Positions 1-64,000 of a stretch of DNA of 64,000 bases are shown here, in pieces. The notes under the pieces were generated by a model. The model did not search any database and was not told where the DNA came from. It saw nothing but the letters and a program-made list of their open reading frames with translations. Numbering within the stretch: the first letter of the stretch is position 1; the number at the start of each line of letters is the position of its first letter. Source of the stretch: an uncultured Coriobacteriaceae bacterium (GTDB lineage: Bacteria > Actinomycetota > Coriobacteriia > Coriobacteriales > Atopobiaceae); the NCBI GenBank assembly GCA_902773995.1, contig CACYGL010000009.1, positions 1-64,000 on the forward strand, read 5' to 3'. A program made the translations under genes and the position numbers.

Positions 1-495
1 CTCCTGCTGGAGGAGAAGGAGCGCGCGGCCCTCGTTGGTGGGGTCGTTGGGAACGGCAATCTGCGCGCCGTCCGCAATGTTGGCCAGGTCAGAGGACTTT
101 CCGGCGTAGATGCCAAAGGGCTCGTAGTGGATGGCCGCCACGCCCACCAGGTCTGTGCCGTTCTCGTCGTTGTAGTTGTTGAGGTAGTTGATGTGCTGGA
201 AGTAGTTGGCGTCGACCTCGCCCGAGCTGGTCACCTGGTTAGGGATGATGTAGTCGGTGTACTCCTTAGTCTGAAGGTCGATACCCTGCTCCTTGAGCTT
301 GGGCGCGGCAAAGTTGTTGAGGATCTCTGCGTGGGGCGAGGGGGACGCGGCAACCGTGAGGGTCTGGCTCTGCGCCGAGTCGCTGGCGGCAGAGCTGCTG
401 GAAGACGAGCTGGAGCCGGAGTTTCCGCAGGCGGCAAGCGTGGTTGCGGCGAGTGCGGCAAGACCGGTGCCAATGAAGTTCCTTCTGGTGAGCAT
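1..495 (-). CDS. metQ: Methionine-type ABC transporter substrate-binding lipoprotein, 3' part outside window
   Basis: This NlpA/MetQ-family lipoprotein would capture methionine outside the membrane and deliver it to MetNI. The start is an ATG at 495-493, preceded by AAGGAA. The N-terminus carries a twin-arginine motif (TRRNFIG) followed by a hydrophobic stretch and a LAAC lipobox, so export by Tat and lipidation are likely. A serine-rich linker follows, then family sequence including SPHAEIL, a segment around DANYFQHINYL, and AIHYEPFGIY. About 165 codons are visible; the family is usually about 270, so roughly 100 residues lie beyond the left edge. It is the third gene of metN-metI-metQ, 75 bases after metI. 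Substrate specificity is inferred from family and context. Confidence 0.9.
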   Translation of the reverse strand, partial: MLTRRNFIGTGLAALAATTLAACGNSGSSSSSSSSAASDSAQSQTLTVAASPSPHAEILNNFAAPKLKEQGIDLQTKEYTDYIIPNQVTSSGEVDANYFQHINYLNNYNDENGTDLVGVAAIHYEPFGIYAGKSSDLANIADGAQIAVPNDPTNEGRALLLLQQE

Positions 496-570
496 GGTTG
501 GTTCCTTTCTGTTGGAAAAATGATGAGAGTGGTAGTGGAGCGCGATGCCGAGAAGCGCAACGCATTCCTG

Positions 571-1242
571 CTAGCGGTGGTCGATCTTCTTTGCGATGGC
601 GTCGCAGGTGCTCTGGATTACCTGCACCAGTATCACGATGAGCACGAGCGTGGCAATCATGACCTCGTCTTGATAGCGGTAGTAGCCGTAGCGGATGGCG
701 ATGTCACCCAGACCGCCCGCGCCAACTGCGCCCGCGATGGCCGTGTAGCCCAGGACCGCGATAAGCGTAATTGATACGCCGCGGACGATGGAGGGCAGGG
801 CCTCGGGAAGCAGGGCGGAGACCACGATGCGCGGGATGGATGCCCCGCAGGCCTCGGCTGCCTCGATTGCGTCACGTGGGACCTCGGCCAGGGACTGCTC
901 GACCATGCGTGCCACAAACGGCGTGGTGGAGAGCACCAGGGGAGGAATCACGCCCTGCACGCCGGTGGTGGTGCCCACCAGGGCGCGCGTGATTGGGAAC
1001 ACCGAGACCAGAAGGATGATGAACGGTATGGAGCGCCCAATGTTCACCACCCAGCCAAGCACGGCGTTGAGGGCGCGCATGGGGCGGAGCCCCCGCGGTG
1101 CGGTAACGCAGAGAACAACGCCCAGGAAGATGCCTATGACGTACGAGAAGGCCGTCGACACAAAGAGCATGACCAGCGTGTCGGCAAGCCCCTGGCCAAG
1201 AAGCGAGCCGTACTGGGCAAAGAAGGACGAGAGGCTACTCAT
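571..1242 (-). CDS. metI: Methionine ABC transporter permease MetI
   Basis: This 223-residue inner-membrane permease of the BPD_transp_1 superfamily forms the channel of the MetNIQ importer. The sequence shows five or more hydrophobic segments and the family's EAA-type coupling loop around EAAEACGASIPRIV, which docks onto the ATPase. Its length matches MetI proteins (about 215-225). The start ATG at 1242 has a good AAGGAGAG ribosome site. It overlaps the 3' end of metN by 8 bases, which implies translational coupling. The call is firm for the family; methionine as substrate rests on the metN/metQ neighbours. Confidence 0.93.
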   Translation of the reverse strand: MSSLSSFFAQYGSLLGQGLADTLVMLFVSTAFSYVIGIFLGVVLCVTAPRGLRPMRALNAVLGWVVNIGRSIPFIILLVSVFPITRALVGTTTGVQGVIPPLVLSTTPFVARMVEQSLAEVPRDAIEAAEACGASIPRIVVSALLPEALPSIVRGVSITLIAVLGYTAIAGAVGAGGLGDIAIRYGYYRYQDEVMIATLVLIVILVQVIQSTCDAIAKKIDHR

Positions 1243-1990
1243 TCCAGCTCTCCTTTCCCAGAAGCTGGCGGGTCACTTCGTGCTGCGGGTTGGCGAAGAC
1301 CTCGGCCACGCTGCCCTGCTCAACCACCTTGCCGGAGACGAGCACGGCAACGTCTTTGCAGATGTCCTCCACGACCTGCATGGAGTGCGTGATCACGATG
1401 ATCGTGACGCCCGTCTCGGCATTAATGGTGCGCAGGAGACGCAGGACCTGCGCCGTGCTTGCGGGGTCCAGGGCCGAGGTGGCCTCGTCGCAGAGGATGT
1501 AGTCCGGGTGGCAGGCCAACGCGCGGGCAATGGCCACGCGCTGCTTCTGGCCGCCCGAGAGCTGCGCCGGGTAGGAGCCGGCTCGGTCTGCGAGGCCAAC
1601 GCGGTCCAGGTAGCCCAGGGCCTCCTCGCGATTCTCCGTCGTGACCTTTCCTGTGCTGGCAAGGTAGGGGAAGCAGACGTTCTCGAGCGCGGTCTTCTGC
1701 GCGAGAAGGCCAAATCCCTGGAAGATCATCGCCACGTGGCGGCGGTACTCACGGAGCGCGGCCCCCTTGAGGTTGGTTACGTCGACGCCGTCGACCACCA
1801 CGCGCCCGGAGGTGGGGCGCTCGAGGAGGTTGAGACAGCGGACCAGCGTGGACTTGCCGGCACCGGAGATACCAATGATGCCAAATACGTCGCCGGTGGG
1901 GATGGTGAGAGACACGTCGTTTAGGGCGTGGACCTCATTGCCTCCCTCAAAGGTCTTGCAAAGATGTTCCAGAGAAATCAAAACGTGCAC
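1235..1990 (-). CDS. metN: Methionine ABC transporter ATP-binding protein MetN, short form
   Basis: This is the ATPase of the MetNIQ importer. Walker A is GISGAGKST (residues about 40-48), the signature is LSGGQKQR (about 145), and Walker B is ILCDEATSALD. At 251 residues it ends soon after the nucleotide-binding fold, so it lacks the roughly 90-residue C-terminal NIL/ACT-like domain through which Escherichia coli MetN is trans-inhibited by methionine. Feedback must therefore act elsewhere, for example at the leader described at 2102-2216. The start used is a GTG with only a weak upstream purine stretch; a TTG four codons further in is an alternative. First gene of metN-metI-metQ. Confidence 0.92.
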   Translation of the reverse strand: MHVLISLEHLCKTFEGGNEVHALNDVSLTIPTGDVFGIIGISGAGKSTLVRCLNLLERPTSGRVVVDGVDVTNLKGAALREYRRHVAMIFQGFGLLAQKTALENVCFPYLASTGKVTTENREEALGYLDRVGLADRAGSYPAQLSGGQKQRVAIARALACHPDYILCDEATSALDPASTAQVLRLLRTINAETGVTIIVITHSMQVVEDICKDVAVLVSGKVVEQGSVAEVFANPQHEVTRQLLGKESWNE

Positions 1991-2101
1991 TCCGCTCGAT
2001 GCCGCCTGCCAATGGGACGCACGGCCCTGTGCAAAAGCCGCGCTGGTAAGACGCCCGGTCCCTCTGCGCTGGCGGCCTGTGCCGGGTGATGCGGCGGGCT
2101 G

Positions 2102-2179
2102 CTAGCGACGAGGGTGCCCGGGCTTGGGCATCTGCTGGCGCATGAGCGCAAAGGTGTATGTGCTGGTCGTCGTATTCAT
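2102..2179 (-). CDS. Putative 25-codon leaderless leader peptide of the metNIQ operon
   Basis: This small frame starts at ATG 2179-2177 and ends at TAG 2104-2102. Its product begins MNTTTSTYT and carries methionines at positions 1, 13 and 17, the last two in LMRQQMPKP. There is no ribosome site, but the -10 box sits 8 bases upstream, so the transcript would start about two bases before the ATG. Directly after the stop, GCCCG (2099-2095) can pair with CGGGC (2057-2053). A frame with the same promoter spacing and an RQMP end precedes metY (21514-21564). Function is inference: a methionine-sensing attenuator is the obvious hypothesis. Confidence 0.5.
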   Translation of the reverse strand: MNTTTSTYTFALMRQQMPKPGHPRR

Positions 2180-2187
2180 GGTCCAAC

Positions 2188-2216
2188 ACTGTAGCTAGCG
2201 TCTGGCTGAATCTCAA
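2188..2216 (-). promoter_or_regulatory. Promoter for the metNIQ leader/operon
   Basis: TTGAGA (2216-2211), a 17-base spacer and TACAGT (2193-2188) form a sigma70-like promoter. Initiation about seven bases on would fall at 2181-2180, immediately before the ATG at 2179, so the first frame on the mRNA would be leaderless. Confidence 0.6.
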
Positions 2217-2271
2217 ATCGTTATTCACGTTGGCTAGTTATCGTCGCAGGCGATAGCAATGGTCGATGCGC

Positions 2272-3633
2272 CTATGCGCGCTCTGGAATCACGGCGTCCA
2301 CGCAGAAGGTTGTGCCATTTGCCGAGAAGGTCAGCGTGCCACCGTAGCGCTCGACAATCGCTTTCATCGAGCGTGTGCCAAACCCGTGGTTGAGGGGGTC
2401 GCCTTTAGTGCTTGTTGGAACGTCGCCTTTGAAGCTCTTTGCGCTGGCAGTGGGGTCGTAGTAGTTCTCCACGTGGACGGTTACGGTCCCAGCGCGTCGA
2501 CGCACGATGAGCGAGATGGACCTTCTCGTTGCGTCACCCAGACGCTCCACGGCCTCGATGGCGTTGTCAAGCGCGTTGCCAAAGAGGGCGTAGAGGTCGG
2601 CCGGCGCCATGAAGGCCAAGGCGGCGCCGTCAGCCACGCAGGTAAGGGTGATGTTGCGGCTCTCGCACAGCAGGCTCTTCTCGGTGAGGATGGTGTCCAG
2701 GGCGTCGTTGCCGGTGCGGACCTTGGAGTCGTACACGTTGATCTCCTACGCCACGTTTTCGAGCGCGGCCCTGTCCACGGTCTTCTCGCCTGTCGCCAGC
2801 GAGCGAATCTGGTGGCGCAGGTCGTGGCATTTGATGTTGATGGCCTCGATGTTCTCGCGTGACAGCTGGTACTGGCGCTCCTGCTCGGCGCGCACCACGA
2901 CTAGCTCAACCTCGGCAATGATCACAAAGACGCAGATGAGCGCATGGAAGGCGCGCATGCACAGCGTCACGGGCAGCGCTAGGCTTCGGGTCACCACGTA
3001 CTTGAGAATGAGGTCGAACTCGATGATGCCAAAGACCACCACCACGACCATAGCAAGCATGGCGGGGTTGCCGCGCCCCTCGAGCCCCTTCGGCTCGATG
3101 CGCCTAATAAAGAGCAGGTAGGCTATGGCATAGACTGTGGTACAGCTAATGGCGGTAAGCCATGCGTTTCCGCCTGTCACGATGCCGGGGACACCTGCCG
3201 CGCCAAGGATGAGCCCCACAGTCTCTCCGATGCTGCTTGCCAGGTTTTGGAGCGCGTAGCCTGCGGTGGCGCAGAAGGTTGCCGCCCAGGGGCTCATCTC
3301 GAAGCAGGCGAGAAGTGTCGGGATGGTGACAAGGAGAAATGCGGTGCAGGTAACGAGCCCTCCGATGATGCCCAGCGAAAGCGGGTAGCTGGCATCGATG
3401 CTGAGGACAACCAAAGAGCCGTCATCGGTGCTTCTGGTTCCTGCGAGGAAAGACGTTAAAAGTTCGGTGGCAAAAAGTAGCCCGAAGGCTGCGACCGCCC
3501 TTGCTATGGGATGCTGCCTGGTGGGCTGTCCGTGGGCGAACAGGCACGCCGCAATTAGGACCTCGACAAACAACGCAGAGCCGTCTACAGCGTACTTAAG
3601 TCCCAAAGCAAGCGCTTCGGCGCCAGGCATCAT
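2272..3633 (-). pseudogene. GHKL (AgrC-like) sensor histidine kinase interrupted by an in-frame TAG
   Basis: The reading frame is continuous over 454 codons except for one TAG at 2748-2746. Before it come an N-terminal multi-span membrane region and the histidine motif KCHDLRHQIR; after it come the N box (NALDNAIEAVE), the G box (GFGTRSM) and the rest of the ATP-binding domain. The intact paralogue at 11530-12747 has a glutamine codon at the same place (DLAQEVRIYDS against NVA-stop-EINVYDS), so a single CAG-to-TAG change explains it. The start ATG overlaps the stop of the upstream regulator, as in a functional pair. The truncated 295-residue product would sense but could not bind ATP. A GTG at 2736 could in principle restart the catalytic part. 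Alternatives are a sequencing error or amber readthrough. Confidence 0.85.
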
Positions 3634-4346
3634 ATGGTGCCCCCAAAGTAGCGCGCAAGCGTCTCGAGGCAGGGCTTCTTGCGCGAGCGGCTAAAGAAGA
3701 GTTGGGTGCCATCGTCCAAACGCACGGAATCGCCGAGAACCTCGGCTACATGTGCCATGTTGGCGAGGCACCCTTGGCTCACGGTAATGAAGAGGTCCTG
3801 CGGTAGTTCTTCTCGCGCGCCACTGATGCTGCCGCGTCGGCGAAGCGGCTGCTCGAAGCCAGCTACGTGGTAGAGCAGGTCGTGCTTAACAAGTTCGACG
3901 TACACGATATCGTTCACGTTGATGACGCGCGTGCCGTTGGCGGTGGGCAGCACCATGGTGTGCGCCGCGTTCTTCTCCATTACCCGTAGCGCACGCCCCA
4001 TGCGCATGGCAAAGTCTCCGTAGCTCACTGGTTTAACCATGAAGTCCAGCGCGTCTACCTGGTATCCCTTTACGGCATATTGGGCGAGGTTGGTCACAAA
4101 GATGAGCGGCGTGGAGGCGTTCTCCTCGCGCAGCAGCTGGGCGGCCTCCATGCCGTTGATGCCCGGCAGGTCTATGTCCATGAAGATAAGGTCAACGACT
4201 CCAGCTTCCGAGAGATCAAAGGCCGTTGCCAGACGTGTCACCAGGAAGCGGACGCCCTGCTCGGTACCAAAGCGCTCGAGGTGCGCGGATAGCGTGTTTG
4301 CCGCCTGGTCGTCATCCTCGACCATGAGCACCTTGTACGTGGTCAA
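3630..4346 (-). CDS. LytTR-family response regulator
   Basis: This is an AgrA/LytR-type cytoplasmic DNA-binding regulator: a receiver domain (residues about 4-120, phospho-acceptor D57 in FMDIDLPGING, conserved K in FMVKPVS) followed by a LytTR domain (about 140-238). It is about 50% identical by eye to the regulator at 10820-11530. The start chosen is a TTG at 4346-4344 preceded by AGGTGGGG, giving 238 residues against 236 in the paralogue; an ATG at 4364 with a poorer ribosome site is possible. It is followed directly by the amber-interrupted kinase and is divergent from the GH3 gene at 4497, which is a plausible target. Confidence 0.88.
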   Translation of the reverse strand: MTTYKVLMVEDDDQAANTLSAHLERFGTEQGVRFLVTRLATAFDLSEAGVVDLIFMDIDLPGINGMEAAQLLREENASTPLIFVTNLAQYAVKGYQVDALDFMVKPVSYGDFAMRMGRALRVMEKNAAHTMVLPTANGTRVINVNDIVYVELVKHDLLYHVAGFEQPLRRRGSISGAREELPQDLFITVSQGCLANMAHVAEVLGDSVRLDDGTQLFFSRSRKKPCLETLARYFGGTI

Positions 4347-4496
4347 CGGGCGTCCCCACCTCATTCCAAATCTGTCCCGCGAGTGACGGAATTGGTCACC
4401 TTTTGAGTTTCTCCAGCTTAGCTGAACTACCTTGCCTTCTGGCTTTGGATTAGGGCGGGGGATGCACCTCGCCCGCAGACGCAACGGAGGGAAGAG

Positions 4497-7400
4497 ATGG
4501 GAAAGAAGAAAGGCGAGGGAGGCACCGGCGGCGTGCGCACCGTAAGCCGCGCCCGCAAGGTGGGGAGGGTCATCAAGACCATCCTCAAGTCTGTGCTGGT
4601 TGTGGTGCTTGCGGTGGCGATGGTGGGCGTGAATATCATGCTGCCCAACAGCATGATTGCCCGGATGGTCAACAACATTGCTGGATACCAACAGTCCTGG
4701 GATAACTCCAAGGCGAACACCGCAGGGCTTGACCTGGACTACTACAAGGCGGATTACGACAAGGACAGCATTGGCGACGCGGAGAAGCAACTTGACCGTC
4801 AGATTGCCAACGAGGGATACGTGCTGCTCAAGAACGACGGCAATACGATGCCGTTTGAGCAGGGCACCACGTTCAGTTTCTTTGGCGAGTCCGTCAAGAA
4901 CCTCACCGCAACCCAGAGCATCCTCACGCAGTTTACCGGTGCCAAAGGTAACTCGAACCTGCTCAAGGACTCTTTTGAGAGCCGCGGGCTCGAGGTGAAC
5001 CAGACCCTCATGGACTTCTACACCAAGGGTGCGGGCAGCAAGTACACCATGGGTACCGGTTCAATCAACTTTGGCGCAGCTGAGGACTTCCGCATCAACG
5101 AGTGCCCGCTCAGCGAGCTTGAGTTTGCCGATGGGGTGCTCGATTCTACGAAGGGCACCGTGCCCGTGTTTGTGATGCGCCGCGTTGCGGGCGAGGGACG
5201 CGACATGCCGCGTTCCATGTACAACCACGCCACAAGTGCGGAGGATAAGGCAAAGACCTATCTCGAGCCCGACTCTACCGAGCTGGAGATTCTCCAGTAC
5301 ATCAATGACAACTTTGATAATGGCGTAGTGATTCTCAACACGGCCTCGGCGCTGAACCTGGGTTGGCTCGAGCAGTTCCCAAACATCAAGAGCGTTCTGT
5401 TTGTCCCGTCAACGGGCACCTATGGCACCGATTCTCTGGCGGACATCTTTGCCGGCGAGGTCAGCCCTTCTGGCAAGACCGTCGACACTTTTGAGGCTAA
5501 CTCGCTCAACTCCCCAGCTGCCCAGAACTACGGCGACTATCAGTACATCGATGGCGATGGAAACCTTACCGGCTATTCGTACGTCTCGTATGCCGAGGGC
5601 ATCTATGTTGGCTATCGCTACTACGAGACCCGATACGAGGATGCTGTCCTTGGCCAGGGCAACGCTGGCGACTTTGACTACGACAGCGAGGTTGTATACC
5701 CGTTTGGCTACGGCCTGAGCTACACCACCTTTGGCTGGAGCAACTATCAGGCCAGCTGGGATGGCACCACGTGCACCGTGTCTGTAGACGTTACCAACAC
5801 GGGTGATGTCGCGGGCAAAGACGTTGTTGAGGTCTACGCACAGAGCCCCTACACCGACTACGACCGCGCGAATGGGGTCGAGAAGAGCGCGGTCCAGCTG
5901 GTGAACTATGGAAAGACAAGGCTGCTTGAGCCTGGCGAGACCCAGACGGTTTCCGTCACGTTTGACCAGGATATGCTCAAGGCCTATGACGCCAACGGGG
6001 CCAAGACGTACATCCTGGATGCTGGCACTTACTACGTTACCGCTGCCCACGATTCCCATGACGCAGTGAACAACGTGCTTGCTGCCAAGGGTGCAAACGT
6101 GGCGGGCGACGCCTCCCGCGTGAGCACCTACGTGCCGAGCAACACGGACGTCGATACCATCACCTATGCGACCGACACAAAGAGCGGTGCCGAGATAACG
6201 AACCTCTTCGACGACGCCAAGGGCGACATCACTTACCTCACCCGTGCGGACTGGGAGGGCACCTTCCCCAAGCATGACGGAACGCCGCTGGAGGGCAATG
6301 TGTCCACCTGGGGCGCAGAGATTAATGCCGTGGACGAGAATGGCAATCCCGTCTCGTACGCATGGGGAAAGGTCGCCAGCCCCGAGCTGATTGATTGCCT
6401 CAAGGGCCTTGACTCTGGCAACCCCGTGAGCGATGCGACAATTGCCGACACTCCGGTCTATGGTCAAGACAACGGTATTTCGCTCATCGACCTGCGTGGC
6501 AAGGACTATAACGACCCGATGTGGGACCAGCTGCTTGACGAGCTCTCTGCCGAGGACTATCGCGAGCTTGTCGGCCATTCTGGGTACGGCTCCAACTTTG
6601 TCCAATCTATTGGAAAGCCGTTCAACATCGATGCCGATACCGCAGCTGGTCTTATCTACGGTGGTACAGGGATGATGTTCTGCTCGCCAGTCGTGATGGC
6701 ACAGACCTGGAACCAGGACCTCGCTTCGGCTTACGGTGCGATGATTGGCAATGAGGCGAACATCGGTGGGACTACTGGGTGGTACGCGCCCTCGATGAAC
6801 ATCCACCGCACGCCCTTCACCGGTCGCAACGGCGAGTACTACTCCGAGGACCCCGTTATCAGCGGAACCGTTGCGTCGCTTGAGATCAAGGGTGCTGCCG
6901 AGAAGGGCGTCTACTCCACCATCAAGCACTTTGCCCTAAACGACCAGGAGAACCACCGTGGCGACGGTGGCATTGAGCAGGGATGCGCCACGTGGTCAAA
7001 CGAGCAGGCGATTCGCGAGATCTATGTCAAGCCCTTTGACATCTGCATGCACGTGGGTACCGTCGACGAGAACTATGTTGAGCAGGGCGCGGATGGCTCC
7101 TACTCCATGGCAACGACCAAGGTTGATGCTTGCCAGGCAATCATGAGCGCCTTCAACCGCGTGGGCGCCACGTGGGCAGGCGGAAACTACGCCCTGCTGA
7201 CCAGTCTGGCTCGCAACGAGTGGGGCTTTAATGGGTGGATTGTTACCGACTCCGCAAACTCTGCCGCTCCGTATATGGACAGCAGCCAGATGATTCGCGC
7301 TGGCGGTGACTCGCGCCTGCGCTCAAACGAGAACAACTACCAGTACGACGCGAATAACTCCGCCGAGTATCACTACGCGCGCGAGGCCATTCATCACCTG

Positions 7401-7628
7401 CTGTACGTCACGGCAAATTCCAAGGCCATGGAAGGCGCGATGCCCGGAAGCGTCTACGTGCCTGGCCTGCAGGCGGTCGACAAGGTTCGCATTGGCGTGA
7501 CCGCCGGTGGCGCCGTAGTGATTGCGCTGGTGTTCTGGACCGGCTGGCGCAACCACAAGAAGCGCGCGGCCGAGCGTGCTGCCGTGGCGGCGGACGTTGC
7601 TGCTGCGGGCGACGGCGGCGAGAAGTAG
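4497..7628 (+). CDS. Membrane-anchored GH3 glycoside hydrolase with permuted domain order
   Basis: This 1043-residue protein hydrolyses beta-glycosidic bonds by family; the exact substrate is not readable. An N-terminal hydrophobic helix (about 24-48) is followed by the GH3 C-terminal alpha/beta domain (starting at NEGYVLLKNDG, about 104), a fibronectin-III-like domain (VYPFGYGLSYTTF, about 400-505), a linker, and only then the (beta/alpha)8 catalytic barrel (about 660-960). The barrel keeps the K-H pair (STIKHFALNDQE, about 812) and the nucleophile aspartate D918 in GWIVTDSANS. A second hydrophobic helix (about 998-1018) and a basic tail close the protein. The order C-domain then barrel is known from some ruminal GH3 enzymes. 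The start has GGAGGG five bases upstream. A hairpin terminator follows. Confidence 0.88.
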   Translation: MGKKKGEGGTGGVRTVSRARKVGRVIKTILKSVLVVVLAVAMVGVNIMLPNSMIARMVNNIAGYQQSWDNSKANTAGLDLDYYKADYDKDSIGDAEKQLDRQIANEGYVLLKNDGNTMPFEQGTTFSFFGESVKNLTATQSILTQFTGAKGNSNLLKDSFESRGLEVNQTLMDFYTKGAGSKYTMGTGSINFGAAEDFRINECPLSELEFADGVLDSTKGTVPVFVMRRVAGEGRDMPRSMYNHATSAEDKAKTYLEPDSTELEILQYINDNFDNGVVILNTASALNLGWLEQFPNIKSVLFVPSTGTYGTDSLADIFAGEVSPSGKTVDTFEANSLNSPAAQNYGDYQYIDGDGNLTGYSYVSYAEGIYVGYRYYETRYEDAVLGQGNAGDFDYDSEVVYPFGYGLSYTTFGWSNYQASWDGTTCTVSVDVTNTGDVAGKDVVEVYAQSPYTDYDRANGVEKSAVQLVNYGKTRLLEPGETQTVSVTFDQDMLKAYDANGAKTYILDAGTYYVTAAHDSHDAVNNVLAAKGANVAGDASRVSTYVPSNTDVDTITYATDTKSGAEITNLFDDAKGDITYLTRADWEGTFPKHDGTPLEGNVSTWGAEINAVDENGNPVSYAWGKVASPELIDCLKGLDSGNPVSDATIADTPVYGQDNGISLIDLRGKDYNDPMWDQLLDELSAEDYRELVGHSGYGSNFVQSIGKPFNIDADTAAGLIYGGTGMMFCSPVVMAQTWNQDLASAYGAMIGNEANIGGTTGWYAPSMNIHRTPFTGRNGEYYSEDPVISGTVASLEIKGAAEKGVYSTIKHFALNDQENHRGDGGIEQGCATWSNEQAIREIYVKPFDICMHVGTVDENYVEQGADGSYSMATTKVDACQAIMSAFNRVGATWAGGNYALLTSLARNEWGFNGWIVTDSANSAAPYMDSSQMIRAGGDSRLRSNENNYQYDANNSAEYHYAREAIHHLLYVTANSKAMEGAMPGSVYVPGLQAVDKVRIGVTAGGAVVIALVFWTGWRNHKKRAAERAAVAADVAAAGDGGEK

Positions 7629-7658
7629 CTTCGTGCTGCTCGCATAGCGTTTGGCTTG

Positions 7659-7691
7659 GCGGGTCCGCCCCATGTGGGTGGGCCCGCTTTT
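7659..7691 (+). terminator. Rho-independent terminator after the first GH3 gene
   Basis: A 12-pair stem (GCGGGTCCGCCC with GGGTGGGCCCGC, two G-U pairs) and a five-base loop are followed by TTTT. Confidence 0.8.
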
Positions 7692-8226
7692 CTCGATGCA
7701 TGGGCGGTGTTCATATTTTTATTGACAGCAATAACGGGAGGATTCCATCATGCCGGTTGCCGCATGAGCCGTCACCCAGTCTAGCCAGTGGTCTTTTTGC
7801 CCGCCATTATTGCGCGATTTTCCTGGAAAGTAGTGTATTACCCCAGTTAAGAGGGTTCTTATCAAGAAATTTCGCGCAATAAATGACAACGAGAAACCTC
7901 GGCATTCCCAGGACGAGGCCTTAAGGAGAGCCGAAGGGGTATCCCTCCCACCTGGCCAGATGTTCTTTATTGGTTTTTGAGAAACGACTACGGCTATCCC
8001 TGGCTACGAGAAGGGCGCGGAAATAGCGTCACCGAGAGCCCCACCATCTCCCTGTGCCAGCCCGCCGGCGAACGGCCAATCACCCACAATCCACGGCACG
8101 CGCTGGACAGTCTGTGGCAGCTACCCCTATCACCCAGCCGCCCCTCTTTAAATGGCCTTTAAGGTGCGCTTGGCTTGGAAGGGAATGTCCGGTCAACGCG
8201 AAGATGCCAATCTACATGGAGGGGCA
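7692..8226. other. Long intergenic region between the two GH3 genes
   Basis: About 535 bases without a convincing gene. Its first half is distinctly richer in A+T than the coding DNA around it. It contains an 11-base perfect inverted repeat, TTATTGCGCGA (7807-7817) and TCGCGCAATAA (7872-7882), around a possible promoter-like TATTAC. The length suggests regulatory DNA or a decayed gene; I see no protein homology signal. Confidence 0.5.
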
Positions 8227-10725
8227 ATGAAACAAGGAAACGTCACGCGCAGGAACTTCCTTGCGGGGTCTGCGGCAGCCGCTGCGCTCGCGGGACTGGC
8301 AGGCTGCTCAGCAGGGCCGTCGGGCGAGAAGGATGCCGCAGCTTCGCTGCCCAGCGCCGACAAGTACCCCATCGACCCGGACGGCTCCGACGTCCAGGCA
8401 AAGTGGACGAGCGAGGAGACCCGCGACGGATGGACCCGCTACACCAACCCGGATGGTGGTGCCGAGCTGGGCGTCATGGACACTTCCAAGGTGATCCAAG
8501 TGGACGGCCTGGCCTTCAAGGACATGAACGGTAACGGCAAGCTCGACCTCTACGAGGACTGGCGCCAGAGCGGAGCAGATCGCGCCGCCGCGCTGGCCGA
8601 GCAGCTCTCTGCTGAGGAGATTCTGCCTCTCATGTTCCACAACGGCATGATGAGCGCCACCGCCCCGCTCGATGATGACTCGACTGAGCTGCTCAACGAG
8701 GGCATGCGCGCCGGCGTCTCTCGCGCAAATTCGGATATCGACTCCTTTGCCTCGGACATCAAGTGGATCAATGCGGTCCAGGAGTACTGCGAGAAGAACG
8801 GCGGCTGGGGCATCCCGTACATGAACTCGACCGATCCCTACCAGCTCTACGACATTCCCGACAACCACTGCCTTACTGCCGCAATGGACCCGGACCTCTG
8901 GAAGAAGGCCGGCATGTACACCGGCAGGGCGTGGCGCGCTACGGGTGCCCGCGTTAACCTCGGTCCCCAGGTGGACATCGGCACGAACGTGGTGTGGACC
9001 CGCCTTGGTGGCTCTATGTGCGAGGACCCCGCAGTGAACCGGGACATGACCAAGGCCTTCGTTGGCGCCATGCAGTCGACTACCGATGACAGCGGCAACG
9101 ACCTGGGCTGGGGCACCGACTCCGTTGCCTGCATGCTCAAGCACTACTGCGGCCCCGGTGCAACTGAGGGCGGCCGCAACGACCACAACGACGCCGGCAA
9201 GTACGACGTCTTCCCCGGCGACAACTACGATGCCCATCTCATCCCCTTTGTCGATGGCGGCATGCACCTCGACGGCGAGACGGGTCAGATGGCAGCCATC
9301 ATGCCCAACTACGGCATCGCCTACAGCGACGACGAGGAGTACGGCGAGATCGTTGGTGGCGCCTACAACAAGAAGGCCCTCGACATCCTGCGCGATACTG
9401 CTGGCTGGGACGGAATGATCACCACGGACTGGCAGATCCTGCGCGCCACTGACTTTGGCAACCGCTGCTTTGGTACCGTGGCCGAGCTCACCGAGCCGGA
9501 GCGCTTCGAGAAGATCCTTGATGCCGGCGTTGACCAGATTGGCGGCGACTGGGCTCCCGACGTGGCCACAGATGGCTACGCGCTGTACGCCAAGGACAAC
9601 GGCGAGGATGCGGCCCTTGCCCGCGTGCGCGAGTCTGCCCGTCGTATCTTCACCGTCATGAATGACGTGCAGCTCTTTGACAACCCCTACAACGAGACGA
9701 GCAAGGCGAAGGAGGTCCTGGAGGACACCGACGCTGCGGCATTTGGCCAGGAGGCCTCCGACAAGGCCATCGTCATGCTCAAGAACAAGGGCAACGTTAT
9801 CTCAAAGCAGGGCATCACCGGTAAGCCCAAGTGCTATATCCCCCAGAAGCTCTCCGGCGGCGGGATGTTCGGCGGCGGAAGTGCGAGCTTCGCGCTTGCC
9901 GTCGATGAGGACATCGCCAACGAGCTCTTCGACGTTGTGACCGATACGGTTGGCGAGCCCACCGGCACGGCGCAGTCGTTTGGCCCCATGGCGTCCCAGA
10001 CCGATACCGGCGAGAAGGTCTACCAGGAGTCCGATGTCGTCCGCGCAACGGCGGACCAGCTTGCCGACTGCGAGTACGCGGTCTTGGTCATCTCGAGCCC
10101 CGACACCGGCGCCGGCGAGGGCGGTGGCGGGATGTTCTCGACCGAGCCCGTCCCCGAGGACCAGAAGTACCTGCCCATCTCGCTGCAGTATCGTCCCTAC
10201 ACGGCGGACGGCCCCAATGTTCGCCAGGTATCCCTTGCCGGCGACATCCTTGAGGACGGGACCAAGGAGAACCGTTCCTACTATGGCAAGTCCGTTACCG
10301 CATCAAACGAGAGTGACCTCGACCTGGTGCTCAACACCCGTGCCGCGCTTCCCGCCGACGCCAAGCTCATCGTTATCGTGGAGGCCACCAACAACGCCCA
10401 GTGCTTCTACGAGTTCGAGGAGGCGGCTGACGTCATCCTCTGGTCGTGGGCAACGTCGGGTCGCAACTTTGGCAAGGCGTACGGCAGGATTCTCAAGGGC
10501 GAGACGGAGCCTTCGGGCCTGCTCCCGTGCCAGATGCCCAAGGACATGGACACCGTGGAGGCCTCCCTCGAGGACGTGCCGCGCGACCTGGATCCCTATG
10601 TCGACTCCGAGGGCAACACCTACGACTTCTGCTATGGCCTCAACTGGTCCGGCGTGATCGATGACGACCGCACCAAGACCTACAAGGTCGCACCGCTGAC
10701 AAAGCCCGAGACCATCGAGCGCTAG
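8227..10725 (+). CDS. Tat-exported GH3 beta-glycosidase lipoprotein
   Basis: This 832-residue GH3 enzyme has the usual order (barrel first). The N-terminus carries a twin-arginine motif (TRRNFLAG), a hydrophobic core and a LAGC lipobox, so it should be a folded, lipid-anchored surface enzyme. Residues about 99-112 (DMNGNGKLDLYEDW) form an EF-hand-like calcium loop typical of this subfamily. The barrel includes MLKHYCGPGATEGG and the nucleophile aspartate D401 in MITTDWQ. The alpha/beta C-domain starts near KAIVMLKNKGN. The ATG at 8227 is chosen because of GGAGGGG just upstream and because the signal peptide starts there; an in-frame extension upstream lacks these. Substrate unknown. Confidence 0.88.
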   Translation: MKQGNVTRRNFLAGSAAAAALAGLAGCSAGPSGEKDAAASLPSADKYPIDPDGSDVQAKWTSEETRDGWTRYTNPDGGAELGVMDTSKVIQVDGLAFKDMNGNGKLDLYEDWRQSGADRAAALAEQLSAEEILPLMFHNGMMSATAPLDDDSTELLNEGMRAGVSRANSDIDSFASDIKWINAVQEYCEKNGGWGIPYMNSTDPYQLYDIPDNHCLTAAMDPDLWKKAGMYTGRAWRATGARVNLGPQVDIGTNVVWTRLGGSMCEDPAVNRDMTKAFVGAMQSTTDDSGNDLGWGTDSVACMLKHYCGPGATEGGRNDHNDAGKYDVFPGDNYDAHLIPFVDGGMHLDGETGQMAAIMPNYGIAYSDDEEYGEIVGGAYNKKALDILRDTAGWDGMITTDWQILRATDFGNRCFGTVAELTEPERFEKILDAGVDQIGGDWAPDVATDGYALYAKDNGEDAALARVRESARRIFTVMNDVQLFDNPYNETSKAKEVLEDTDAAAFGQEASDKAIVMLKNKGNVISKQGITGKPKCYIPQKLSGGGMFGGGSASFALAVDEDIANELFDVVTDTVGEPTGTAQSFGPMASQTDTGEKVYQESDVVRATADQLADCEYAVLVISSPDTGAGEGGGGMFSTEPVPEDQKYLPISLQYRPYTADGPNVRQVSLAGDILEDGTKENRSYYGKSVTASNESDLDLVLNTRAALPADAKLIVIVEATNNAQCFYEFEEAADVILWSWATSGRNFGKAYGRILKGETEPSGLLPCQMPKDMDTVEASLEDVPRDLDPYVDSEGNTYDFCYGLNWSGVIDDDRTKTYKVAPLTKPETIER

Positions 10726-10734
10726 TTTCATGGG

Positions 10735-10766
10735 GCGCGCCCGGTCGCGTTGAGCGCCGGGCGCGC
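10735..10766. terminator. GC-rich hairpin after the second GH3 gene
   Basis: A perfect 10-pair stem (GCGCGCCCGG with CCGGGCGCGC, 12-base loop) begins 10 bases after the stop codon. There is no T run, so it may be a weak terminator or an mRNA 3' stabiliser. Confidence 0.5.
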
Positions 10767-10819
10767 TGTACACTCAGAGAGGAACGGGGGTAGTTCCGGG
10801 AAAAACGGGGGAGAGCTGC

Positions 10820-11530
10820 ATGTTCAAGGTTCTCATGGTTGAGGACAGGGCCTCTGACGCCCAGGCGCTCGAACGCATGCTCGCGCGCTACGCCGAGGAG
10901 CATGACGAGGACTTCCAGGTCACGAGAGTTGCGACGGCCATGGAGCTTCCCGAGGACCATAACCCCTACGACCTCATCTTCATGGACATTGGTCTTCCCG
11001 GGATTAACGGCATGGAAGCGGCGCAGCTCCTGCGCAGCTACGACACGCAGACCCCGCTCATCTTTGTGACCGACCTCGCGCAGTACGCGGTGCGCGGCTA
11101 CCAGGTCGACGCTCTGGACTTTATCGTCAAACCGGTCGAATACTACGACTTTGCCCTTAGGCTCGACCGGGCGCTCCGGATAGCGCGCAGGGAGAGAAAC
11201 GACAAGGTGACCATCGTCACGCGCGATGGCATGCGCGTCTTTCGCACTTCCGACCTCGTGTTTGTTGACATCATGGGACACGATCTGAGCTACCACCTCG
11301 CAAGCGGAGAGATCGTCTCGCTGCGCGGAAGCCTTACCAAGGCCGCCGAGCAGCTTCCCGAGGAGAGCTTTGTGCGCATCTCGAACAGCTGCCTGGTCAA
11401 CATGGGGCACATCTGCGCCGTTCAGCGTGACTGCGTTCGTGTGACCACGGGGGAGAGCCTCTTCTTCAGCCGGCCCAAGCATAAGGCGGCCCTTGCGACA
11501 ATCACCGACTACCTGGGAGGCAGCTTCTGA
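10820..11530 (+). CDS. LytTR-family response regulator (paralogue of 3630-4346)
   Basis: This 236-residue regulator has a receiver domain with acidic pocket (MVEDR), phospho-acceptor D56 in FMDIGLPGING and conserved lysine in FIVKPVEY, followed by a LytTR DNA-binding domain (about 135-236) ending in DYLGGSF. The ATG at 10820 has GGGGGAGAG upstream. Its stop codon overlaps the kinase start by one base (TGATG), so the pair is translationally coupled. Proteins of this class usually bind paired direct repeats upstream of targets; the nearest candidates are the two GH3 genes. Confidence 0.92.
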   Translation: MFKVLMVEDRASDAQALERMLARYAEEHDEDFQVTRVATAMELPEDHNPYDLIFMDIGLPGINGMEAAQLLRSYDTQTPLIFVTDLAQYAVRGYQVDALDFIVKPVEYYDFALRLDRALRIARRERNDKVTIVTRDGMRVFRTSDLVFVDIMGHDLSYHLASGEIVSLRGSLTKAAEQLPEESFVRISNSCLVNMGHICAVQRDCVRVTTGESLFFSRPKHKAALATITDYLGGSF

Positions 11531-12747
11531 TGGGGTTTCTCAGCGCTAACGTCCCCTACCTTGCCAGCCCCATCCTCACGATGCCCTTTGTGTCTGCCGG
11601 GATGGCGTGGCCCGATATCGTGTTTGTGGTCCAGCTTGTTACCTTCTCGCTGGTGATTCTTCTCTGCTATGCGCTGGTCCTGCTCCTCTTTGACGCGTCT
11701 CCTGCCGCCGTCCTCTTCTGCGTCTCGGCGGCTTACATCATGCAAAACATCGCAAGCGGCCTCGACGGACTTATGAGGACGCTTCTTGTGCCCGCGGGTG
11801 CTGCGGTTGACACCTGGGGATTCACGCTTGTGGGGATGGTTGGGCTGTGTGCTGCGGTGTATGCCGTGTGCTATCGGACAATCGTCCGCAAGATTGAGCG
11901 GTATGGCTTCTCGCCCGTTAAGGGTGGGTCGGCGCTTGTCGTCGTGATGATGGTCGTGCTGGTGTGCCTGGCCTTTGACCTTGCCAACAAGTGCTTCTTA
12001 ACCGCCTGCGGCTTGCCCACGCGCATTGTTGTACTGTACCGGGCAGTCCACTTTGCCACCTGCATGTTTGTGCTCTGGATGGAGTTCGAGCTGCTATACA
12101 ACAAGCACCTCGAGCAGGATGTTGCTGTGATGCAGCGTGTCCGCTCCGACGAGGAGCGCCAGTACCAGCTCTCCAAGGACACCATCGACGCCATCAACGT
12201 CAAGTGCCATGACATCCGGCATCAGATTCGCCACCTTGAGGAGGGTGGAGTGGCGGTCGAGAAGGGCGCCCTCGAGGACCTTGCCCAGGAGGTGCGCATC
12301 TACGACTCCAAGGTGAAGACTGGAAACGACGCGCTGGACACCATCCTCAGCGAGAAGCGCCTGCTCTGCGAGCGAGAAGGCACGCGGCTCACCTGCATTG
12401 CCGACGGTGCCGCGCTCTCGGGCCTCTCGCCCGCCGATCTCTACTCGCTCTTTGGAAACCTCCTAGACAACGCCATTGAGGCGGTGCGCCGTCTGGACGG
12501 CGCGGAGCGCAGGACGATCAGCCTGGTTGTCTCGCGGCGCGGTGACATGGCGGTGATTCACGAGGAGAACTACTTTGACGGGGACGTGCGCTTTGAGGGC
12601 GGGCTGCCCGTCTCGACCAAGGGCGACCCCCTCAACCACGGGTTTGGCACGCGGTCGATGAGCCAGATTGTGGAGCGCTACGGCGGTTCGATGAGCATGC
12701 GCGCCCAGGGCGACCGCTTTGGGGTCACCATCGTGCTGCCAGCATAG
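11530..12747 (+). CDS. GHKL (AgrC-like) sensor histidine kinase, intact
   Basis: This 405-residue kinase has an N-terminal membrane domain of several hydrophobic helices (about 1-200), a short coiled linker, the histidine motif KCHDIRHQIRH with the likely phospho-acceptor H227, and an HATPase_c_5-type catalytic domain with N box (NLLDNAIEAV, about 312) and G box (GFGTRSM, about 374). Kinases of this family commonly sense peptides or small ligands; no cognate peptide gene is visible. It partners the regulator at 10820-11530 and serves here as the template showing that the paralogue at 2272-3633 is interrupted. Confidence 0.92.
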   Translation: MGFLSANVPYLASPILTMPFVSAGMAWPDIVFVVQLVTFSLVILLCYALVLLLFDASPAAVLFCVSAAYIMQNIASGLDGLMRTLLVPAGAAVDTWGFTLVGMVGLCAAVYAVCYRTIVRKIERYGFSPVKGGSALVVVMMVVLVCLAFDLANKCFLTACGLPTRIVVLYRAVHFATCMFVLWMEFELLYNKHLEQDVAVMQRVRSDEERQYQLSKDTIDAINVKCHDIRHQIRHLEEGGVAVEKGALEDLAQEVRIYDSKVKTGNDALDTILSEKRLLCEREGTRLTCIADGAALSGLSPADLYSLFGNLLDNAIEAVRRLDGAERRTISLVVSRRGDMAVIHEENYFDGDVRFEGGLPVSTKGDPLNHGFGTRSMSQIVERYGGSMSMRAQGDRFGVTIVLPA

Positions 12748-12750
12748 GGG

Positions 12751-12871
12751 CTGACGCCGCAGCGAGTGTTTCGTACGCGCCTGCTGCGAAAACCTACCCT
12801 CCGGCGATAAAAGGGCGCCGGAAGGCACCCTTTCGAAGGAATCATGTACGAAACGCCTGATCGGACGTCAG
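12751..12871. repeat. Small element with nested terminal inverted repeats and an internal hairpin
   Basis: CTGACG (12751-12756) and CGTCAG (12866-12871) form outer arms; GTTTCGTAC (12768-12776) and GTACGAAAC (12846-12854) form inner arms; both gaps between arms are exactly 11 bases. The centre holds a terminator-like hairpin CCGGCG/CGCCGG (12798-12825). It has no coding capacity. The layout resembles a MITE, or it may be a bidirectional terminator with extended arms. Confidence 0.45.
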
Positions 12872-13025
12872 TTTCTCGCCGGAAGCGCGTTTTTACCGAG
12901 ATGGTGGTACCGAGTGGGGCAGTGGCCGCGCGCGGCCGTCGTTCAAGGTGACGCGGTGGAGCATGGCCCATCGCCGATGCCCGCGGGTATACTGGGAACC
13001 TCAGGCAAGAAGGCGCGGAGGTCCC

Positions 13026-15272
13026 ATGGAATCGCTCTACACGAAGTACCGCCCAAAGACGTTCGAAGAGGTTGTTGGCCAGGAGCACGTGGTCGAGACC
13101 CTCAAGCGCGCGGTTCTCGAGGGCAAGGTGAGCCACGCGTACCTCTTCTGCGGCCCGCGCGGCACTGGCAAGACCACCATGGCGCGCATTCTGGCAAAGG
13201 CCCTCATGTGCCAACGCGGCGCAGGTCACCTGCCTGACGGCACCTGCGAAGAGTGCCAGCTCATCGCGGCGGGCGAGCATCCGGATGTGCTTGAGCTGGA
13301 CGCTGCCTCGCGCACGGGCGTCGACAACGTCCGCGAGGAGATCATCAGCCGCGTCAACTATGCGCCTGTTCGCGGCAGCTACAAGGTTTACATCATCGAC
13401 GAGGTCCACATGCTCACGCCGGCGGCGTTCAATGCGCTGCTCAAGACGCTCGAGGAGCCCCCGAGCCACGTGGTCTTCATCATGTGCACCACCGACCCGC
13501 AGAAGATCCTGGCCACGATCCTCTCGCGTGTCCAGCGCTTTGACTTCCACGCCATTGGCCCCAACGAGATGCAGGCCCACCTTGCGTACGTCTGCACGCA
13601 GGAGGGCTTCACCTACGAGGATGCCGCGCTTGAGCTTATCGTTCGCCATGCCCGCGGTGGCATGCGAGACGCGCTCACCTCGCTCGAGCAGGTCTCGGTC
13701 TTTGGTGACGGGGCCATCACGCTCTCGGCCACCCAGGACCTCTTTGGCGAGGCAAACGGTGCCGTTCTGGGCAACGTCACCAAGGCGATTGCCGAGAGGG
13801 ACGTAGCGTCGCTCTTCGAGGAGGTCTCGCGCCTTGCCGCCGAGGGGCGCGACCTGCTGCAGTTCACGCGTGAGCTTGCGGCTCGCATGCGCGACGTGTA
13901 CGTGACCGCAGTGGTGGGTGACCCGTCCAAGGTCATCGCGGCATCCCCGGAGGAGCTTGCGAACCTCTCGTCCGAGGCAACGGCATTTGGCTCTGCGGAC
14001 CGTATCGCGCGCGTGCTGACCATCCTGGGCGAGGCCTCAAGCGATATGCGCACGGCCACCAACCAGCGCCTCGTTCTTGAGATTGCGCTGACGAGAATTG
14101 CCCGGCCAGAATCCGACCTCACGCTGGAGTCGCTTGCCGAGAGGATCGGAAACCTCGAGCGACAGGTTGCCGCGCTTTCGGTGCCCGGCCGCGTGGCGGC
14201 GCCGGCTCCCGCGCCGGCTGTGCCAGCACCAGCTCCCGCGTCTGCCCCGATCGTCGCGCCCGTCTCGGCACCAGCCCCGGCTCCGCAGCCGACGCCGGCG
14301 CCAACGCCGCGTCCGGCTCCGCAACCAGCGCCTGCGCCAAGGCCGACCCCCGCTCCGGCGCCGCGGCCAGCTCCGGCACCTCGTACGGCACCGCAGTCCG
14401 CGTCCGTCTCGGCTCCTGTTCCGCATTCGGAGCCGGCACCGCAGCACGCTCCCGCCCCGCGTACTTCGGCTGCGCCGAAAGCTGGCGCTCCCATCACCGA
14501 TGGCGCCACACTGCAGCGCAACTGGAAGCGCGTCACCGAGGGCCTCATGACCAAGTCGGCGTCCAGGGGTTCTCTGCTCCTTAACTCCACCATCGTCTCG
14601 GACGATGGTGCAAAGCTCACCGTCTCGCTGCCTACGGGCTCGCACTTTGCGGCCCGCATGCTCGAGCGTGCGGATGTCCGCGAGCTCTACCTGCCCATTG
14701 TTGCGAGCGTCTTTGGGCCACGCGAAGTCATCTTTGTTGAGTCGAGCCTCTCCAGCCAGGCGATAGCCCAGTCCGACCGAGTCGCGATGGCTCCGCGCCC
14801 GGTACCCGCTCCTGCGCCTCAGCCAGTACCTGCACCTGCGCCACAGCAGACGCCAACGTCGTACCCCATGCCGTGGGACCCCGTTGCGCCCGCGGGGCAG
14901 CCCGCGCCCGCTCCAGAACCGCCCGCGGGTGAGCAGGTCCCGTACAGCGACGCGGATGCCTCTGCCTACGAGGAGGACGCAGAGTTTGGCGCTCCTGCGC
15001 CCACCCCAGCGCCGCAGCCGGCCCCAGCACCAAAGCCCGCGTCGGCGCCGCAGCCGGCGTCAGCACCGCAGCCGCCCGCGGCCAAGCCGGCGCCAGCTCC
15101 TTCGCCAAAGCCCACTCCGCCCGCCACGCCCCCGGCAGACGACGCCCCGGTCCTCACCGAGGAGTTCGCCAACATCGCGGCGATGCTCGAGGACGCTTTT
15201 GGCGGCTCCGTGGTCGTGAAGCCGGATTCTCCGGACGCGCCCGTAGCTTCGAACGGGGAAGGCACAGACTAG
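13026..15272 (+). CDS. dnaX: DNA polymerase III subunit gamma/tau
   Basis: DnaX is the ATPase of the clamp loader. The 748-residue product starts MESLYTKYRPKTFEEVVGQ, preceded by GGAGG, and has Walker A GPRGTGKTT (about 44-52), a zinc-binding cysteine cluster (about 62-80), DEVHM Walker B and the sensor region FIMCTTDPQKIL. From about residue 385 the chain becomes very rich in Ala and Pro, in two low-complexity blocks separated by a folded segment (about 490-570) that resembles tau domain V. No A-rich slippery heptamer was noticed, so a separate gamma made by frameshifting is not supported. An extended -10 (GGTATACT, 12986-12993) lies upstream. It heads dnaX-ybaB-recR, a widely conserved order. 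Confidence 0.95.
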   Translation: MESLYTKYRPKTFEEVVGQEHVVETLKRAVLEGKVSHAYLFCGPRGTGKTTMARILAKALMCQRGAGHLPDGTCEECQLIAAGEHPDVLELDAASRTGVDNVREEIISRVNYAPVRGSYKVYIIDEVHMLTPAAFNALLKTLEEPPSHVVFIMCTTDPQKILATILSRVQRFDFHAIGPNEMQAHLAYVCTQEGFTYEDAALELIVRHARGGMRDALTSLEQVSVFGDGAITLSATQDLFGEANGAVLGNVTKAIAERDVASLFEEVSRLAAEGRDLLQFTRELAARMRDVYVTAVVGDPSKVIAASPEELANLSSEATAFGSADRIARVLTILGEASSDMRTATNQRLVLEIALTRIARPESDLTLESLAERIGNLERQVAALSVPGRVAAPAPAPAVPAPAPASAPIVAPVSAPAPAPQPTPAPTPRPAPQPAPAPRPTPAPAPRPAPAPRTAPQSASVSAPVPHSEPAPQHAPAPRTSAAPKAGAPITDGATLQRNWKRVTEGLMTKSASRGSLLLNSTIVSDDGAKLTVSLPTGSHFAARMLERADVRELYLPIVASVFGPREVIFVESSLSSQAIAQSDRVAMAPRPVPAPAPQPVPAPAPQQTPTSYPMPWDPVAPAGQPAPAPEPPAGEQVPYSDADASAYEEDAEFGAPAPTPAPQPAPAPKPASAPQPASAPQPPAAKPAPAPSPKPTPPATPPADDAPVLTEEFANIAAMLEDAFGGSVVVKPDSPDAPVASNGEGTD

Positions 15273-15332
15273 CCCTACGGCCTTATCGGCCTTATACCAG
15301 CACGTATATCAACCAGTAACCAGGAGGAAGAC

Positions 15333-15680
15333 ATGTCCAAGGGATCCAGAGGTGGCTACAACATGGGCGGCATGAACCGCAACCAGATGATGGCCCAGGC
15401 CCGCAAGATGCAGGAGCAGCTCGTTGCCGCGCAGCAGCAGGCTGCGGCAACCGAGGTCTCGGCCTCGGCGGGTGGCGGCTCGGTAAAGGTCACGGCCACG
15501 GGCGACCTGCGCATCAGCTCCATCACCATCGACCCGCAGGCGGTTGATCCGGAGGACGTCGACATGCTGCAGGACATGATTCTTGCCGCTGTGAACGACG
15601 CTCTCGAGCAGGCAGAGTCTGCCACCGAGAAGGCAATGAGCGCCGTCACCGGTGGTCTCAACATCCCGGGGCTCTTCTAG
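15333..15680 (+). CDS. YbaB/EbfC nucleoid-associated protein
   Basis: This is a 115-residue DNA-binding protein of the YbaB/EbfC family, forming dimers that bridge or bind DNA. The N-terminus is glycine/methionine-rich (MGGMNRNQMMAQARKMQEQL), followed by the conserved SAGGGSVKVTATGDLRI strand segment and a C-terminal helix. The ribosome site is AGGAGG at good spacing. It lies between dnaX and recR, the usual location, which supports a role connected with replication and recombinational repair. Confidence 0.93.
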   Translation: MSKGSRGGYNMGGMNRNQMMAQARKMQEQLVAAQQQAAATEVSASAGGGSVKVTATGDLRISSITIDPQAVDPEDVDMLQDMILAAVNDALEQAESATEKAMSAVTGGLNIPGLF

Positions 15681-15682
15681 GG

Positions 15683-16288
15683 ATGGACCAGCTTAACGAC
15701 GGGCACGCGCTGCAGCGCCTCCTCGACGAGCTGGGCAGGCTGCCGGGCATTGGCCCAAAGTCCGCCCAGCGCATCGCGTACTACCTCCTCGAGGCCGACG
15801 CGGAGGAAGCGCGCAGGCTGGCTACGGCGATTCTCGAGGTAAAGCAGCAGGTCCACTTCTGTCCCATCTGCTTTAGCTACGCTACGCGTGACACCTGCGA
15901 CGTGTGCTCCGATGCATCGCGCGACCGCACGACAATCTGTGTGGTCTCCGAGCCGCGCGACGTCTCGGCCATCGAGCGAACGGGCAGCTACCACGGGCTC
16001 TACCACGTGCTTGGCGGCGTGATTTCGCCCATGGACAAGATCGGCCCCGAGCAGCTCCACGTGAAGGAGCTGCTCTCGCGCCTTGCCTCGGGCGAGGTTC
16101 AGGAGGTCATTCTCGCCACCAACCCGGATGTCGAGGGCGAGACAACCGCAACGTATCTCTCGCGTATCATCCGACCGTTGGGCGTGCGCGCGTCTCGTCT
16201 TGCCAGCGGCCTGCCCGTTGGCGGGGACCTCGAGTATGCCGACGAGGTGACGCTTGGCCGTGCCATCGAGGCCCGCCGCGAGGTATAG
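15683..16288 (+). CDS. recR: Recombination protein RecR
   Basis: This 201-residue protein loads RecA through the RecFOR pathway. It has an N-terminal helix-hairpin-helix (LGRLPGIGPKSAQRIAYYLL), a four-cysteine zinc finger (CPICFSYATRDTCDVC), a Toprim domain with ATNPDVEGETTATYL, and the C-terminal GLPVGGDLEYADEVTLGRA motif. Length matches the family (about 198). It starts two bases after the ybaB stop, with GGGATG context, and is co-transcribed. Confidence 0.96.
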   Translation: MDQLNDGHALQRLLDELGRLPGIGPKSAQRIAYYLLEADAEEARRLATAILEVKQQVHFCPICFSYATRDTCDVCSDASRDRTTICVVSEPRDVSAIERTGSYHGLYHVLGGVISPMDKIGPEQLHVKELLSRLASGEVQEVILATNPDVEGETTATYLSRIIRPLGVRASRLASGLPVGGDLEYADEVTLGRAIEARREV

Positions 16289-16339
16289 CAGCGCGGAGGG
16301 CTAGGATGGTACGGGTTAGACAATGCAGGGGGAGACAAG

Positions 16340-17185
16340 ATGGGCTACGCATCGAATGACGAGAGGTACAGGCACTCCGCGCACGCTGCGGGAAGGCATG
16401 CCGCCGGCGGCCACAGGGTCTCCGGGGTTGGGGCGCACGCCATTCCCGAGGACGTTGACGACAGCGTCGCCCCGCGCCAGTGCGCGGCGCCGGTAGACTC
16501 TCTCCAAACGCTTTCTGCGGGCCAGGGTGCCCGCGTGACCACGCGCGAGAACGCTGCCGAGGCAGCCGACATCGCTCGCGACCGTGCCGAGCGTCGTTCG
16601 CGTAACCGTCGTCTCAACGGGCGCAACCGTCCGGAATATGGTTCCAACTCCGAGAGCAGGCCCGCGAACCTCAAGTCTGTCCTGCTTGTGATTGCCGGCG
16701 TGGTGGGGCTCTTTGTCATTCTCGCCATCGTTGCCTTTGTCACCTTCCTTGGCGCGCAGGATAATCCCCAAAGTTCGCAGCCCGTTGCCACCACGACGGA
16801 GGAGCCGCAGCAGGTCCAGACCACTGCGGACGGATCTGTTACGTACCAGGGCGTCTCCTATGCCATCGAGGCTGCCGGCGACGGTACCTATGCCGTGGTT
16901 GCAACTGACCCACAGGGCAACAAGACGCAGGAGTTCACCGTGAGCGGGACCCCCGTCACGCTCATCCTGTACAACTCGGTGATTGTGGTTCCGGAGAACA
17001 AGTCCGACGGCACCTGGGATGTTGTGGCGTATACGATTGGCGGTGACTCGGAGCCCGTGGCGGTGGCTGACTCCTCGGGCAACGCCATCACGGGTACAGG
17101 CACCATTGCGTCCGCTACGCTTGACGGTTCCGTGGTCCACGTGACGGACTCGACCGGTGCCACTACGGATGTGTCGCTCGAGTAG
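16340..17185 (+). CDS. Single-pass membrane protein of unknown function with an extracytoplasmic domain
   Basis: I do not recognise this 281-residue protein. It has a basic, disordered N-terminal part (about 1-110; rich in His/Ala, then Arg/Asn), one strong transmembrane helix (about 114-136), and an outside part with a Thr/Glu/Gln linker and a beta-rich domain containing SYAIEAAGDGTYAVV and IVVPENKSDGTWDVV. The topology (long basic cytoplasmic tail, helix, small beta domain) resembles actinobacterial envelope proteins. It follows recR by 51 bases with a GGGGAGA ribosome site and may be read through from it. Confidence 0.7.
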   Translation: MGYASNDERYRHSAHAAGRHAAGGHRVSGVGAHAIPEDVDDSVAPRQCAAPVDSLQTLSAGQGARVTTRENAAEAADIARDRAERRSRNRRLNGRNRPEYGSNSESRPANLKSVLLVIAGVVGLFVILAIVAFVTFLGAQDNPQSSQPVATTTEEPQQVQTTADGSVTYQGVSYAIEAAGDGTYAVVATDPQGNKTQEFTVSGTPVTLILYNSVIVVPENKSDGTWDVVAYTIGGDSEPVAVADSSGNAITGTGTIASATLDGSVVHVTDSTGATTDVSLE

Positions 17186-17350
17186 GTAGGTGCTCCGTAG
17201 GGCTCTGCTTTAGCCGCGGATTCCGAACGGTTAGCCGCCCCTAAACGGCGAAATACCGCGGCAAGCGTTCCGCCGGCCCCACGCCAAGCGAGGCTTGCGA
17301 AAGGCATCCTGCCGTCTTGTCTTGCCCACAAAACTTTCTTAATTTTGGGC
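17186..17350. other. Intergenic stretch before the tRNA-Asp promoter
   Basis: It holds only short inverted segments (TAGCCGCGG and CCGCGGCAA) and no clear terminator or gene. Confidence 0.4.
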
Positions 17351-17380
17351 TAGACAGACCTTGTGCACTCTGCGTATAAT
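17351..17380 (+). promoter_or_regulatory. Promoter of the tRNA-Asp gene
   Basis: TAGACA (17351-17356), an 18-base spacer and a consensus TATAAT (17375-17380). The predicted start is about 14 bases upstream of the tRNA. Confidence 0.7.
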
Positions 17381-17400
17381 AGCTCCCGCACAACGCGCGT

Positions 17401-17473
<73 letters not shown>

Positions 17474-17669
17474 TGCGTATGAGATGTGCGAGAAGCGCCG
17501 GTCATACGCTGCGTGCCTACCGGCTATGCCATCACGGTAACGCATTACGACAGCGTCCCCATCACTCGTCCGAATTGATACGGCAAATAGTACAATTCAT
17601 CCCGTGCCGTTATCGGACTGGTATCATTGGCACGATACGATTCCCACCCGCACCATGGAGACGCCCAGC

Positions 17670-18407
17670 ATGCTCGCTACTACGAACGACAGCGCGCAAC
17701 CGCAGAGAAAGACCAAGCTCGCCGTATTCGACTTCGATGGCACGTCCATCGACGGTCAGTCCGGCGCGCTCTTCTCGGTGTACCTGTGGCGTCACGGGCT
17801 CATGTCCGTTCCGCGCGCCCTCGCGCTTGCCTGGTGGGGCCTGCGCTACAAGCTGCACCTGCCCCAGAGTCAGGACGAGGCGCGCGAGCTCGTCTTTGGC
17901 GCGCTCGAAGACCTGAGTCATCGGGACATCGACAAGGTCATGCACGAGTTCTACGAGAGCACCCTCAAGGACCGCTATCGTCCGGAGGTTGCCGCAGAGG
18001 TCGCCAAGCGGCACGACGAGGGCTGCGTCACGCTGCTTGTCTCGGCAACGTTTGCCCCCATCGCCGCAGATGCCGCCAAGGCACTTGGCGTGGACGACTA
18101 TATTGCCACCGGCATGGAGCGCGACGCCGAGGGCAACTATACGGGTCGTGTCGAGGGAACCGTGGTGCAGGGGCCCGAGAAGGTCGCGGCGGTCACGCGT
18201 TGGGCGGACGCCCACCTGGGCAAGGGCACATGGACGCTCGCATATGCCTACGGCGACCACCATACGGATGCAGCGCTCCTCTCGGCTGCCGCTAAGGGTT
18301 ATGCGGTGTGCCCGGGGGAGACGCTTAGAAAGTTGGCGCGGCAGCACGGCTGGGAGATCCTCGAGTGGGGAGATTCTCCTGCAAAGATGAGCCGGAGGAG
18401 AGGCTAG
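17670..18407 (+). CDS. HAD-superfamily subfamily IB phosphatase
   Basis: This 245-residue SerB-like hydrolase carries the HAD motifs in order: motif I DFDGTSIDG (nucleophile in the first Asp, acid/base in the second), motif II LLVSATF, a lysine in the VVQGPEKVAA region, and motif III YAYGDHHTDAALL. The pattern is that of HAD-IB proteins, which dephosphorylate small phosphomonoesters such as phosphoserine or prenyl phosphates; the substrate here is unknown. The start at ATG 17670 is chosen for GGAGA eight bases upstream; an ATG at 17655 is also in frame. It is followed 25 bases later by the Rrf2 regulator. Confidence 0.82.
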   Translation: MLATTNDSAQPQRKTKLAVFDFDGTSIDGQSGALFSVYLWRHGLMSVPRALALAWWGLRYKLHLPQSQDEARELVFGALEDLSHRDIDKVMHEFYESTLKDRYRPEVAAEVAKRHDEGCVTLLVSATFAPIAADAAKALGVDDYIATGMERDAEGNYTGRVEGTVVQGPEKVAAVTRWADAHLGKGTWTLAYAYGDHHTDAALLSAAAKGYAVCPGETLRKLARQHGWEILEWGDSPAKMSRRRG

Positions 18408-18432
18408 CCCATCGGGTTGCCAGGAGGTAACA

Positions 18433-18912
18433 ATGGAAATCTCGAGAAAGACAGACTACGCACTACGTATGCTTGCGGCTCTCGTCCAGAACCCGGAAGG
18501 CGTGGTTTCGGTGCGCACTGCAGCAAAGGACAACGACATTCCCTACTCGTTTGCGCGGTCCATCCAGCACGACCTTGCCCTTGCGGGAATTGTCGAGAGC
18601 ACGCGTGGCGCCCACGGCGGCATGAGACTCGCCGTCGACCCGCGCACCACGTCGCTTCTCAAGCTCGTCGAGGCAGTGCAGGGTCCCGTCCTCATTGCCG
18701 CCTGTGACTATGCGGGGGAGGACGGCGGGCCCTGCCCGCGCATGGCCGAATGCCATTTCAATCCTGTCTGGTGCAACGCCGAGCGCATGCTGCGCGCCTA
18801 CTTTGACTCCGTGACTCTCTACCAGGTTGTGATGGAGGGCAAAATGCCGCAGATGACGGGCTCGTTCAAGCTCGTGGGCAGCAAGCGCAAGCCAAAGGCC
18901 ACGGACGAGTAA
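18433..18912 (+). CDS. Rrf2-family transcriptional regulator
   Basis: This 159-residue regulator has an N-terminal winged helix (MEISRKTDYALRMLAAL, then STRGAHGGMRLA) typical of Rrf2/IscR/NsrR proteins. It has a cysteine-rich segment (CDYAGEDGGPCPRMAEC, then a fourth Cys in VWCNAERML) that could ligate an Fe-S cluster and so sense iron, redox state or nitric oxide. The ribosome site is AGGAGGT. Its stop overlaps the start of the MutY-like gene (TAATG), and rubrerythrin follows, which fits an oxidative-stress group. Confidence 0.88.
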   Translation: MEISRKTDYALRMLAALVQNPEGVVSVRTAAKDNDIPYSFARSIQHDLALAGIVESTRGAHGGMRLAVDPRTTSLLKLVEAVQGPVLIAACDYAGEDGGPCPRMAECHFNPVWCNAERMLRAYFDSVTLYQVVMEGKMPQMTGSFKLVGSKRKPKATDE

Positions 18913-19811
18913 TGCCGCCTGTCGCGGACCCCGGTGCCCTGCCGACCGCAGAGGAGCTCGCCGCGTTTCGCTCCACGGTGCTTGCGCGTGGGCGCGAGCT
19001 CTATCGCGACCTGCCGTGGCGTCGCACGCGGGACCCCTATGCCATATGGATCTCTGAGGTGATGCTCCAGCAGACGCAGGTCTCGCGTGTGGACGGCCGC
19101 TGGCAGCACTGGTTGGAGCTCTTCCCCACGGTTGACGCCCTTGCCGCCGCGGACTCTGCGGACGTCTTGGATGAGTGGCAGGGCCTGGGCTACAACAGGC
19201 GTGCGCTCTCGCTCTGGCGTGCGGCGCAGGAGGTCTCGGCGGCGGGCGGTTGCATGCCGTCTGACGAGGCTGCGCTCAAGGCGCTTTCCGGCGTTGGCCC
19301 GGCAACGGCCGCTGGCATCCGCGCGTTTGCCTTTGACCTGCCCGGCGTGTATCTCGAGACAAACGTGCGCACCGTGCTTCTCCACGAGCTCTTCCCCCAC
19401 GAGGAGAGCGTTTCTGACGCGCAGCTGGTGCCCATTGTGCGCGCGGCCTGTCCGCCAGATGCGAGCGACCCCACGGATGACCCGCGCACCTGGTACTATG
19501 CTCTTCTCGACTACGGGGCGCACCTCAAGGCAACCGTTCCCAACCCTTCGCGTCGGTCGCGTTCGCATGTGCGGCAGTCGCGCTTCGAGGGCTCTCACCG
19601 ACAGAAGCGGGCCGAAGTCCTGCGCATTCTTCTCGCTCACCGAGCCGACCCGCGCGGCGGCGTGGACCTTGATACTCTTTGCGTGGAGCTTTCGCGCGAG
19701 GAGCGCGCAGCGGGTAGAAGAGGTGTGGACGTATCGGATGCCCAGGCGTTACTGGCGGAACTCTCGAGAGAGGGTTTTTGTCATAATAACGGTAACATTT
19801 GGTGCATCTGA
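18912..19811 (+). CDS. HhH-GPD base-excision glycosylase, MutY-like but lacking the Fe-S cluster
   Basis: This 299-residue protein has the MutY/Nth fold: LPWRRTRDPYAIWISEVMLQ (with the E of the MutY catalytic helix), WQGLGYNRRALSLWRAAQEV and the helix-hairpin-helix LSGVGPATAAGIRAF. Where MutY has a catalytic Asp in a D-G-N-V segment this protein has LETNVRTVLLHELF, i.e. Glu-Thr-Asn-Val. The Cys-X6-Cys-X2-Cys-X5-Cys cluster loop is absent, and there is no NUDIX-like 8-oxoG-reading domain. It belongs to the short ETN-type branch, so adenine removal opposite 8-oxoguanine is plausible but not assured. Start overlaps the Rrf2 stop. Confidence 0.75.
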   Translation: MPPVADPGALPTAEELAAFRSTVLARGRELYRDLPWRRTRDPYAIWISEVMLQQTQVSRVDGRWQHWLELFPTVDALAAADSADVLDEWQGLGYNRRALSLWRAAQEVSAAGGCMPSDEAALKALSGVGPATAAGIRAFAFDLPGVYLETNVRTVLLHELFPHEESVSDAQLVPIVRAACPPDASDPTDDPRTWYYALLDYGAHLKATVPNPSRRSRSHVRQSRFEGSHRQKRAEVLRILLAHRADPRGGVDLDTLCVELSREERAAGRRGVDVSDAQALLAELSREGFCHNNGNIWCI

Positions 19812-19901
19812 TGCTACCATGGGAACCGCCTGCGAAGGCAGGTGGGACACGGCTTCGTGGCCCAATGTTTCCCCCAAAGAGGGGGAAGGAGAGGAGCAGT
19901 A

Positions 19902-20447
19902 ATGGCAGTCGATTTTGAGAACTCGCAGACCAAGAAGAACCTCGAGGCAGCGTTCGCTGGTGAGTCCCAGGCCAGCCGCAAGTACTCCTACTATGCGAGC
20001 AAGGCTAAGAAGGAGGGCTACGTCCAGATCTCTGACATCTTCACCGAGACCTCTGGCAACGAGTCCGAGCACGCCAAGCTCTGGTTCAAGTACCTGCACG
20101 GCGGCGACGTGCCCGACACCCTGACCAACATCAAGGATGCTGCTGCCGGCGAGAACTACGAGTGGACCGAGATGTACAAGGGCTTCGCCGAGACCGCTGA
20201 CGAGGAGGGCTTCAAGGAGATCGCTGCCAAGTTCCGCCTGGTTGGCGAGGTCGAGAAGCACCACGAGGAGCGCTACAACAAGCTCGCCGAGCGCGTCGAG
20301 AAGGGCGAGGTCTTCAACCGCCCGGGCGTCAAGGTCTGGAAGTGCCTCAACTGCGGCCACCTGCACGTTGGCCCCGAGGCCCCCAAGGTCTGCCCCGTCT
20401 GCAACCACCCGCAGAGCTACTTCGAGGAGCAGGCGATCAACTACTAG
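19902..20447 (+). CDS. Rubrerythrin
   Basis: Rubrerythrin reduces hydrogen peroxide in anaerobes with electrons from NAD(P)H via rubredoxin. The 181-residue product has a ferritin-like four-helix domain with the di-iron Glu/His ligands ([12 protein letters not shown], then [12 protein letters not shown], and [10 protein letters not shown]) and a C-terminal rubredoxin-type domain with two Cys-X2-Cys knuckles ([12 protein letters not shown] and [13 protein letters not shown]). The start is set by GGAGAGGAG upstream of ATG 19902; an earlier in-frame start lacks one. A strong terminator follows, so it is transcribed alone or as the end of the Rrf2 group. Confidence 0.95.
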
Positions 20448-20488
20448 CGCTTTCCGCGTAGGTTTCGCCAATCTAGCGAGAGACAAGA

Positions 20489-20527
20489 GGCGCCCGTCCC
20501 GGATCCCCGGGGCGGGCGCCTTGCTTG
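20489..20527 (+). terminator. Terminator after rubrerythrin
   Basis: A 14-pair stem (20489-20502 with 20507-20520, one G-U pair) and a four-base loop are followed by TTGCTTG. It also lies at the 3' end of the convergent DUF975 gene. Confidence 0.75.
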
Positions 20528-20545
20528 TGGGGCGAGAGGTGCGCT

Positions 20546-21295
20546 TTATTTCTCGGGCAGAGCAGATGCCTGGTTGTTCCCGTAACGAAGGGCCTCGTAC
20601 AACGCTGCGTTGGTGCTGTTCTCGTAGGGCGAGGCATAGAAGAGGCCGACAAGTCCAAGCGTGAGGTACGAAAGGATGTTCCAGCCAATGAACGACAGGT
20701 CAAGCACAAAGGCATTCCACTTGTTGCCGTCCATGAGGGTGCGGCTCTGCTTGCACGCCTCTGCTGAGGAGAGCGCGGGGTTCTCAGCGAGGAGATAGTC
20801 AACCAGCCGGTATTCGTATGCCTTCACGATGCCGGGAATCACGAGCAGCAATGCCCATGCGAAGATCTTGAGGTTCTTCAAGAACATGACCTTCACGATA
20901 TTGAGGTAGTTGCTGTCAAATGCCCAGAGAACCTCTCGCACATTTGCCGGCTCGCGGAGGTTGAGAAACAGGAAGCGTTGGCAGCCCACTTGGAGGGGCA
21001 GAACGAGTAACACTCCGATCAGGATGCCGAGAACCGCGATGACAACTAGGGCTGTAAGCCCGATACCCACGAAGAATCCTGTAGCCAACTGGCTGTTGGT
21101 CGAGAGGGCAGAGGCGGGGTCCGCGAGCATGTGGGTGGTTTCGGAGAGGCCTTCGCCACTCGCGTCGGAAGAACCGCGGGAAAGCGACGTCGAGTAGGTG
21201 AGCAACGACAGGATGAAGGCGACGAGGACCGTCTTCCAGTAGTTACGCTTGAATGCAGCCTTGCCGCGATCCTTTAGTTCTGCTCTGGTCCACAT
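20546..21295 (-). CDS. DUF975 family integral membrane protein
   Basis: This 249-residue protein starts MWTRAELKDRGKAAFKRNYW, the conserved DUF975 amphipathic opening, followed by about six hydrophobic segments. Between them is the motif FDSNYLNIVKVMFLKNLKIF, and near the end a PGIVKAYEYRLVDYLLAENP segment characteristic of the family. The function of DUF975 is not established; it is widespread in Gram-positive anaerobes. It stands alone between convergent rubrerythrin and divergent metY. Confidence 0.85.
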   Translation of the reverse strand: MWTRAELKDRGKAAFKRNYWKTVLVAFILSLLTYSTSLSRGSSDASGEGLSETTHMLADPASALSTNSQLATGFFVGIGLTALVVIAVLGILIGVLLVLPLQVGCQRFLFLNLREPANVREVLWAFDSNYLNIVKVMFLKNLKIFAWALLLVIPGIVKAYEYRLVDYLLAENPALSSAEACKQSRTLMDGNKWNAFVLDLSFIGWNILSYLTLGLVGLFYASPYENSTNAALYEALRYGNNQASALPEK

Positions 21296-21476
21296 GGCTT
21301 GCCCCTTCTGTTGGCCTGGTTGCGGGAGGTGCTGGCATAGTGTTCATGATGACAGCATATGGTATGGGATTGCAAAAAGCACCGACGGTGGCTTAATGAC
21401 CAGTTAGAAAGTCAGTAGTTCGTCGATATCTGTTTACACGATAACAACCTATCCACACCTTGTGGAACTACGAGGG

Positions 21477-21505
21477 TTCCTTCTCGTCGCAAGGGTGGCT
21501 ATAGT
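21477..21505 (+). promoter_or_regulatory. Promoter of the metY leader
   Basis: TATAGT (21500-21505) is preceded at 17 bases by TTCCTT, a weak -35, which may mean an activator is needed. The stretch GGCTATAGT plus eight bases plus ATGAA mirrors AGCTACAGT plus eight bases plus ATGAA upstream of metN. Confidence 0.55.
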
Positions 21506-21513
21506 TGGGAGCC

Positions 21514-21564
21514 ATGAAGAGGACACAGACATACCAACCAATTCCGGGCAGGCAGATGCCTTAG
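21514..21564 (+). CDS. Putative 16-codon leaderless leader peptide of metY
   Basis: The frame ATG 21514 to TAG 21562-21564 encodes MKRTQTYQPIPGRQMP. The start lies eight bases after the -10 box, so the message would begin about two bases before the ATG and translation would be leaderless. The next-to-last sense codon is Met. The stop codon forms part of the 5' arm of a hairpin (21563-21605). Spacing, start context and the RQMP ending match the frame upstream of metN. The coding sequence of metY begins 118 bases after this stop. Regulatory function is inferred. Confidence 0.5.
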   Translation: MKRTQTYQPIPGRQMP

Positions 21565-21605
21565 CCCGACCGCGAACAACAGTGACGTTGCCACGCGCTC
21601 GGGCT
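21563..21605 (+). promoter_or_regulatory. Leader hairpin overlapping the stop codon of the metY leader peptide
   Basis: AGCCCGA (21563-21569) pairs with TCGGGCT (21599-21605); after one mismatch CGCG (21571-21574) pairs with CGCG (21594-21597). A ribosome sitting on the terminal Met-Pro-stop codons would keep it open. No T run follows, so it would act by RNA switching or Rho rather than as a simple terminator. Confidence 0.45.
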
Positions 21606-21682
21606 CATCCGGAAGCACCAGCTATCAGCAATCGCGATATCACACCAATTCAGAGCATTATGAGAAACAGGGAGCAAACATC

Positions 21683-23002
21683 ATGGCTTTCGAACTCAAC
21701 CCCGACTTCGCCAAGGATCCTGAGAAGCACTTCAACACCCTGCAGGTCCACGCCGGCTGGTCCCCCGATCCCACCACCGGCTCCGCGGCACTTCCCGTCT
21801 ATGCTTCCGCTGCATTCGAGTTCAAGGACGCCGAGGACGGCGCCGCCAAGTTCGCCCTCTCTCGTCCCGGTAACGTTTATGGTCGTCTGACCAACACCAC
21901 CACCGATGCGGTGGCCGCCCGCGTGGCAGCCATCGAGGGTGGCACCGGCGCCGTTGCCGTCGCCTCTGGTCACGCAGCCGAGATTCTCGCCCTCACCAAC
22001 CTGGTGGGTGCGGGTGACGAGATCGTTGCCTCCGACTCGCTCTACGGTGGCACCTGGAACATCTTCCTGCACACCCTCGGCGACCTGGGCGTGAAGACCA
22101 CCTTCGTCGAGAACAACGACATCGACGCCTTTGTTGCTGCCACCACCCCCAAGACCAAGCTTTGGTACGTCGAGACCATCGGCAACCCCCTGGTCGACGT
22201 GGCGGACGTTCCCGCCATCGTTGAGGCCGCCAACTCGCTGCCCTCGCCCGTGCCCGTCTTTGTCGACAACACCTTCGCGACCCCGTACCTCTATCGCCCC
22301 GCCGAGGATGGCGCGGCTGTCGTGATCGAGTCCCTCACCAAGTGGATTGGTGGTCACGGTGCCACGCTGGGCGGCGCGGTTGTCGACACCGGCAAGTTCG
22401 ACTGGAAGCAGGATCCCGAGAAGTGGCACACCCTCGCCAAGCCCGACCCCTCCTATCATGGCCTGGTCTTTGCTGACGCGGCACCCGCAGCTCCCTTTGC
22501 CACCCGCGTGCTTGCCAACAAGCTCCGTGACTTTGGCCCCACGCTCTCTCCGTACGCGGCCCAGCTCATCGGCCTTGGCATCGAGGACCTGTCTCTGCGC
22601 GTCCAGCGTCACGCCGACAACGCGCTCGCCGTGGCCAAGTACCTCCAGGAGAACCCCAAGGTCTCCTGGGTGCGCTACTCCGGACTCGAGGGCGATCCCT
22701 CGCATGAGGTTGCAAGCCGCATCCTGCACCACGGCTTTGGCGGCGTAGTGGTCTTTGGCGTCAAGGGCGGCCGTGAGGCTGGCCTCAACGTGGTGAACAA
22801 CGTGAAGCTCTTCACGCACCTTGCCAACGTGGGCGATGCCAAGTCCCTCATCATCCACCCTGCCTCCACCACGCACTCCCAGCTTACGGCCGAGCAGCTC
22901 AAGGCTGCGCACCTTTCCGAGGACCTCATCCGCCTTTCCATTGGCATCGAGGACGTGGACGACATCATCGCCGACCTCGACCAGGCGCTCTCCAACGCAT
23001 AG
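21683..23002 (+). CDS. metY: O-acetylhomoserine sulfhydrylase (homocysteine synthase)
   Basis: This 439-residue Cys/Met-metabolism PLP enzyme replaces acetate of O-acetyl-L-homoserine with sulfide to give homocysteine, the direct-sulfhydrylation route to methionine. The PLP lysine is K220 in ESLTKWIGGHG. Other conserved parts are RPGNVYGRLTNTT, ASGHAAEI, DSLYGGTW, VDNTFATPYL, the long insert typical of the O-acetylhomoserine group (about 240-275), and HPASTTHSQL near the C-terminus. Length fits MetY (about 430) rather than MetB/MetC (about 390). GGGAG lies upstream of the ATG. The long leader carries a putative peptide frame and hairpin, shared in design with metNIQ. Confidence 0.93.
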   Translation: MAFELNPDFAKDPEKHFNTLQVHAGWSPDPTTGSAALPVYASAAFEFKDAEDGAAKFALSRPGNVYGRLTNTTTDAVAARVAAIEGGTGAVAVASGHAAEILALTNLVGAGDEIVASDSLYGGTWNIFLHTLGDLGVKTTFVENNDIDAFVAATTPKTKLWYVETIGNPLVDVADVPAIVEAANSLPSPVPVFVDNTFATPYLYRPAEDGAAVVIESLTKWIGGHGATLGGAVVDTGKFDWKQDPEKWHTLAKPDPSYHGLVFADAAPAAPFATRVLANKLRDFGPTLSPYAAQLIGLGIEDLSLRVQRHADNALAVAKYLQENPKVSWVRYSGLEGDPSHEVASRILHHGFGGVVVFGVKGGREAGLNVVNNVKLFTHLANVGDAKSLIIHPASTTHSQLTAEQLKAAHLSEDLIRLSIGIEDVDDIIADLDQALSNA

Positions 23003-23047
23003 GCTGCTGGTAGCGACTCACCAGTCTTCTCGCGTTCCTAATGCTTG

Positions 23048-23071
23048 TCGCCAAAAGGCTACTTTTGGCGA
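23048..23071 (+). terminator. Hairpin 1 downstream of metY
   Basis: A perfect 10-pair stem, TCGCCAAAAG with CTTTTGGCGA, has a GCTA loop. No T run directly follows; it precedes the stronger hairpin at 23088. Confidence 0.5.
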
Positions 23072-23087
23072 GAATTGCAACACAGAC

Positions 23088-23126
23088 GGCCCTCCGGCGA
23101 CGAATAATCGCCGGAGGGCCCCTTTT
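23088..23126 (+). terminator. Terminator between metY and nth
   Basis: A perfect 13-pair stem (23088-23100 with 23108-23120) and a seven-base loop are followed by CCTTTTG. Confidence 0.75.
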
Positions 23127-23185
23127 GTGCGCAGTAGCCTCAATAATGTGCCTTTCGGCGACATTGGGGCACGCCCCCGCGCACG

Positions 23186-23863
23186 CTACTTCCTCCGCTT
23201 GATGTAGCGGTCGGGCTGACCGGCGCTCGGGCAGATGTCGGCCATGGGGCACCCCAGGCACTTGGGTGAGCGCGCCATGCACACGTCGCGCCCAAAGTGA
23301 ATCCACTCCTCGTTGACGTTGCACCACAGCTCGCGTGGAATCACGTCGAGAAGGTCCTTCTCGGCAGCCGCCGGCGTCGTTGCGCGGGTGAGCCCAAAGC
23401 GCGTTGCCAGGCGGAACACGTGGGTGTCCACCGCAATGCCATCTACCACGCCAAACGCCTTGTTCAGGACGATGTTGGCGGTCTTTCTCCCCACACCCGG
23501 CAGCCGGCAGAGCTCCTCCATGGTCCCGGGAACCTCTCCGCCAAAGTCCGAGACGATCATCTGTGCCGTCTCCACGCAGTGCTTGGACTTGGCACGCCAG
23601 AAGCCAATGGAGTGTATGACCTCGCCAACCTCCTCGGGGTCTGCGGCGGCCATGGACTGGGCGTCAGGCCAGCGCGAGAAGAGCTCCGGCGTCACGCGGT
23701 TCACGCCGGCATCGGTGGTCTGTGCCGAGAGCAGCACGCATATCACCAGCTCGAACGGGTTCGTAAACGTGAGGGCGCTCTTGACACCGGGGTACAGCTC
23801 GCCCATGCGCCGGCAGATCTCTGTGGCGCGCTCCCGCTTTGACTTCTTTGACTCTCGTGGCAT
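23186..23863 (-). CDS. nth: Endonuclease III
   Basis: Nth removes oxidised pyrimidines and nicks the abasic site. The 225-residue product has the helix-hairpin-helix with catalytic lysine LPGVGRKTANIVLNKAF, the catalytic aspartate in VDTHVFRLATRFGL, and the 4Fe-4S loop Cys-X6-Cys-X2-Cys-X5-Cys (CMARSPKCLGCPMADIC), in contrast to the MutY-like protein at 18912. The N-terminus is short and basic (MPRESKKSKRERA). GAGAGGAG precedes the ATG. Length is normal for the family. It is a single gene, convergent with metY. Confidence 0.96.
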   Translation of the reverse strand: MPRESKKSKRERATEICRRMGELYPGVKSALTFTNPFELVICVLLSAQTTDAGVNRVTPELFSRWPDAQSMAAADPEEVGEVIHSIGFWRAKSKHCVETAQMIVSDFGGEVPGTMEELCRLPGVGRKTANIVLNKAFGVVDGIAVDTHVFRLATRFGLTRATTPAAAEKDLLDVIPRELWCNVNEEWIHFGRDVCMARSPKCLGCPMADICPSAGQPDRYIKRRK

Positions 23864-24149
23864 AGCAGCTCCTCTCGTCTGTCGTCAATGATACCCAGTG
23901 GGCCGCAATTTGACATGGCGACAACGCTTGCCGTGGCCATTCCACCGGGGCTTCGACAAAGCCGCTCGGGCACCCAAAACCACCGCTCGCACCGTTATGT
24001 GGAACCGTTCCCGCACTCATTTGCCCAACACCTGAGCGACCCCGGTCAGTTTGCGTTTATGGAATATAATTGGAGAATGACGGGGGCGACGGCCAATAAA
24101 CCGCACGTCACACCCCATGGGGGACACAAACGACGCGTGAGGAGCGAGC
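23864..24149. other. Intergenic region upstream of glgB with a promoter and a short upstream frame
   Basis: A consensus TATAAT (24065-24070) has no clear -35 partner. Six bases later, exactly at the expected start site, is an ATG (24077) opening a 28-codon frame that ends at TGA 24161-24163, overlapping the glgB start by 14 bases. The rest of the region (23864-24060) shows nothing I can name. Confidence 0.45.
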
Positions 24150-26360
24150 ATGCAGACTCGTGACAGTTCTCTGTACTTGAGCGACGACGACCTCTACCTG
24201 CTGGCAAAGGGCGAGTGGTACCGCAGCTACGACAAGATGGGTGCGCATCAGGCCGTCGACGAGAACGGCACCGAGGGCTTCCACTTTGCCGTCTGGGCAC
24301 CCCAGGTGAAGAGCGTTCACGTGATTGGGGAGTTCAACAACTGGGATGAGGGGGCCAATCCGCTCACCAAGACCAAGACCGGCGATGTCTGGCAGGGCTT
24401 TGTCCCCGGCGTCCAGATGGGCTCGCTCTACAAGTTCGTGATCGAGACAAACTCCGGCAAGCGCCTCTACAAGGCAGACCCATACGCGTTTTTCGCCGAG
24501 AAGGCCCCGGGCACGGCCTCGCGCACGTATGACATCAATGGCTATGCCTGGAGCGATGAGGCGTGGCTTGCCAAGCGTGCAAAGGAAGACAAGCTCAAGG
24601 CCCCGCTCAACATCTACGAGGTGCACCTTGGCTCGTGGCGCCGCCACGGGGATGAGCCGCAGGGAGACCCCCGTCCGGATGGCACCTACCCTGGCCCCGG
24701 CGATCCGTTCCCCGCGCAGCGCGGCGAGTTTTACTCATACGACGATCTCTCCGTCGAGCTGGTGGACTACGTGCGCACCATGGGCTACTCGCACATCGAG
24801 CTCATGCCCGTCATGGAGCACCCGTTTGACGGCTCGTGGGGCTATCAGGTGACGGGCTACTTCGCCCCAACCTCGCGCTACGGCGAGCCCAAGCAGTTCA
24901 AGCACTTTGTCGACGCCTGCCACAAGGCCGGCATCGGCGTGATTCTCGACTGGGTGCCCGGTGGCTTCTGTGCCGATGAGCAGGGCCTTGCTACCTTCAA
25001 CGGCGAGATGCTCTACGAGAACGAGGTTCACCCCAACTGGGGTACGCACAAGTTCGACTTCTCGCGTGGACAGGTGCGCACCTTCCTTATCTCCAACCTG
25101 CTCTACTGGATTGACGAGTACCACGCCGATGGCATCCGCATGGATGGCGTCACCTCTATGCTCTACCTCAACTTTGGCGTGGACGACCCGCGTCTCAAGA
25201 AGTTCAACTCGCGCGGCACCGAGGAGGATGACGATGCCATCGCGTTTGTCCGCCAGTGCAACTCCACGGTGGGCAAGTACTACCCGGACGTCTCGATGAT
25301 TGCCGAAGAGTCCACGGCGTGGCCGCTCGTGACCTACCCGCCCGAGGACGGCGGCCTGGGCTTCAACTTCAAGTGGGACATGGGCTGGATGAACGACACG
25401 CTGCACTACATGCAGACCGACTTCCCCTATCGCCCGGGCAACCACAGGCTGCTTACGTTCTCTACCATGTACCAGTTCAACGAGAACTTCGTGCTGCCGC
25501 TCAGCCACGACGAGGTGGTCAACGGCAAGTGCTCGCTCATCACGCGCATGCCCGGCGACTACTGGCGCCAGTTTGCAGGCATGAGGGCGCTTGCCTTCTA
25601 CCAGATGACACACGCGGGCGGCAAGCTCAACTTCATGGGCAACGAGATCGCCCAGTTCATCGAGTGGCGCTACTACGAGGGCATCCAGTACTTCCTGGCC
25701 GAGCAGTACGACACCCACCGTCACCAGCAGCAGTTTGTCGCGGCGCTTAACGCGTTCTACAACGCGCACCCCGCGCTCTGGCAGCGCTCCTATACGAGCG
25801 ACGGCTTCGAGTGGATTGACGCCGACAACGCCAAGCAGTCGATCATCTCGTTCATCCGCAGGGGCGACAGCCCCAAGGACGACCTCGTCATTCTCATCAA
25901 CTTTGACGTGAACGCCCGTGAGGACTTCCGCCTTGGCGTGCCCGAAGAGGGCTACTACGAGGAGCTCTTTAACTCCGACGCCGAGCAGTTTGGCGGCTCC
26001 GGTGTGGTGAACATCGGCAAGCTCGAGACCAGCGAGACTCCTTGGAACGGCCGCGAGCAGTCTGTCGTCGTGCGCGTGCCGCCGCTGGGTGGCATCATCC
26101 TGCACCGCACCGGAGCGTTGAGGAAGCGTCGCGCCACCACCACGCACGCAAAGACCGCCACGACAAAGGCCACGGCGGCAAAGAAGCCGGCAGCAAAGGC
26201 AAAGGCTGCCGCCGCCGAGAAGAAGGCGCCCGCCAAGCCCGCAGCAAAGAAGCCCACGGCCAAGAAGCCGGCGGCGAGCAAGACCGCGGCCAAGCCCGCT
26301 GCCGAGAAGAAGCCCGCAACTCGTCGAGCGTCCTCGACAAAGGCGCCAAAGGCCAAGTAA
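24150..26360 (+). CDS. glgB: 1,4-alpha-glucan branching enzyme with a histone-like Lys/Ala/Pro tail
   Basis: GlgB makes alpha-1,6 branches in glycogen. The 736-residue protein has an N-terminal CBM48 (FAVWAPQVKSVHVIGEFNNW), a GH13 barrel with nucleophile D332 (DGIRMDGVTSML), acid/base E386 (MIAEESTAWP) and the transition-state stabiliser in LPLSHDEVVNGK, and a beta C-domain ending in PPLGGIILHRTG. From about residue 655 it carries an extra tail of some 80 residues made almost only of Lys, Ala, Pro and Thr (repeats of AKKPAAK type), like histone H1 or AlgP tails and unusual for GlgB. GAGGAGCGAG precedes the ATG. First gene of the glycogen cluster. Confidence 0.95.
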   Translation: MQTRDSSLYLSDDDLYLLAKGEWYRSYDKMGAHQAVDENGTEGFHFAVWAPQVKSVHVIGEFNNWDEGANPLTKTKTGDVWQGFVPGVQMGSLYKFVIETNSGKRLYKADPYAFFAEKAPGTASRTYDINGYAWSDEAWLAKRAKEDKLKAPLNIYEVHLGSWRRHGDEPQGDPRPDGTYPGPGDPFPAQRGEFYSYDDLSVELVDYVRTMGYSHIELMPVMEHPFDGSWGYQVTGYFAPTSRYGEPKQFKHFVDACHKAGIGVILDWVPGGFCADEQGLATFNGEMLYENEVHPNWGTHKFDFSRGQVRTFLISNLLYWIDEYHADGIRMDGVTSMLYLNFGVDDPRLKKFNSRGTEEDDDAIAFVRQCNSTVGKYYPDVSMIAEESTAWPLVTYPPEDGGLGFNFKWDMGWMNDTLHYMQTDFPYRPGNHRLLTFSTMYQFNENFVLPLSHDEVVNGKCSLITRMPGDYWRQFAGMRALAFYQMTHAGGKLNFMGNEIAQFIEWRYYEGIQYFLAEQYDTHRHQQQFVAALNAFYNAHPALWQRSYTSDGFEWIDADNAKQSIISFIRRGDSPKDDLVILINFDVNAREDFRLGVPEEGYYEELFNSDAEQFGGSGVVNIGKLETSETPWNGREQSVVVRVPPLGGIILHRTGALRKRRATTTHAKTATTKATAAKKPAAKAKAAAAEKKAPAKPAAKKPTAKKPAASKTAAKPAAEKKPATRRASSTKAPKAK

Positions 26361-26365
26361 ACCGC

Positions 26366-26425
26366 CATTCGTCACGCGCGCCATACCGTCAGGCAACGCG
26401 CGCGTGACGAATGCGCCCGTATAAT
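26366..26425 (+). promoter_or_regulatory. Hairpin and -10 box between glgB and glgP
   Basis: A perfect 15-pair stem (CATTCGTCACGCGCG, 26366-26380, with 26399-26413) can end glgB transcription, although no T run follows. Immediately after is TATAAT (26420-26425), so glgP probably has its own promoter. GGGAACGTTCTC, containing a palindrome, lies just downstream. Confidence 0.5.
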
Positions 26426-26490
26426 GAGACGGGAACGTTCTCACGTGATGTTAGGACGTCCCGTCCCGTAGGACATGACATTGGAGTCGC

Positions 26491-28932
26491 ATGGCACAGG
26501 AAAAGATCTTCAAGGACACCGCAGATTTCGAGAAGCAGTATCGCGAGGCTTGCATGGCAGACCTCAGCAAGAAATTCGAGGACTGCACTCAGCTCGAGCG
26601 CTACCAGGTGCTCGCGACGCTCATCGCGAAGAAGTCTCGTAACGTTTCTGTGGCAACACACCAGAGGGGCGAGAAGAAGGTCTATTACTTCTCCCTCGAG
26701 TTCCTCCTTGGTCCGCTGCTTGACAACTATCTTCTCAACCTTGGCGTTCACGACCTTGTCGCCAAGGGCGTGGAGGACATGGGCGGCTCCCTCGAGACCA
26801 TCTGCCGCCAGGAGGCAGACCCTGGCTTGGGCAACGGCGGCCTGGGGCGTCTCGCCGCGTGCTTCCTCGACTCCATGGCTCACGAGGGCATTGCTGGCTA
26901 CGGCAACGGCATGCGCTACCACTATGGTCTCTTCCGCCAGGTCATCGAGGGCGGTCGCCAGGTCGAGAAGACCGACAACTGGCTTGAGAACGGCTTCCCC
27001 TGGGAGTCCCGCCGCGACTCCGACACGGTGATTGTCCAGTTTGGCGGCCAGGTCGTGCGCCACGAGGACGAGACCGGTCGCTACTGGTTCACCCAGGAGG
27101 GCGGCGAGAAGGTGCGCGCCGTCCCGTACGACGTGCCCATCGTTGGCTATGGCACCAAGAAGATCAACCGCCTGCGCCTCTGGAGCGCCGAGCCCTACGA
27201 GGAGAACTTTGACCTCGATGCGTTCAACGCCGGTGACTACGCCAAGGCGAACAAGTTCCGCTCCGACGTCGAGGCCATCTCTACGATCCTCTATCCCAAT
27301 GACTCCGGCGAGCACGGCAAGATTCTGCGCCTGAAGCAGGAGTACCTGTTTGTCTCCGCTGGCCTGCAGACCATCCTCGGCACCTACGAGCGCGACTTCG
27401 GCCCCGACTGGGAGCACCTCGCCGACCACGTGGCCATCCACACCAACGACACGCACCCAGCCATGTGCGGCCCCGAGCTCATGCGCATCCTGGTAGACGA
27501 GCGCGGTGTGGACTTTGACCTGGCGTTCAAGATTGCCAAGCAGACCATCTCCTACACCAACCACACGGTCATGCCCGAGGCACTGGAGAAGTGGCCCATC
27601 GACACCTTCCGTGCCCTCATGCCGCGCCTGTACATGTTCATCGAGGAGATTGACCGCCGTTATCGCGAGAGCTTCCCCCACACCTTCGACGACTGGGGAG
27701 AGATGCTCAAGAACACCGCCATCCTCTGGGACGGCCAGGTGCGCATGGCAAACCTCTCGATTATCTTCAGTCACTCGGTGAACGGCGTCTCCGCGCTTCA
27801 CACGAGCATCCTCGAGGAGGGTGTGCTCAAGGACTTCTACCGCCTCAACCCCGAGATGTTCAACAACAAGACAAACGGCGTCTCGCACCGCCGCTTCCTT
27901 GCCGAGGCCAACCCTGCATACGCGCGTCTCATCTCCGGCGCCATTGGTACGGGCTGGCTGGACGACGCCTTCGAGCTCGAGAAGCTCACGGCCTACGAGC
28001 AGGACGCCGGCTTCCTGGACGAGATGGAGAAGGCCAAGCTTGTCGACAAGCAGCGCCTTGCGGCCTACGTGAAGGAGACCTCCGGTGTCGACCTCGACTG
28101 CTCCATGGTCTTTGACGTGCAGGTCAAGCGCTTCCACGCCTACAAGCGCCAGCTCCTCAACGTGTTCAAGATCCTGGACATCTACAACCGCATCCTCGCA
28201 GACCCGCACTTTGATCCGCGTCCCACGGCGTTCATCTTCTCGGGCAAGGCTGCACAGAGCTACACCTTTGCCAAGGAGGTCATCCGTCTCATCAACTCGG
28301 TAGCCGACGTGGTGAACAACGACGCGCGTGTGAACGACAAGATCAAGGTCGCCTTCGTTCCCAACTTTGCCGTGTCGAGCGCCCAGCTCATCTACCCCGC
28401 CGCCGAGATCTCCGAGCAGATTTCGACCGCAGGCACCGAGGCCTCCGGCACCTCCAACATGAAGCTCATGATGAACGCGGCAATCACGCTGGGCACCTAC
28501 GATGGCGCCAACGTCGAGATTGCCAAGCTCGTGGGTGACGAGAACATCAAGATCTTTGGCCTTCGCACCGAGGAGGTCGAGGCGCTGCACGCTTCCGGCC
28601 ACTACTTCGCCTGGGACCAGTACAACGCCGACCGTGATCGCCTTGGTCGTGTGGTGGATATGCTCTCCGACGGTTCGCTCGCGCGCCTCTCGGGCAACTT
28701 CGAGAGCATCCATGACTACCTCATGGTAAGCAACGATCCGGATCTCGTTCTGCGTGACTTCCGCTCCTATGTTGACGCTTGGGACGAGCTCACCACCGCC
28801 TACGGAGACCGTGCCGCATGGAACAAGGCGGCGCTGCACAATACCGCCAAGGCCGGATACTTCTCTAGTGACCGAACCATTCGCGAGTACATGAGTGACA
28901 TCTGGCATATTGAGGCAGTGTTGGGACGTTAG
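26491..28932 (+). CDS. glgP: Glycogen/maltodextrin phosphorylase
   Basis: This 813-residue GT35 enzyme releases glucose 1-phosphate from alpha-1,4-glucan ends. It is full length for the bacterial family. Conserved parts include RQEADPGLGNGGLGRLAACF near the N-terminus, HTNDTHPAMCGPELMRIL, the glucose/phosphate site VQVKRFHAYKRQLLN, and the PLP lysine K658 in GTEASGTSNMKLMMNAA. It lacks the long N-terminal regulatory extension of eukaryotic enzymes. A GGAGTCGC stretch precedes the ATG. It lies between glgB and glgC so storage and mobilisation genes are grouped. Confidence 0.96.
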   Translation: MAQEKIFKDTADFEKQYREACMADLSKKFEDCTQLERYQVLATLIAKKSRNVSVATHQRGEKKVYYFSLEFLLGPLLDNYLLNLGVHDLVAKGVEDMGGSLETICRQEADPGLGNGGLGRLAACFLDSMAHEGIAGYGNGMRYHYGLFRQVIEGGRQVEKTDNWLENGFPWESRRDSDTVIVQFGGQVVRHEDETGRYWFTQEGGEKVRAVPYDVPIVGYGTKKINRLRLWSAEPYEENFDLDAFNAGDYAKANKFRSDVEAISTILYPNDSGEHGKILRLKQEYLFVSAGLQTILGTYERDFGPDWEHLADHVAIHTNDTHPAMCGPELMRILVDERGVDFDLAFKIAKQTISYTNHTVMPEALEKWPIDTFRALMPRLYMFIEEIDRRYRESFPHTFDDWGEMLKNTAILWDGQVRMANLSIIFSHSVNGVSALHTSILEEGVLKDFYRLNPEMFNNKTNGVSHRRFLAEANPAYARLISGAIGTGWLDDAFELEKLTAYEQDAGFLDEMEKAKLVDKQRLAAYVKETSGVDLDCSMVFDVQVKRFHAYKRQLLNVFKILDIYNRILADPHFDPRPTAFIFSGKAAQSYTFAKEVIRLINSVADVVNNDARVNDKIKVAFVPNFAVSSAQLIYPAAEISEQISTAGTEASGTSNMKLMMNAAITLGTYDGANVEIAKLVGDENIKIFGLRTEEVEALHASGHYFAWDQYNADRDRLGRVVDMLSDGSLARLSGNFESIHDYLMVSNDPDLVLRDFRSYVDAWDELTTAYGDRAAWNKAALHNTAKAGYFSSDRTIREYMSDIWHIEAVLGR

Positions 28933-28950
28933 AAGGGAATGGGGGACCTT

Positions 28951-29992
28951 ATGAGCAAGAAGGAATGCATCGCGATGCTTCTTGCCGGAGGGCAGGGCAG
29001 CAGGCTTGGCGCGCTCACCAGCAACGTGGCAAAGCCTGCGGTCTCGTTCGGCGGCAAGTTCCGCATCATCGACTTCGCGCTCTCTAACTGCGCGAACTCG
29101 GGCGTCTCGACGGTGGGCGTGCTTACCCAGTACCGTCCGTACCTGCTGCACTCCTACATTGGCACCGGCGAGGCGTGGAACCTCGACGAGCGTGACGGCG
29201 GCGTCTCGATTCTGCCGCCCTATGCCACCCAGACTGGCGGTGCCTGGTACGAGGGCACGGCAGACGCCGTGACGCAGAACCTTGGCTACATCGACCAGAA
29301 CGACCCGGAGTACGTCCTCATCCTCTCGGGCGACCAGCTCTACCGCATGGACTACGGCAAGATGCTCGAGAACCACAAGCGCCACAACGCCGACCTCACC
29401 ATCGCCGTCATGCCGGTGCCCTGGGAGGAGGCCTCGCGCCGCCGACCTCCTCGAGAGCTCCCTCAAGGAGGACGCCGTCGACCAGACGTCCGAGCACGAC
29501 TTCGGGAAGAACATCATCCCCAAGCTCCTGGCAGACGGCAAGCGCCTCTACACCTACGAGTTCAACGGCTTCTGGCGCGACGTGGGTACCATCTCGAGCT
29601 ACCACGAGACGAGCATGGACCTTCTCGGCCCCAACCCCGCCTTTGACCTGTACAGCGAAGACTTCCCCATCATGAGCAACGCCTCCACGAGGCCGCCCGC
29701 GTTCGTGGGCCGCGATGGCGATGTCGATGACTGCCTGGTCGCAAACGGCGTTCAGGTTTACGGCAAGGCCAAGCATTCGATTCTCTCGGTCGACGCCTAC
29801 GTTGGCGAGCATGCCACGGTTGTCGACTCCGTCCTGCTCCCCGGTGCCGTCGTGAAGAACGGCGCGCACGTTGTTCGCGCGATCCTGGGCGAGAACTCTG
29901 TCGTCGAGGAGAACGTGAACCTCGGTAGCGTCGACTCTACGAAGGACACGGCCGTCATTGGGAATGACGTCGTTGTCGGGAAGGGGGAGTAA
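28951..29992 (+). pseudogene. glgC: Glucose-1-phosphate adenylyltransferase GlgC, frame broken by an internal loss
   Basis: GlgC makes ADP-glucose for glycogen synthesis. The first frame reads [20 protein letters not shown] through the sugar-nucleotide fold to [10 protein letters not shown] (ending 29439); the sequence then continues one frame away at ADLLESS and runs through [12 protein letters not shown] and the left-handed beta-helix to the stop at 29992. Between these two points GlgC proteins normally have about 37 residues (the FGIM... to ...GIYIF segment), which are missing, so roughly 110 bases appear lost near 29440. As written no full protein can be made. GGGGGA lies upstream of ATG 28951; ATG 28939 is an alternative. 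Confidence 0.85.
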
Positions 29993-29995
29993 GCA

Positions 29996-31047
29996 ATGCC
30001 CCGAGCGCGCTCGTCGAGAGCCGCCCGGTTGCGTCCATGCCGTTCCTCGGCCGCTATCGCCTGGTGGACTTCCCCCTGTCCAACATGGTGAACGCTGGCC
30101 TGCGCACCGTGGGCATGGTCATGCCCTACAACTACCGCTCGATCATCGACCACGTGGGCTCTGGCAAGGACTGGAACCTCGACCGCAAGAACGGCGGCCT
30201 GTTTGTCCTCCCTGGCTCTGCCTTTGGCACCTCTCGCACCGGCGCGCGCTTCCTGCTGCGCGATCTGGTGCACAACAAGGTCTTCTTCACGAGGTCCAAG
30301 TCTGACTACGTGATCTTCTCGACCGCCAACTTTGTGTACAACATGGACCTCAACGAGCTGTACGACGCCCACGTTGCTTCCGGAGCCGACGTCACTGTGC
30401 TTACCAAGCAGGCCAGCGGCAATGATGCCGACGTCACCGGCTTCGAGCTGGACGGCTCGCGCGTCAACGGCGTGAAGCACGGTGTTTCGTTTGGCGACAC
30501 TGCCTTCCTCGACTGCTTTGTGATCAGCCGCCAGCTGCTGCTCGACATGTTCGACTGGTACGCCGCCACTGACTACCTCGACCTCTTTGAGGCAATGGCC
30601 AACGACTACGGCCGCGTGAACGTGCAGGCATACAACTTTGATGGCTATGCGGCGGCGGTGTTCAACAAGAAGAGCTACTACCGCTCCAACATGGACGCGC
30701 TCGACCCGCGGATCAATGCCGAGCTCTTCCCCGAGGGCCGCTTCATCAAGACCAAGGCGCACGACACGTCGCCCGCCAAGTTTGAGGTGGGTTCCCACGT
30801 CACTAACTCGCTCGTCTCCGCTGGTTGCCGCATCTTTGGTAACGTTGGCGACTCGATCCTGGGCCGCAACGTCATTGTTGAGAGCGGCGCTACCATCCGC
30901 GGCTCCGTGGTGATGCAGGATTGCGTCATCAAGAGTGGCGCTCGCGTGGAGAACGCAATCGTCGACAGGAACAACCTCGTGCCTGCGGGCACCGAGCTTC
31001 GTGGCACGCCCGAAGATGTTCTCGTCAAGGAAAAGGGTCGCGAGTAG
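29996..31047 (+). pseudogene. glgD: GlgD (ADP-glucose pyrophosphorylase paralogue), broken just after the start codon
   Basis: GlgD is the regulatory partner of GlgC. A good ribosome site (GGGGGAG) precedes ATG 29996, but the GlgD frame resumes only at 30001 in another phase with APSALVESRPVASMPF, then a complete domain (GRYRLVDFPLSNMVNAG, GKDWNLDRKNGGL, the beta-helix VGDSILGRNVIVESGATI) to 31047. About 15-20 residues that GlgD normally has between the initiator Met and this point are absent. An internal ATG at 30037 could yield a protein missing the first strand and nucleotide loop, unlikely to be fully functional. The stop of glgC is three bases upstream. Confidence 0.8.
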
Positions 31048-31058
31048 AGGTGGGAACC

Positions 31059-32509
31059 ATGCCAACAAGCGCACACCGCAGGAAGCTGAGGATTCTCTTC
31101 GCATCCTCAGAGGCGGTGCCGTTCGCCAAGACCGGCGGCTTGGGTGACGTGGCGGGTTCCCTCCCGCGCGCACTCAAGCACGCCGGCGCCAAGGCCGCTG
31201 TGATCATGCCCAAGTACGGGACCATCCCCCAGGAGTACCGTGACCGCATGAAGCATGTAGCGGACTTCTACGTGCCCCTGGCGTGGAGGAACGTTTACTG
31301 CGGCATCGAGAAGCTCGAGCTTCAGGGTCTCGACTTCTACTTTGTGGACAACGAGGCCTACTTCAAGCGCGACGGGCTCTACGGTTACTTCGACGATGGC
31401 GAGCGCTTCGCCTTCTTCGCGAAGGCCATCTGCGAGGCCATTGTCAAGGTGCCCGAGCTCGCCTGCGACGTCCTGCACTGCAACGACTGGCAGACAGCGC
31501 TGTGCCCCGTCTTCCTGCGCGAGCTGTATCGCGGCGCCCCGCAGTGCAACAACGTCAAGACCGTCATGACGGTCCACAACATCAAGTTCCAAGGCCAGTA
31601 CGGAGACAAGATGCTCTCCGACATCCTTGGCCTTGCCGACATCCCCGCCGCTCGTGACCAGCTCTATTGCGACAAGGACTCAATCAACTTCATGAAGGGC
31701 GGCCTGTGCTACGCGGACGCCCTCACTACCGTGAGCCCGAGCTACGCCTACGAGCTGCAGATGCCGTTCTACGGAGAGGGGCTCGACCCCATCTTCCGCA
31801 GGCGCTCCAACATCCTGACGGGCATCCTCAACGGCATCGACACGAGCATCTGGAACCCCAAGACCGACGGCATGATCACGGCCAACTACTCTGCCGACGA
31901 CCTTGCCAACAAGGCCGAGTGCAAGCGTGCGCTCCAGGAGGAGCTTGGCCTGCGCCAAGACCCCACGCGTCCGCTTGTGGTGATGATTGGCCGCCTTACC
32001 AACCAGAAGGGCCTGGGCCTTGTCCGCTATGCCATGGACGGCATCATGAGGCGCGGCGTTCAGGTGGCCATTCTCGGCACCGGTGACGCAGACCAGGAGG
32101 AGGCGTTCCGCTACTTCGACCAGAAGTACGGCGACATGATGTGCGCACGCATTGCCTTTGACAACGCGCTTTCGCACCGCATGTACGCTGGCGGCGACAT
32201 CCTGCTCATGCCGTCCGAGTTCGAGCCCTGTGGCCTCTCCCAGATGATTGCCATGCGCTACGGCACGCTTCCCCTCGTGCGCGAGACGGGCGGCCTGCGC
32301 GACTCGGTGGTCCCGTACAACAAGTTCACCGGCGAGGGCACCGGCTTCCGCTTCTCCAACATGAACCTAACCAGGAGCTCTGGACTAAGCTCATGCTCCA
32401 GGCTATGGCGACAGACTTCAGCTGGCGCCGTGCCGCAAACGATTACATGGACATCTACCACGGGCTTCACCCCGAGGTCATTAGGTATAACAAGAGAAGA
32501 GACAGGTAA
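31059..32509 (+). pseudogene. glgA: Glycogen synthase GlgA, frame broken near the C-terminus
   Basis: GlgA (GT5) transfers glucose from ADP-glucose. The frame from ATG 31059 (ribosome site AGAGGTGGGA) covers the N-terminal KTGGLGDVAGSLP motif, HNIKFQGQYG, and the C-terminal-lobe MIGRLTNQKGL and PSEFEPCGLSQMIAMRYGTLP, up to GTGFRFSNMN (32366). The remaining conserved C-terminal helix (QELWTKLMLQAMATDFSWRR ... to stop 32507-32509) is in another frame. Some 17-20 residues normally between them (the DM...YA/F helix) are missing, so about 58 bases seem lost at 32367. In the written sequence the product ends in about 50 unrelated residues, the frame stopping at 32516. Confidence 0.85.
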
Positions 32510-32512
32510 GGT

Positions 32513-35500
32513 TTGAAGGCGCGGCACGTAACTTCCGAGAGGGAGTACAGAGATCCCTTTGGCGCCGTCCGGTTGGGCGGCGCCGTTACTGTAGGCATCG
32601 ACGTCTGGGATGACGAGGTGGTGTTCTGCACGCTTCGCACCTGGACGGACGGGGTGGGCGAGCGCCTGCTCGAAATGCATGGTGAGAAGCGCGGTGGCGT
32701 GACGCACTTCTCGGTCACCTTTACGCCGGACAGGACCGGCATCATCTGGTACAGCTTCGACATTGAGGCGTCCGACGGCGCCGTGTGGCGCTATGGTGCG
32801 CAGCCTGGCTGGACTACCGGCGAAGGTGCGTTTGCCTACGGCGATCCCCCGTCGTTCCAGATAACCGTCTACAAGCAGCGCGCCATCCAGCCTAACTGGT
32901 ATCGCGGCGGTATTGTGTACCAGGTCTTTCCCGACCGTTTTGCCCGCGGGGAGGACTGGCGCCGCAGGGCCGACGTTGCCATGGAGCGCCCGCACATCGC
33001 CGGCCCAGGCCGTGCCGTGGTCGACGATTGGTCCACGCCCCCTGCCTACGACAAGGACGAGAACGGCCGCATCAAGCGCTGGGACTTCTACGGCGGGACC
33101 CTCGAGGGCGTCCGCGAGAAGCTGCGCTATCTCAAGGACCTGGGCGTGACGGTGATCTACCTCAACCCCATCTTTGAGGCCGCGAGCAACCACCGCTACG
33201 ACACCGGTGACTACATGGCCATCGACCCCATGCTTGGCGACGAAGAGAGCTTCCGCCGTCTGTGCGTGGACGCCGAGGAGATGGGCATCTCGGTGATTCT
33301 GGACGGCGTCTTCAATCACACTGGCTGCGATTCTCGCTACTTCAACAAGTACGGGAACTACCCGGACTCCGTGGGCGCATACCAGAGCACCGACTCGGTC
33401 TATCGCTCGTGGTACACCTTCCACGATGACGGGACTTACGACAGCTGGTGGGGCGTGGACGACCTTCCCGCCATCAACGAGAACGACCCCTCCTACCACG
33501 AGTTCATTTGCGGTCGCGAGGGCGTGGTGCGCCGGTGGCTGCGCGATGGCGCACGCGGCTGGCGCCTGGACGTTGCAGACGAGCTGCCCGACAGCTTCAT
33601 CGCGGACATCAAGCATGCGGTTCTCGCCGAGAAGCCCGACGGCCTTCTCATTGGCGAGGTGTGGGAAGACGCCAGCAACAAGACGGCCTACGGTTCGCTG
33701 CGCCAGTACTTCGAGGGCTCGGAGCTTGACGGCACCATGAACTACCCACTGCGTGAGGGGCTTCTCGCCTTCATGCGCAACGAGATTGGTGCGCAGGAGC
33801 TCACGAGGCGGCTGGAGCAGCTGGGCGAGAACTACCCTGGCCAGGCACTCTACAGCGAGCTCAACCTCCTGGGCAGCCACGATCGCGAGCGGTTGTTCAC
33901 GACACTGGGCGGCGCGCCCAACCCTGACACGCTCTCCGAGTCCGAGCGTGCGTCGTATCGCCTTGATCCCGGCCAGCGCAACCTGGCCAAGAGCCGCCTG
34001 TGGGCAATTACGCTGCTGCAGATGACCCTGCCCGGCGTCCCCTGCATCTACTACGGGGACGAGCGCGGCATGGAGGGCTTCCGCGACCCCTACAACCGCG
34101 CGGCCTACCCCTGGGACGGCGGCGACAAGGACTGCTTTGACATCTACCGCAACGCCATCGCCGTGCGCAAGACGCTCGACGTGCTGGTGGACGGCAGGTT
34201 CAACCCGTTTGCGGTGGGCGATGACGTCTTTGGGTTCTGGCGTCGGAGCCGAACCAAGAGCGACTGCGTCTGCGTGCTGGTAAACGCTAGCCTGAACAAC
34301 TCGCACACCGTGCGGGTTCCCATCGAGAGTGGCATGGAGGTCTCGGACATCGTCTCCGGGCGCGACCCCAAGGTCTCGCAGGGCCAGGCGGAGGTCTTTC
34401 TCTGGCCGCTGGGCACGGCGGTGCTGCACTTCCACAGGCACGAGCGACTCCAGAAGCCGCTCGAGCGCGGCATGGGCGTGCTGTGCCACGTGACCTCGGT
34501 ACCCAACAACGGCAAGCCGGGAACGCTGGGGGCGCCGGCCAAGCGCTTTGTGGACTGGCTGGCCAGCTGCGGGCAGCGCTACTGGCAGGTGCTTCCCGTG
34601 AACCCCACGGACGAGTTTGGCTCGCCCTATGCCGGCCTGGCCGCCAACGCGGGCAACGTTTCCCTTCTCGAGCGAGATCCCGAGGAGGTTCTCGCCGACG
34701 ACATACTCTTTGGCGATGGCCGCTTCGCCGAGTTCTGCGACGACAACGACTACTGGCTCACGCCCTATGCCACGTTCTGTGCACTGAAGGACAAGTTCGA
34801 CGGTGCCCCGTGGCAGGCCTGGCCAGAGCAGTATCGCAGCTATTCGCCGCGCCTTGCGGATGACCCCGAACTGGCGCCGGGCATCGAGACGGCGCGCAAG
34901 TTGCAGTTTGAGTTCCAGCAGGAGTGGAACGAGCTCCGCGTCTACGCTAACGAGCGCGGCGTGCGCATCGTGGGCGACATGCCCATGTACGTCTCGGCTG
35001 ACTCCGCGGACGTGTGGAGCGAGCCAGACATCTTTGACCTTGATGAGGACGGCCATGCGGCCATGCAGGCCGGCGCCCCTGCCGACCAGCTTTCCGCCGA
35101 GGGGCAACTCTGGGGCAACCCCACCTACGATTGGGACGTCCTGCGCTCTGACGGCTACGACTGGTGGCTTCGCAGGCTTGACCGCGCGTTCAAGCTCTAT
35201 GACTACGTGAGGCTTGACCACTTCATTGGGTTCTCCTCGTACTTCGAGATCGAGGCCGGCAAGCCGGCAACCGAGGGTGCGTACGCCTTTGGCCCAGGCA
35301 CCAACCTCTTCCGTGCGGCCAACAAGCTCTTTGGCGGGCTGCCGCTCATTGCCGAGGACCTTGGCAACGTCACACCGGCAGTGCGCGCCCTTATTGCCGA
35401 GACGGGCGTGCCCGGCATGAGCATCGTGCAGTTTGCCGACCAGGACGTACGCAACGAGTTCACGCCCAACAAGGGTTCTGTGGTCTATACGGGCACGCAT

Positions 35501-35788
35501 GACACCGAGACCCTTGTGGGCTGGTGCACCCGCAGCTTTGCGGACGGCGATGCCGAGAAGGCCGTCGAGCTTGCGCGCGACATCGAGCGCCGCACCGCTG
35601 GCGTGGAGAATGACGTGGTGATCATGCCGCTGCAAGACGTGCTGCTCCTGGGCAACGAGGCACGCATGAACGTGCCAGGCGTCGCCGAGGGCAACTGGAC
35701 GTGGCAGGCGAATGCGGCCAACGTTGAGGCTGCCACAAGCTGGCTTCGCGAGCTTGCCGATGAGTCCGGAAGGGCCGTCGAGGGGTAA
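32513..35788 (+). CDS. Bifunctional GH13 neopullulanase-like / GH77 4-alpha-glucanotransferase fusion
   Basis: This 1091-residue chain joins two enzymes. The first half has an N-terminal beta domain (about 1-120) and a GH13 barrel (YRGGIVYQVFPDRFARG) with nucleophile D353 (GWRLDVADE), acid/base E382 (LIGEVWED) and LLGSHDRERLF, like neopullulanases/cyclomaltodextrinases. From about 650 it is a complete MalQ-type GH77 domain (GVLCHVTSVP, RYWQVLPVNPTDEFGSPY, VRLDHFIGF, LIAEDLGNV, GTHDTETLVGW). One protein could thus trim alpha-glucans and rearrange the released maltooligosaccharides. The start is a TTG three bases after the glgA stop with an AGAGACAGG ribosome site. A strong terminator closes the cluster. 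Confidence 0.92.
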   Translation: MKARHVTSEREYRDPFGAVRLGGAVTVGIDVWDDEVVFCTLRTWTDGVGERLLEMHGEKRGGVTHFSVTFTPDRTGIIWYSFDIEASDGAVWRYGAQPGWTTGEGAFAYGDPPSFQITVYKQRAIQPNWYRGGIVYQVFPDRFARGEDWRRRADVAMERPHIAGPGRAVVDDWSTPPAYDKDENGRIKRWDFYGGTLEGVREKLRYLKDLGVTVIYLNPIFEAASNHRYDTGDYMAIDPMLGDEESFRRLCVDAEEMGISVILDGVFNHTGCDSRYFNKYGNYPDSVGAYQSTDSVYRSWYTFHDDGTYDSWWGVDDLPAINENDPSYHEFICGREGVVRRWLRDGARGWRLDVADELPDSFIADIKHAVLAEKPDGLLIGEVWEDASNKTAYGSLRQYFEGSELDGTMNYPLREGLLAFMRNEIGAQELTRRLEQLGENYPGQALYSELNLLGSHDRERLFTTLGGAPNPDTLSESERASYRLDPGQRNLAKSRLWAITLLQMTLPGVPCIYYGDERGMEGFRDPYNRAAYPWDGGDKDCFDIYRNAIAVRKTLDVLVDGRFNPFAVGDDVFGFWRRSRTKSDCVCVLVNASLNNSHTVRVPIESGMEVSDIVSGRDPKVSQGQAEVFLWPLGTAVLHFHRHERLQKPLERGMGVLCHVTSVPNNGKPGTLGAPAKRFVDWLASCGQRYWQVLPVNPTDEFGSPYAGLAANAGNVSLLERDPEEVLADDILFGDGRFAEFCDDNDYWLTPYATFCALKDKFDGAPWQAWPEQYRSYSPRLADDPELAPGIETARKLQFEFQQEWNELRVYANERGVRIVGDMPMYVSADSADVWSEPDIFDLDEDGHAAMQAGAPADQLSAEGQLWGNPTYDWDVLRSDGYDWWLRRLDRAFKLYDYVRLDHFIGFSSYFEIEAGKPATEGAYAFGPGTNLFRAANKLFGGLPLIAEDLGNVTPAVRALIAETGVPGMSIVQFADQDVRNEFTPNKGSVVYTGTHDTETLVGWCTRSFADGDAEKAVELARDIERRTAGVENDVVIMPLQDVLLLGNEARMNVPGVAEGNWTWQANAANVEAATSWLRELADESGRAVEG

Positions 35789-35832
35789 GCCCTCCGGTGA
35801 TAATCTCTGGCCTGTATGCTGCAGACTTGACG

Positions 35833-35872
35833 ATACGGGGTGACGGGGAATTTCTCGTCACCCCGTATTTTT
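35833..35872 (+). terminator. Terminator ending the glycogen cluster
   Basis: A perfect 13-pair stem (ATACGGGGTGACG with CGTCACCCCGTAT) and a ten-base loop run into TTTTT. Confidence 0.9.
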
Positions 35873-35913
35873 GTGTGCCGCGTTCAATGACTCGCGTCGA
35901 GTCGCTGCTTTTT

Positions 35914-35942
35914 GAATAGAACGCGCAGTCCGCGTTCTATTC
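35914..35942. repeat. 12-base perfect inverted repeat upstream of the lic genes
   Basis: GAATAGAACGCG and CGCGTTCTATTC are separated by CAGTC. It lies about 150 bases upstream of the lic fusion gene in locally A+T-rich DNA; it could be a regulator site or a transcript-end hairpin. The remainder of 35943-36088 holds no gene. Confidence 0.55.
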
Positions 35943-36088
35943 TCCCATGCTGCCGACAAGGGCCGATTTGCCATGCCATTTACGTAAATTGTCAACAACA
36001 TTAAGAAATCCCAAAGCGAACTGTAAGTGTTCAGTTATGATTGGCTGCATCCTTTACATGAACCTTACTTTTGTCCAAAGGATTCGCC

Positions 36089-37858
36089 ATGGCACTCACA
36101 CGAGAAGAGTTTGACATTCTGAGCTCGCTGGCATCCGATAAGGCCAACGCCGGTAGCCTCGCTGCGTCTCCTGCGGTTGACACGCTTCGTAGCATGGGGC
36201 TTGTTTCCAATGCCGCCATCACCGAGCTCGGCCGCAAGGCGCTGGAGCCCTATCGCGTGGAGAGCGCGGTCATCATGGCAGCAGGCCTATCGTCGCGCTT
36301 CGTGCCCATATCGTACTGGAGACCCAAGGGGCTCACGAGTGTACGTGGCGAGGTTCTTATCGAGCGCCAGATTCGCCAGCTCCACGAGGCCGGTATCACG
36401 GACATCACCGTTGTGGTTGGCTATCGCGCAGACGAGTTCGCCTATCTCGCGGACAAGTTTGGCGTCCGTCTCGTGAAGAATGACCTCTATGCCGAGAGGA
36501 ACAACAACTGGACCCTCTGGCTCGTTCGCGACCAGCTGAGGAACACCTACATCTGCTCGTCGGACGACTACTTCACCGAGAATCCCTTCGAGCCCTACGT
36601 CTACCGCGCCTACTACTCTGCGGTCTACATGGACGGCCCCACGGACGAGTGGTGCCTGGGCGTGGACGAGAATGACCTCATCACCTCCGTCACGGTGGGC
36701 GGGCACGATGCCTGGGCAATGCTCGGCCACGTGTACTTTGACCGGGCTTTCTCCAACACCTTCGTGCGCATTCTCGAGAGCATCGTGCGCAGCCCGTTCT
36801 ACGAGGAGAAGTACGCCGATGAGCTCTGGGAGACCATATTTGCGCGCAATCCCGACTGCCTCTCGATGGACATGCGTCGCTACCCCGCGGGGCAGGTGCT
36901 GGAGTTTGACTCCGTGGACGAGCTGATGGAGTTTGACCCCAGCTTCCTTGCCAAGGTCGAGTGCCCCGCCCTCGACAACATTGTGGATGTCCTGGGCTGC
37001 GAGCGCACGCAGCTCCACGACTTCTATCCCATCAAGAATGGGCTCACCAACCTCACGTTCCACTTTGCCGTGGGTGCAGACGAGTACGTCTATCGCCATC
37101 CCGGTGTGGGCACCGAGAAGTTCATTAACCGCACTGCCGAGAAGGACGCGGACACCGTTGCCCATGAGCTTGGGATAGACCGCACCTTCGTCTTCGAGGA
37201 CGCCGAGAAGGGCTGGAAGATTTCCCGCTTTGTGCCCAACGCGAGAAACGTCGACCCGCTTGACCCCAATGAGGTCGCTCGCGCCATGCAGCTTGCCCGC
37301 ACCTTCCACGAGTCTGGTGCGAAGATCAATGCCAAGTTCGACTTCTACGAGGACGGGCTTGGCTATGAGCGTCTGCTCAAGTCCCATGGGGACATCGACG
37401 CCCCGGGCTACGAGGATCTGCGCGAGAAGGTTACGCGCCTGAACAAGTACTGTGCATCTGACGAGGGTTTCCCGGTCTGTTTCTGCCACAACGACTACCT
37501 GCCGCTCAACTTCCTCATTGGCGAGGACGGCTCGATGAGCGTGATCGACTGGGAGTTTGCCGGCATGGGAGACCCTGGCAACGACACGGCGACCTTCATC
37601 ATCTGCTCCCAGTACAACGAGGAGCAGGCCAACGCCGCCATTGACGCCTACTTTGGGCGAGCGGCGACTCCGGTCGAGCGGCGACACTTCTGGGCACGCG
37701 TGGTGCTCGGCGGTTGGTGCTGGTACGTCAGGGCGCTCGAGAAGGGTGCCGAGGGGGCGGGCGTGGGCGAGTGGCTCGACATCTACAAGAGCTATGCCGT
37801 CACATATGTTGACAAGGTTCTCTCGTGGTACGAGAAGAACGACACCATAGCTGCCTAA
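36089..37858 (+). CDS. Fused CTP:phosphocholine cytidylyltransferase and choline kinase (LicC-LicA type)
   Basis: This 589-residue protein combines three parts: a small winged-helix-like N-terminus (about 1-57), a LicC-type nucleotidyltransferase (VIMAAGLSSRFVPISYWRPK from about 60, then GYRADEFAYLADKFG and the SSDDYF metal site) and a choline/ethanolamine kinase of the LicA/APH fold (about 300-589) with the Brenner motif CFCHNDYLPLNFL and VIDWEFAGMGDPGNDTA. It should phosphorylate choline and activate it to CDP-choline for surface decoration. The ATG at 36089 has AAGGA eight bases before it. The next gene is a LicB-like permease. Transferase genes (licD) are not in the window. Confidence 0.88.
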   Translation: MALTREEFDILSSLASDKANAGSLAASPAVDTLRSMGLVSNAAITELGRKALEPYRVESAVIMAAGLSSRFVPISYWRPKGLTSVRGEVLIERQIRQLHEAGITDITVVVGYRADEFAYLADKFGVRLVKNDLYAERNNNWTLWLVRDQLRNTYICSSDDYFTENPFEPYVYRAYYSAVYMDGPTDEWCLGVDENDLITSVTVGGHDAWAMLGHVYFDRAFSNTFVRILESIVRSPFYEEKYADELWETIFARNPDCLSMDMRRYPAGQVLEFDSVDELMEFDPSFLAKVECPALDNIVDVLGCERTQLHDFYPIKNGLTNLTFHFAVGADEYVYRHPGVGTEKFINRTAEKDADTVAHELGIDRTFVFEDAEKGWKISRFVPNARNVDPLDPNEVARAMQLARTFHESGAKINAKFDFYEDGLGYERLLKSHGDIDAPGYEDLREKVTRLNKYCASDEGFPVCFCHNDYLPLNFLIGEDGSMSVIDWEFAGMGDPGNDTATFIICSQYNEEQANAAIDAYFGRAATPVERRHFWARVVLGGWCWYVRALEKGAEGAGVGEWLDIYKSYAVTYVDKVLSWYEKNDTIAA

Positions 37859-37881
37859 CAGGCTGTTGAGAGGGGACAATC

Positions 37882-38826
37882 ATGCCGTATGGCTTTGGCG
37901 CTGCGCTCACCTGGGCGCTTGACACGGTAATTCTCGGCATCGCGCTGGCTAACCCAGCCTTTGCCGCCACGCCGCAGGCAATCGCGCTCGCCGCCTTCAC
38001 GAGCACCTTCCTGCACGACGCGAGCTCGGCGGTCTTCGCGTTTGGCTACATGGGTATTCGACGCAAGCTGAGCGAGACCTGGCGGACTCTTCGCAGCAAG
38101 AGCGGTCTGGTCGTTGCGGGCGCTGCCCTCATTGGTGGACCCGTGGGCATGACGGGGTACGTGCTTGCCATCAACAACATCGGCCCTGCGTACACGGCGG
38201 CCATCTCGGCCTTCTTCCCAGCCTATGGCGCCGCGCTCGCGACTGTGGTCTTGAAGGAGCGCATGCGGCCCTACCAGTGGGCAGGACTTGCTGCGTGCCT
38301 GGTTGCGGTTGCCGTGCTGGGCTGGACGCCCGTCGATGGCGTGCCTGGAAGCTGGACCGTGGGCATCATTGGCGCTCTGGTGTGCGTTCTTGGCTGGGGC
38401 ACCGAGGCCGTGGTGATCGACTGGGGCCTGCGCAACGCGAGCGTGGACGACGAGTGCGCCATGCAGATACGCCAGACCACCTCTGCCCTTACGTACGCGC
38501 TGGTAATCCTGCCGCTCCTTGGCGGCTGGCCCAGCGCCATCGTGGCTCTCACCTCGAGCGCCATGCCAACTATCGCGCTTGCGGCGCTCTCGGGCACGGT
38601 GTCGTACCTGCTCTACTACAAGGCAATCGCCACCCTTGGCGCCTCGCGCGCCATGGCGCTCAACATTACGTACTCTGCCTGGGCTATTCCCTTCTCGCTT
38701 CTGCTTCTGGGCACGATGCCCGACGTCCGTGGCGTGGTGTGCGCCGTTGTCATCATCCTTGGCGCCATCACCGCCGCAACGGACGTGAAGACCCTCTTTG
38801 GGCACGGGGAGAAGGCCGCTGCCTAG
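37882..38826 (+). CDS. DMT/EamA-superfamily permease, LicB-like choline importer
   Basis: This 314-residue protein has about ten transmembrane helices in the two EamA repeats typical of the drug/metabolite transporter superfamily (for example GPAYTAAISAFFPAYGAALA at the end of the first repeat). It opens with LTWALDTVILG, resembling LicB proteins. It follows the LicC-LicA fusion by 23 bases with GAGGGGAC upstream, so choline import is the most reasonable role; in pneumococci LicB supplies choline to the same pathway. Substrate is inferred from context. Confidence 0.83.
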   Translation: MPYGFGAALTWALDTVILGIALANPAFAATPQAIALAAFTSTFLHDASSAVFAFGYMGIRRKLSETWRTLRSKSGLVVAGAALIGGPVGMTGYVLAINNIGPAYTAAISAFFPAYGAALATVVLKERMRPYQWAGLAACLVAVAVLGWTPVDGVPGSWTVGIIGALVCVLGWGTEAVVIDWGLRNASVDDECAMQIRQTTSALTYALVILPLLGGWPSAIVALTSSAMPTIALAALSGTVSYLLYYKAIATLGASRAMALNITYSAWAIPFSLLLLGTMPDVRGVVCAVVIILGAITAATDVKTLFGHGEKAAA

Positions 38827-38834
38827 ACTGGCCG

Positions 38835-38863
38835 TGAGACAAAGGGACAGTCCCTTTGTCTCA
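38835..38863. repeat. 13-arm perfect palindrome after the licB-like gene
   Basis: TGAGACAAAGGGA and TCCCTTTGTCTCA flank a CAG loop nine bases after the stop. Only ATTTGCG follows, so terminator function is uncertain. The shape is that of a dispersed palindromic repeat. Confidence 0.65.
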
Positions 38864-38876
38864 TTTGCGAGGACGC

Positions 38877-38906
38877 TTCGACCCTGGTCCCGTCACCTGG
38901 TACAAT
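38877..38906 (+). promoter_or_regulatory. Probable mfd promoter
   Basis: TTCGAC (38877-38882), 18 bases, then TACAAT (38901-38906). The predicted start is near 38913, giving a leader of about 110 bases. Confidence 0.5.
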
Positions 38907-38932
38907 CGCTGAGAAAAACAGTCAACATGCGA

Positions 38933-38956
38933 GCCCGCATGCATTGCCATGCGGGC
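38933..38956 (+). promoter_or_regulatory. Hairpin in the mfd leader
   Basis: GCCCGCATG and CATGCGGGC form a 9-pair stem with a six-base loop, followed by CGCTTTGC. It may be a partial terminator or attenuator. Confidence 0.4.
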
Positions 38957-39026
38957 CGCTTTGCATGTCCTTTGGCTGGCAGCGCATGCCCGGCCGCCAT
39001 TTGACACCTCCCAAGGAGCCGCCTCG

Positions 39027-42000
39027 ATGTTCATCAATAGGGTTTCTCGCCAGCTGCTCACCGCGCCGGAGCTCGTGCCGCTCCTGCACGAGCTGGGCTC
39101 TGGCAACGACGCGTCCCTCGCCGTGGGGCAGAGTGCCCGCCCGCTGGTGATCGCGGCGCTCTGGGCACGTGACCCGCGCCCGTGCCTGGTTGTTGTCTCT
39201 GGCGAGGAGGCGGCGGACCGCACCGCGCGGGCGCTCGCGGCCTGGCTTGGCCAGGATGTTGTTGCGCGCTACCCCATGCGCCGCGATTTCCCGTGGGCCG
39301 AGACAGCCCCCGATGACGCCGTGATTGGCGCCCGTTGCCGCGCGATTGCCCGGCTGGCCGCGGGCGAGAAGTGCGTCGTGGTTGCTTCTGCGCCGGCGCT
39401 CTTGCGCCGCGTGCCGCCGGCGGGTTCCGGCTACTTTGCCTCGAGCGCCTTCTCCGTTGGCGACGAGGTCCCCTTCGAGGACGTGGCGCCGCTGCTGGTG
39501 GGCATGGGATACACGGACGTGGGCGACGCCGAAGATGTGGCAGCGCCCGGCACCTTCCACGTGCATGGCGACTCCGTCGACGTCTTTCCCGCGCAGGCAA
39601 CGTCCCCGGTGCGCATCGAGTTCTTTGGCGACGAGATCGACCGAGTGCGCCGCATGGTGCCCTCCACGGGCCAGACCATCGGCGAGCTGGACTCCGTTGA
39701 CGTTGTGCCCTGTCGCGAGATGGCCTTCACCAACGAGACCATCACTCGTGCGGAGAAGGCCCTCTACAACCGCGCGCAGAACGATGCCAAGGTGGCGGCC
39801 GACCTCGAGGCCATCCAGGCGCGTTCCGCTCAGCCTTCGCTCGAGAAGTACCTCCCGGCGCTCTACGGCGGCTCGGCAAGCCCCATCGAGCACATCTCGA
39901 AGGACGCCCTGGTAGTGCTTGCAGAGCCTCGCGCGCTCTTCGATGACTGCCAGCGGGCGATGGATGACATTTCTGCATCCGCGTCCTCGGCGCACGTCTC
40001 GACGGAGGGACTCTACACCAGTCCGCGCGAGATGGACTTTGGCCGCCAGCAGCGCCTGTCCCTCTCGTCCATCCTGAGGGTGGGCGGCTCGGTGACCGCG
40101 GAGCTCAAGGTGCGCCAACCCAACGTGGCGGGCGCGGACACCAAGCTCATTGGCGTGGTGCGCCAGCTGGTGAACGACAACGTGAGCGTGGTGTTTGCCG
40201 CGCCGGACCGTGGGGCCCGCGAGTCGCTCGAGCTGCGCCTTACCGATGAGCACATCCCCTTTGCGGAGTCGCTTGGCTCGGCAGCTGAGAATGCCGTGCC
40301 CGTGACCTCGGCAGACGCCAACAGTGCCATTACGCCCCTGCGCCGTGGCTCCGTGACCTTCACGGATGCGCCGGTGCCAGCGGGCATCGTGGTTCCCTCG
40401 GCGCACCTGGGCGTGCTCTCGATCTCTGACCTCACGCCGCGCACGGCCCGCAACCGCCGTCGCGCCAAGCGCGTGGACCCCACAAGCGTGACCTTCCCGT
40501 TCAAGCCCGGCGACTACGTGGTCCATGCCACGCATGGCATCGCGCTCTTCTCGCAGATCGTGCGTCAGGAGGTTGCCGGTCGCATGCGCGACTACTTCCT
40601 CCTGGAGTACGCCGGCGGCGACAAGCTCTACGTGCCACTCGAGCAGGTCGACCGCATCACGCGCTACGTGGGGCCAGACGGCTCAAGCCCGCGCCTCACG
40701 CGCCTCAACACGGCGGACTGGTCGCGCGCAACCGGCAAAGCCAGGCGTTCCGCCAAGAAGCTGGCATTTGACCTGGTGGACCTCTACACGCGCCGCGCCT
40801 CGGTGACGGGCTACGCCTTCTCGCCGGACACTCCCGCCCAGCTGGATATGGAGTCGAGCTTCCCGTATGACCTTACGCCCGACCAGGCCTCGGCCGTGGC
40901 CGACATCAAGGCCGACATGGAGGCGAGAAAGCCCATGGACCGGCTGCTCTGCGGCGACGTGGGCTTTGGCAAGACCGAGGTTGCCCTGCGCGCGGCGTTC
41001 AAGTGCTGCCAGGACGGCAAGCAGGTCATGGTGCTGTGCCCCACCACGATTCTGGCCGAGCAGCACTTCGAGACGTTCTTTGCGCGCTTCTCGCCCTTTG
41101 ACCTGGACGTTCGTGTGCTCTCGCGCTTTGTGACGCCGGCTCAGCAGCGGCAGGCGCTCGAGGGCTTTGCCGCGGGCACGGTGAACGTGCTCATTGGCAC
41201 GCACCGGCTCCTCTCGGCAGACGTTAACCCGCATGACCTGGGGCTCGTTATCATCGACGAGGAGCAGCGCTTTGGCGTGCAGCACAAGGAGCAGCTCAAG
41301 AACATGCGCGAGCAGGTCGACGTGCTCACGCTTTCGGCCACGCCAATCCCGCGCACCATGCAGATGGCCATGAGCGGCGTGCGCGACATGAGCCTCATCA
41401 TGACGCCGCCACCGGGGCGCCTGCCCGTGAAGGTGCACGTGGGGGAGTGGGACCCAGACCTGGTCTCCGCTGCCATCCGCAACGAGCTTGAGCGCAAGGG
41501 GCAGGTCTACTACGTGAGCAACCGCGTGACCACCATCGACGACGCCGTGGCGCGCGTGATGGAGGCGGCGCCCGAGGCGCGTGTGGGCGTGGCGCACGGC
41601 AAGATGAGCGCCCGCGAGGTAGAGGACGTGATGCTGCGCTTCCAGGAGCACGAGATCGACGTGCTGGTTGCCACAACGATCATCGAGAGCGGAATCGACA
41701 ACCCGCGCACCAACACGCTGATCATCGAGGACTCGCAGCGTTTGGGCCTGGCGCAGCTCTACCAGCTCAAGGGCCGCGTGGGGCGTGGCCGCACGCAGGC
41801 GTACGCGTACTTCATGTTCCCCTCCACGGCACCGCTCACGCCCGAGGCAACCGACCGCCTCACCGCCATCAACGAGTACCAGGATCTGGGCAGTGGCATG
41901 CGCATTGCCATGCGCGACCTCGAGATTCGCGGCGCGGGCTCGCTCATAGGCGCCGAGCAGCACGGCAACCTCTCCAGCGTGGGCTTTGACCTCTTCACGC

Positions 42001-42497
42001 AGATGCTGGGCGAGGCCGTTGCCGAGGCTCGCGGCGAGACCGCCGAGGTTGAGGTTCCCGAGGTCACCATCAATCTCTCGGCCGACTTCTACCTTGCCGA
42101 GGAGTACATGCCCGAGGTGGACCAGCGCGTGCTTGCCTACCGCAGGCTTGCTGCTGCCACCGAGCTCTCCGACGTGGACGCGCTTCAGCGCGACCTCGAG
42201 GAGAGCCACGGTGCGCTGCCGCTTGCTGGACGCAACCTTCTTGACCGTGCGCGCATTCGCATCCGCGCGCAGCGCCTGGGATGCACGTCCGTCTCGCTTA
42301 CCAACGGGCGCCTGGTCTACCAGGGGATTGACGTGCCAAGGAAGACGGCACTCAAGCTCAAGGAGCGCGGGGCCCTGGTCTACCCCAAGACGCACAAGCT
42401 GGCGTATCCCTTCCGTGCAAAGCAGGAGGAGGTCATGCCCGCCGCGCTTGGCGTGCTGGAGGAGATTGGCGGCGGAGACGAGACGGACGACGAGTAG
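39027..42497 (+). CDS. mfd: Transcription-repair coupling factor
   Basis: Mfd removes RNA polymerase stalled at DNA damage and recruits UvrA. The 1156-residue protein has the UvrB-like N-terminal module (including SGEEAADRTARALAAWLG and FHVHGDSVDVFPAQ), a CarD-like RNA-polymerase-interaction domain (FKPGDYVVHATHGIALFSQI), and an SF2 RecG-like translocase with Walker A GDVGFGKTE, IIDEEQRFGV as Walker B, SATPIPRTMQMAMSG and the second lobe VATTIIESGID. The C-terminal TRCF domain is present. ATG 39027 is preceded by AAGGAG at eight bases; frames opening further upstream lack such a site. Length agrees with the family (about 1150). Confidence 0.96.
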   Translation: MFINRVSRQLLTAPELVPLLHELGSGNDASLAVGQSARPLVIAALWARDPRPCLVVVSGEEAADRTARALAAWLGQDVVARYPMRRDFPWAETAPDDAVIGARCRAIARLAAGEKCVVVASAPALLRRVPPAGSGYFASSAFSVGDEVPFEDVAPLLVGMGYTDVGDAEDVAAPGTFHVHGDSVDVFPAQATSPVRIEFFGDEIDRVRRMVPSTGQTIGELDSVDVVPCREMAFTNETITRAEKALYNRAQNDAKVAADLEAIQARSAQPSLEKYLPALYGGSASPIEHISKDALVVLAEPRALFDDCQRAMDDISASASSAHVSTEGLYTSPREMDFGRQQRLSLSSILRVGGSVTAELKVRQPNVAGADTKLIGVVRQLVNDNVSVVFAAPDRGARESLELRLTDEHIPFAESLGSAAENAVPVTSADANSAITPLRRGSVTFTDAPVPAGIVVPSAHLGVLSISDLTPRTARNRRRAKRVDPTSVTFPFKPGDYVVHATHGIALFSQIVRQEVAGRMRDYFLLEYAGGDKLYVPLEQVDRITRYVGPDGSSPRLTRLNTADWSRATGKARRSAKKLAFDLVDLYTRRASVTGYAFSPDTPAQLDMESSFPYDLTPDQASAVADIKADMEARKPMDRLLCGDVGFGKTEVALRAAFKCCQDGKQVMVLCPTTILAEQHFETFFARFSPFDLDVRVLSRFVTPAQQRQALEGFAAGTVNVLIGTHRLLSADVNPHDLGLVIIDEEQRFGVQHKEQLKNMREQVDVLTLSATPIPRTMQMAMSGVRDMSLIMTPPPGRLPVKVHVGEWDPDLVSAAIRNELERKGQVYYVSNRVTTIDDAVARVMEAAPEARVGVAHGKMSAREVEDVMLRFQEHEIDVLVATTIIESGIDNPRTNTLIIEDSQRLGLAQLYQLKGRVGRGRTQAYAYFMFPSTAPLTPEATDRLTAINEYQDLGSGMRIAMRDLEIRGAGSLIGAEQHGNLSSVGFDLFTQMLGEAVAEARGETAEVEVPEVTINLSADFYLAEEYMPEVDQRVLAYRRLAAATELSDVDALQRDLEESHGALPLAGRNLLDRARIRIRAQRLGCTSVSLTNGRLVYQGIDVPRKTALKLKERGALVYPKTHKLAYPFRAKQEEVMPAALGVLEEIGGGDETDDE

Positions 42498-42563
42498 GGC
42501 GGGGCTTGGCGCCGGCTCGCTCCGGGTGGCGGTGGGCGGCATCGCTGCAGACCGGCGGCCGCC

Positions 42564-42646
42564 ACACGTTCGGACCCAAAGCTGTATCCCGCGCAGGTCG
42601 ATACACGTTCGTGCCCCGAATGTGTATCGGCTCGTCACACATTCGG
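42564..42646. promoter_or_regulatory. Four ACAC(G/A)TTCG boxes upstream of the SGNH-MazG gene
   Basis: Copies occur at 42564, 42603, inverted at 42617-42625 and at 42637. The two middle copies make the inverted repeat CGATACACGTTCG (42599-42611) and CGAATGTGTATCG (42617-42629) with one mismatch. A cluster of this kind suggests an operator or a dispersed palindromic repeat. Confidence 0.5.
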
Positions 42647-42728
42647 TGCCTCGCCGTCCCCGTGCCGCCTCTTGCCCTATGCTGACGAGAGCTGACAACC
42701 AGCGTGACGCGAGGAGAGGGACGACCCC

Positions 42729-44840
42729 ATGGCTTTGAGCAAGGACGACAGGGCAAGGCTCATCAAGTCTGGCAAGCTGGCACGCACAGCGCTTGCGGCG
42801 GCGCACATGGGGACGAGAGTGGCGCCGCATTCCGGCGAGGATGCGGCCCCGTCCGAGGTATCCCTGCCCGGTAACATCACCGAGTACCTTCGTGGCGCCC
42901 TTCTCGTCGAGGACGCGGGCGACGGCCTTGTGCAGCCCTACCGTTTCTCCGAGAAACAGCTTCGCTACCTGGACTCCGTTGGCCGCGGGCGCCGCGCCCG
43001 TGCAACTTCGGGCGTATGCCTGGCGCTTGTGACCACGGGCAGCGAGGTCTCTTTTGACTGCCGCGTGACGGGCGCCCTGGATCCCGCGCACCCGCTCTAC
43101 GCCGAGGTTATGGAGCACCTGGGTAGCCTTGGGCAGGCGGAGGACGGCCTTATCGACGGCATCGACGCCGTGGTGGAGGGCGGCCAGGCCCATACCGTTG
43201 CCGTGCGAGACGGTCGCATTGCCGTGCGCTTTGAGAATCCAGAGCATCTGCCCCTCGAGGTGCGCATCTACCTGCCGCTCATTATGTCCGTTGCCGTGGG
43301 ACGCCTTGCCTCGAACGGCACGGCCGCACCGGCACCCCGGCGTGGGTACCTGCTGGCTCTTGGCGACTCCATCACCCAGGGCTTTGTGGTAGGGTGCCCG
43401 TCGCTCTCGTACCCGGCGCTCCTCTCGGCGGAACTTGGCCTTGACCTGGTGAACCAGGCCGTCTGCGGCTACGTCTTTGACCAGAAGACGCTTGCGGGCA
43501 TGAAGGCGCTGCGCAAGGAGCCACCTGCGGCAATTACCGTGGCATACGGGACCAATGACTGGGGCCGCAAGGGCTCGGGCAAGGAGATTCGCCACGACGC
43601 CTCCGCCTACCTTGACCGCCTGTGCAAGCTCTTCCCCAGCACGCCCATTTATGTGCTCACGCCGCTCTGGCGCGCCGACGAGGCGGACGAGGCCACGCTG
43701 GCTGCCATCCCCAATGGCAAGTCGCTTTCGTGGGCGCGCCGCGCCATTGAGCGCGCGTGCCGCGACCACGAAAACGTGACGGTGGTCGACGGGGCAAATG
43801 TCTTGCCGAGAAGCCCCCTCATGTTTGCTGACGGGCGGCTTCATCCCGGCTCCACCGGCGCAGGGATTGTCGCCGAGGCGCTCGCCGCAGCAGTGCGCAA
43901 CGGCGGCGGCGTCGAAGCAGGCGGCCGTGGGCCCCAAGCGGAACCCGTGTCCGCGCCCGCTCCGGGGCCGGAGGTCGCTGCGACCGCAGACGTCCTTGAC
44001 GCCGTGGACGCCGAGAGCCTCTCGCGCCCCGGCGTTCCCGGAACGCACCGCGAGTTCGATCGGCTCGTGCGCACGGTCTGGCGTCTGCGCCAGGAGGACG
44101 GCTGCCCATGGGACCGCGAGCAGACGCACGAGTCGCTTGTGCGCTACATGGTCGAGGAGGCCTACGAGGCTGCCGAGGCCCTGCGCGCAGGTGACGCCTC
44201 CCACATGGCGGAGGAGCTTGGTGACGTGCTCTACCAGGTTGTTCTCAACTCTCAGGTGGCTGCGGAGGAGGGCGCTTTCACCATCGACGACGTGTGCCGC
44301 GCTATAGACGAGAAGCTCGTGCGCCGCCACCCCCACGTCTTTGGTGGCACGGATGCCGAGACGCCCGAGGACGTGGCTCGCATCTGGGACAACGTGAAGC
44401 GTCGCGAGCGCGAGGCGGCGATCGGCAGCGCCAGAAAGGCCGAGGCCGGGCTTCTCGACTCCGTGCCGCGCGCGATGCCGGCGCTCATGCAGTGCCAAAA
44501 GATCAGCGCCCGTGCGGCAAAGGCGGGCTTCGACTGGGATGACGTCTCTGGCGTGTGGGACAAGGTGCACGAGGAGCGCGATGAGTTCGAGCGCGAGCCG
44601 GCGGGGTCCCAGGCCCGCGCGCTCGAGTTTGGCGACCTGCTCTTCTCACTGGTCAACGTTGCGCGCATGGAGGGCATCGACGCCGAGGGAGCCTTGGCAC
44701 AGAGCAACGAGAAGTTCCGCCGCCGCTGGTCTCGCATGGAGGGTCTGGCGCGCGAGAAGGGCTGCGACCTTGGTGCCCTCTCGACCGCGGAGCTGAACGA
44801 GCTCTGGGACCGTGCGAAGCAAGAGGAGAACCACTCCTGA
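42729..44840 (+). CDS. SGNH-hydrolase / MazG pyrophosphohydrolase fusion
   Basis: This single 703-residue frame carries two unrelated enzymes. Residues about 1-200 form a beta-rich accessory region, followed by an SGNH esterase domain: block I LALGDSITQG (nucleophile S214), an oxyanion Gly in NQAVCGY, block III YGTNDWG and DGRLHPG (D368, H372). From about 437 it is a complete MazG nucleoside-triphosphate pyrophosphohydrolase with CPWDREQTH, VEEAYEAAEAL, AEELGDVLYQVV and a second MazG repeat (AGFDWDDV ... EFGDLLFSLVN). The two are joined by an Ala/Pro-rich linker (about 395-430). MazG is usually a separate, about 260-residue cytoplasmic protein. No stop or phase change occurs at the join. No signal peptide. 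Confidence 0.88.
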   Translation: MALSKDDRARLIKSGKLARTALAAAHMGTRVAPHSGEDAAPSEVSLPGNITEYLRGALLVEDAGDGLVQPYRFSEKQLRYLDSVGRGRRARATSGVCLALVTTGSEVSFDCRVTGALDPAHPLYAEVMEHLGSLGQAEDGLIDGIDAVVEGGQAHTVAVRDGRIAVRFENPEHLPLEVRIYLPLIMSVAVGRLASNGTAAPAPRRGYLLALGDSITQGFVVGCPSLSYPALLSAELGLDLVNQAVCGYVFDQKTLAGMKALRKEPPAAITVAYGTNDWGRKGSGKEIRHDASAYLDRLCKLFPSTPIYVLTPLWRADEADEATLAAIPNGKSLSWARRAIERACRDHENVTVVDGANVLPRSPLMFADGRLHPGSTGAGIVAEALAAAVRNGGGVEAGGRGPQAEPVSAPAPGPEVAATADVLDAVDAESLSRPGVPGTHREFDRLVRTVWRLRQEDGCPWDREQTHESLVRYMVEEAYEAAEALRAGDASHMAEELGDVLYQVVLNSQVAAEEGAFTIDDVCRAIDEKLVRRHPHVFGGTDAETPEDVARIWDNVKRREREAAIGSARKAEAGLLDSVPRAMPALMQCQKISARAAKAGFDWDDVSGVWDKVHEERDEFEREPAGSQARALEFGDLLFSLVNVARMEGIDAEGALAQSNEKFRRRWSRMEGLAREKGCDLGALSTAELNELWDRAKQEENHS

Positions 44841-44929
44841 GCCCGGCTGCGGTCACTTCTGGTATACACTGGGACCACGCGGTGCATCCGCACTGTCACG
44901 CCAAACCAAACTAGAAACGAAGCAACGGC

Positions 44930-45766
44930 ATGAGCAGATATTCGGGCACAGAAATTGCGCTGAGAGGCTCTACAGACGTGTCGCCAAGACCGGCTGTCTA
45001 CACCTATTCCGCAGGTAGATCCCATCGTTCGGCCTTCTCCTCCGTGATGGAGGGCGTTCGCGTTGAGGAGGACGGCCCTACCGGTCACCACGTGGGCACG
45101 GGCACCGCTACGCGCTCACGCTCCGGTCGCGCCCAGGCTTCCGCGGGTCGCCGGCGCGCCTCCCGCGGCGCCAGCACCAGTCGCGCAACTGCGACCCGCT
45201 CCGTGGGTGCTGCTAGTGCTACTCGCACCCGTACGTGCACTCGCGCCGAGCGCCGCTCGCAGCGTGCTGCTGAACCTGCGCCCAGCGCTGTCTCTGACGT
45301 TGCCTCAAGGGCAGCAGATGTCGCGTCGGGCGCTACGTCTGCTGCCTCCGCGACGGTCTCGCGCGCTGAGGAGTTTGCGGGCGCGCATCGCCTCCCGGTC
45401 ATCATCGCCACCGTTGTTATCGTCACGGTGATCATGCTCTACGGCCCCGCGTGCAACCTGTACGCTGCGTGGCGCTCGGGGCTTGACCTCCAGGCCACCT
45501 ACGACGCCACCACCCAGAGCAACGACCAACTCACCAACGAGGTCGATGCCCTCATGACACCAGAGGGCGTCCAGGACCTCGCACGCGAGCGCGGTTACGT
45601 TGGCGAGGGCGAGACGGGCGTGGTGGTCGAGGGTCTCTCTGACACCAGCACCGATGCCACTCCCATGGGCACGGGTACGGTCGTCTCGGCGGATGTCCCC
45701 TGGTACGTGAACGTCGCCGACGTCATCTTCCAGTACCACACGGATACCTCGGGGAGCGGTAACTAA
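44930..45766 (+). CDS. DivIC/FtsB-like septum formation initiator protein
   Basis: This 278-residue protein has a long low-complexity cytoplasmic N-terminus rich in Arg, Ser, Ala and Thr (about 1-155), one transmembrane helix (LPVIIATVVIVTVIMLYG, about 158-178), and a short extracytoplasmic region whose first part (YAAWRSGLDLQ, then QSNDQLTNEVDALMTPEGVQ) fits the coiled coil and LARERGYV motif of FtsB/DivIC proteins. It would act in the divisome. The ribosome site is weak. It overlaps the Ppx/GppA gene by one base (TAATG), an arrangement common in Actinomycetota where the ftsB-like gene precedes the exopolyphosphatase gene. Confidence 0.85.
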   Translation: MSRYSGTEIALRGSTDVSPRPAVYTYSAGRSHRSAFSSVMEGVRVEEDGPTGHHVGTGTATRSRSGRAQASAGRRRASRGASTSRATATRSVGAASATRTRTCTRAERRSQRAAEPAPSAVSDVASRAADVASGATSAASATVSRAEEFAGAHRLPVIIATVVIVTVIMLYGPACNLYAAWRSGLDLQATYDATTQSNDQLTNEVDALMTPEGVQDLARERGYVGEGETGVVVEGLSDTSTDATPMGTGTVVSADVPWYVNVADVIFQYHTDTSGSGN

Positions 45767-46764
45767 TGCGCAGGGTCGCAGTCATCGACATTGGCACGGT
45801 CACCTGCCGCCTAGCGGTGGCGGACGTCGAGGGGTCCCGCGTCGTGCGACTGGGCAAGCAGTCGAACATCTGCAACTTGGGACAGGACGTTGACAGAACG
45901 GGCAAACTTGCGCAGGAGGCCATGGAGCGCGTCTTTGCCTGCGCAAAGGCATACGTAAACTCCGCGCGCGAGTCCGGTGCCGAGGCCGTGTGCTGCACCC
46001 TCACGAGCGCCGCCCGCGACGCCTCCAACTCGCCCGAGCTTGGCGCGGCGCTTGCGTCGCTGGGCCTTGACCCCCTTGTTATCCCCGGACAGATTGAGGG
46101 CGCCCTCACCTTCCTGGGCGTTGCCCAGGACTTCGACGGGCGTCGCATCCTCGTGGCCGACAACGGTGGTGGCTCCACCGAGCTTGCCGTGGGCGAGCTT
46201 TCTGGCGGCACGCTTGACCTGGGGTGGGTTACCTCAGTCCAGGTTGGCTGCAGGCGTCTCACAGAGCGCTTCCTCTCGCGCGAGGACCCGCCTTCCGCAG
46301 GGGACTTGGCCCAAGCCCACGAGTACGCCGCACAGACCTTCTCTGCGGCGCTCAAGGAGGCAGGAGGCCGCCTGGGCAGCCCCCAGACGCTCGTGGTCAC
46401 AGGCGGGACGGTCACCACGCTGGTCGCCATCGATGCCAAGCTTGACCCGTACGACCCTGCATACGTGCATCTCCATGAGCTTACGGGCGAGAAGGTCGAC
46501 GCCCTTGAGCGGCGCCTTGCCTCGCTCACGCAGGAGGGGCGTGCCGCGCTCAAGGGCATCCAGGCCAAGCGTGCGCCCGTGATCCTGGGTGGTGCCGTTG
46601 CGGTGTCCGAGCTTGTGCACCAGACGGGCTTCTCGAGTCTCACGGTGAGCGAGAGTGATCTTCTCTTTGGCCTTTCGATCGTCGCTGCTGCTATGCTTGA
46701 GGGGCGCGAGTCTCCGGTGGTGTGGAAGCCCACCATGAGGCCGCTCAAACCGTCTGGGGAGTAG
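45766..46764 (+). CDS. Ppx/GppA family exopolyphosphatase / pppGpp phosphohydrolase
   Basis: This 332-residue member of the ASKHA superfamily hydrolyses inorganic polyphosphate or pppGpp. Seen are phosphate-1 VIDIGTVTCRLAVADV, the middle motif CCTLTSAARDASN, phosphate-2 VADNGGGSTELAVG, and the adenosine-type motif VTGGTVTTLVAI. It has only the catalytic N-terminal halves (about 310 residues), as in actinobacterial Ppx proteins, without the HD-like C-terminal extension. In the first motif the usual Ser/Asn triplet reads Thr-Val-Thr-Cys. Which of the two substrates is used cannot be told from sequence. It is translationally coupled to the ftsB-like gene. Confidence 0.9.
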   Translation: MRRVAVIDIGTVTCRLAVADVEGSRVVRLGKQSNICNLGQDVDRTGKLAQEAMERVFACAKAYVNSARESGAEAVCCTLTSAARDASNSPELGAALASLGLDPLVIPGQIEGALTFLGVAQDFDGRRILVADNGGGSTELAVGELSGGTLDLGWVTSVQVGCRRLTERFLSREDPPSAGDLAQAHEYAAQTFSAALKEAGGRLGSPQTLVVTGGTVTTLVAIDAKLDPYDPAYVHLHELTGEKVDALERRLASLTQEGRAALKGIQAKRAPVILGGAVAVSELVHQTGFSSLTVSESDLLFGLSIVAAAMLEGRESPVVWKPTMRPLKPSGE

Positions 46765-46781
46765 CCCTCCCAAGACAACCT

Positions 46782-46866
46782 GGGGGCGTGGCGGAATTGG
46801 CATACGCAGGGGACTTAAAATCCCTCGCCGAAAGGATTGTGGGTTCGAGTCCCACCGCCCCTACCA
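46782..46866 (+). tRNA. tRNA-Leu (TAA)
   Basis: An 85-base class II tRNA with acceptor GGGGGCG/CGCCCCT (one G-U), anticodon loop CTTAAAA (TAA at 46816-46818), a long variable arm, T arm GTGGG/CCCAC, and an encoded CCA. Confidence 0.95.
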
Positions 46867-47159
46867 CTAAAAACGGCGGATTGCGGCTGGCGCAACTGCG
46901 TGTCGGCCCCCGGACTCGTATCTCAAATCGTACGCATTTCGTATTCTCGCAGCCCCTAAACGCCGAGAACCCTCGCCTTGACGAGCGTTCGTCCCCGGCT
47001 GACGAGCCGCTCGCCTGCCCGTTGCCACAGCCCATCATCCGTTGGCGTGTTGTTTTGGCGCATGCGCCCAGAACATCCCTTTGCGTGTCCCATGTAAGGA
47101 CAAGTGGTGTACAACTATGTCTCGCAACGTCGATGCGCTTGGAGTGGGGGAGGGGCAGC
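46867..47159. other. Intergenic region upstream of the GntR-transketolase fusion
   Basis: No gene is evident. Just before the coding region is GTGGTGTACAACTATG (47102-47117), whose TTGTAC core resembles half-sites of UTRA-type GntR regulators and could be an autoregulatory site. Confidence 0.35.
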
Positions 47160-48818
47160 ATGGCAGAGAACGGCACGGATGCGCTTCGTGGCGCGCCGCA
47201 GGCGGTGGCGAGCAGGCCTGCAGAACGGGCTGCCGGCAAGGCAGGCTCTGCCCCGGTGTACTCGCAGCTGGCCTCTCTCCTACGCGAGAAGATCGGCCTG
47301 CACGAGTGGGCCCCCGGCTCGCGCATTCCCTCCGAGCACGAGCTCATGGCGCGCTTTGGCATTTCGCGCGGTACCGTGCGCCGCGCCATCAGCGAGCTCG
47401 TGGACGAAGGATTTCTCGTCCAGGTGCGCGGCTCGGGCACCTTCGTCTCGGAACGCGCCCTCTCGCATCCCGCAGGCGAACGGCCTCTCTCGTTTGGTGA
47501 GTCCCTCCGCGAGCAGGGTAAGGACTTTGTGACCCACGTCCTCGAGAAGCGCGTGGTCCCCGCTCCCGCAGACGTTGCCGAGCACCTGCGCATACAGCCG
47601 GGCAGCCCCGTGCTCTACCTGCTGCGCGTTCGCACTGTCGACGGCAAGCCGGTCATCTGCCAGGAGGGCTGGGAGAACCTGGGAGAGTGCCCGGGTCTGG
47701 AAGATGCGGACTTCTCGTGCGAGACGGCCTTCGACGCCGTGGAGCGCTGCTCTGGCCGAAAGATCACCTGGTCTAAGGTGCGCTACTCCGCCTCTTCGGC
47801 AGGGGAACGCGCGGAGGCGCTGGGATGTGGCGAGAACGACCCCGTGCTGGTGCTGCGTCAGACCATAGGCCTTGCGGACGCAACGGTCATCGAGTGGGGC
47901 CTCACCTGGCTGCGTGCCGGCCAAGAGGTGGCTGGGACCTCGGTTCAAGATGGCTGGCTGCCTACGGCGCTTGCGCCTGCGCTTGCCCCCTCTGAACGGC
48001 GTCGGCTCTCCGGCCTGGCTCTGGACATCCGCAAGGCCGTCGTCGAGTTTGCGCACGCCAACCCAAACATGCCGTTCCACCTGGGCGGTAGTCTCTCTGC
48101 GGCAGAGATTCTCGCCGTGCTCTACGGCGGCGTCATGCGCACCGGAGCGGACGGCACCCCCTGGGAGCAGCGCGACCGCTTTGTGCTCTCCAAGGGCCAC
48201 GCCTCCCTTGCGCTCTACCCGGCTCTGCTGCATGCGGGCCTGGTCTCGCAGGAGGACATTGACCGCGGGCTTCTCGGCCCCAATGCGGTGCTGTTCAAGC
48301 ACCCCAGGCGAGACCCTGCTCGTGGCATCGAGACCTCCGGCGGTAGCCTGGGCATGGGGCTGGGCTATGCGTGCGGCCTTGCGATTGCCGCCAACAGGCG
48401 TGCGAGCGGCTCGCGCGTCTTCTGCCTTCTGGGTGACGGCGAATGCAACGAGGGCTCGGTCTGGGAGGCTGCCGCGCTTGCGGGGCACATGGGACTGGCG
48501 TCGCTCACGGTTATCGTCGATGTCAACGGGCTGCAGCTCGATGGCCCCACGGCGCAGATTCTCGACACGGGCAGCCTTGCCGAGAAGTTCCGCGCCTTTG
48601 GCTTCGAGGCAATCGAGGTGGACGGCCACGACGTGAGCGCCCTCTGGAGCGTGCTTGCGCCAAGCCATACGCTGCCGCGGGCCGTGCTTGCCCACACCAC
48701 CAAGGGGAAGGGCCTCTCGTTTGCCGAGAACTGCGTGGAGTGGCACGACAACAAGCTGACCGACGAGCTCTATGCGCGGGCAGTCAGGGAGCTTGGCCGG
48801 GAGGTAGGCCATGTCTAG
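47160..48818 (+). CDS. GntR-UTRA regulator fused to the N-terminal (TPP-binding) transketolase subunit
   Basis: This uninterrupted 552-residue frame has two parts. Residues about 30-100 are a GntR winged helix (VYSQLASLLREKI, GSRIPSEHELMARFGISRGT, VRGSGTFVS) and about 115-258 a UTRA/HutC effector domain (LSFGESLREQGKDF, VLYLLRVRTVDGKPVICQE, VLVLRQTIG). From about 278 it is the first half of a split transketolase: ALDIRKAVVEFAHANPN, the HLGGSLSAAEIL substrate/TPP segment, RDRFVLSKGHASLALY, and the GDGECNEGSVWEAA...VDVNG TPP-magnesium motif at about 425. GGGGGAGGGG precedes ATG 47160. It overlaps the C-terminal subunit gene by eight bases. The chain could sense a sugar phosphate, bind DNA and catalyse the pathway step. 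Confidence 0.88.
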   Translation: MAENGTDALRGAPQAVASRPAERAAGKAGSAPVYSQLASLLREKIGLHEWAPGSRIPSEHELMARFGISRGTVRRAISELVDEGFLVQVRGSGTFVSERALSHPAGERPLSFGESLREQGKDFVTHVLEKRVVPAPADVAEHLRIQPGSPVLYLLRVRTVDGKPVICQEGWENLGECPGLEDADFSCETAFDAVERCSGRKITWSKVRYSASSAGERAEALGCGENDPVLVLRQTIGLADATVIEWGLTWLRAGQEVAGTSVQDGWLPTALAPALAPSERRRLSGLALDIRKAVVEFAHANPNMPFHLGGSLSAAEILAVLYGGVMRTGADGTPWEQRDRFVLSKGHASLALYPALLHAGLVSQEDIDRGLLGPNAVLFKHPRRDPARGIETSGGSLGMGLGYACGLAIAANRRASGSRVFCLLGDGECNEGSVWEAAALAGHMGLASLTVIVDVNGLQLDGPTAQILDTGSLAEKFRAFGFEAIEVDGHDVSALWSVLAPSHTLPRAVLAHTTKGKGLSFAENCVEWHDNKLTDELYARAVRELGREVGHV

Positions 48819-49809
48819 GGAGGCCGTTGCTGTGGAGTCTGCGATTGTCGCAGACCCAGCCGAGTTCGACCGGTTGGATTCGCGCGTGGCCTTTGGCCGG
48901 GCGCTTGGAAAGATTGCCGAGAATGACCCGCAGGTCATGGCCGTTGTCTCGGACTACGGCCGCCGGCTTGCGCTCGATGCGCTGCGCTCAAAGCTGCCGG
49001 GCTCCGTTGTTCAGTGCGGCATTGCCGAGCAGAACCAGGTTGAGGTTGCGTCCGCCCTTGCCAACGAGGGCTTCCACGTGTTTGCGCCGTCCTATGCGCC
49101 GTTCATCACGGCTCGCGTGCTCGACCAGGTGCGCGTGAACTTGGGAATGATGGAGTCGCCGGTCGTGCTGGTTGGTCTTGGCGCAGGCTACCACGCGGGC
49201 ATCCTTGGTCCCAGCCACATGGCCTTGGAGGACCTTGCGTGCATGCGCTCCATCCCGGGGCTCACCGTGGTGGTGCCGGCGACGAACACCGAGCTTGCCG
49301 GTGCGCTTGCGGAGCTTGCGCGCAATCCACGGCCGGCCTACGTGCGCATCACACAGGCGCCCGCTGGCGATCCCGCTCTGCCCAGCGGGGACTTCGAGCT
49401 TGGGCACTGCCGCGTGCTTGCGGATGACGCGCCCGGCGGCATGGCAGACGTTGCGATTGCTACCTGCGGCTCCATCGCGTCGCGCGCGCTGGCCGCCGTC
49501 CAGCTGCTGCGGGGGCGGGGGCTTTCCTGCCGCGTGGTGGCCGTAGGTACGATAAAGCCCCTTGACCAGCGCGTTGTTGAGCTTCTCGCCAACGCGCGGC
49601 TTGCCGTGACGGTGGAGGAGCACAGTGTGGTGGGCGGGCTTGGTGGTCTTCTCGCCGAGGAGCTGCTCGACCGCGGCGCTGCCCCTGGGCTGCTGCGCCT
49701 GGGCGCGCCCGACAGCTACCCCGAGGCGGACGAGCAGGCCCGCCTGTTGGAGCGCGCGGGGCTCACGCCCGAGGGCATGGTGGCCTCCGTGCTTGCCAGG
49801 CTGGGGTAG
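48811..49809 (+). CDS. Transketolase C-terminal subunit
   Basis: This 332-residue protein contains the pyrimidine-binding domain (VVSDYGRR, QCGIAEQNQVEVASALANEG with the catalytic Glu, FAPSYAPFITARVLDQ) and the C-terminal transketolase domain (AIATCGSIASRALAAVQLL, VVAVGTIKPLDQRVVELL, VTVEEHSVVGGLGGLLAEEL). It completes the split enzyme begun by the GntR fusion; the two coding regions overlap by eight bases, so the subunits should be made in equal amounts. Split transketolases of this type act in the pentose phosphate pathway or in dedicated sugar-degradation loci. The exact donor and acceptor sugars are not readable from sequence. Confidence 0.93.
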   Translation: MSREAVAVESAIVADPAEFDRLDSRVAFGRALGKIAENDPQVMAVVSDYGRRLALDALRSKLPGSVVQCGIAEQNQVEVASALANEGFHVFAPSYAPFITARVLDQVRVNLGMMESPVVLVGLGAGYHAGILGPSHMALEDLACMRSIPGLTVVVPATNTELAGALAELARNPRPAYVRITQAPAGDPALPSGDFELGHCRVLADDAPGGMADVAIATCGSIASRALAAVQLLRGRGLSCRVVAVGTIKPLDQRVVELLANARLAVTVEEHSVVGGLGGLLAEELLDRGAAPGLLRLGAPDSYPEADEQARLLERAGLTPEGMVASVLARLG

Positions 49810-49842
49810 GTTGGCGCTCCGGCACGCGGCGTAGCCGCGGAA

Positions 49843-50139
49843 CTACTGCTCCATGAGGCGCAGAATCTGCTCGTTGGCGGTGTTCTCGCCGGTGCCGGTG
49901 AGGTAGGGCGCGCCATCGACAAACGGGCAGCTTAGCTCGGAGGGATGTATGGCGGTTGCCACCATGAAGTCGCAACTCTTCGACTTCTCGGCGGCCGTGC
50001 TGAGGGGTACCTGCGCAATCTCATAGCGGCCCTTGTAGCCATGCGCGTCGAGAAGCTCTTCGATCTTCTTGCGCGCGATTGTCGAGGTGACAATGCCGGA
50101 GCCGCATGCGATGAGGATGCGCTTCTTCTTGTCCGACAT
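49843..50139 (-). CDS. PTS galactitol-type EIIB component, orphan
   Basis: This 98-residue protein matches EIIB of the Gat family: KKKRILIACGSGIVTSTIARKK contains the phosphorylated cysteine in the P-loop-like ACGSGIVTS segment, followed by ATAIHPSELSCPFVDGAPYLTG. Length is normal (about 95). The ATG at 50139 has GGGAGC upstream. EIIB would pass phosphate from EIIA to the incoming polyol or pentitol in EIIC, but neither EIIA nor EIIC is in the window. It converges on the transketolase pair, a combination often seen in polyol-degradation loci, so the rest may have been lost or lie elsewhere. Confidence 0.88.
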   Translation of the reverse strand: MSDKKKRILIACGSGIVTSTIARKKIEELLDAHGYKGRYEIAQVPLSTAAEKSKSCDFMVATAIHPSELSCPFVDGAPYLTGTGENTANEQILRLMEQ

Positions 50140-50295
50140 GCTCGAGCTCCCTTCGGTGCGGGCGGCACGGCGCCGCTCGTGGGCACGTGATCCTATCAGC
50201 CATAGTAGCGTGATGGGCCGGTGCGCGGGGATGAAGGGTGGCATCAAGGCCGCTCCGTCTGGGGGAATCTCTTGCTGGCGCGCCCTATGCCGCCG

Positions 50296-51555
50296 TTACC
50301 AATCTAAGCTGTCGGCATTCAGCAGGAAATCCCAGAGCCCAAGATGCAATATTCCAGCTTCATCATGCCATGAGCGTGCATCGCCCGCCTCGACGACAAC
50401 CTTCTTGAAGGAGTCATCGAGCTTCTTCAGGGGTCTTGTCTCCTGCTCAGCCTTCGATGGATCTACCACAGAATACGCTGACTGTACATAGTAGCGCCTG
50501 TCGGCAAGGTTGCAGACAAAGTCGACCTCAAGCCGAGCCCTCTCCCGCTTTCCTTTCGCATTCGTGACGGTGGTGTCCACTATCCCAACGTCAACGCTGT
50601 ATCCACGGGTGACGAGTTCATTGTAGATGGCGTTCTCCATCAGGTGGTTCTCCTCTTGCTGCCTGAAATTCAGGACGGCATTGCGCACTCCAAGGTCGGT
50701 GAAGTAGTACTTGAGCGGGGTCGAGATGTACGCACGGCCCTTGACGTCGTAGCGTTGGACCTTTTCGACCAGGAATGCCTCCCTCAAGTGTTCAATATAC
50801 GATGAGACGGTCTTGTTATCAGTTCCCCGCATGCCGTTGCTTGCGAACGTGTTCGCTATGCGCATGGGGTTGGTGAGAGATCCGACAGATGAAGCAAGAA
50901 TCCTCACGATTGAGTCGAGAGCCCCCTTGTCGTGTATGCCGTTGCGCTCCCGCACGTCAGTGAGATAGGTCTTCTCGAATAATGTGCGCAGATACGACGC
51001 CTTGGATTCATGGGACGTTCGGCTCAATACGAGGGGAAGGCCGCCATAGGTGTAGTAGTCACGCCACGCATCGCGCAGCGGTCCCTTATAAGCGGGAAAG
51101 AACTCGGAGAACGACAGAGGACGTACCCGCACCTCATCCCCGCGGCCTCGAAATTCGGTTATCACGTCAGACGAGAGGAACTTGGAATTGCTTCCCGTAA
51201 CGTAAATATCGGCATTGGGGATGCGAGCGAGGCCGTTGAGAGTGCGCTCGAAGCCCTCCACTTCCTGCACCTCGTCGAGCATGACATAAAAAGGGGAGTC
51301 GTCGGTGATTCGCTCGCGAACGTAATTTCCAAGCGCGTGTCTGTCTAGGAGCTCCTCATTGCGGTCGTCATCGAGCGCCACTTGGATGATGCGGTCGTCT
51401 GGCACTCCCTTGCTGCGCAGGTGCTCGGCAAAGATATCGAACAGGAGGTACGACTTCCCGCAGCGCCGCAACCCGGTAATCACCTTGATGGAACCGTTTC
51501 CCTCGCGCTCGATGAGCTTATTCAAATACGAAGGGCGATCAATTCTTTCGGCCAT
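50296..51555 (-). CDS. AAA_14/DUF4143-type ATPase
   Basis: This 419-residue protein has an N-terminal P-loop domain (Walker A GLRRCGKSY, Walker B FYVMLDEVQEVEGFE, sensor IYVTGSNSKFLSS) and a C-terminal DUF4143 region of winged-helix and nuclease-like fold (PLKYYFTDLGVRNAVLNFRQ, EVDFVCNLADRRYYVQSAY). The final part keeps an E-x-D-F-V/...Q-S-A-Y pattern reminiscent of PD-(D/E)XK endonucleases. These proteins are frequent in anaerobe genomes; the function is not established, and roles in defence or regulation have been suggested. The start overlaps the region of a 40-base dyad (51560-51599). Confidence 0.88.
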   Translation of the reverse strand: MAERIDRPSYLNKLIEREGNGSIKVITGLRRCGKSYLLFDIFAEHLRSKGVPDDRIIQVALDDDRNEELLDRHALGNYVRERITDDSPFYVMLDEVQEVEGFERTLNGLARIPNADIYVTGSNSKFLSSDVITEFRGRGDEVRVRPLSFSEFFPAYKGPLRDAWRDYYTYGGLPLVLSRTSHESKASYLRTLFEKTYLTDVRERNGIHDKGALDSIVRILASSVGSLTNPMRIANTFASNGMRGTDNKTVSSYIEHLREAFLVEKVQRYDVKGRAYISTPLKYYFTDLGVRNAVLNFRQQEENHLMENAIYNELVTRGYSVDVGIVDTTVTNAKGKRERARLEVDFVCNLADRRYYVQSAYSVVDPSKAEQETRPLKKLDDSFKKVVVEAGDARSWHDEAGILHLGLWDFLLNADSLDW

Positions 51556-51559
51556 ATTT

Positions 51560-51599
51560 AATTCCTAAAATCCGTTACATGTAACGTACTTTAGGAATT
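51560..51599 (-). promoter_or_regulatory. 40-base symmetric dyad covering the ribosome site of the ATPase gene
   Basis: Outer arms AATTCCTAAA (51560-51569) and TTTAGGAATT (51590-51599) and the central palindrome CGTTACATGTAACG (51573-51586) share one exact centre. On the minus strand the proximal arm supplies TTTAGGAATT with AGGA, the probable ribosome site of ATG 51555. Binding, or RNA folding, would block translation or transcription. Confidence 0.7.
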
Positions 51600-51730
51600 G
51601 TATATGATGATGAAGTGCTGCTTCTGAGGATTCCGGACGTTCGTGTAGTGCAGTCCCAGCGTCGGAAGTTCTCACTCAATGCCTGGCAATATCCTATTTG
51701 CCAAGAGGCCAGAACGCTGCCCCTAAACTC

Positions 51731-51765
51731 AAAAGCAGGCCAGAGAGAATAATCCCCTGGCCTGC
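51731..51765 (-). terminator. Terminator of the tRNA-Glu gene
   Basis: On the minus strand GCAGGCCAG pairs with CTGGCCTGC across a 13-base loop, then TTTTG. Confidence 0.85.
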
Positions 51766-51774
51766 ACATTAGCG

Positions 51775-51849
51775 TGGTGCCCCCAACGAGACTCGAACTC
51801 GTGTCGTCGCCTTGAAAGGGCGATGTCCTGACCGCTAGACGATGGGGAC
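51775..51849 (-). tRNA. tRNA-Glu (TTC)
   Basis: A 75-base tRNA with acceptor GTCCCCA/TGGGGGC (one G-U), anticodon loop CTTTCAA (TTC at 51816-51814), T arm ACGAG/CTCGT, and an encoded CCA. A terminator lies just downstream. Confidence 0.95.
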
Positions 51850-51880
51850 GCAGATGAGAGTATATCAGAGCGACGCGCCT

Positions 51881-52852
51881 CTACCAGTCGTAGCCGTTCT
51901 CCTCCGCATATGCCTCGCCAGAAGCGTGGAACCACGGGAAGGCGTCCGTCCAGGCGATGAAGTCGGGCACGTCTGCAATGATGGGCTCCGCCTCGTGGAC
52001 GGCAAACGTTGCCTCCTCGAAGCCCCCTGCGGGAACCTCGGGCCTGTCTGGGAGGTAGATCTCTACAAACGTGGGTCTGAGCAGGGCGTACGCCGCCCCC
52101 TCGCAGAGCTCGCCGTACCCGCGCAGTGCACGGCGCGCGGCGTTCATGCGACCCAGCTTGTAGAGGAGGATGGTGCGGCCAAGGTTGAGCCAGGAGTTCT
52201 CGCGCCCGGCAAGGCGCGCGTCAAGCTCGTTGAAGCCCTCCTCGTCCTCCAGACGCGCCAGGGCCAGCGCAGCTGTGAGCCTGCCGCCAACCTGGTCTTT
52301 GGGTGACGCCGCCATGAGGCCGCGCGAGACGTCGAGCGCCATGCGGTAGCGGCCACCGGCAAGGCAGGTGCGTGCGATGGCATCCCACAGGCGCAGCCGC
52401 GGCCGCGTGAAGACGTCGTCCCAGGCGTCGCCAGTGGATCCAAGGGTAAGCTCGTTCGCCTCGTCGGCCTTTGCCTCGATCTCGAGCAGCGCGTCGAGCC
52501 TGTCATCGGGGTCAAGGTCTGCGGCAAGCACCTGCACGAGCTGTGCGTCCAGGCAGCCGCCGTCCTGCGAGAGCGCCTGGTCGCATGCTGCCGAGAGCGT
52601 CTGCAACCTGCGCTCGCGTGCCGCGCGGAACTCCTCGTCATCGAGAAGGTCGTCATCGGCGCCGGCGCGGTGAAACGCGTCCAGCGCGCCAACGAGCGTG
52701 GCGAACGACGCCTGCTCGGGGGAGTCAACAAAGGCCGCGGGGTTCTCGCGCACGGCCAGACACAGCTCGGCAAACCCCTCGTCAGAGAGGGTGCCTATCT
52801 TCTCGCGGCGACGTTGGGCGCACCTGAGGACAAGCTCTTCCCGTCCGTTCAC
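51881..52852 (-). CDS. Uncharacterised helical-repeat protein
   Basis: I do not recognise this 323-residue protein. It is acidic, rich in Ala, Leu, Asp and Glu, without membrane segments or signal peptide. Blocks such as GRYRMALDVSRGLMAASPKDQ and GAAYALLRPTFVEIY look like paired antiparallel helices of TPR type. It starts at a GTG that overlaps the stop of the upstream gene (GTGA), so the two are coupled. The upstream neighbour has a similar composition and repeat style; they may be diverged copies. A scaffolding or protein-interaction role would be typical, but nothing specific can be said. Confidence 0.6.
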   Translation of the reverse strand: MNGREELVLRCAQRRREKIGTLSDEGFAELCLAVRENPAAFVDSPEQASFATLVGALDAFHRAGADDDLLDDEEFRAARERRLQTLSAACDQALSQDGGCLDAQLVQVLAADLDPDDRLDALLEIEAKADEANELTLGSTGDAWDDVFTRPRLRLWDAIARTCLAGGRYRMALDVSRGLMAASPKDQVGGRLTAALALARLEDEEGFNELDARLAGRENSWLNLGRTILLYKLGRMNAARRALRGYGELCEGAAYALLRPTFVEIYLPDRPEVPAGGFEEATFAVHEAEPIIADVPDFIAWTDAFPWFHASGEAYAEENGYDW

Positions 52853-53922
52853 GAGGCATCACCATCCTGCGTGCCCTTCTTGCCCTGCTGGTAGTAAGGG
52901 GCGGAAAGCTCCTGTGCCTCAGCGAGCGCCTCGGGGTAGAGCTTGGCCGTGGTCCGCGCGACCCAGGAGCCAAGTACGCCGCGCCCGCTCTTGTCGTCGC
53001 CTTCCTGGAGCAGCACCGTTGCCTCGGAGACGGCAAGGATGAGCTCGTCCTCGCTATAGGGCGGCACAGCGAGACGGGCAAAGACGCCGTCCGGCAGCTC
53101 CGTTTGCGTAATAAGCGCGGACGCGCAGCCAGGATAGACGGCAATGAGGTGCTCGAGGAGTTGCCGGGCAAGGCTCATGTCGTGGGCCTTGTGCGCCAGT
53201 GCAAGTCGTGCGATTCCCATCCAGGCGTCGTCTGCGGGACGCGACGGCACAATGGCGCCGTAGCGCTTCGCCAGCGCGTCGAGGGATGCCTCGTCTTCGA
53301 GCTTTGCGTAGGCAAGGGCCAGCGTGAACCGGACGTCTGCCTGGTCCGAGGGGTCCTGCTGCAGCAGCCGCTCGCCGGTCTCTATGCAGCTGCGGTTGCG
53401 GCCGCAGATGAGCGCCTCTTCTGCCAGCGCAGCCATCCACCGCCTATAGGGACGAAGGGCGATGTCGCGGCCAAGGGCAATGCGCTCATCGTCCCCGTCG
53501 TTTGGCACGGCGTCGCGAACGGCCTGGCAGGACGCGAGGACCTCGTCCGCGCCCTCCTGGAGGAAGGTGAACTGGGCATCAAAGCTGGGGCTCACGCGCG
53601 AGGCGCGCATGCGGATAGCGTCGTGACACTTGGGGTCGAGCGAGATGGCCTCGTCGAGAAGGTCGCGCCCGCGGTTGATGAGCGCGTCAGCCCTGTCCTC
53701 ACTCGAGAAGGGAAGCTGGTAGTCGATGATCTCGGCGGCAACGGCCACCAGGTGGAAGGCGCGGTCGGCATCGGACTGGGGGAGCGTGTCTCGATCGCGG
53801 GCAAAGCGGCGGCCAAAGTCCGTGAACGCCTTGGCGGCAGCGACGGGGTTCCCCTTGGGCAGCGACTGCGCATAGCGCAGCGCCAGGCGCTGGTAGTCCT
53901 CTCTCCTTGGGTCAAATGCCAC
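52849..53922 (-). CDS. Uncharacterised TPR-like protein
   Basis: This 357-residue protein is not recognised beyond helical repeats of tetratricopeptide style, for example DLLDEAISLDPKCHDAIRM, RSCIETGERLLQQDPSDQ and MSLARQLLEHLIAVYPGC, each a helix pair with the small-residue and Pro pattern of TPRs. It is cytoplasmic (no signal or membrane helices). The start is a GTG at 53922-53920, chosen because AAAGGAGG lies six bases upstream and an earlier in-frame start lacks a site. The downstream gene starts within its stop codon. Confidence 0.65.
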   Translation of the reverse strand: MAFDPRREDYQRLALRYAQSLPKGNPVAAAKAFTDFGRRFARDRDTLPQSDADRAFHLVAVAAEIIDYQLPFSSEDRADALINRGRDLLDEAISLDPKCHDAIRMRASRVSPSFDAQFTFLQEGADEVLASCQAVRDAVPNDGDDERIALGRDIALRPYRRWMAALAEEALICGRNRSCIETGERLLQQDPSDQADVRFTLALAYAKLEDEASLDALAKRYGAIVPSRPADDAWMGIARLALAHKAHDMSLARQLLEHLIAVYPGCASALITQTELPDGVFARLAVPPYSEDELILAVSEATVLLQEGDDKSGRGVLGSWVARTTAKLYPEALAEAQELSAPYYQQGKKGTQDGDAS

Positions 53923-54035
53923 GGTGCGCCTCCTTTCGTCGCTCTCATGGTATCCCATGCGTGGCACGACAAAGGACGCCACGGGTAACTGGCCAACCTG
54001 CCCGCAAACGAGGGTTGCTATCTCTCGAATACCAC

Positions 54036-54116
54036 GAACGGTTGTCAAAATACGGTGAACGGTTGAAAAATGTTTCGAAACGAGGTCCCAAACGATTACA
54101 TCTTGGAGAACGTTTG
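54036..54116 (+). promoter_or_regulatory. Direct repeats GAACGGTTG spaced 21 bases
   Basis: Copies begin at 54036 and 54057, with a one-mismatch copy at 54108. Two-turn spacing is typical of dimeric regulators reading direct repeats, including LytTR proteins. Confidence 0.4.
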
Positions 54117-54190
54117 AAGGGAGGTGTATTGCGAACAGCGTTTTTGAACTATCGAAAAATATACAATACTCGATAAAACTATTTGGCAGA

Positions 54191-54226
54191 TATCCAAAAA
54201 TATCCAGAATTTATTGAAAGTATCCA
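54191..54226 (+). promoter_or_regulatory. Phased TATCCA repeats upstream of cstA
   Basis: Three TATCCA copies start at 54191, 54201 and 54221, each followed by an A-rich tail. The 10- and 20-base spacing puts them on the same DNA face about 120-150 bases before the cstA start. Confidence 0.4.
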
Positions 54227-54343
54227 ATACTTTAGGGTAGTTGAGTGAATCCCCAACTCCATCTCAAGGTTGTACCATGCCGCGCACCGAGCGCAAACAG
54301 CGGAAACGGTCCGCAGCGCCCTACCCTAAGGAGGTAAGACGAC

Positions 54344-56200
54344 ATGAATGGCATCACGATCATCTTGATAAGTGCGGTGGTCCTGATTATTGGCTACCTC
54401 GGGTACGGGCGCTGGCTAGCTAAGTTATGGGGCGTCGATTCCAAGGCCCTCACCCCTGCGGTCCGCATGGAGGACGGCAAGGACTTCTCGCCCGCACAGC
54501 GCTTCTCCGTGTTTGCCCACCAGTTCTCCTCGATCTGTGGCGCAGGCCCTGTCACGGGTACCATCGTCGCCATGATGTTTGGCTGGCTCCCTGTGCTCCT
54601 CTGGGTCCTTGTCGGCGGCATCTTCTTTGGCGCCGTCCATGACTTTGGCGCGCTGTACGCCTCTGTCAAGAACAACGGCAAGTCGCTTGGCCAGCTCATC
54701 GAGAAGTACATTGGCAAGGCCGGCCGTCACCTGTTCCTGGCGTTCTCCTGGCTGTTCTGCTGCATTGTCATCGCTGCGTTCGTCTCTATGGTGGCGGGCA
54801 CGTTTGCCACCACCGCCGCTGCCGACGGTTCCGTTGACTTCGCCAAGTCCTACGCCGGTGGCTGCGCGGGCACCATCTCCATCCTGCTTACCTTCTCGGC
54901 CATCTTCTTTGGCTGGGCGTGCCGCAAGTGGGACCTCAAGGGTGTCGCAAAGTTCCTGTTTGCTCTCGTGTGCATCGCAGTTCCCTTTGCGCTTGGCATG
55001 GTGTTCCCGATTTACCTCAACGCCACTGGCTGGATTGCTGTCGTGACGCTCTACCTGATCCTCGCAAGCGCCATGCCCATCCAGACGCTCAAGACCCCAC
55101 GTGACTTCCTTACGACCATCATGATGGTCGCCATGATCGCGTGCGCCGTCCTCGGCATCATCGCGCTGGGCATCAATGGCCAGGCCACGATAACGGCGCC
55201 GATGGTTGTGAGCTCCGAGACGCTCGACGCCCTGGCAGCTAAGGGCAACTACCTCTTCCCGGTTCTGTTCGTCTCTGTTGCCTGCGGTGCCCTGTCCGGC
55301 TTCCACAGCCTCGTCTCCTCCGGCACGTCCTCTAAGCAGATCTCCAACGAGACCCACATACTCCCCGTTGGCTACGGCGCTATGGTCCTCGAGTCCTTCG
55401 TTGGCGTGCTTGCCATCGTGACCGCCGGCATCATGTTTGGCGACATGAACACCGCCGGCACGGGCGCCCTCAACGCGGGCACCGCCTCGACGCCGTTCCA
55501 GATCTTCGCTGCCGGCGTCGCTCGCGGCATGGAGCTCATGGGCTTCAACGCCACGTTCGCCACGGTCTTCATGACCATGAACGTCTCTGCACTGGCGCTC
55601 ACCTCCGTTGATGCCGTTGCTCGCATTGGCCGCACCAGCTGGCAGGAGTTCTTCTACGAGACCAACGACGCCGCCTCTACTTCTTCCGAGCAGTCCGGTG
55701 CCCGCAAGGTCCTCACCAACACCGCCTTCTCCATCGCTGTCACGCTGGTCTTGGGTATCGCCCTGTGCTTTGGTGGCTACCTCAACATCTGGCCGCTCTT
55801 TGGTGCGTCCAACCAGCTGCTCGGTGGTATGACCATGATCACCCTCGCCGTCTTCTGCAAGTGCACCGGTCGCAAGGGCTGGATGCTCTACGTGCCTGTG
55901 GCGTTCCTGCTCGTGTGCACCTTCACGTCGCTTGGCATGAGCATCTACGGCTGCTGGACTGCCGTTGCCGCCGACCAGTCCTTCGCGGTCATCGCGACCA
56001 AGGGCCTGCAGCTTGTGGTTGCCATCCTGATCGTGATCCTGGGCGTCATCGTTGCCTACAACTGTCTGAAGGAGCTCTTCACCAAGAAGGCCGGCTCCAT
56101 CCCCGACGAGGAGCCCGAGTGGTCCGAGCTTGGCCGCAAGCACGTCGAGGAGTCCAAGCGCGACGTTGCCGTAGACACCAAGACCGAGGTAACCGCGTAA
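54344..56200 (+). CDS. cstA: CstA-family peptide/pyruvate transporter
   Basis: This 618-residue integral membrane protein of the CstA family has about 16 hydrophobic segments. Conserved parts are the N-terminal ISAVVLIIGYLGYGRWLA, FAHQFSSICGAGPVTGTIVA, the loop GAVHDFGALYASVKNNGKSL, the segment FHSLVSSGTSSKQISNETH, and LFGASNQLLGGMTMI towards the end. CstA proteins import peptides or pyruvate under carbon limitation. AAGGAGGT precedes the ATG. The long, repeat-containing upstream region suggests strong regulation; in Escherichia coli the homologue BtsT is controlled by a LytTR two-component system. A perfect terminator follows, so the gene is monocistronic. Confidence 0.93.
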   Translation: MNGITIILISAVVLIIGYLGYGRWLAKLWGVDSKALTPAVRMEDGKDFSPAQRFSVFAHQFSSICGAGPVTGTIVAMMFGWLPVLLWVLVGGIFFGAVHDFGALYASVKNNGKSLGQLIEKYIGKAGRHLFLAFSWLFCCIVIAAFVSMVAGTFATTAAADGSVDFAKSYAGGCAGTISILLTFSAIFFGWACRKWDLKGVAKFLFALVCIAVPFALGMVFPIYLNATGWIAVVTLYLILASAMPIQTLKTPRDFLTTIMMVAMIACAVLGIIALGINGQATITAPMVVSSETLDALAAKGNYLFPVLFVSVACGALSGFHSLVSSGTSSKQISNETHILPVGYGAMVLESFVGVLAIVTAGIMFGDMNTAGTGALNAGTASTPFQIFAAGVARGMELMGFNATFATVFMTMNVSALALTSVDAVARIGRTSWQEFFYETNDAASTSSEQSGARKVLTNTAFSIAVTLVLGIALCFGGYLNIWPLFGASNQLLGGMTMITLAVFCKCTGRKGWMLYVPVAFLLVCTFTSLGMSIYGCWTAVAADQSFAVIATKGLQLVVAILIVILGVIVAYNCLKELFTKKAGSIPDEEPEWSELGRKHVEESKRDVAVDTKTEVTA

Positions 56201-56227
56201 GACGACTTCTCGTAATGCGTTTGATGG

Positions 56228-56260
56228 GGCGCCTGGTGCTACCAACACCAGGCGCCTTTT
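56228..56260 (+). terminator. Terminator of cstA
   Basis: A perfect 11-pair stem (GGCGCCTGGTG with CACCAGGCGCC) and a seven-base loop, then TTTT. Confidence 0.9.
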
Positions 56261-56575
56261 CTGTGCACAAATAGGAGAGAGATGTGTTGAAGATGTGATG
56301 ATTTCGTCACGACGAGGTGTCGAAGAAGACCGAGGGTAAGGACCTCGATGGAGCAAGGACACGGCCTCGTTCCTGCGCGGAACCGTTTGCTGAAAGCGAC
56401 CTCTTGCTGTCTCCCATCTGATAGGATGGGGCCGCATTCAAGGACGGACCGGCGGGTGCGTCTTTCGTCGCTCGTCCGGCTCCGAGGTGTTCCAGGTAGG
56501 GCATCAGGGAAGGCCAAACGGTCTTCTCAAACATTTGCCGCCATTGGTGGCGGCCAGTGAATTGGAGGATGTGCT
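56261..56575. other. Intergenic region upstream of the alcohol dehydrogenase
   Basis: No gene was seen. GTGATGATTTCGTCAC (56295-56310) is a short imperfect dyad. A GCCGCC/GGCGGC hairpin (about 56540-56555) lies next to the GGAGG ribosome site of the dehydrogenase. Confidence 0.4.
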
Positions 56576-57732
56576 ATGGGACGTTTTACCAACCCGCGTG
56601 ACCTGTACTTTGGTGAGGGCGCCCGCCACGAGGTTAAGAACCTCAAGGGCGAGAAGGCCGTCATCGTTTCTGGTGGCCACAGCATGCGCCGCGGCGGCTT
56701 CCTGCAGGACGTGCAGAAGGACCTGGAGGACGCTGGCTTTGAGGTCAAGCTGTTCGAGGGCGTCGAGTCCGATCCCTCCATCGAGACGGTCATGAAGGGC
56801 GCCAAGTTCATGCAGGACTTTGGCCCGGACTGGATTGTTGCTATCGGCGGCGGCTCGCCTATCGATGCTGCTAAGGCCATGTGGGTGTTCTACGAGTACC
56901 CCGACGAGAAGTTCGACAACATCATCCAGCCGTTCTCGTTCCCCGAGCTGCGTCACAAGGCTCACTTCTGCGCCATTAGCTCCACCTCCGGCACCGCTAC
57001 CGAGGTAACCGCCTTCTCCGTCATCACCGACTACGAGCACGGCATCAAGTACCCGCTGGCCGACTTCAACATCACCCCTGATGTCGCCATCGTCGATCCT
57101 GAGCTCACCTACTCCATGCCCCAGAAGCTCTGCGCGCACACCGGCATGGACGCCCTCACCCACTGCCTCGAGGCTTACGTCTCGACCGCTGCCTCCATGT
57201 TCACCGACGCCGACGCCCTTCACGGCATCCGTGAGATTACGCAGTGGCTGCCCGTCTCCTACACCGGTGACCACGAGGGCCGCAAGCACATGCACGAGGC
57301 TCAGTGCCTCGCCGGTCTGGCCTTCTCCTCTGGCCTGCTCGGTATCGTGCACTCCATGGCGCACAAGACCGGCGCCGCGTTCGAGAACGGCCACATCATC
57401 CACGGTGCCGCCAACGCCATGTACCTCGGCAAGGCCATCCAGTGGAACTCCAAGGATCCTCGCGCTCACGAGCGCTACGCCTATGTTGCCAAGGAGATCC
57501 TGCACCTTCCCGGCACCACCGACGACCAGCTCATCGACTCCCTCGTCGAGAAGATTCGCAGCATGAACGACGAGCTGCACATCCTGAGAAGGAGTTCCTC
57601 GAGAAGCTCCCGACCATCGCTGCCAACGCTGTTCAGGATGCCTGCACGCCCGAGAACCCGCGCGAGACCAAGGCCGAGGACTTCGAGAAGATCCTCAAGT
57701 GCTGCTACTACGACGAGCCGGTCAACTTCTAG
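56576..57732 (+). pseudogene. Iron-containing (NAD(P)-dependent butanol-type) alcohol dehydrogenase, frame broken near the C-terminus
   Basis: This Fe-ADH family enzyme would interconvert aldehydes and alcohols. The frame from ATG 56576 (GGAGG upstream) shows the opening MGRFTNPRDLYFGEGARHEV, the nucleotide loop AIGGGSPIDAAKAMW, SSTSGTATEVTAFSV and the iron ligands in MDALTHCLEAY and VHSMAHKTGAAFENGHIIHG, up to MNDELHI (57583). The conserved end (EKEFLEKLPTIAANAVQDAC ... CYYDEPVNF, stop 57732) is in another frame. Family members have about ten residues between these blocks, so about 30 bases seem lost at 57584. Without repair the protein would end in unrelated sequence and lose its last helices. 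Confidence 0.8.
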
Positions 57733-57766
57733 TTTCCGTCCTAGTAGTACAAGCGTTGCCGTCCGA

Positions 57767-57798
57767 GGGGGTCGGAGCCTTTGGCTCCGACCCCCTTT
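57767..57798 (+). terminator. Terminator of the alcohol dehydrogenase
   Basis: A perfect 13-pair stem (GGGGGTCGGAGCC with GGCTCCGACCCCC), loop TTT, then TTTC. Confidence 0.9.
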
Positions 57799-57832
57799 CT
57801 GCATTCTTGACATGCCAACCTTGCCCCCTCGG

Positions 57833-57946
57833 AAACCTCACACGTAATATTTCTTCTTTGATTTTAAGAACGTGCCAACTGGGCTTTTCTCGGAAGATAT
57901 CAGATAAGAAATAACACGTGTGAGGTTTACTTACAGGTGTGAGGTT
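57833..57946. promoter_or_regulatory. Candidate operator cluster upstream of deoC
   Basis: AAACCTCACACGT (57833-57845) is the exact inverse complement of ACGTGTGAGGTTT (57916-57928); a third copy, GGTGTGAGGTT (57936-57946), lies one helical turn or so further in direct orientation. This suggests looping repression of the deo genes. Confidence 0.55.
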
Positions 57947-58102
57947 GATTTGCCGAGAATGGCTGCGGTTGAACTGAGACGTGCTGCCTTCGGAAGTCAG
58001 CGATTGTCGATACGCTGGCTATCGATCTCGTTGCACCAATTTCCCGGTTGTGACAAGGTGAGAGCGGAAGCTATGGGAGGGCTTGAAAGACGGGAGTACG
58101 TT

Positions 58103-58744
58103 ATGGACCTCAACGGCTACATCGACCACACCAACCTCAAGCAGAACGCAACTCAGGCTGACATTGAGCGCCTGTGTGACGAGGCCATCAGGTACCACTT
58201 CGCGACGGTTGCCATCAACTCGTGCTGGACGGCGATGGCAGCCAAGCGCCTTGCGGGCACCGGCGTGGGCGTAACCACCTGCATCGGCTTCCCCCTGGGA
58301 GCCTGCTCCACGCAGGCAAAGGTCGCCGAGGCCACGCAGGCCGTTGCGGACGGCACCACTGAGATTGACATGGTGATTAACGGCGGCCACCTCGTTGCTG
58401 GTGATGACCAGTACGTCATCGACGACATTGCCGCCGTCGTCAAGGCCGCGCAGGGACATCCGGTGAAGGTCATCCTCGAGTGCTGTCTGCTCAACGACGA
58501 GCAGATTGTCCGCGCCTGCGAGGATTCGGTCGCCGCCGGCGCCTCGTTCGTGAAGACCAGCACCGGCTTCTCGACTGGCGGCGCCACGGTGCATGACGTC
58601 GCGCTCATGCGCAAGACCGTCGGTGACCGTTGCAAGGTCAAGGCCGCAGGAGGCATCCACACCAAGGAGGAGGCGCTCGCGATGGTCGAGGCGGGTGCCG
58701 ACCGGCTTGGCTGCAGTGCTGGCATCAGGATTGTCGAGGGGTAA
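58103..58744 (+). CDS. deoC: Deoxyribose-phosphate aldolase
   Basis: DeoC cleaves 2-deoxyribose 5-phosphate to glyceraldehyde 3-phosphate and acetaldehyde. The 213-residue class I aldolase shows DHTNLKQNAT at the N-terminus, VTTCIGFPLGA, DMVINGGHLVAGD, KVILECCLL, the Schiff-base lysine in FVKTSTGFSTGGAT, and KAAGGIHTKEEALAMVEAGA with the second active-site lysine. ATG 58103 is preceded by GGGAG at eight bases; longer in-frame versions have no such site. deoB and deoD follow, so nucleosides are degraded in one gene set. The broken alcohol dehydrogenase next door could have handled the acetaldehyde. Confidence 0.94.
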   Translation: MDLNGYIDHTNLKQNATQADIERLCDEAIRYHFATVAINSCWTAMAAKRLAGTGVGVTTCIGFPLGACSTQAKVAEATQAVADGTTEIDMVINGGHLVAGDDQYVIDDIAAVVKAAQGHPVKVILECCLLNDEQIVRACEDSVAAGASFVKTSTGFSTGGATVHDVALMRKTVGDRCKVKAAGGIHTKEEALAMVEAGADRLGCSAGIRIVEG

Positions 58745-58770
58745 TACTTCTAGAGACACTGTACTCTAAG

Positions 58771-58800
58771 TGCCCGGCGGAGCTTTTGCTCCGCCGGGCA
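58771..58800. terminator. Hairpin between deoC and deoB
   Basis: A perfect 13-pair stem (TGCCCGGCGGAGC with GCTCCGCCGGGCA) has a TTTT loop. No T run follows on the plus strand, so it may be an mRNA processing or attenuation element. Confidence 0.5.
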
Positions 58801-58816
58801 TAAAAAGGGAGGCCAC

Positions 58817-60007
58817 ATGGGTAAGCGCGTATTTCTGATCGTCCTTGACAGCTTTGGCATTGGCGCCGAGCCAGATGCCGCGGAGTGGGGCGACGAGGGG
58901 AGCAACACCCTGTGCGCCTGTGCCACCACGGGCGAGCTCAACATTCCCAACATGGCGTCGCTCGGCCTTCTCAACATCGAGGGCGCGCTTGAGTCTCCCT
59001 ACCAGGTGGACCTTAGGTCGGTTGCCTCGCCCACCGGCGCGTTTGCCCGCCTTCGCGAGGCGTCTGCCGGCAAGGACACAACGGTTGGGCACTGGGAGAT
59101 GGCCGGCGTCATCTCGCCCAAGCGCTTCCCCACATACCCCAACGGCTTCCCCCGAGAGGTGCTGGACGAGTTCGAGCGCCAGACGGGTCGTGGGGTTCTC
59201 TGCAACAAGCCGTACTCCGGTACGCAGGTGATCAAGGACTACGGCCGTGAGCAGCTCGAGACTGGCAAGCTCATCGTCTACACCTCCGCCGACAGCGTCT
59301 TCCAGATTGCCGCGCACGAGGACATGGTGCCCCCCGAGCAGCTCTACGAGTACTGCCGCATCGCGCGCAGGATCCTCACGGGCGAGCACGGCGTCGCCCG
59401 CGTTATCGCGCGCCCCTACACGGGGGAGTGGCCAAACTACGTGCGCACCCCGCGCAGGCACGACTTCTCCCTCGAGCCCACGGGAACCACGATGCTCGAC
59501 GTCCTCAAGGACGCCGGCCGGGACGTGCTCTCCATCGGCAAGATCTACGACATCTTCGCGCACCGCGGCATCACGGAGCACGTCTTCACCTCGGGAAACG
59601 ACGAGGGCATCGAGCGCACCGTTGAGGCAACCGGCCGTGACTTCACGGGCCTCTGCTACACCAACCTCGTGGACTTCGACATGGTCTACGGACACCGCAA
59701 CGACGCGCCAGGCTACGCACGTGCCCTGAGCTACTTTGACAGCCAGCTCCCGCGCATCGTGGCAGGCCTGCGCGATGACGACCTGCTCATGATCACGGCA
59801 GACCACGGCTGCGACCCCGTGACGCCCTCAACGGATCACTCGCGCGAGTACGTCCCGTGGCTCGTGTGCGGCCCACGCGTGCGCGCCGGTGTCGACCTGG
59901 GCACGCGACCCACGTTCGCGGACGTCTCCGCAACGGTCCTCGACTACCTTGGCGCGCCCGCGCTTCCCAACGGCACGTCTCACCTCGACCGGATTCTGGA
60001 GGCATAG
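58817..60007 (+). CDS. deoB: Phosphopentomutase
   Basis: DeoB interconverts (deoxy)ribose 1- and 5-phosphates. This 396-residue alkaline-phosphatase-superfamily enzyme has the metal/phosphate site [17 protein letters not shown] with the D of LDSFG, NTLCACA, the [11 protein letters not shown] segment with the active-site Thr, and the later metal ligands in [15 protein letters not shown] and [20 protein letters not shown]. Length matches the family (about 390-400). GGGAGG lies upstream. It is followed two bases later by deoD. Confidence 0.96.
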
Positions 60008-60009
60008 CC

Positions 60010-60729
60010 ATGGCACGCACCCCCACACCGCACAACGAGGCCATCGCGGGCCAGGTCGCACCGTTCGTCCTCATGCCGGGCGACCCGCTCCGCGCCAAGC
60101 GTCTCGCCGAGACCTACCTCGAGGACGTCGAGCAGTTCAACGGGGTCCGCAACATGCTGGGCTATACGGGCACCTACCAGGGCAGCCCCGTCTCGGTGAT
60201 GGGTAGCGGCATGGGCATGCCCTCCATCGGCATCTACTCATACGAGCTCTTCAACTTCTACGGCGTCGAGTCGATCGTGCGCATCGGCACCGCGGGTGGC
60301 GTGGCGCCAAGCGTGCGCCTGCGCGACATCGTGCTCGGGATGGGCGCCTGCACGGACTCCAACTACGCCCACCAGTTCAACGTGCCGGGCACGCTTGCCC
60401 CCATCGCGGACTTCGGCCTCCTGCGTCGCGCGGCAGACGCCGCCGAGCGCCTAGGCTATCCCGCGCGCGTGGGCAACGTGCTCTCGTCGGACGTCTTCTA
60501 CAACGACGATCGCACGGCGGAGCAGCGCTGGGCAAAGATGGGCGTCCTCGCCGTGGAAATGGAGTCGGCGGCGCTCTACCTCAACGCGATGCGCGCCCGC
60601 AGGCGCGCGCTCACGATCCTCACCGTGACGGACGTCACCTCCCGCGGCGAGGCCCTCACGGCCGAGGAGCGCCAGGAGAGCCTCACGCAGATGATGGAGG
60701 TCGCGCTGAGCCTGGCAAAGCCGGAGTAG
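60010..60729 (+). CDS. deoD: Purine-nucleoside phosphorylase, DeoD type
   Basis: DeoD splits purine (deoxy)nucleosides with phosphate, feeding sugar 1-phosphate to DeoB. The 239-residue protein has [20 protein letters not shown] at the start, [18 protein letters not shown] (phosphate site), [32 protein letters not shown] and the purine/ribose site [12 protein letters not shown], with VTDVTSRGE near the end. This is the hexameric low-molecular-weight type. The ribosome site GGAGG lies inside the end of deoB, so translation is coupled. Confidence 0.96.
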
Positions 60730-60761
60730 GCGCTGCACAAGCAGGAAAATCACATGAGCAC

Positions 60762-60797
60762 AAAATGGCCCGGGCTCCCGCAGGGATGCCCGGGCCA
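60762..60797 (-). terminator. Terminator shared by murE (minus) and deoD (plus)
   Basis: TGGCCCGGGC and GCCCGGGCCA form a 10-pair stem with a 12-base loop; on the minus strand it is followed by TTTTG. Confidence 0.75.
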
Positions 60798-60824
60798 GTT
60801 CATACGTCGACGGAGCGCTGCGCC

Positions 60825-62369
60825 CTACTCAGCCACGCCCGGATGCGCCGCATGCCAGTTGCGGACGGCCTCCTCGTAGATATCGCCATCTGTGCGGCAG
60901 GGGACAAACTCGTTGCCCTCGTGCTGGCGCGTCTCGTCACCCTTGGCCAGCAGGCAGAGAATCGCCGGGCCCTCGCCCTCGTAGCCCAGCTGGACGGCGC
61001 GGCGAATGGCCTCTTCGCGGTTGAGAATGACCTCGTATGCCGTGCCCTCCGGCGTGGCGTCCGCCATCTGCTGGCAGATCTCCTCCACTGGATCGTTCGC
61101 CGGGTCCTCCTCGGTGTAGATGAGGTAGTCGGCGTACTTGGCGGCCTCCTGGGGAAGCTCGTGTCTACGCTCGTATGCCTTGCCGCCGGGGGCGCCAAAG
61201 ACGGCAATGATGCGGTACCCCGGGAACTCCTCCTTGACCGAGGGGAAGAACCGCTGGTAAGAGAGCTTGTTATGGGCATAGTCGACCAGCGCAACAACCT
61301 TGGGATCAGGGCTGGGGAGAAGCTCCATGCGGCCGGGGACACGCGCGTGCGAGAGCGGCTCGGCGATCTTCTCGTGCCCAATGCCCAGAACCTCGCAGAT
61401 GGCGATGGTCGCAAGCGCGTTGTCCACGTTGAAGAGTCCGGGCATGCCCAGGCAGATGGGCCCTTCCCAGCTTGGCGTGTGCGCAGTGAACGAAACCATG
61501 CCGTAGGCGCTCTGGACGTCCGAGGCCCAGACGTCCGCCGAGCTGTCCTTGGCCGAGAAGGTCACCACGCGCTCGCAGCGCTGGGCGCGTTCGAGGATGG
61601 TCTGGATCTCGTCAGAGTCGAGGTTCACCACGGCAACGTGCGCCTGGTCAAAGATGCGGAGCTTGCTCTGGAAGTAGTCCTCGAAGTTGGGGTGCTCAAC
61701 GGGCGAGATGTGGTCACGCCCAATGTTCAGGAAGCAGGCAATGGAAAGGTCAAGGCCCAGGACGCGGTCATACTTGAGCGCTTGGCTCGAGACCTCCATA
61801 TCCATGTAGGCAAGGCCTGCCTTGCGGGCGTTGGCGAGATGGCGCCAGAGGTCCGGGGACTCCGGCGTGGTGTTGTGGCTCTCCTCACGCTCGATGCCGT
61901 CGAAGGTCTCAATGGAGCCCATGACGCCAGCGTGGGCGTAAGGCTCGTCGCCGTCGAGCACCGCGCGAAGCATATAGGACACCGTCGACTTGCCCTTGGT
62001 GCCCGTGATGCCAATGACGGTGAGGTCGTGGTCGGGGTGGCCAAAGGCCTCGGCCGAGGCGAGCGCCATGGCGCGGCGCAGGTCCGTGGCGATGAGTGCT
62101 GGCGTGCCGGGTGCAACGGCAGCAAGCTCGGCCGCTCGGTCTCTGTCGCAGAGGTAGGCCACGGCGCCCTTCTCCAGCGCGGAGGTGAGATAGGCTGGCT
62201 TGAAGGCGGCGCCCTTGCACACAAAGACGTGCGCCGGGACAACGACCCGCGAGTCGCAGTCGACCCCGGTGATGGGCATGGCGCCCTTCTCGGCGGTGAT
62301 GTTTGCTGTGGTGGCCAGCAGCCCCTCATTGTCGAGAAGCTGGGCAAGAGATGAGAGTGTAGTATTCAT
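60825..62369 (-). CDS. murE: UDP-MurNAc-tripeptide synthetase MurE, lysine/ornithine-type signature
   Basis: MurE adds the third amino acid to the peptidoglycan stem. The 514-residue Mur ligase has the N-terminal UDP-binding domain (ITGVDCDSRVVVPAHVFVC), the ATP loop GITGTKGKSTV, NTTPESPDLW, the carbamylated lysine in MEVSSQALKYDRV, NIGRDHIS, and the C-terminal domain with VDYAHN. The residue-3 selectivity motif reads EEDPANDP. Diaminopimelate enzymes have D-N-P-R there, whereas Staphylococcus aureus lysine ligase has D-N-P-A-N-D, so this enzyme should add L-lysine or L-ornithine. The ATG coincides with the start site predicted from TATACT (62381-62376), so the transcript is probably leaderless. 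Confidence 0.9.
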   Translation of the reverse strand: MNTTLSSLAQLLDNEGLLATTANITAEKGAMPITGVDCDSRVVVPAHVFVCKGAAFKPAYLTSALEKGAVAYLCDRDRAAELAAVAPGTPALIATDLRRAMALASAEAFGHPDHDLTVIGITGTKGKSTVSYMLRAVLDGDEPYAHAGVMGSIETFDGIEREESHNTTPESPDLWRHLANARKAGLAYMDMEVSSQALKYDRVLGLDLSIACFLNIGRDHISPVEHPNFEDYFQSKLRIFDQAHVAVVNLDSDEIQTILERAQRCERVVTFSAKDSSADVWASDVQSAYGMVSFTAHTPSWEGPICLGMPGLFNVDNALATIAICEVLGIGHEKIAEPLSHARVPGRMELLPSPDPKVVALVDYAHNKLSYQRFFPSVKEEFPGYRIIAVFGAPGGKAYERRHELPQEAAKYADYLIYTEEDPANDPVEEICQQMADATPEGTAYEVILNREEAIRRAVQLGYEGEGPAILCLLAKGDETRQHEGNEFVPCRTDGDIYEEAVRNWHAAHPGVAE

Positions 62370-62375
62370 GCATTA

Positions 62376-62381
62376 AGTATA
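62376..62381 (-). promoter_or_regulatory. -10 box of murE
   Basis: TATACT on the minus strand, six bases before the murE ATG; no clear -35. The spacing predicts a leaderless mRNA. Confidence 0.5.
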
Positions 62382-62463
62382 GCAGGAGAGATGGGCGCGG
62401 GCTGCGCCGGGTGTGGGCGATGCGTGTGCCGCTTCCGGGTTCCGTGGTACACTCGCTAGGCAC

Positions 62464-62539
62464 GGGCGATTGGCGCAGCGGCTAGCGCAGGTGCCTTACA
62501 CGCACAAGGTCGGCGGTTCGAATCCGTCATCGCCCACCA
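62464..62539 (+). tRNA. tRNA-Val (TAC)
   Basis: A 76-base tRNA with perfect acceptor GGGCGAT/ATCGCCC, anticodon loop CTTACAC (TAC at 62497-62499), and encoded CCA. The anticodon stem has four good pairs (GTGC/GCAC) with a G-A mismatch at its top. Confidence 0.93.
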
Positions 62540-62623
62540 TGAGAAGAGTCGGGGCCGGTCGGCGTGAGCCGGCTGGCCCCGTTGCATGAGCGCTGGCAGA
62601 TGCGCCGGCAGACGGGAGGCCCC

Positions 62624-63367
62624 ATGCCCCAGGAGAGCGCTGTACAGCCAGAGCGCAGCTTTGGCAGGTCCGTTGCCGAGATGCGCCCCGTCACGCTGAC
62701 CCCCAACGTTATGAAGAACGCCGACGGCTCGTGCCTGGCGGAGTTTGGCGACACGCGCGTGCTGTGCGCGGCGACTATCGAAGAGGGCGTGCCCAAGTGG
62801 CGCGGGGCGAGCAGGGACGGCTGGGTCACCGCGGAGTATGCCATGCTTCCGGCTGCCACCAATCGCCGCACGCCGCGCGAGTACAAGGGGCGCAAGGGTC
62901 GCTCGATGGAGATCGAGCGCCTGGTGGGCCGCTCGCTGCGTGCCGTCTGCGACCTTCGGCACCTGGGCGAGTTCACGGTGACCGTTGACTGCGACGTTAT
63001 CCAGGCCGATGGCGGCACCCGCACGGCTTCCATCACCGGCGCTTGGGTGGCGCTCTACGAGGCGCTCTCCGCCGCGTGCTCCAAGGGGCGCATCAAGCGC
63101 GTTCCCCTTACGGGGCAGGTTGCGGCCATCTCGATGGGAGTCGTGCGTGGCGTAGAGCTTCTCGACCTCGACTACCCGGAGGACTCGCACGCGGACGTGG
63201 ACATGAACCTGGTGGGCTCATCGGACGGCCGTATTGTTGAGGTCCAAGGTACTGGTGAGCGTGCGACCTTCGACCGCGAGCAGCTTGGACGTCTGCTCGA
63301 CCTTGGCCAGAAGGGCATCGACAAACTCCTCCAGATTCAGCGCGAGGTCACGGGCTTTGGCGCCTAG
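62624..63367 (+). CDS. rph: Ribonuclease PH
   Basis: RNase PH trims tRNA 3' ends phosphorolytically. The 247-residue protein shows MRPVTLTPNVMKNADGSCLA, ATIEEGVPKWRG, GWVTAEYAMLPAATNRRTPRE, the phosphate-binding region GRKGRSMEIERLVGRSLRAV, DCDVIQADGGTRTASITGAWVAL and LDLDYPEDSHADVDMNLV. The start ATG 62624 has GGGAGG at good distance; an in-frame ATG at 62564 would add 20 atypical residues. rdgB follows, an order common in Actinomycetota. Confidence 0.95.
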   Translation: MPQESAVQPERSFGRSVAEMRPVTLTPNVMKNADGSCLAEFGDTRVLCAATIEEGVPKWRGASRDGWVTAEYAMLPAATNRRTPREYKGRKGRSMEIERLVGRSLRAVCDLRHLGEFTVTVDCDVIQADGGTRTASITGAWVALYEALSAACSKGRIKRVPLTGQVAAISMGVVRGVELLDLDYPEDSHADVDMNLVGSSDGRIVEVQGTGERATFDREQLGRLLDLGQKGIDKLLQIQREVTGFGA

Positions 63368-63407
63368 GCCCCAAGGAGCGGACCTGTCTTGACGAAAGGA
63401 CACCGGA

Positions 63408-63973
63408 ATGGCAGCAATTGATATCAAGACGCTTGACCCCGCGCGCACTGTTGTTGTGGCCACGGGCAATCCCCACAAGGTGACCGAGATAGAGGCAATT
63501 CTCTCAAAGTCCCTTCCCGACGTGCGCTTTGTTGCCCTGGGTGAGCTTGGGGACTTTCCTGATCCGGTTGAGAACGGCGCCAACTTCTTCGAGAACGCCC
63601 TCATCAAGGCTCGAGCCGCGCGCTCGACGGCGCGCCTGGGATCTTCTCGGCGCGCTGGGCCGGCGAGCACGGCAACGACGACGCCAACAACGACAAGCTC
63701 GAGCGCCTCATGGCAGACGTTCCCGACGAGAGTCGCGGTGCTCGCTTCCACTCCACCGTGGTGCTCGTGCGAGGCGATGAGGTCCTGCGTGGCGATGGTG
63801 ATTGCAAGGGTGTCATTGGCCACAAACGCCGTGGTGACCACGGCTTTGGCTATGATCCGCTGTTCCTGCCCACGGACACTCCGGGCAAGACGATGGCGGA
63901 GCTCACTCCTGCCGAGAAGAACGCCATCTCGCATCGCTTCCACGCCCTCGAGGACCTCGCGCGCAAGTTGTAG
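63408..63973 (+). pseudogene. rdgB: RdgB/HAM1 non-canonical purine NTP pyrophosphatase, frame broken
   Basis: RdgB removes dITP/XTP from the nucleotide pool. From ATG 63408 (AAAGGAC upstream) the frame gives VVVATGNPHKVTEIEAILSK and NFFENALIKARAAR (to about 63621). The other half, ALDGAPGIFSARWAGEHGND through HGFGYDPLFLP to KNAISHRFHALEDLARKL (stop 63973), is in another frame. The 566-base span is not a multiple of three. About 16-18 residues are missing between the halves, including the catalytic A-D-D-S-G segment, so about 50 bases appear lost. The junction reads GCCGCGCGCTCGAC, where GCGCG could come from either side. Confidence 0.85.
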
Positions 63974-64000
63974 GTCAGGCTGTGGCTCGTTCGCGGAGTC

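Follow-up and report, generated by a model that had tools for sequence, protein, structure and literature searches.

The stretch of DNA studied here raises the question whether the short open reading frames (ORFs) that precede its metY and metN genes are regulatory leaders of a common design and, if so, how they might read the supply of methionine. Both lie in what we call the window, the whole stretch of 64,000 nucleotides that was analysed, from an uncultured Coriobacteriaceae bacterium whose nearest named relatives are Olsenella/Tractidigestivibacter. An earlier note on this DNA had described a recurrent promoter and start at two sites, and the letters agree exactly with that description: GGCTATAGT, TGGGAGCC and ATGAA follow one another at 21497-21518 on the forward strand before metY, and AGCTACAGT, GTTGGACC and ATGAA do so at 2196-2175 on the reverse strand before metN. 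The ORFs that start there would encode the peptides MKRTQTYQPIPGRQMP and MNTTTSTYTFALMRQQMPKPGHPRR, respectively, and the features of both loci are collected in Table 1. When the joint -10/ATGAA pattern, which was designed post hoc from the two sites themselves, was searched with one mismatch, these sites were its sole occurrences in the window (shuffling expects 0.03), and with no mismatch they were the only ones in the 2.2 Mb genome, which was covered by pattern and profile searches. The gene names given in the note also stand, MetY scoring above the TIGR01326 cut-off and MetN, MetI and MetQ having methionine ABC transporter models as their best NCBIfam matches, with scores below the curated cut-offs. 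A further MetY-like gene is present in this genome (G000:C59:4827-6095, 44% identity).

Table 1. Features of the metY and metN loci in window coordinates.
Feature	Position	Strand	Details	Basis
Operator-like inverted repeat, metY	21425..21445	+	GATATC-N9-GATAAC, upstream of the leader promoter	Sequence; spacing kept in relatives
-10 hexamer, metY leader	21500..21505	+	TATAGT, 8 nt ahead of ATG	Sequence
metY leader ORF	21514..21564	+	MKRTQTYQPIPGRQMP, then stop; probably leaderless	Sequence, profile search, amino-acid constraint on GRQMP
Internal Met codon, metY leader	21556..21558	+	Single; two codons ahead of stop/hairpin	Sequence
metY leader hairpin	21563..21605	+	Arms 21563-21574 and 21594-21605; 5' arm begins in stop codon	Folding z -2.1, helix test, covariation
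C-rich spacer	21606..21675	+	From hairpin to metY ribosome-binding site; candidate Rho entry region	Sequence
metY	21683..23002	+	O-acetylhomoserine aminocarboxypropyltransferase, 439 aa	PF01053; TIGR01326 above cut-off
Operator-like inverted repeat, metN	2237..2257	-	GCTATC-N9-GATAAC, upstream of the leader promoter	Two places in genome; relatives
-10 hexamer, metN leader	2188..2193	-	TACAGT, 8 nt ahead of ATG	Sequence, relatives
metN leader ORF	2102..2179	-	MNTTTSTYTFALMRQQMPKPGHPRR, then stop; probably leaderless	Sequence; relatives at 24/30 metN loci
metN hairpin P1	2053..2123	-	GCCCGG (2123-2118) with CCGGGC (2058-2053); 5 nt past last Met codon	Folding
metN stem-loop P2	2018..2043	-	Second stem-loop, limits approximate; candidate attenuator stem without U-tract	Folding
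metN	1235..1990	-	Start GTG 1990 or TTG 1981; metI (571-1242) next	Best protein-model matches

Leader ORFs precede methionine genes across the Coriobacteriia

Where the earlier note had proposed a leader family of two members, comparison with related genomes upholds the family and makes it wider. In the upstream regions examined within the window's family, the Atopobiaceae, leaders precede metY at 20 of 28 loci, with peptides of four classes: GRQMP-stop (the window's own), TLMP-stop, CMQGPG and MKKKHxYNxLICxGLFM. Met-containing leaders occur at 24 of the 30 metN loci of the family, almost all of them with MPKPG or a near variant, and these have up to seven internal Met codons (for example MDYAAAQIAMMAMMVMEMPKPGH). 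Environmental Coriobacteriia, with metY at ~56-59% identity, have upstream of this gene an ORF led by a Shine-Dalgarno sequence that contains 4-7 Met codons, several of them consecutive, and few other conserved residues (for example VMMMDMMMTRPGS). An internal Met was found in every peptide of all classes. Profiles made from the leader peptides only were then searched across whole genomes. With the environmental profile (A2, MMMDMMMT-PGS; 298 genomes of the class), metY was downstream of 30 of the 30 best matches, all at E < 1e-11; the MKKKH profile (A3; 140 genomes) gave 27 matches, of which 23 precede metY and the others uptake genes, one of them for an ABC ATPase and three for solute-binding proteins (one confirmed as PF00497, the other two assigned by sequence reading). 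The GRQMP profile (A5) returned 11 matches with E < 2e-6, all of them leaders of the window's metY class, the next match being at E 0.05. The note had supposed a link to sulfur genes, and with 30 of 30 and 23 of 27 matches preceding metY the matches are indeed non-random in this respect. Overall, the comparisons argue strongly that a class-wide family of methionine-gene leader ORFs is real.

Two single loci deserve mention here. At L246, a leader near 1482-1570 reads TYCCCICLGLFMPGPGLA, with four Cys codons, and lies upstream of a solute-binding protein gene, which points to a possible switch of specificity toward cysteine or cystine. Upstream of metY at L080 (Raoultibacter timonensis, Eggerthellaceae) we found ATGCTCTAG and then a strong AGCCCAGGC..GCCTGGGCT stem, hinting that the leader design extends to the Eggerthellaceae. 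Two RNA patterns were discarded during the searches: the first, ATGCNNWAGCCCGRGC, had many ATGCGGTAGCCCGAGC matches, a recurring stretch without leaderless promoter or Met gene, and ATGATGACCNNGCCCGG with one mismatch lacked specificity over the class, since all ten matches inspected were chance occurrences except for one known metY leader.

Promoters, leaderless starts and operator-like repeats

The spacing from the -10 box to the ATG is 7-8 nt in 10 of 10 distinct relatives of the window's metY leader class and 6-10 nt in 55 of 63 Atopobiaceae leaders. Since the 8 nt seen in the window leave almost no room for a 5' untranslated region, the metY and metN leader mRNAs probably start at the leader ATG or within 1-2 nt of it, a leaderless start being judged solely from this spacing. 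Near the leader start, at about +16 to +24, the element ACATAY is kept (21529-21534 on the forward and 2161-2156 on the reverse strand of the window) and is read in two frames, as TY in metY leaders and as HT in many metN leaders. The early T-Y that had been noted in both window peptides is thus there, but as a shared peptide motif it has in part to be given up, because metN relatives read ACATAY in the other frame; ACATAY is at least in part a nucleotide element, perhaps a CA-type enhancer of leaderless translation. Such translation is enhanced by CA-rich sequence after the start codon (reviewed in PMC9031893), which may explain the conservation of ACATAY.

Further upstream, the repeat TATC-N9-GATA was found at 16 of 28 metY and 19 of 30 metN loci of the family, compared with 0.2% of shuffled upstream regions. 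It is present also at loci that have no leader and, since it is kept there, a separate regulator protein of the methionine genes probably acts alongside the leader. The MKKKH-type metY loci L017, L025, L026, L028 and L029 are without this repeat, and several of them have CCTAG-N6-CTAG across the -35/-10 region instead, which suggests a different transcription factor at loci of this type.

A hairpin follows the last Met codon

The earlier note had read G-C pairs able to fold at the stop of the metY leader, and these hold up: AGCCCGA (21563-21569) pairs with TCGGGCT (21599-21605) and the stem is extended by CGCG/CGCG. In the leaders generally, the 5' arm of the stem usually lies 3-6 nt past the last Met codon which, given the established size of the ribosome footprint, places it beneath a ribosome stalled at this control codon. 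Across 21 distinct arm pairs, the metY stem of ~10 bp has 91.9% of its cells paired, a share reached by 0 of 1000 shuffles (73% with shuffling), and double-sided changes occur in 9 of its 10 pairs, covariation being counted on helix arms taken from the helix test. One metY subgroup has swapped the entire stem, from GCCCG..CGGGC to GGGGCAGG..CCUGCCCC (GGGGC..GCCCC). With a hairpin that covaries among relatives, the likeness of the leaders extends beyond the -10 region, to which the note had allowed that it might be confined. In the metN and environmental hairpins the outer six pairs are near-invariant, and covariation is seen for the inner stem of the environmental leaders; because the arms hardly vary, structure appears less firmly supported here than for the metY stem.

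The environmental leaders (30 sequences) have a further stem downstream, 3:4 (mean z -1.8), and an alternative 2:3 pairing between both stems that is weakly better than in shuffles (mean z -0.75). Folding of the window's metY leader gave the first stem only and no convincing antiterminator (2:3) pairing. In some MKKKH leaders (L026, L029, L170 and L171) the 5' arm pairs either with a 3'-arm copy at the stop or with a second copy ~60 nt on, the two alternatives being mutually exclusive. Searches of Rfam returned zero RNA-family matches, both at the gathering threshold and at E<=1.

Constraint acts on codons in some leaders and on the peptide in others

Control codons are enriched in the metN and environmental metY classes: Met accounts for 12.2% of codons in metN leaders (P 7e-23) and 17.4% in environmental metY leaders (P 5e-42) against 2.5%, P values that count related sequences as independent. 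The window's own peptides are short and, taken alone, their enrichment is non-significant (P 0.12 and 0.32). In metN and environmental leaders the stem-adjacent codons CCC, AAG, CCC and GGG are near-identical even at synonymous sites, and in the metN leaders pS is not above pN. Given such near-invariant synonymous sites and the richness in Met codons, the constraint on these leaders is one at the RNA and codon level and follows the logic of a classical attenuator. The proposal of R-Q-M-P as a motif common to metY and metN was not borne out, since the residues ahead of the last Met vary in metN relatives (Q, E, G, R); the invariant part near this Met is the nucleotide string ATGCCCAAGCCCGGGC.

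Atopobiaceae metY leaders retain no more than one or two Met codons. A short C-terminal stretch conserved at the amino-acid level was found in the metY classes only. Within the HxYNxLICxGLFM core of the MKKKH leaders, 57 synonymous changes stand against 2 non-synonymous ones, with drift at positions 4, 6, 9 and 13. In the window's metY class, GRQMP-stop has 8 synonymous and 2 non-synonymous changes and the part outside TY and GRQMP has 5 and 33, counts that, coming from nine distinct sequences, give an indication and no final answer. Free synonymous change with fixed residues argues for selection at the peptide level in these leaders and suggests a nascent-peptide role. Both mechanisms that the note had offered are accordingly supported, in different branches: attenuation at Met codons fits metN and environmental metY, and a nascent peptide fits Atopobiaceae metY.

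A model of ribosome-controlled attenuation and its alternatives

Our model builds on two observations: the ORF holds its Met codon(s) at a set position ahead of a hairpin that covaries, and the design is linked to methionine and sulfur genes throughout the class. We think it rather probable that metY and metN are under ribosome-controlled attenuation by the supply of Met and that, in the metY branch, the peptide acts in an arrest-like manner. Transcription would begin at or beside the leader ATG, leading to immediate ribosome loading. When Met-tRNA is scarce, the ribosome would halt at the Met codons with the hairpin's 5' arm occluded beneath it, and the operon would be transcribed; when Met is ample, it would complete the ORF, the hairpin would form and transcription would stop early by a weak terminator or Rho. 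In Atopobiaceae metY, the conserved peptide (HxYNxLICxGLFM, or GRQMP-stop in the window's genus) would partly replace the run of Met codons, most likely by promoting a stall at its Met codon, as arrest peptides do, with a lower threshold for stalling; MKRTQTYQPIPGRQMP and MKKKHTYNWLICLGLFMPKP may be such stalling peptides. It is conceivable, and we put it forward tentatively, that one RNA layout has switched its sensor from several consecutive Met codons, at which Met-tRNA is counted, to a dedicated nascent peptide that turns a single Met codon into a sensitive point of stalling. Equally provisional is the assignment of states, in which the environmental Coriobacteriia metY and the metN leaders would stand for the condition before the switch and HxYNxLICxGLFM and GRQMP-stop for the peptide state.

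The main rival to codon-based stalling is ligand-dependent arrest, in which the metY leader would sense free Met or SAM in the exit tunnel, much as TnaC senses tryptophan, and the Met codon would be no sensor of starvation. Strong conservation of residues up to the Met codon, free synonymous change and the Met-Pro-stop end of the window-class peptide all speak for an arrest of this kind, but relatives of similar layout before metY carry 4-7 Met codons, several consecutive, and little other conserved peptide; such Met-rich and otherwise unconserved relatives point to codon sensing as the shared principle, and we regard pure arrest as unlikely. Somewhat less likely still is classical attenuation at Met codons and nothing else, with the conservation of the metY peptide as a by-product of constraints on the RNA. 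Such an account sits well with the metN and environmental leaders, given their strong enrichment in Met codons and stem-adjacent codons near-invariant even at synonymous sites; in the MKKKH and GRQMP leaders, however, synonymous sites vary while residues are fixed, which is the reverse of an RNA constraint, and one or two Met codons are left.

A metabolite-binding RNA (a SAM riboswitch or T-box) that incidentally holds a short ORF would account for hairpins conserved before methionine genes, but appears very improbable, as Rfam has no match even at the permissive threshold, the hairpin sequence is replaceable (including the swap of the entire stem described above) and the conserved residues and Met codons require an ORF. 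The amino-acid-level conservation of the MKKKH peptide might also be that of a small functional protein acting in trans; its last conserved residue is locked to the start of the hairpin, which would be needless for such action, and it occurs only directly upstream of metabolic genes, so that we give this idea hardly any credence. Chance likeness of two promoters with spurious short ORFs could be entertained for the window peptides by themselves, short and statistically weak as they are, but it is refuted by the comparative data, that is, by conservation over many genera with specific downstream genes and a covarying hairpin, and its probability is negligible.

The output step

As to how transcription might stop under ribosome-controlled attenuation, the reading that we favour, no U-tract terminator was found after the window hairpins, and a loose scan detected a U-run in just 15 of 70 leaders. 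In the low-GC metN leaders L136 and L137 a stem runs into a T-rich tail (CTCTTTTGTTTGTT in L136). The spacer between hairpin and metY has a class mean base content of 36% C and 21% G, and a rho gene is present; the stop could be brought about by a terminator free of a U-tract or by Rho acting on this C-rich spacer. Sequestration of the Shine-Dalgarno sequence is not supported, as predicted pairing and accessibility were unchanged when the hairpin was blocked by masking.

Significance and comparison with known systems

No described Met leader peptide was found among the open-access papers that the search covered, and in a 2005 comparative survey of Actinobacteria no conserved RNA regulation was detected at methionine operons (PMC1262725). 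That the metY branch uses a new peptide of the arrest type is credible. If confirmed, gut and environmental Coriobacteriia would govern methionine synthesis and uptake via the translating ribosome, partly on leaderless mRNAs, and a family of arrest peptides would be gained from the metY branch. Should the switch of sensor be true, the status of methionine (or SAM) would be reported by a new family of arrest peptides, and intermediates of the switch would survive in genera living today. Once confirmed, the metY branch would also exemplify the transition from a codon-counting attenuator to a peptide sensor; the transition is directly testable because both states and mixed forms coexist, sometimes within one genome.

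In other bacteria, genes of this kind are controlled by SAM riboswitches and Met T-boxes; unlike these RNAs, the Met leaders are without Rfam match, and sensing is apparently by the translating ribosome. TnaC (PMC8429421) resembles the window's class in its conserved short peptide with a Pro-stop end (GRQMP-stop), a downstream amino-acid gene and a possible Rho step, but sequence similarity is not established and stalling in the Met leaders is a prediction; TnaC, moreover, induces on tryptophan excess (PMC8429421), whereas the Met leaders would be expected to induce on shortage. In the classical trp, his and ilv attenuators (E. coli; ilvB in Corynebacterium, PMC10272879, and M. tuberculosis, PMC13236596) control codons precede mutually exclusive stems. 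The Met leaders, too, are short ORFs immediately upstream of an operon, their translation being suggested by codon constraint, and in the environmental metY leaders stems 1:2 and 3:4 are seen and a 2:3 alternative is plausible; the Met leaders differ in that most lack a U-tract terminator (no intrinsic terminator of this type follows the window metY hairpin), that the Atopobiaceae leaders start leaderless and that the control codons are those for Met. The system that comes closest, on our analysis, is that of the mycobacterial polycysteine ORFs, which are leaderless (Canestrari et al. 2020, doi 10.1111/mmi.14498, as represented in PMC9031893 and PMC13236596). As far as these two accounts describe them, those actinobacterial ORFs couple the downstream genes, by way of control codons, to a sulfur amino acid, as the Met leaders would too; judged by the -10-to-ATG spacing, the Met leaders likewise are predicted to lie at the 5' end of their transcripts. 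The Met leaders, in contrast, use Met instead of Cys (a Cys run was seen in L246 alone among the leaders read), belong to the Coriobacteriia, have a covarying hairpin directly after the Met codon, include one branch with peptide conservation at the amino-acid level and show no predicted sequestration of the Shine-Dalgarno sequence.
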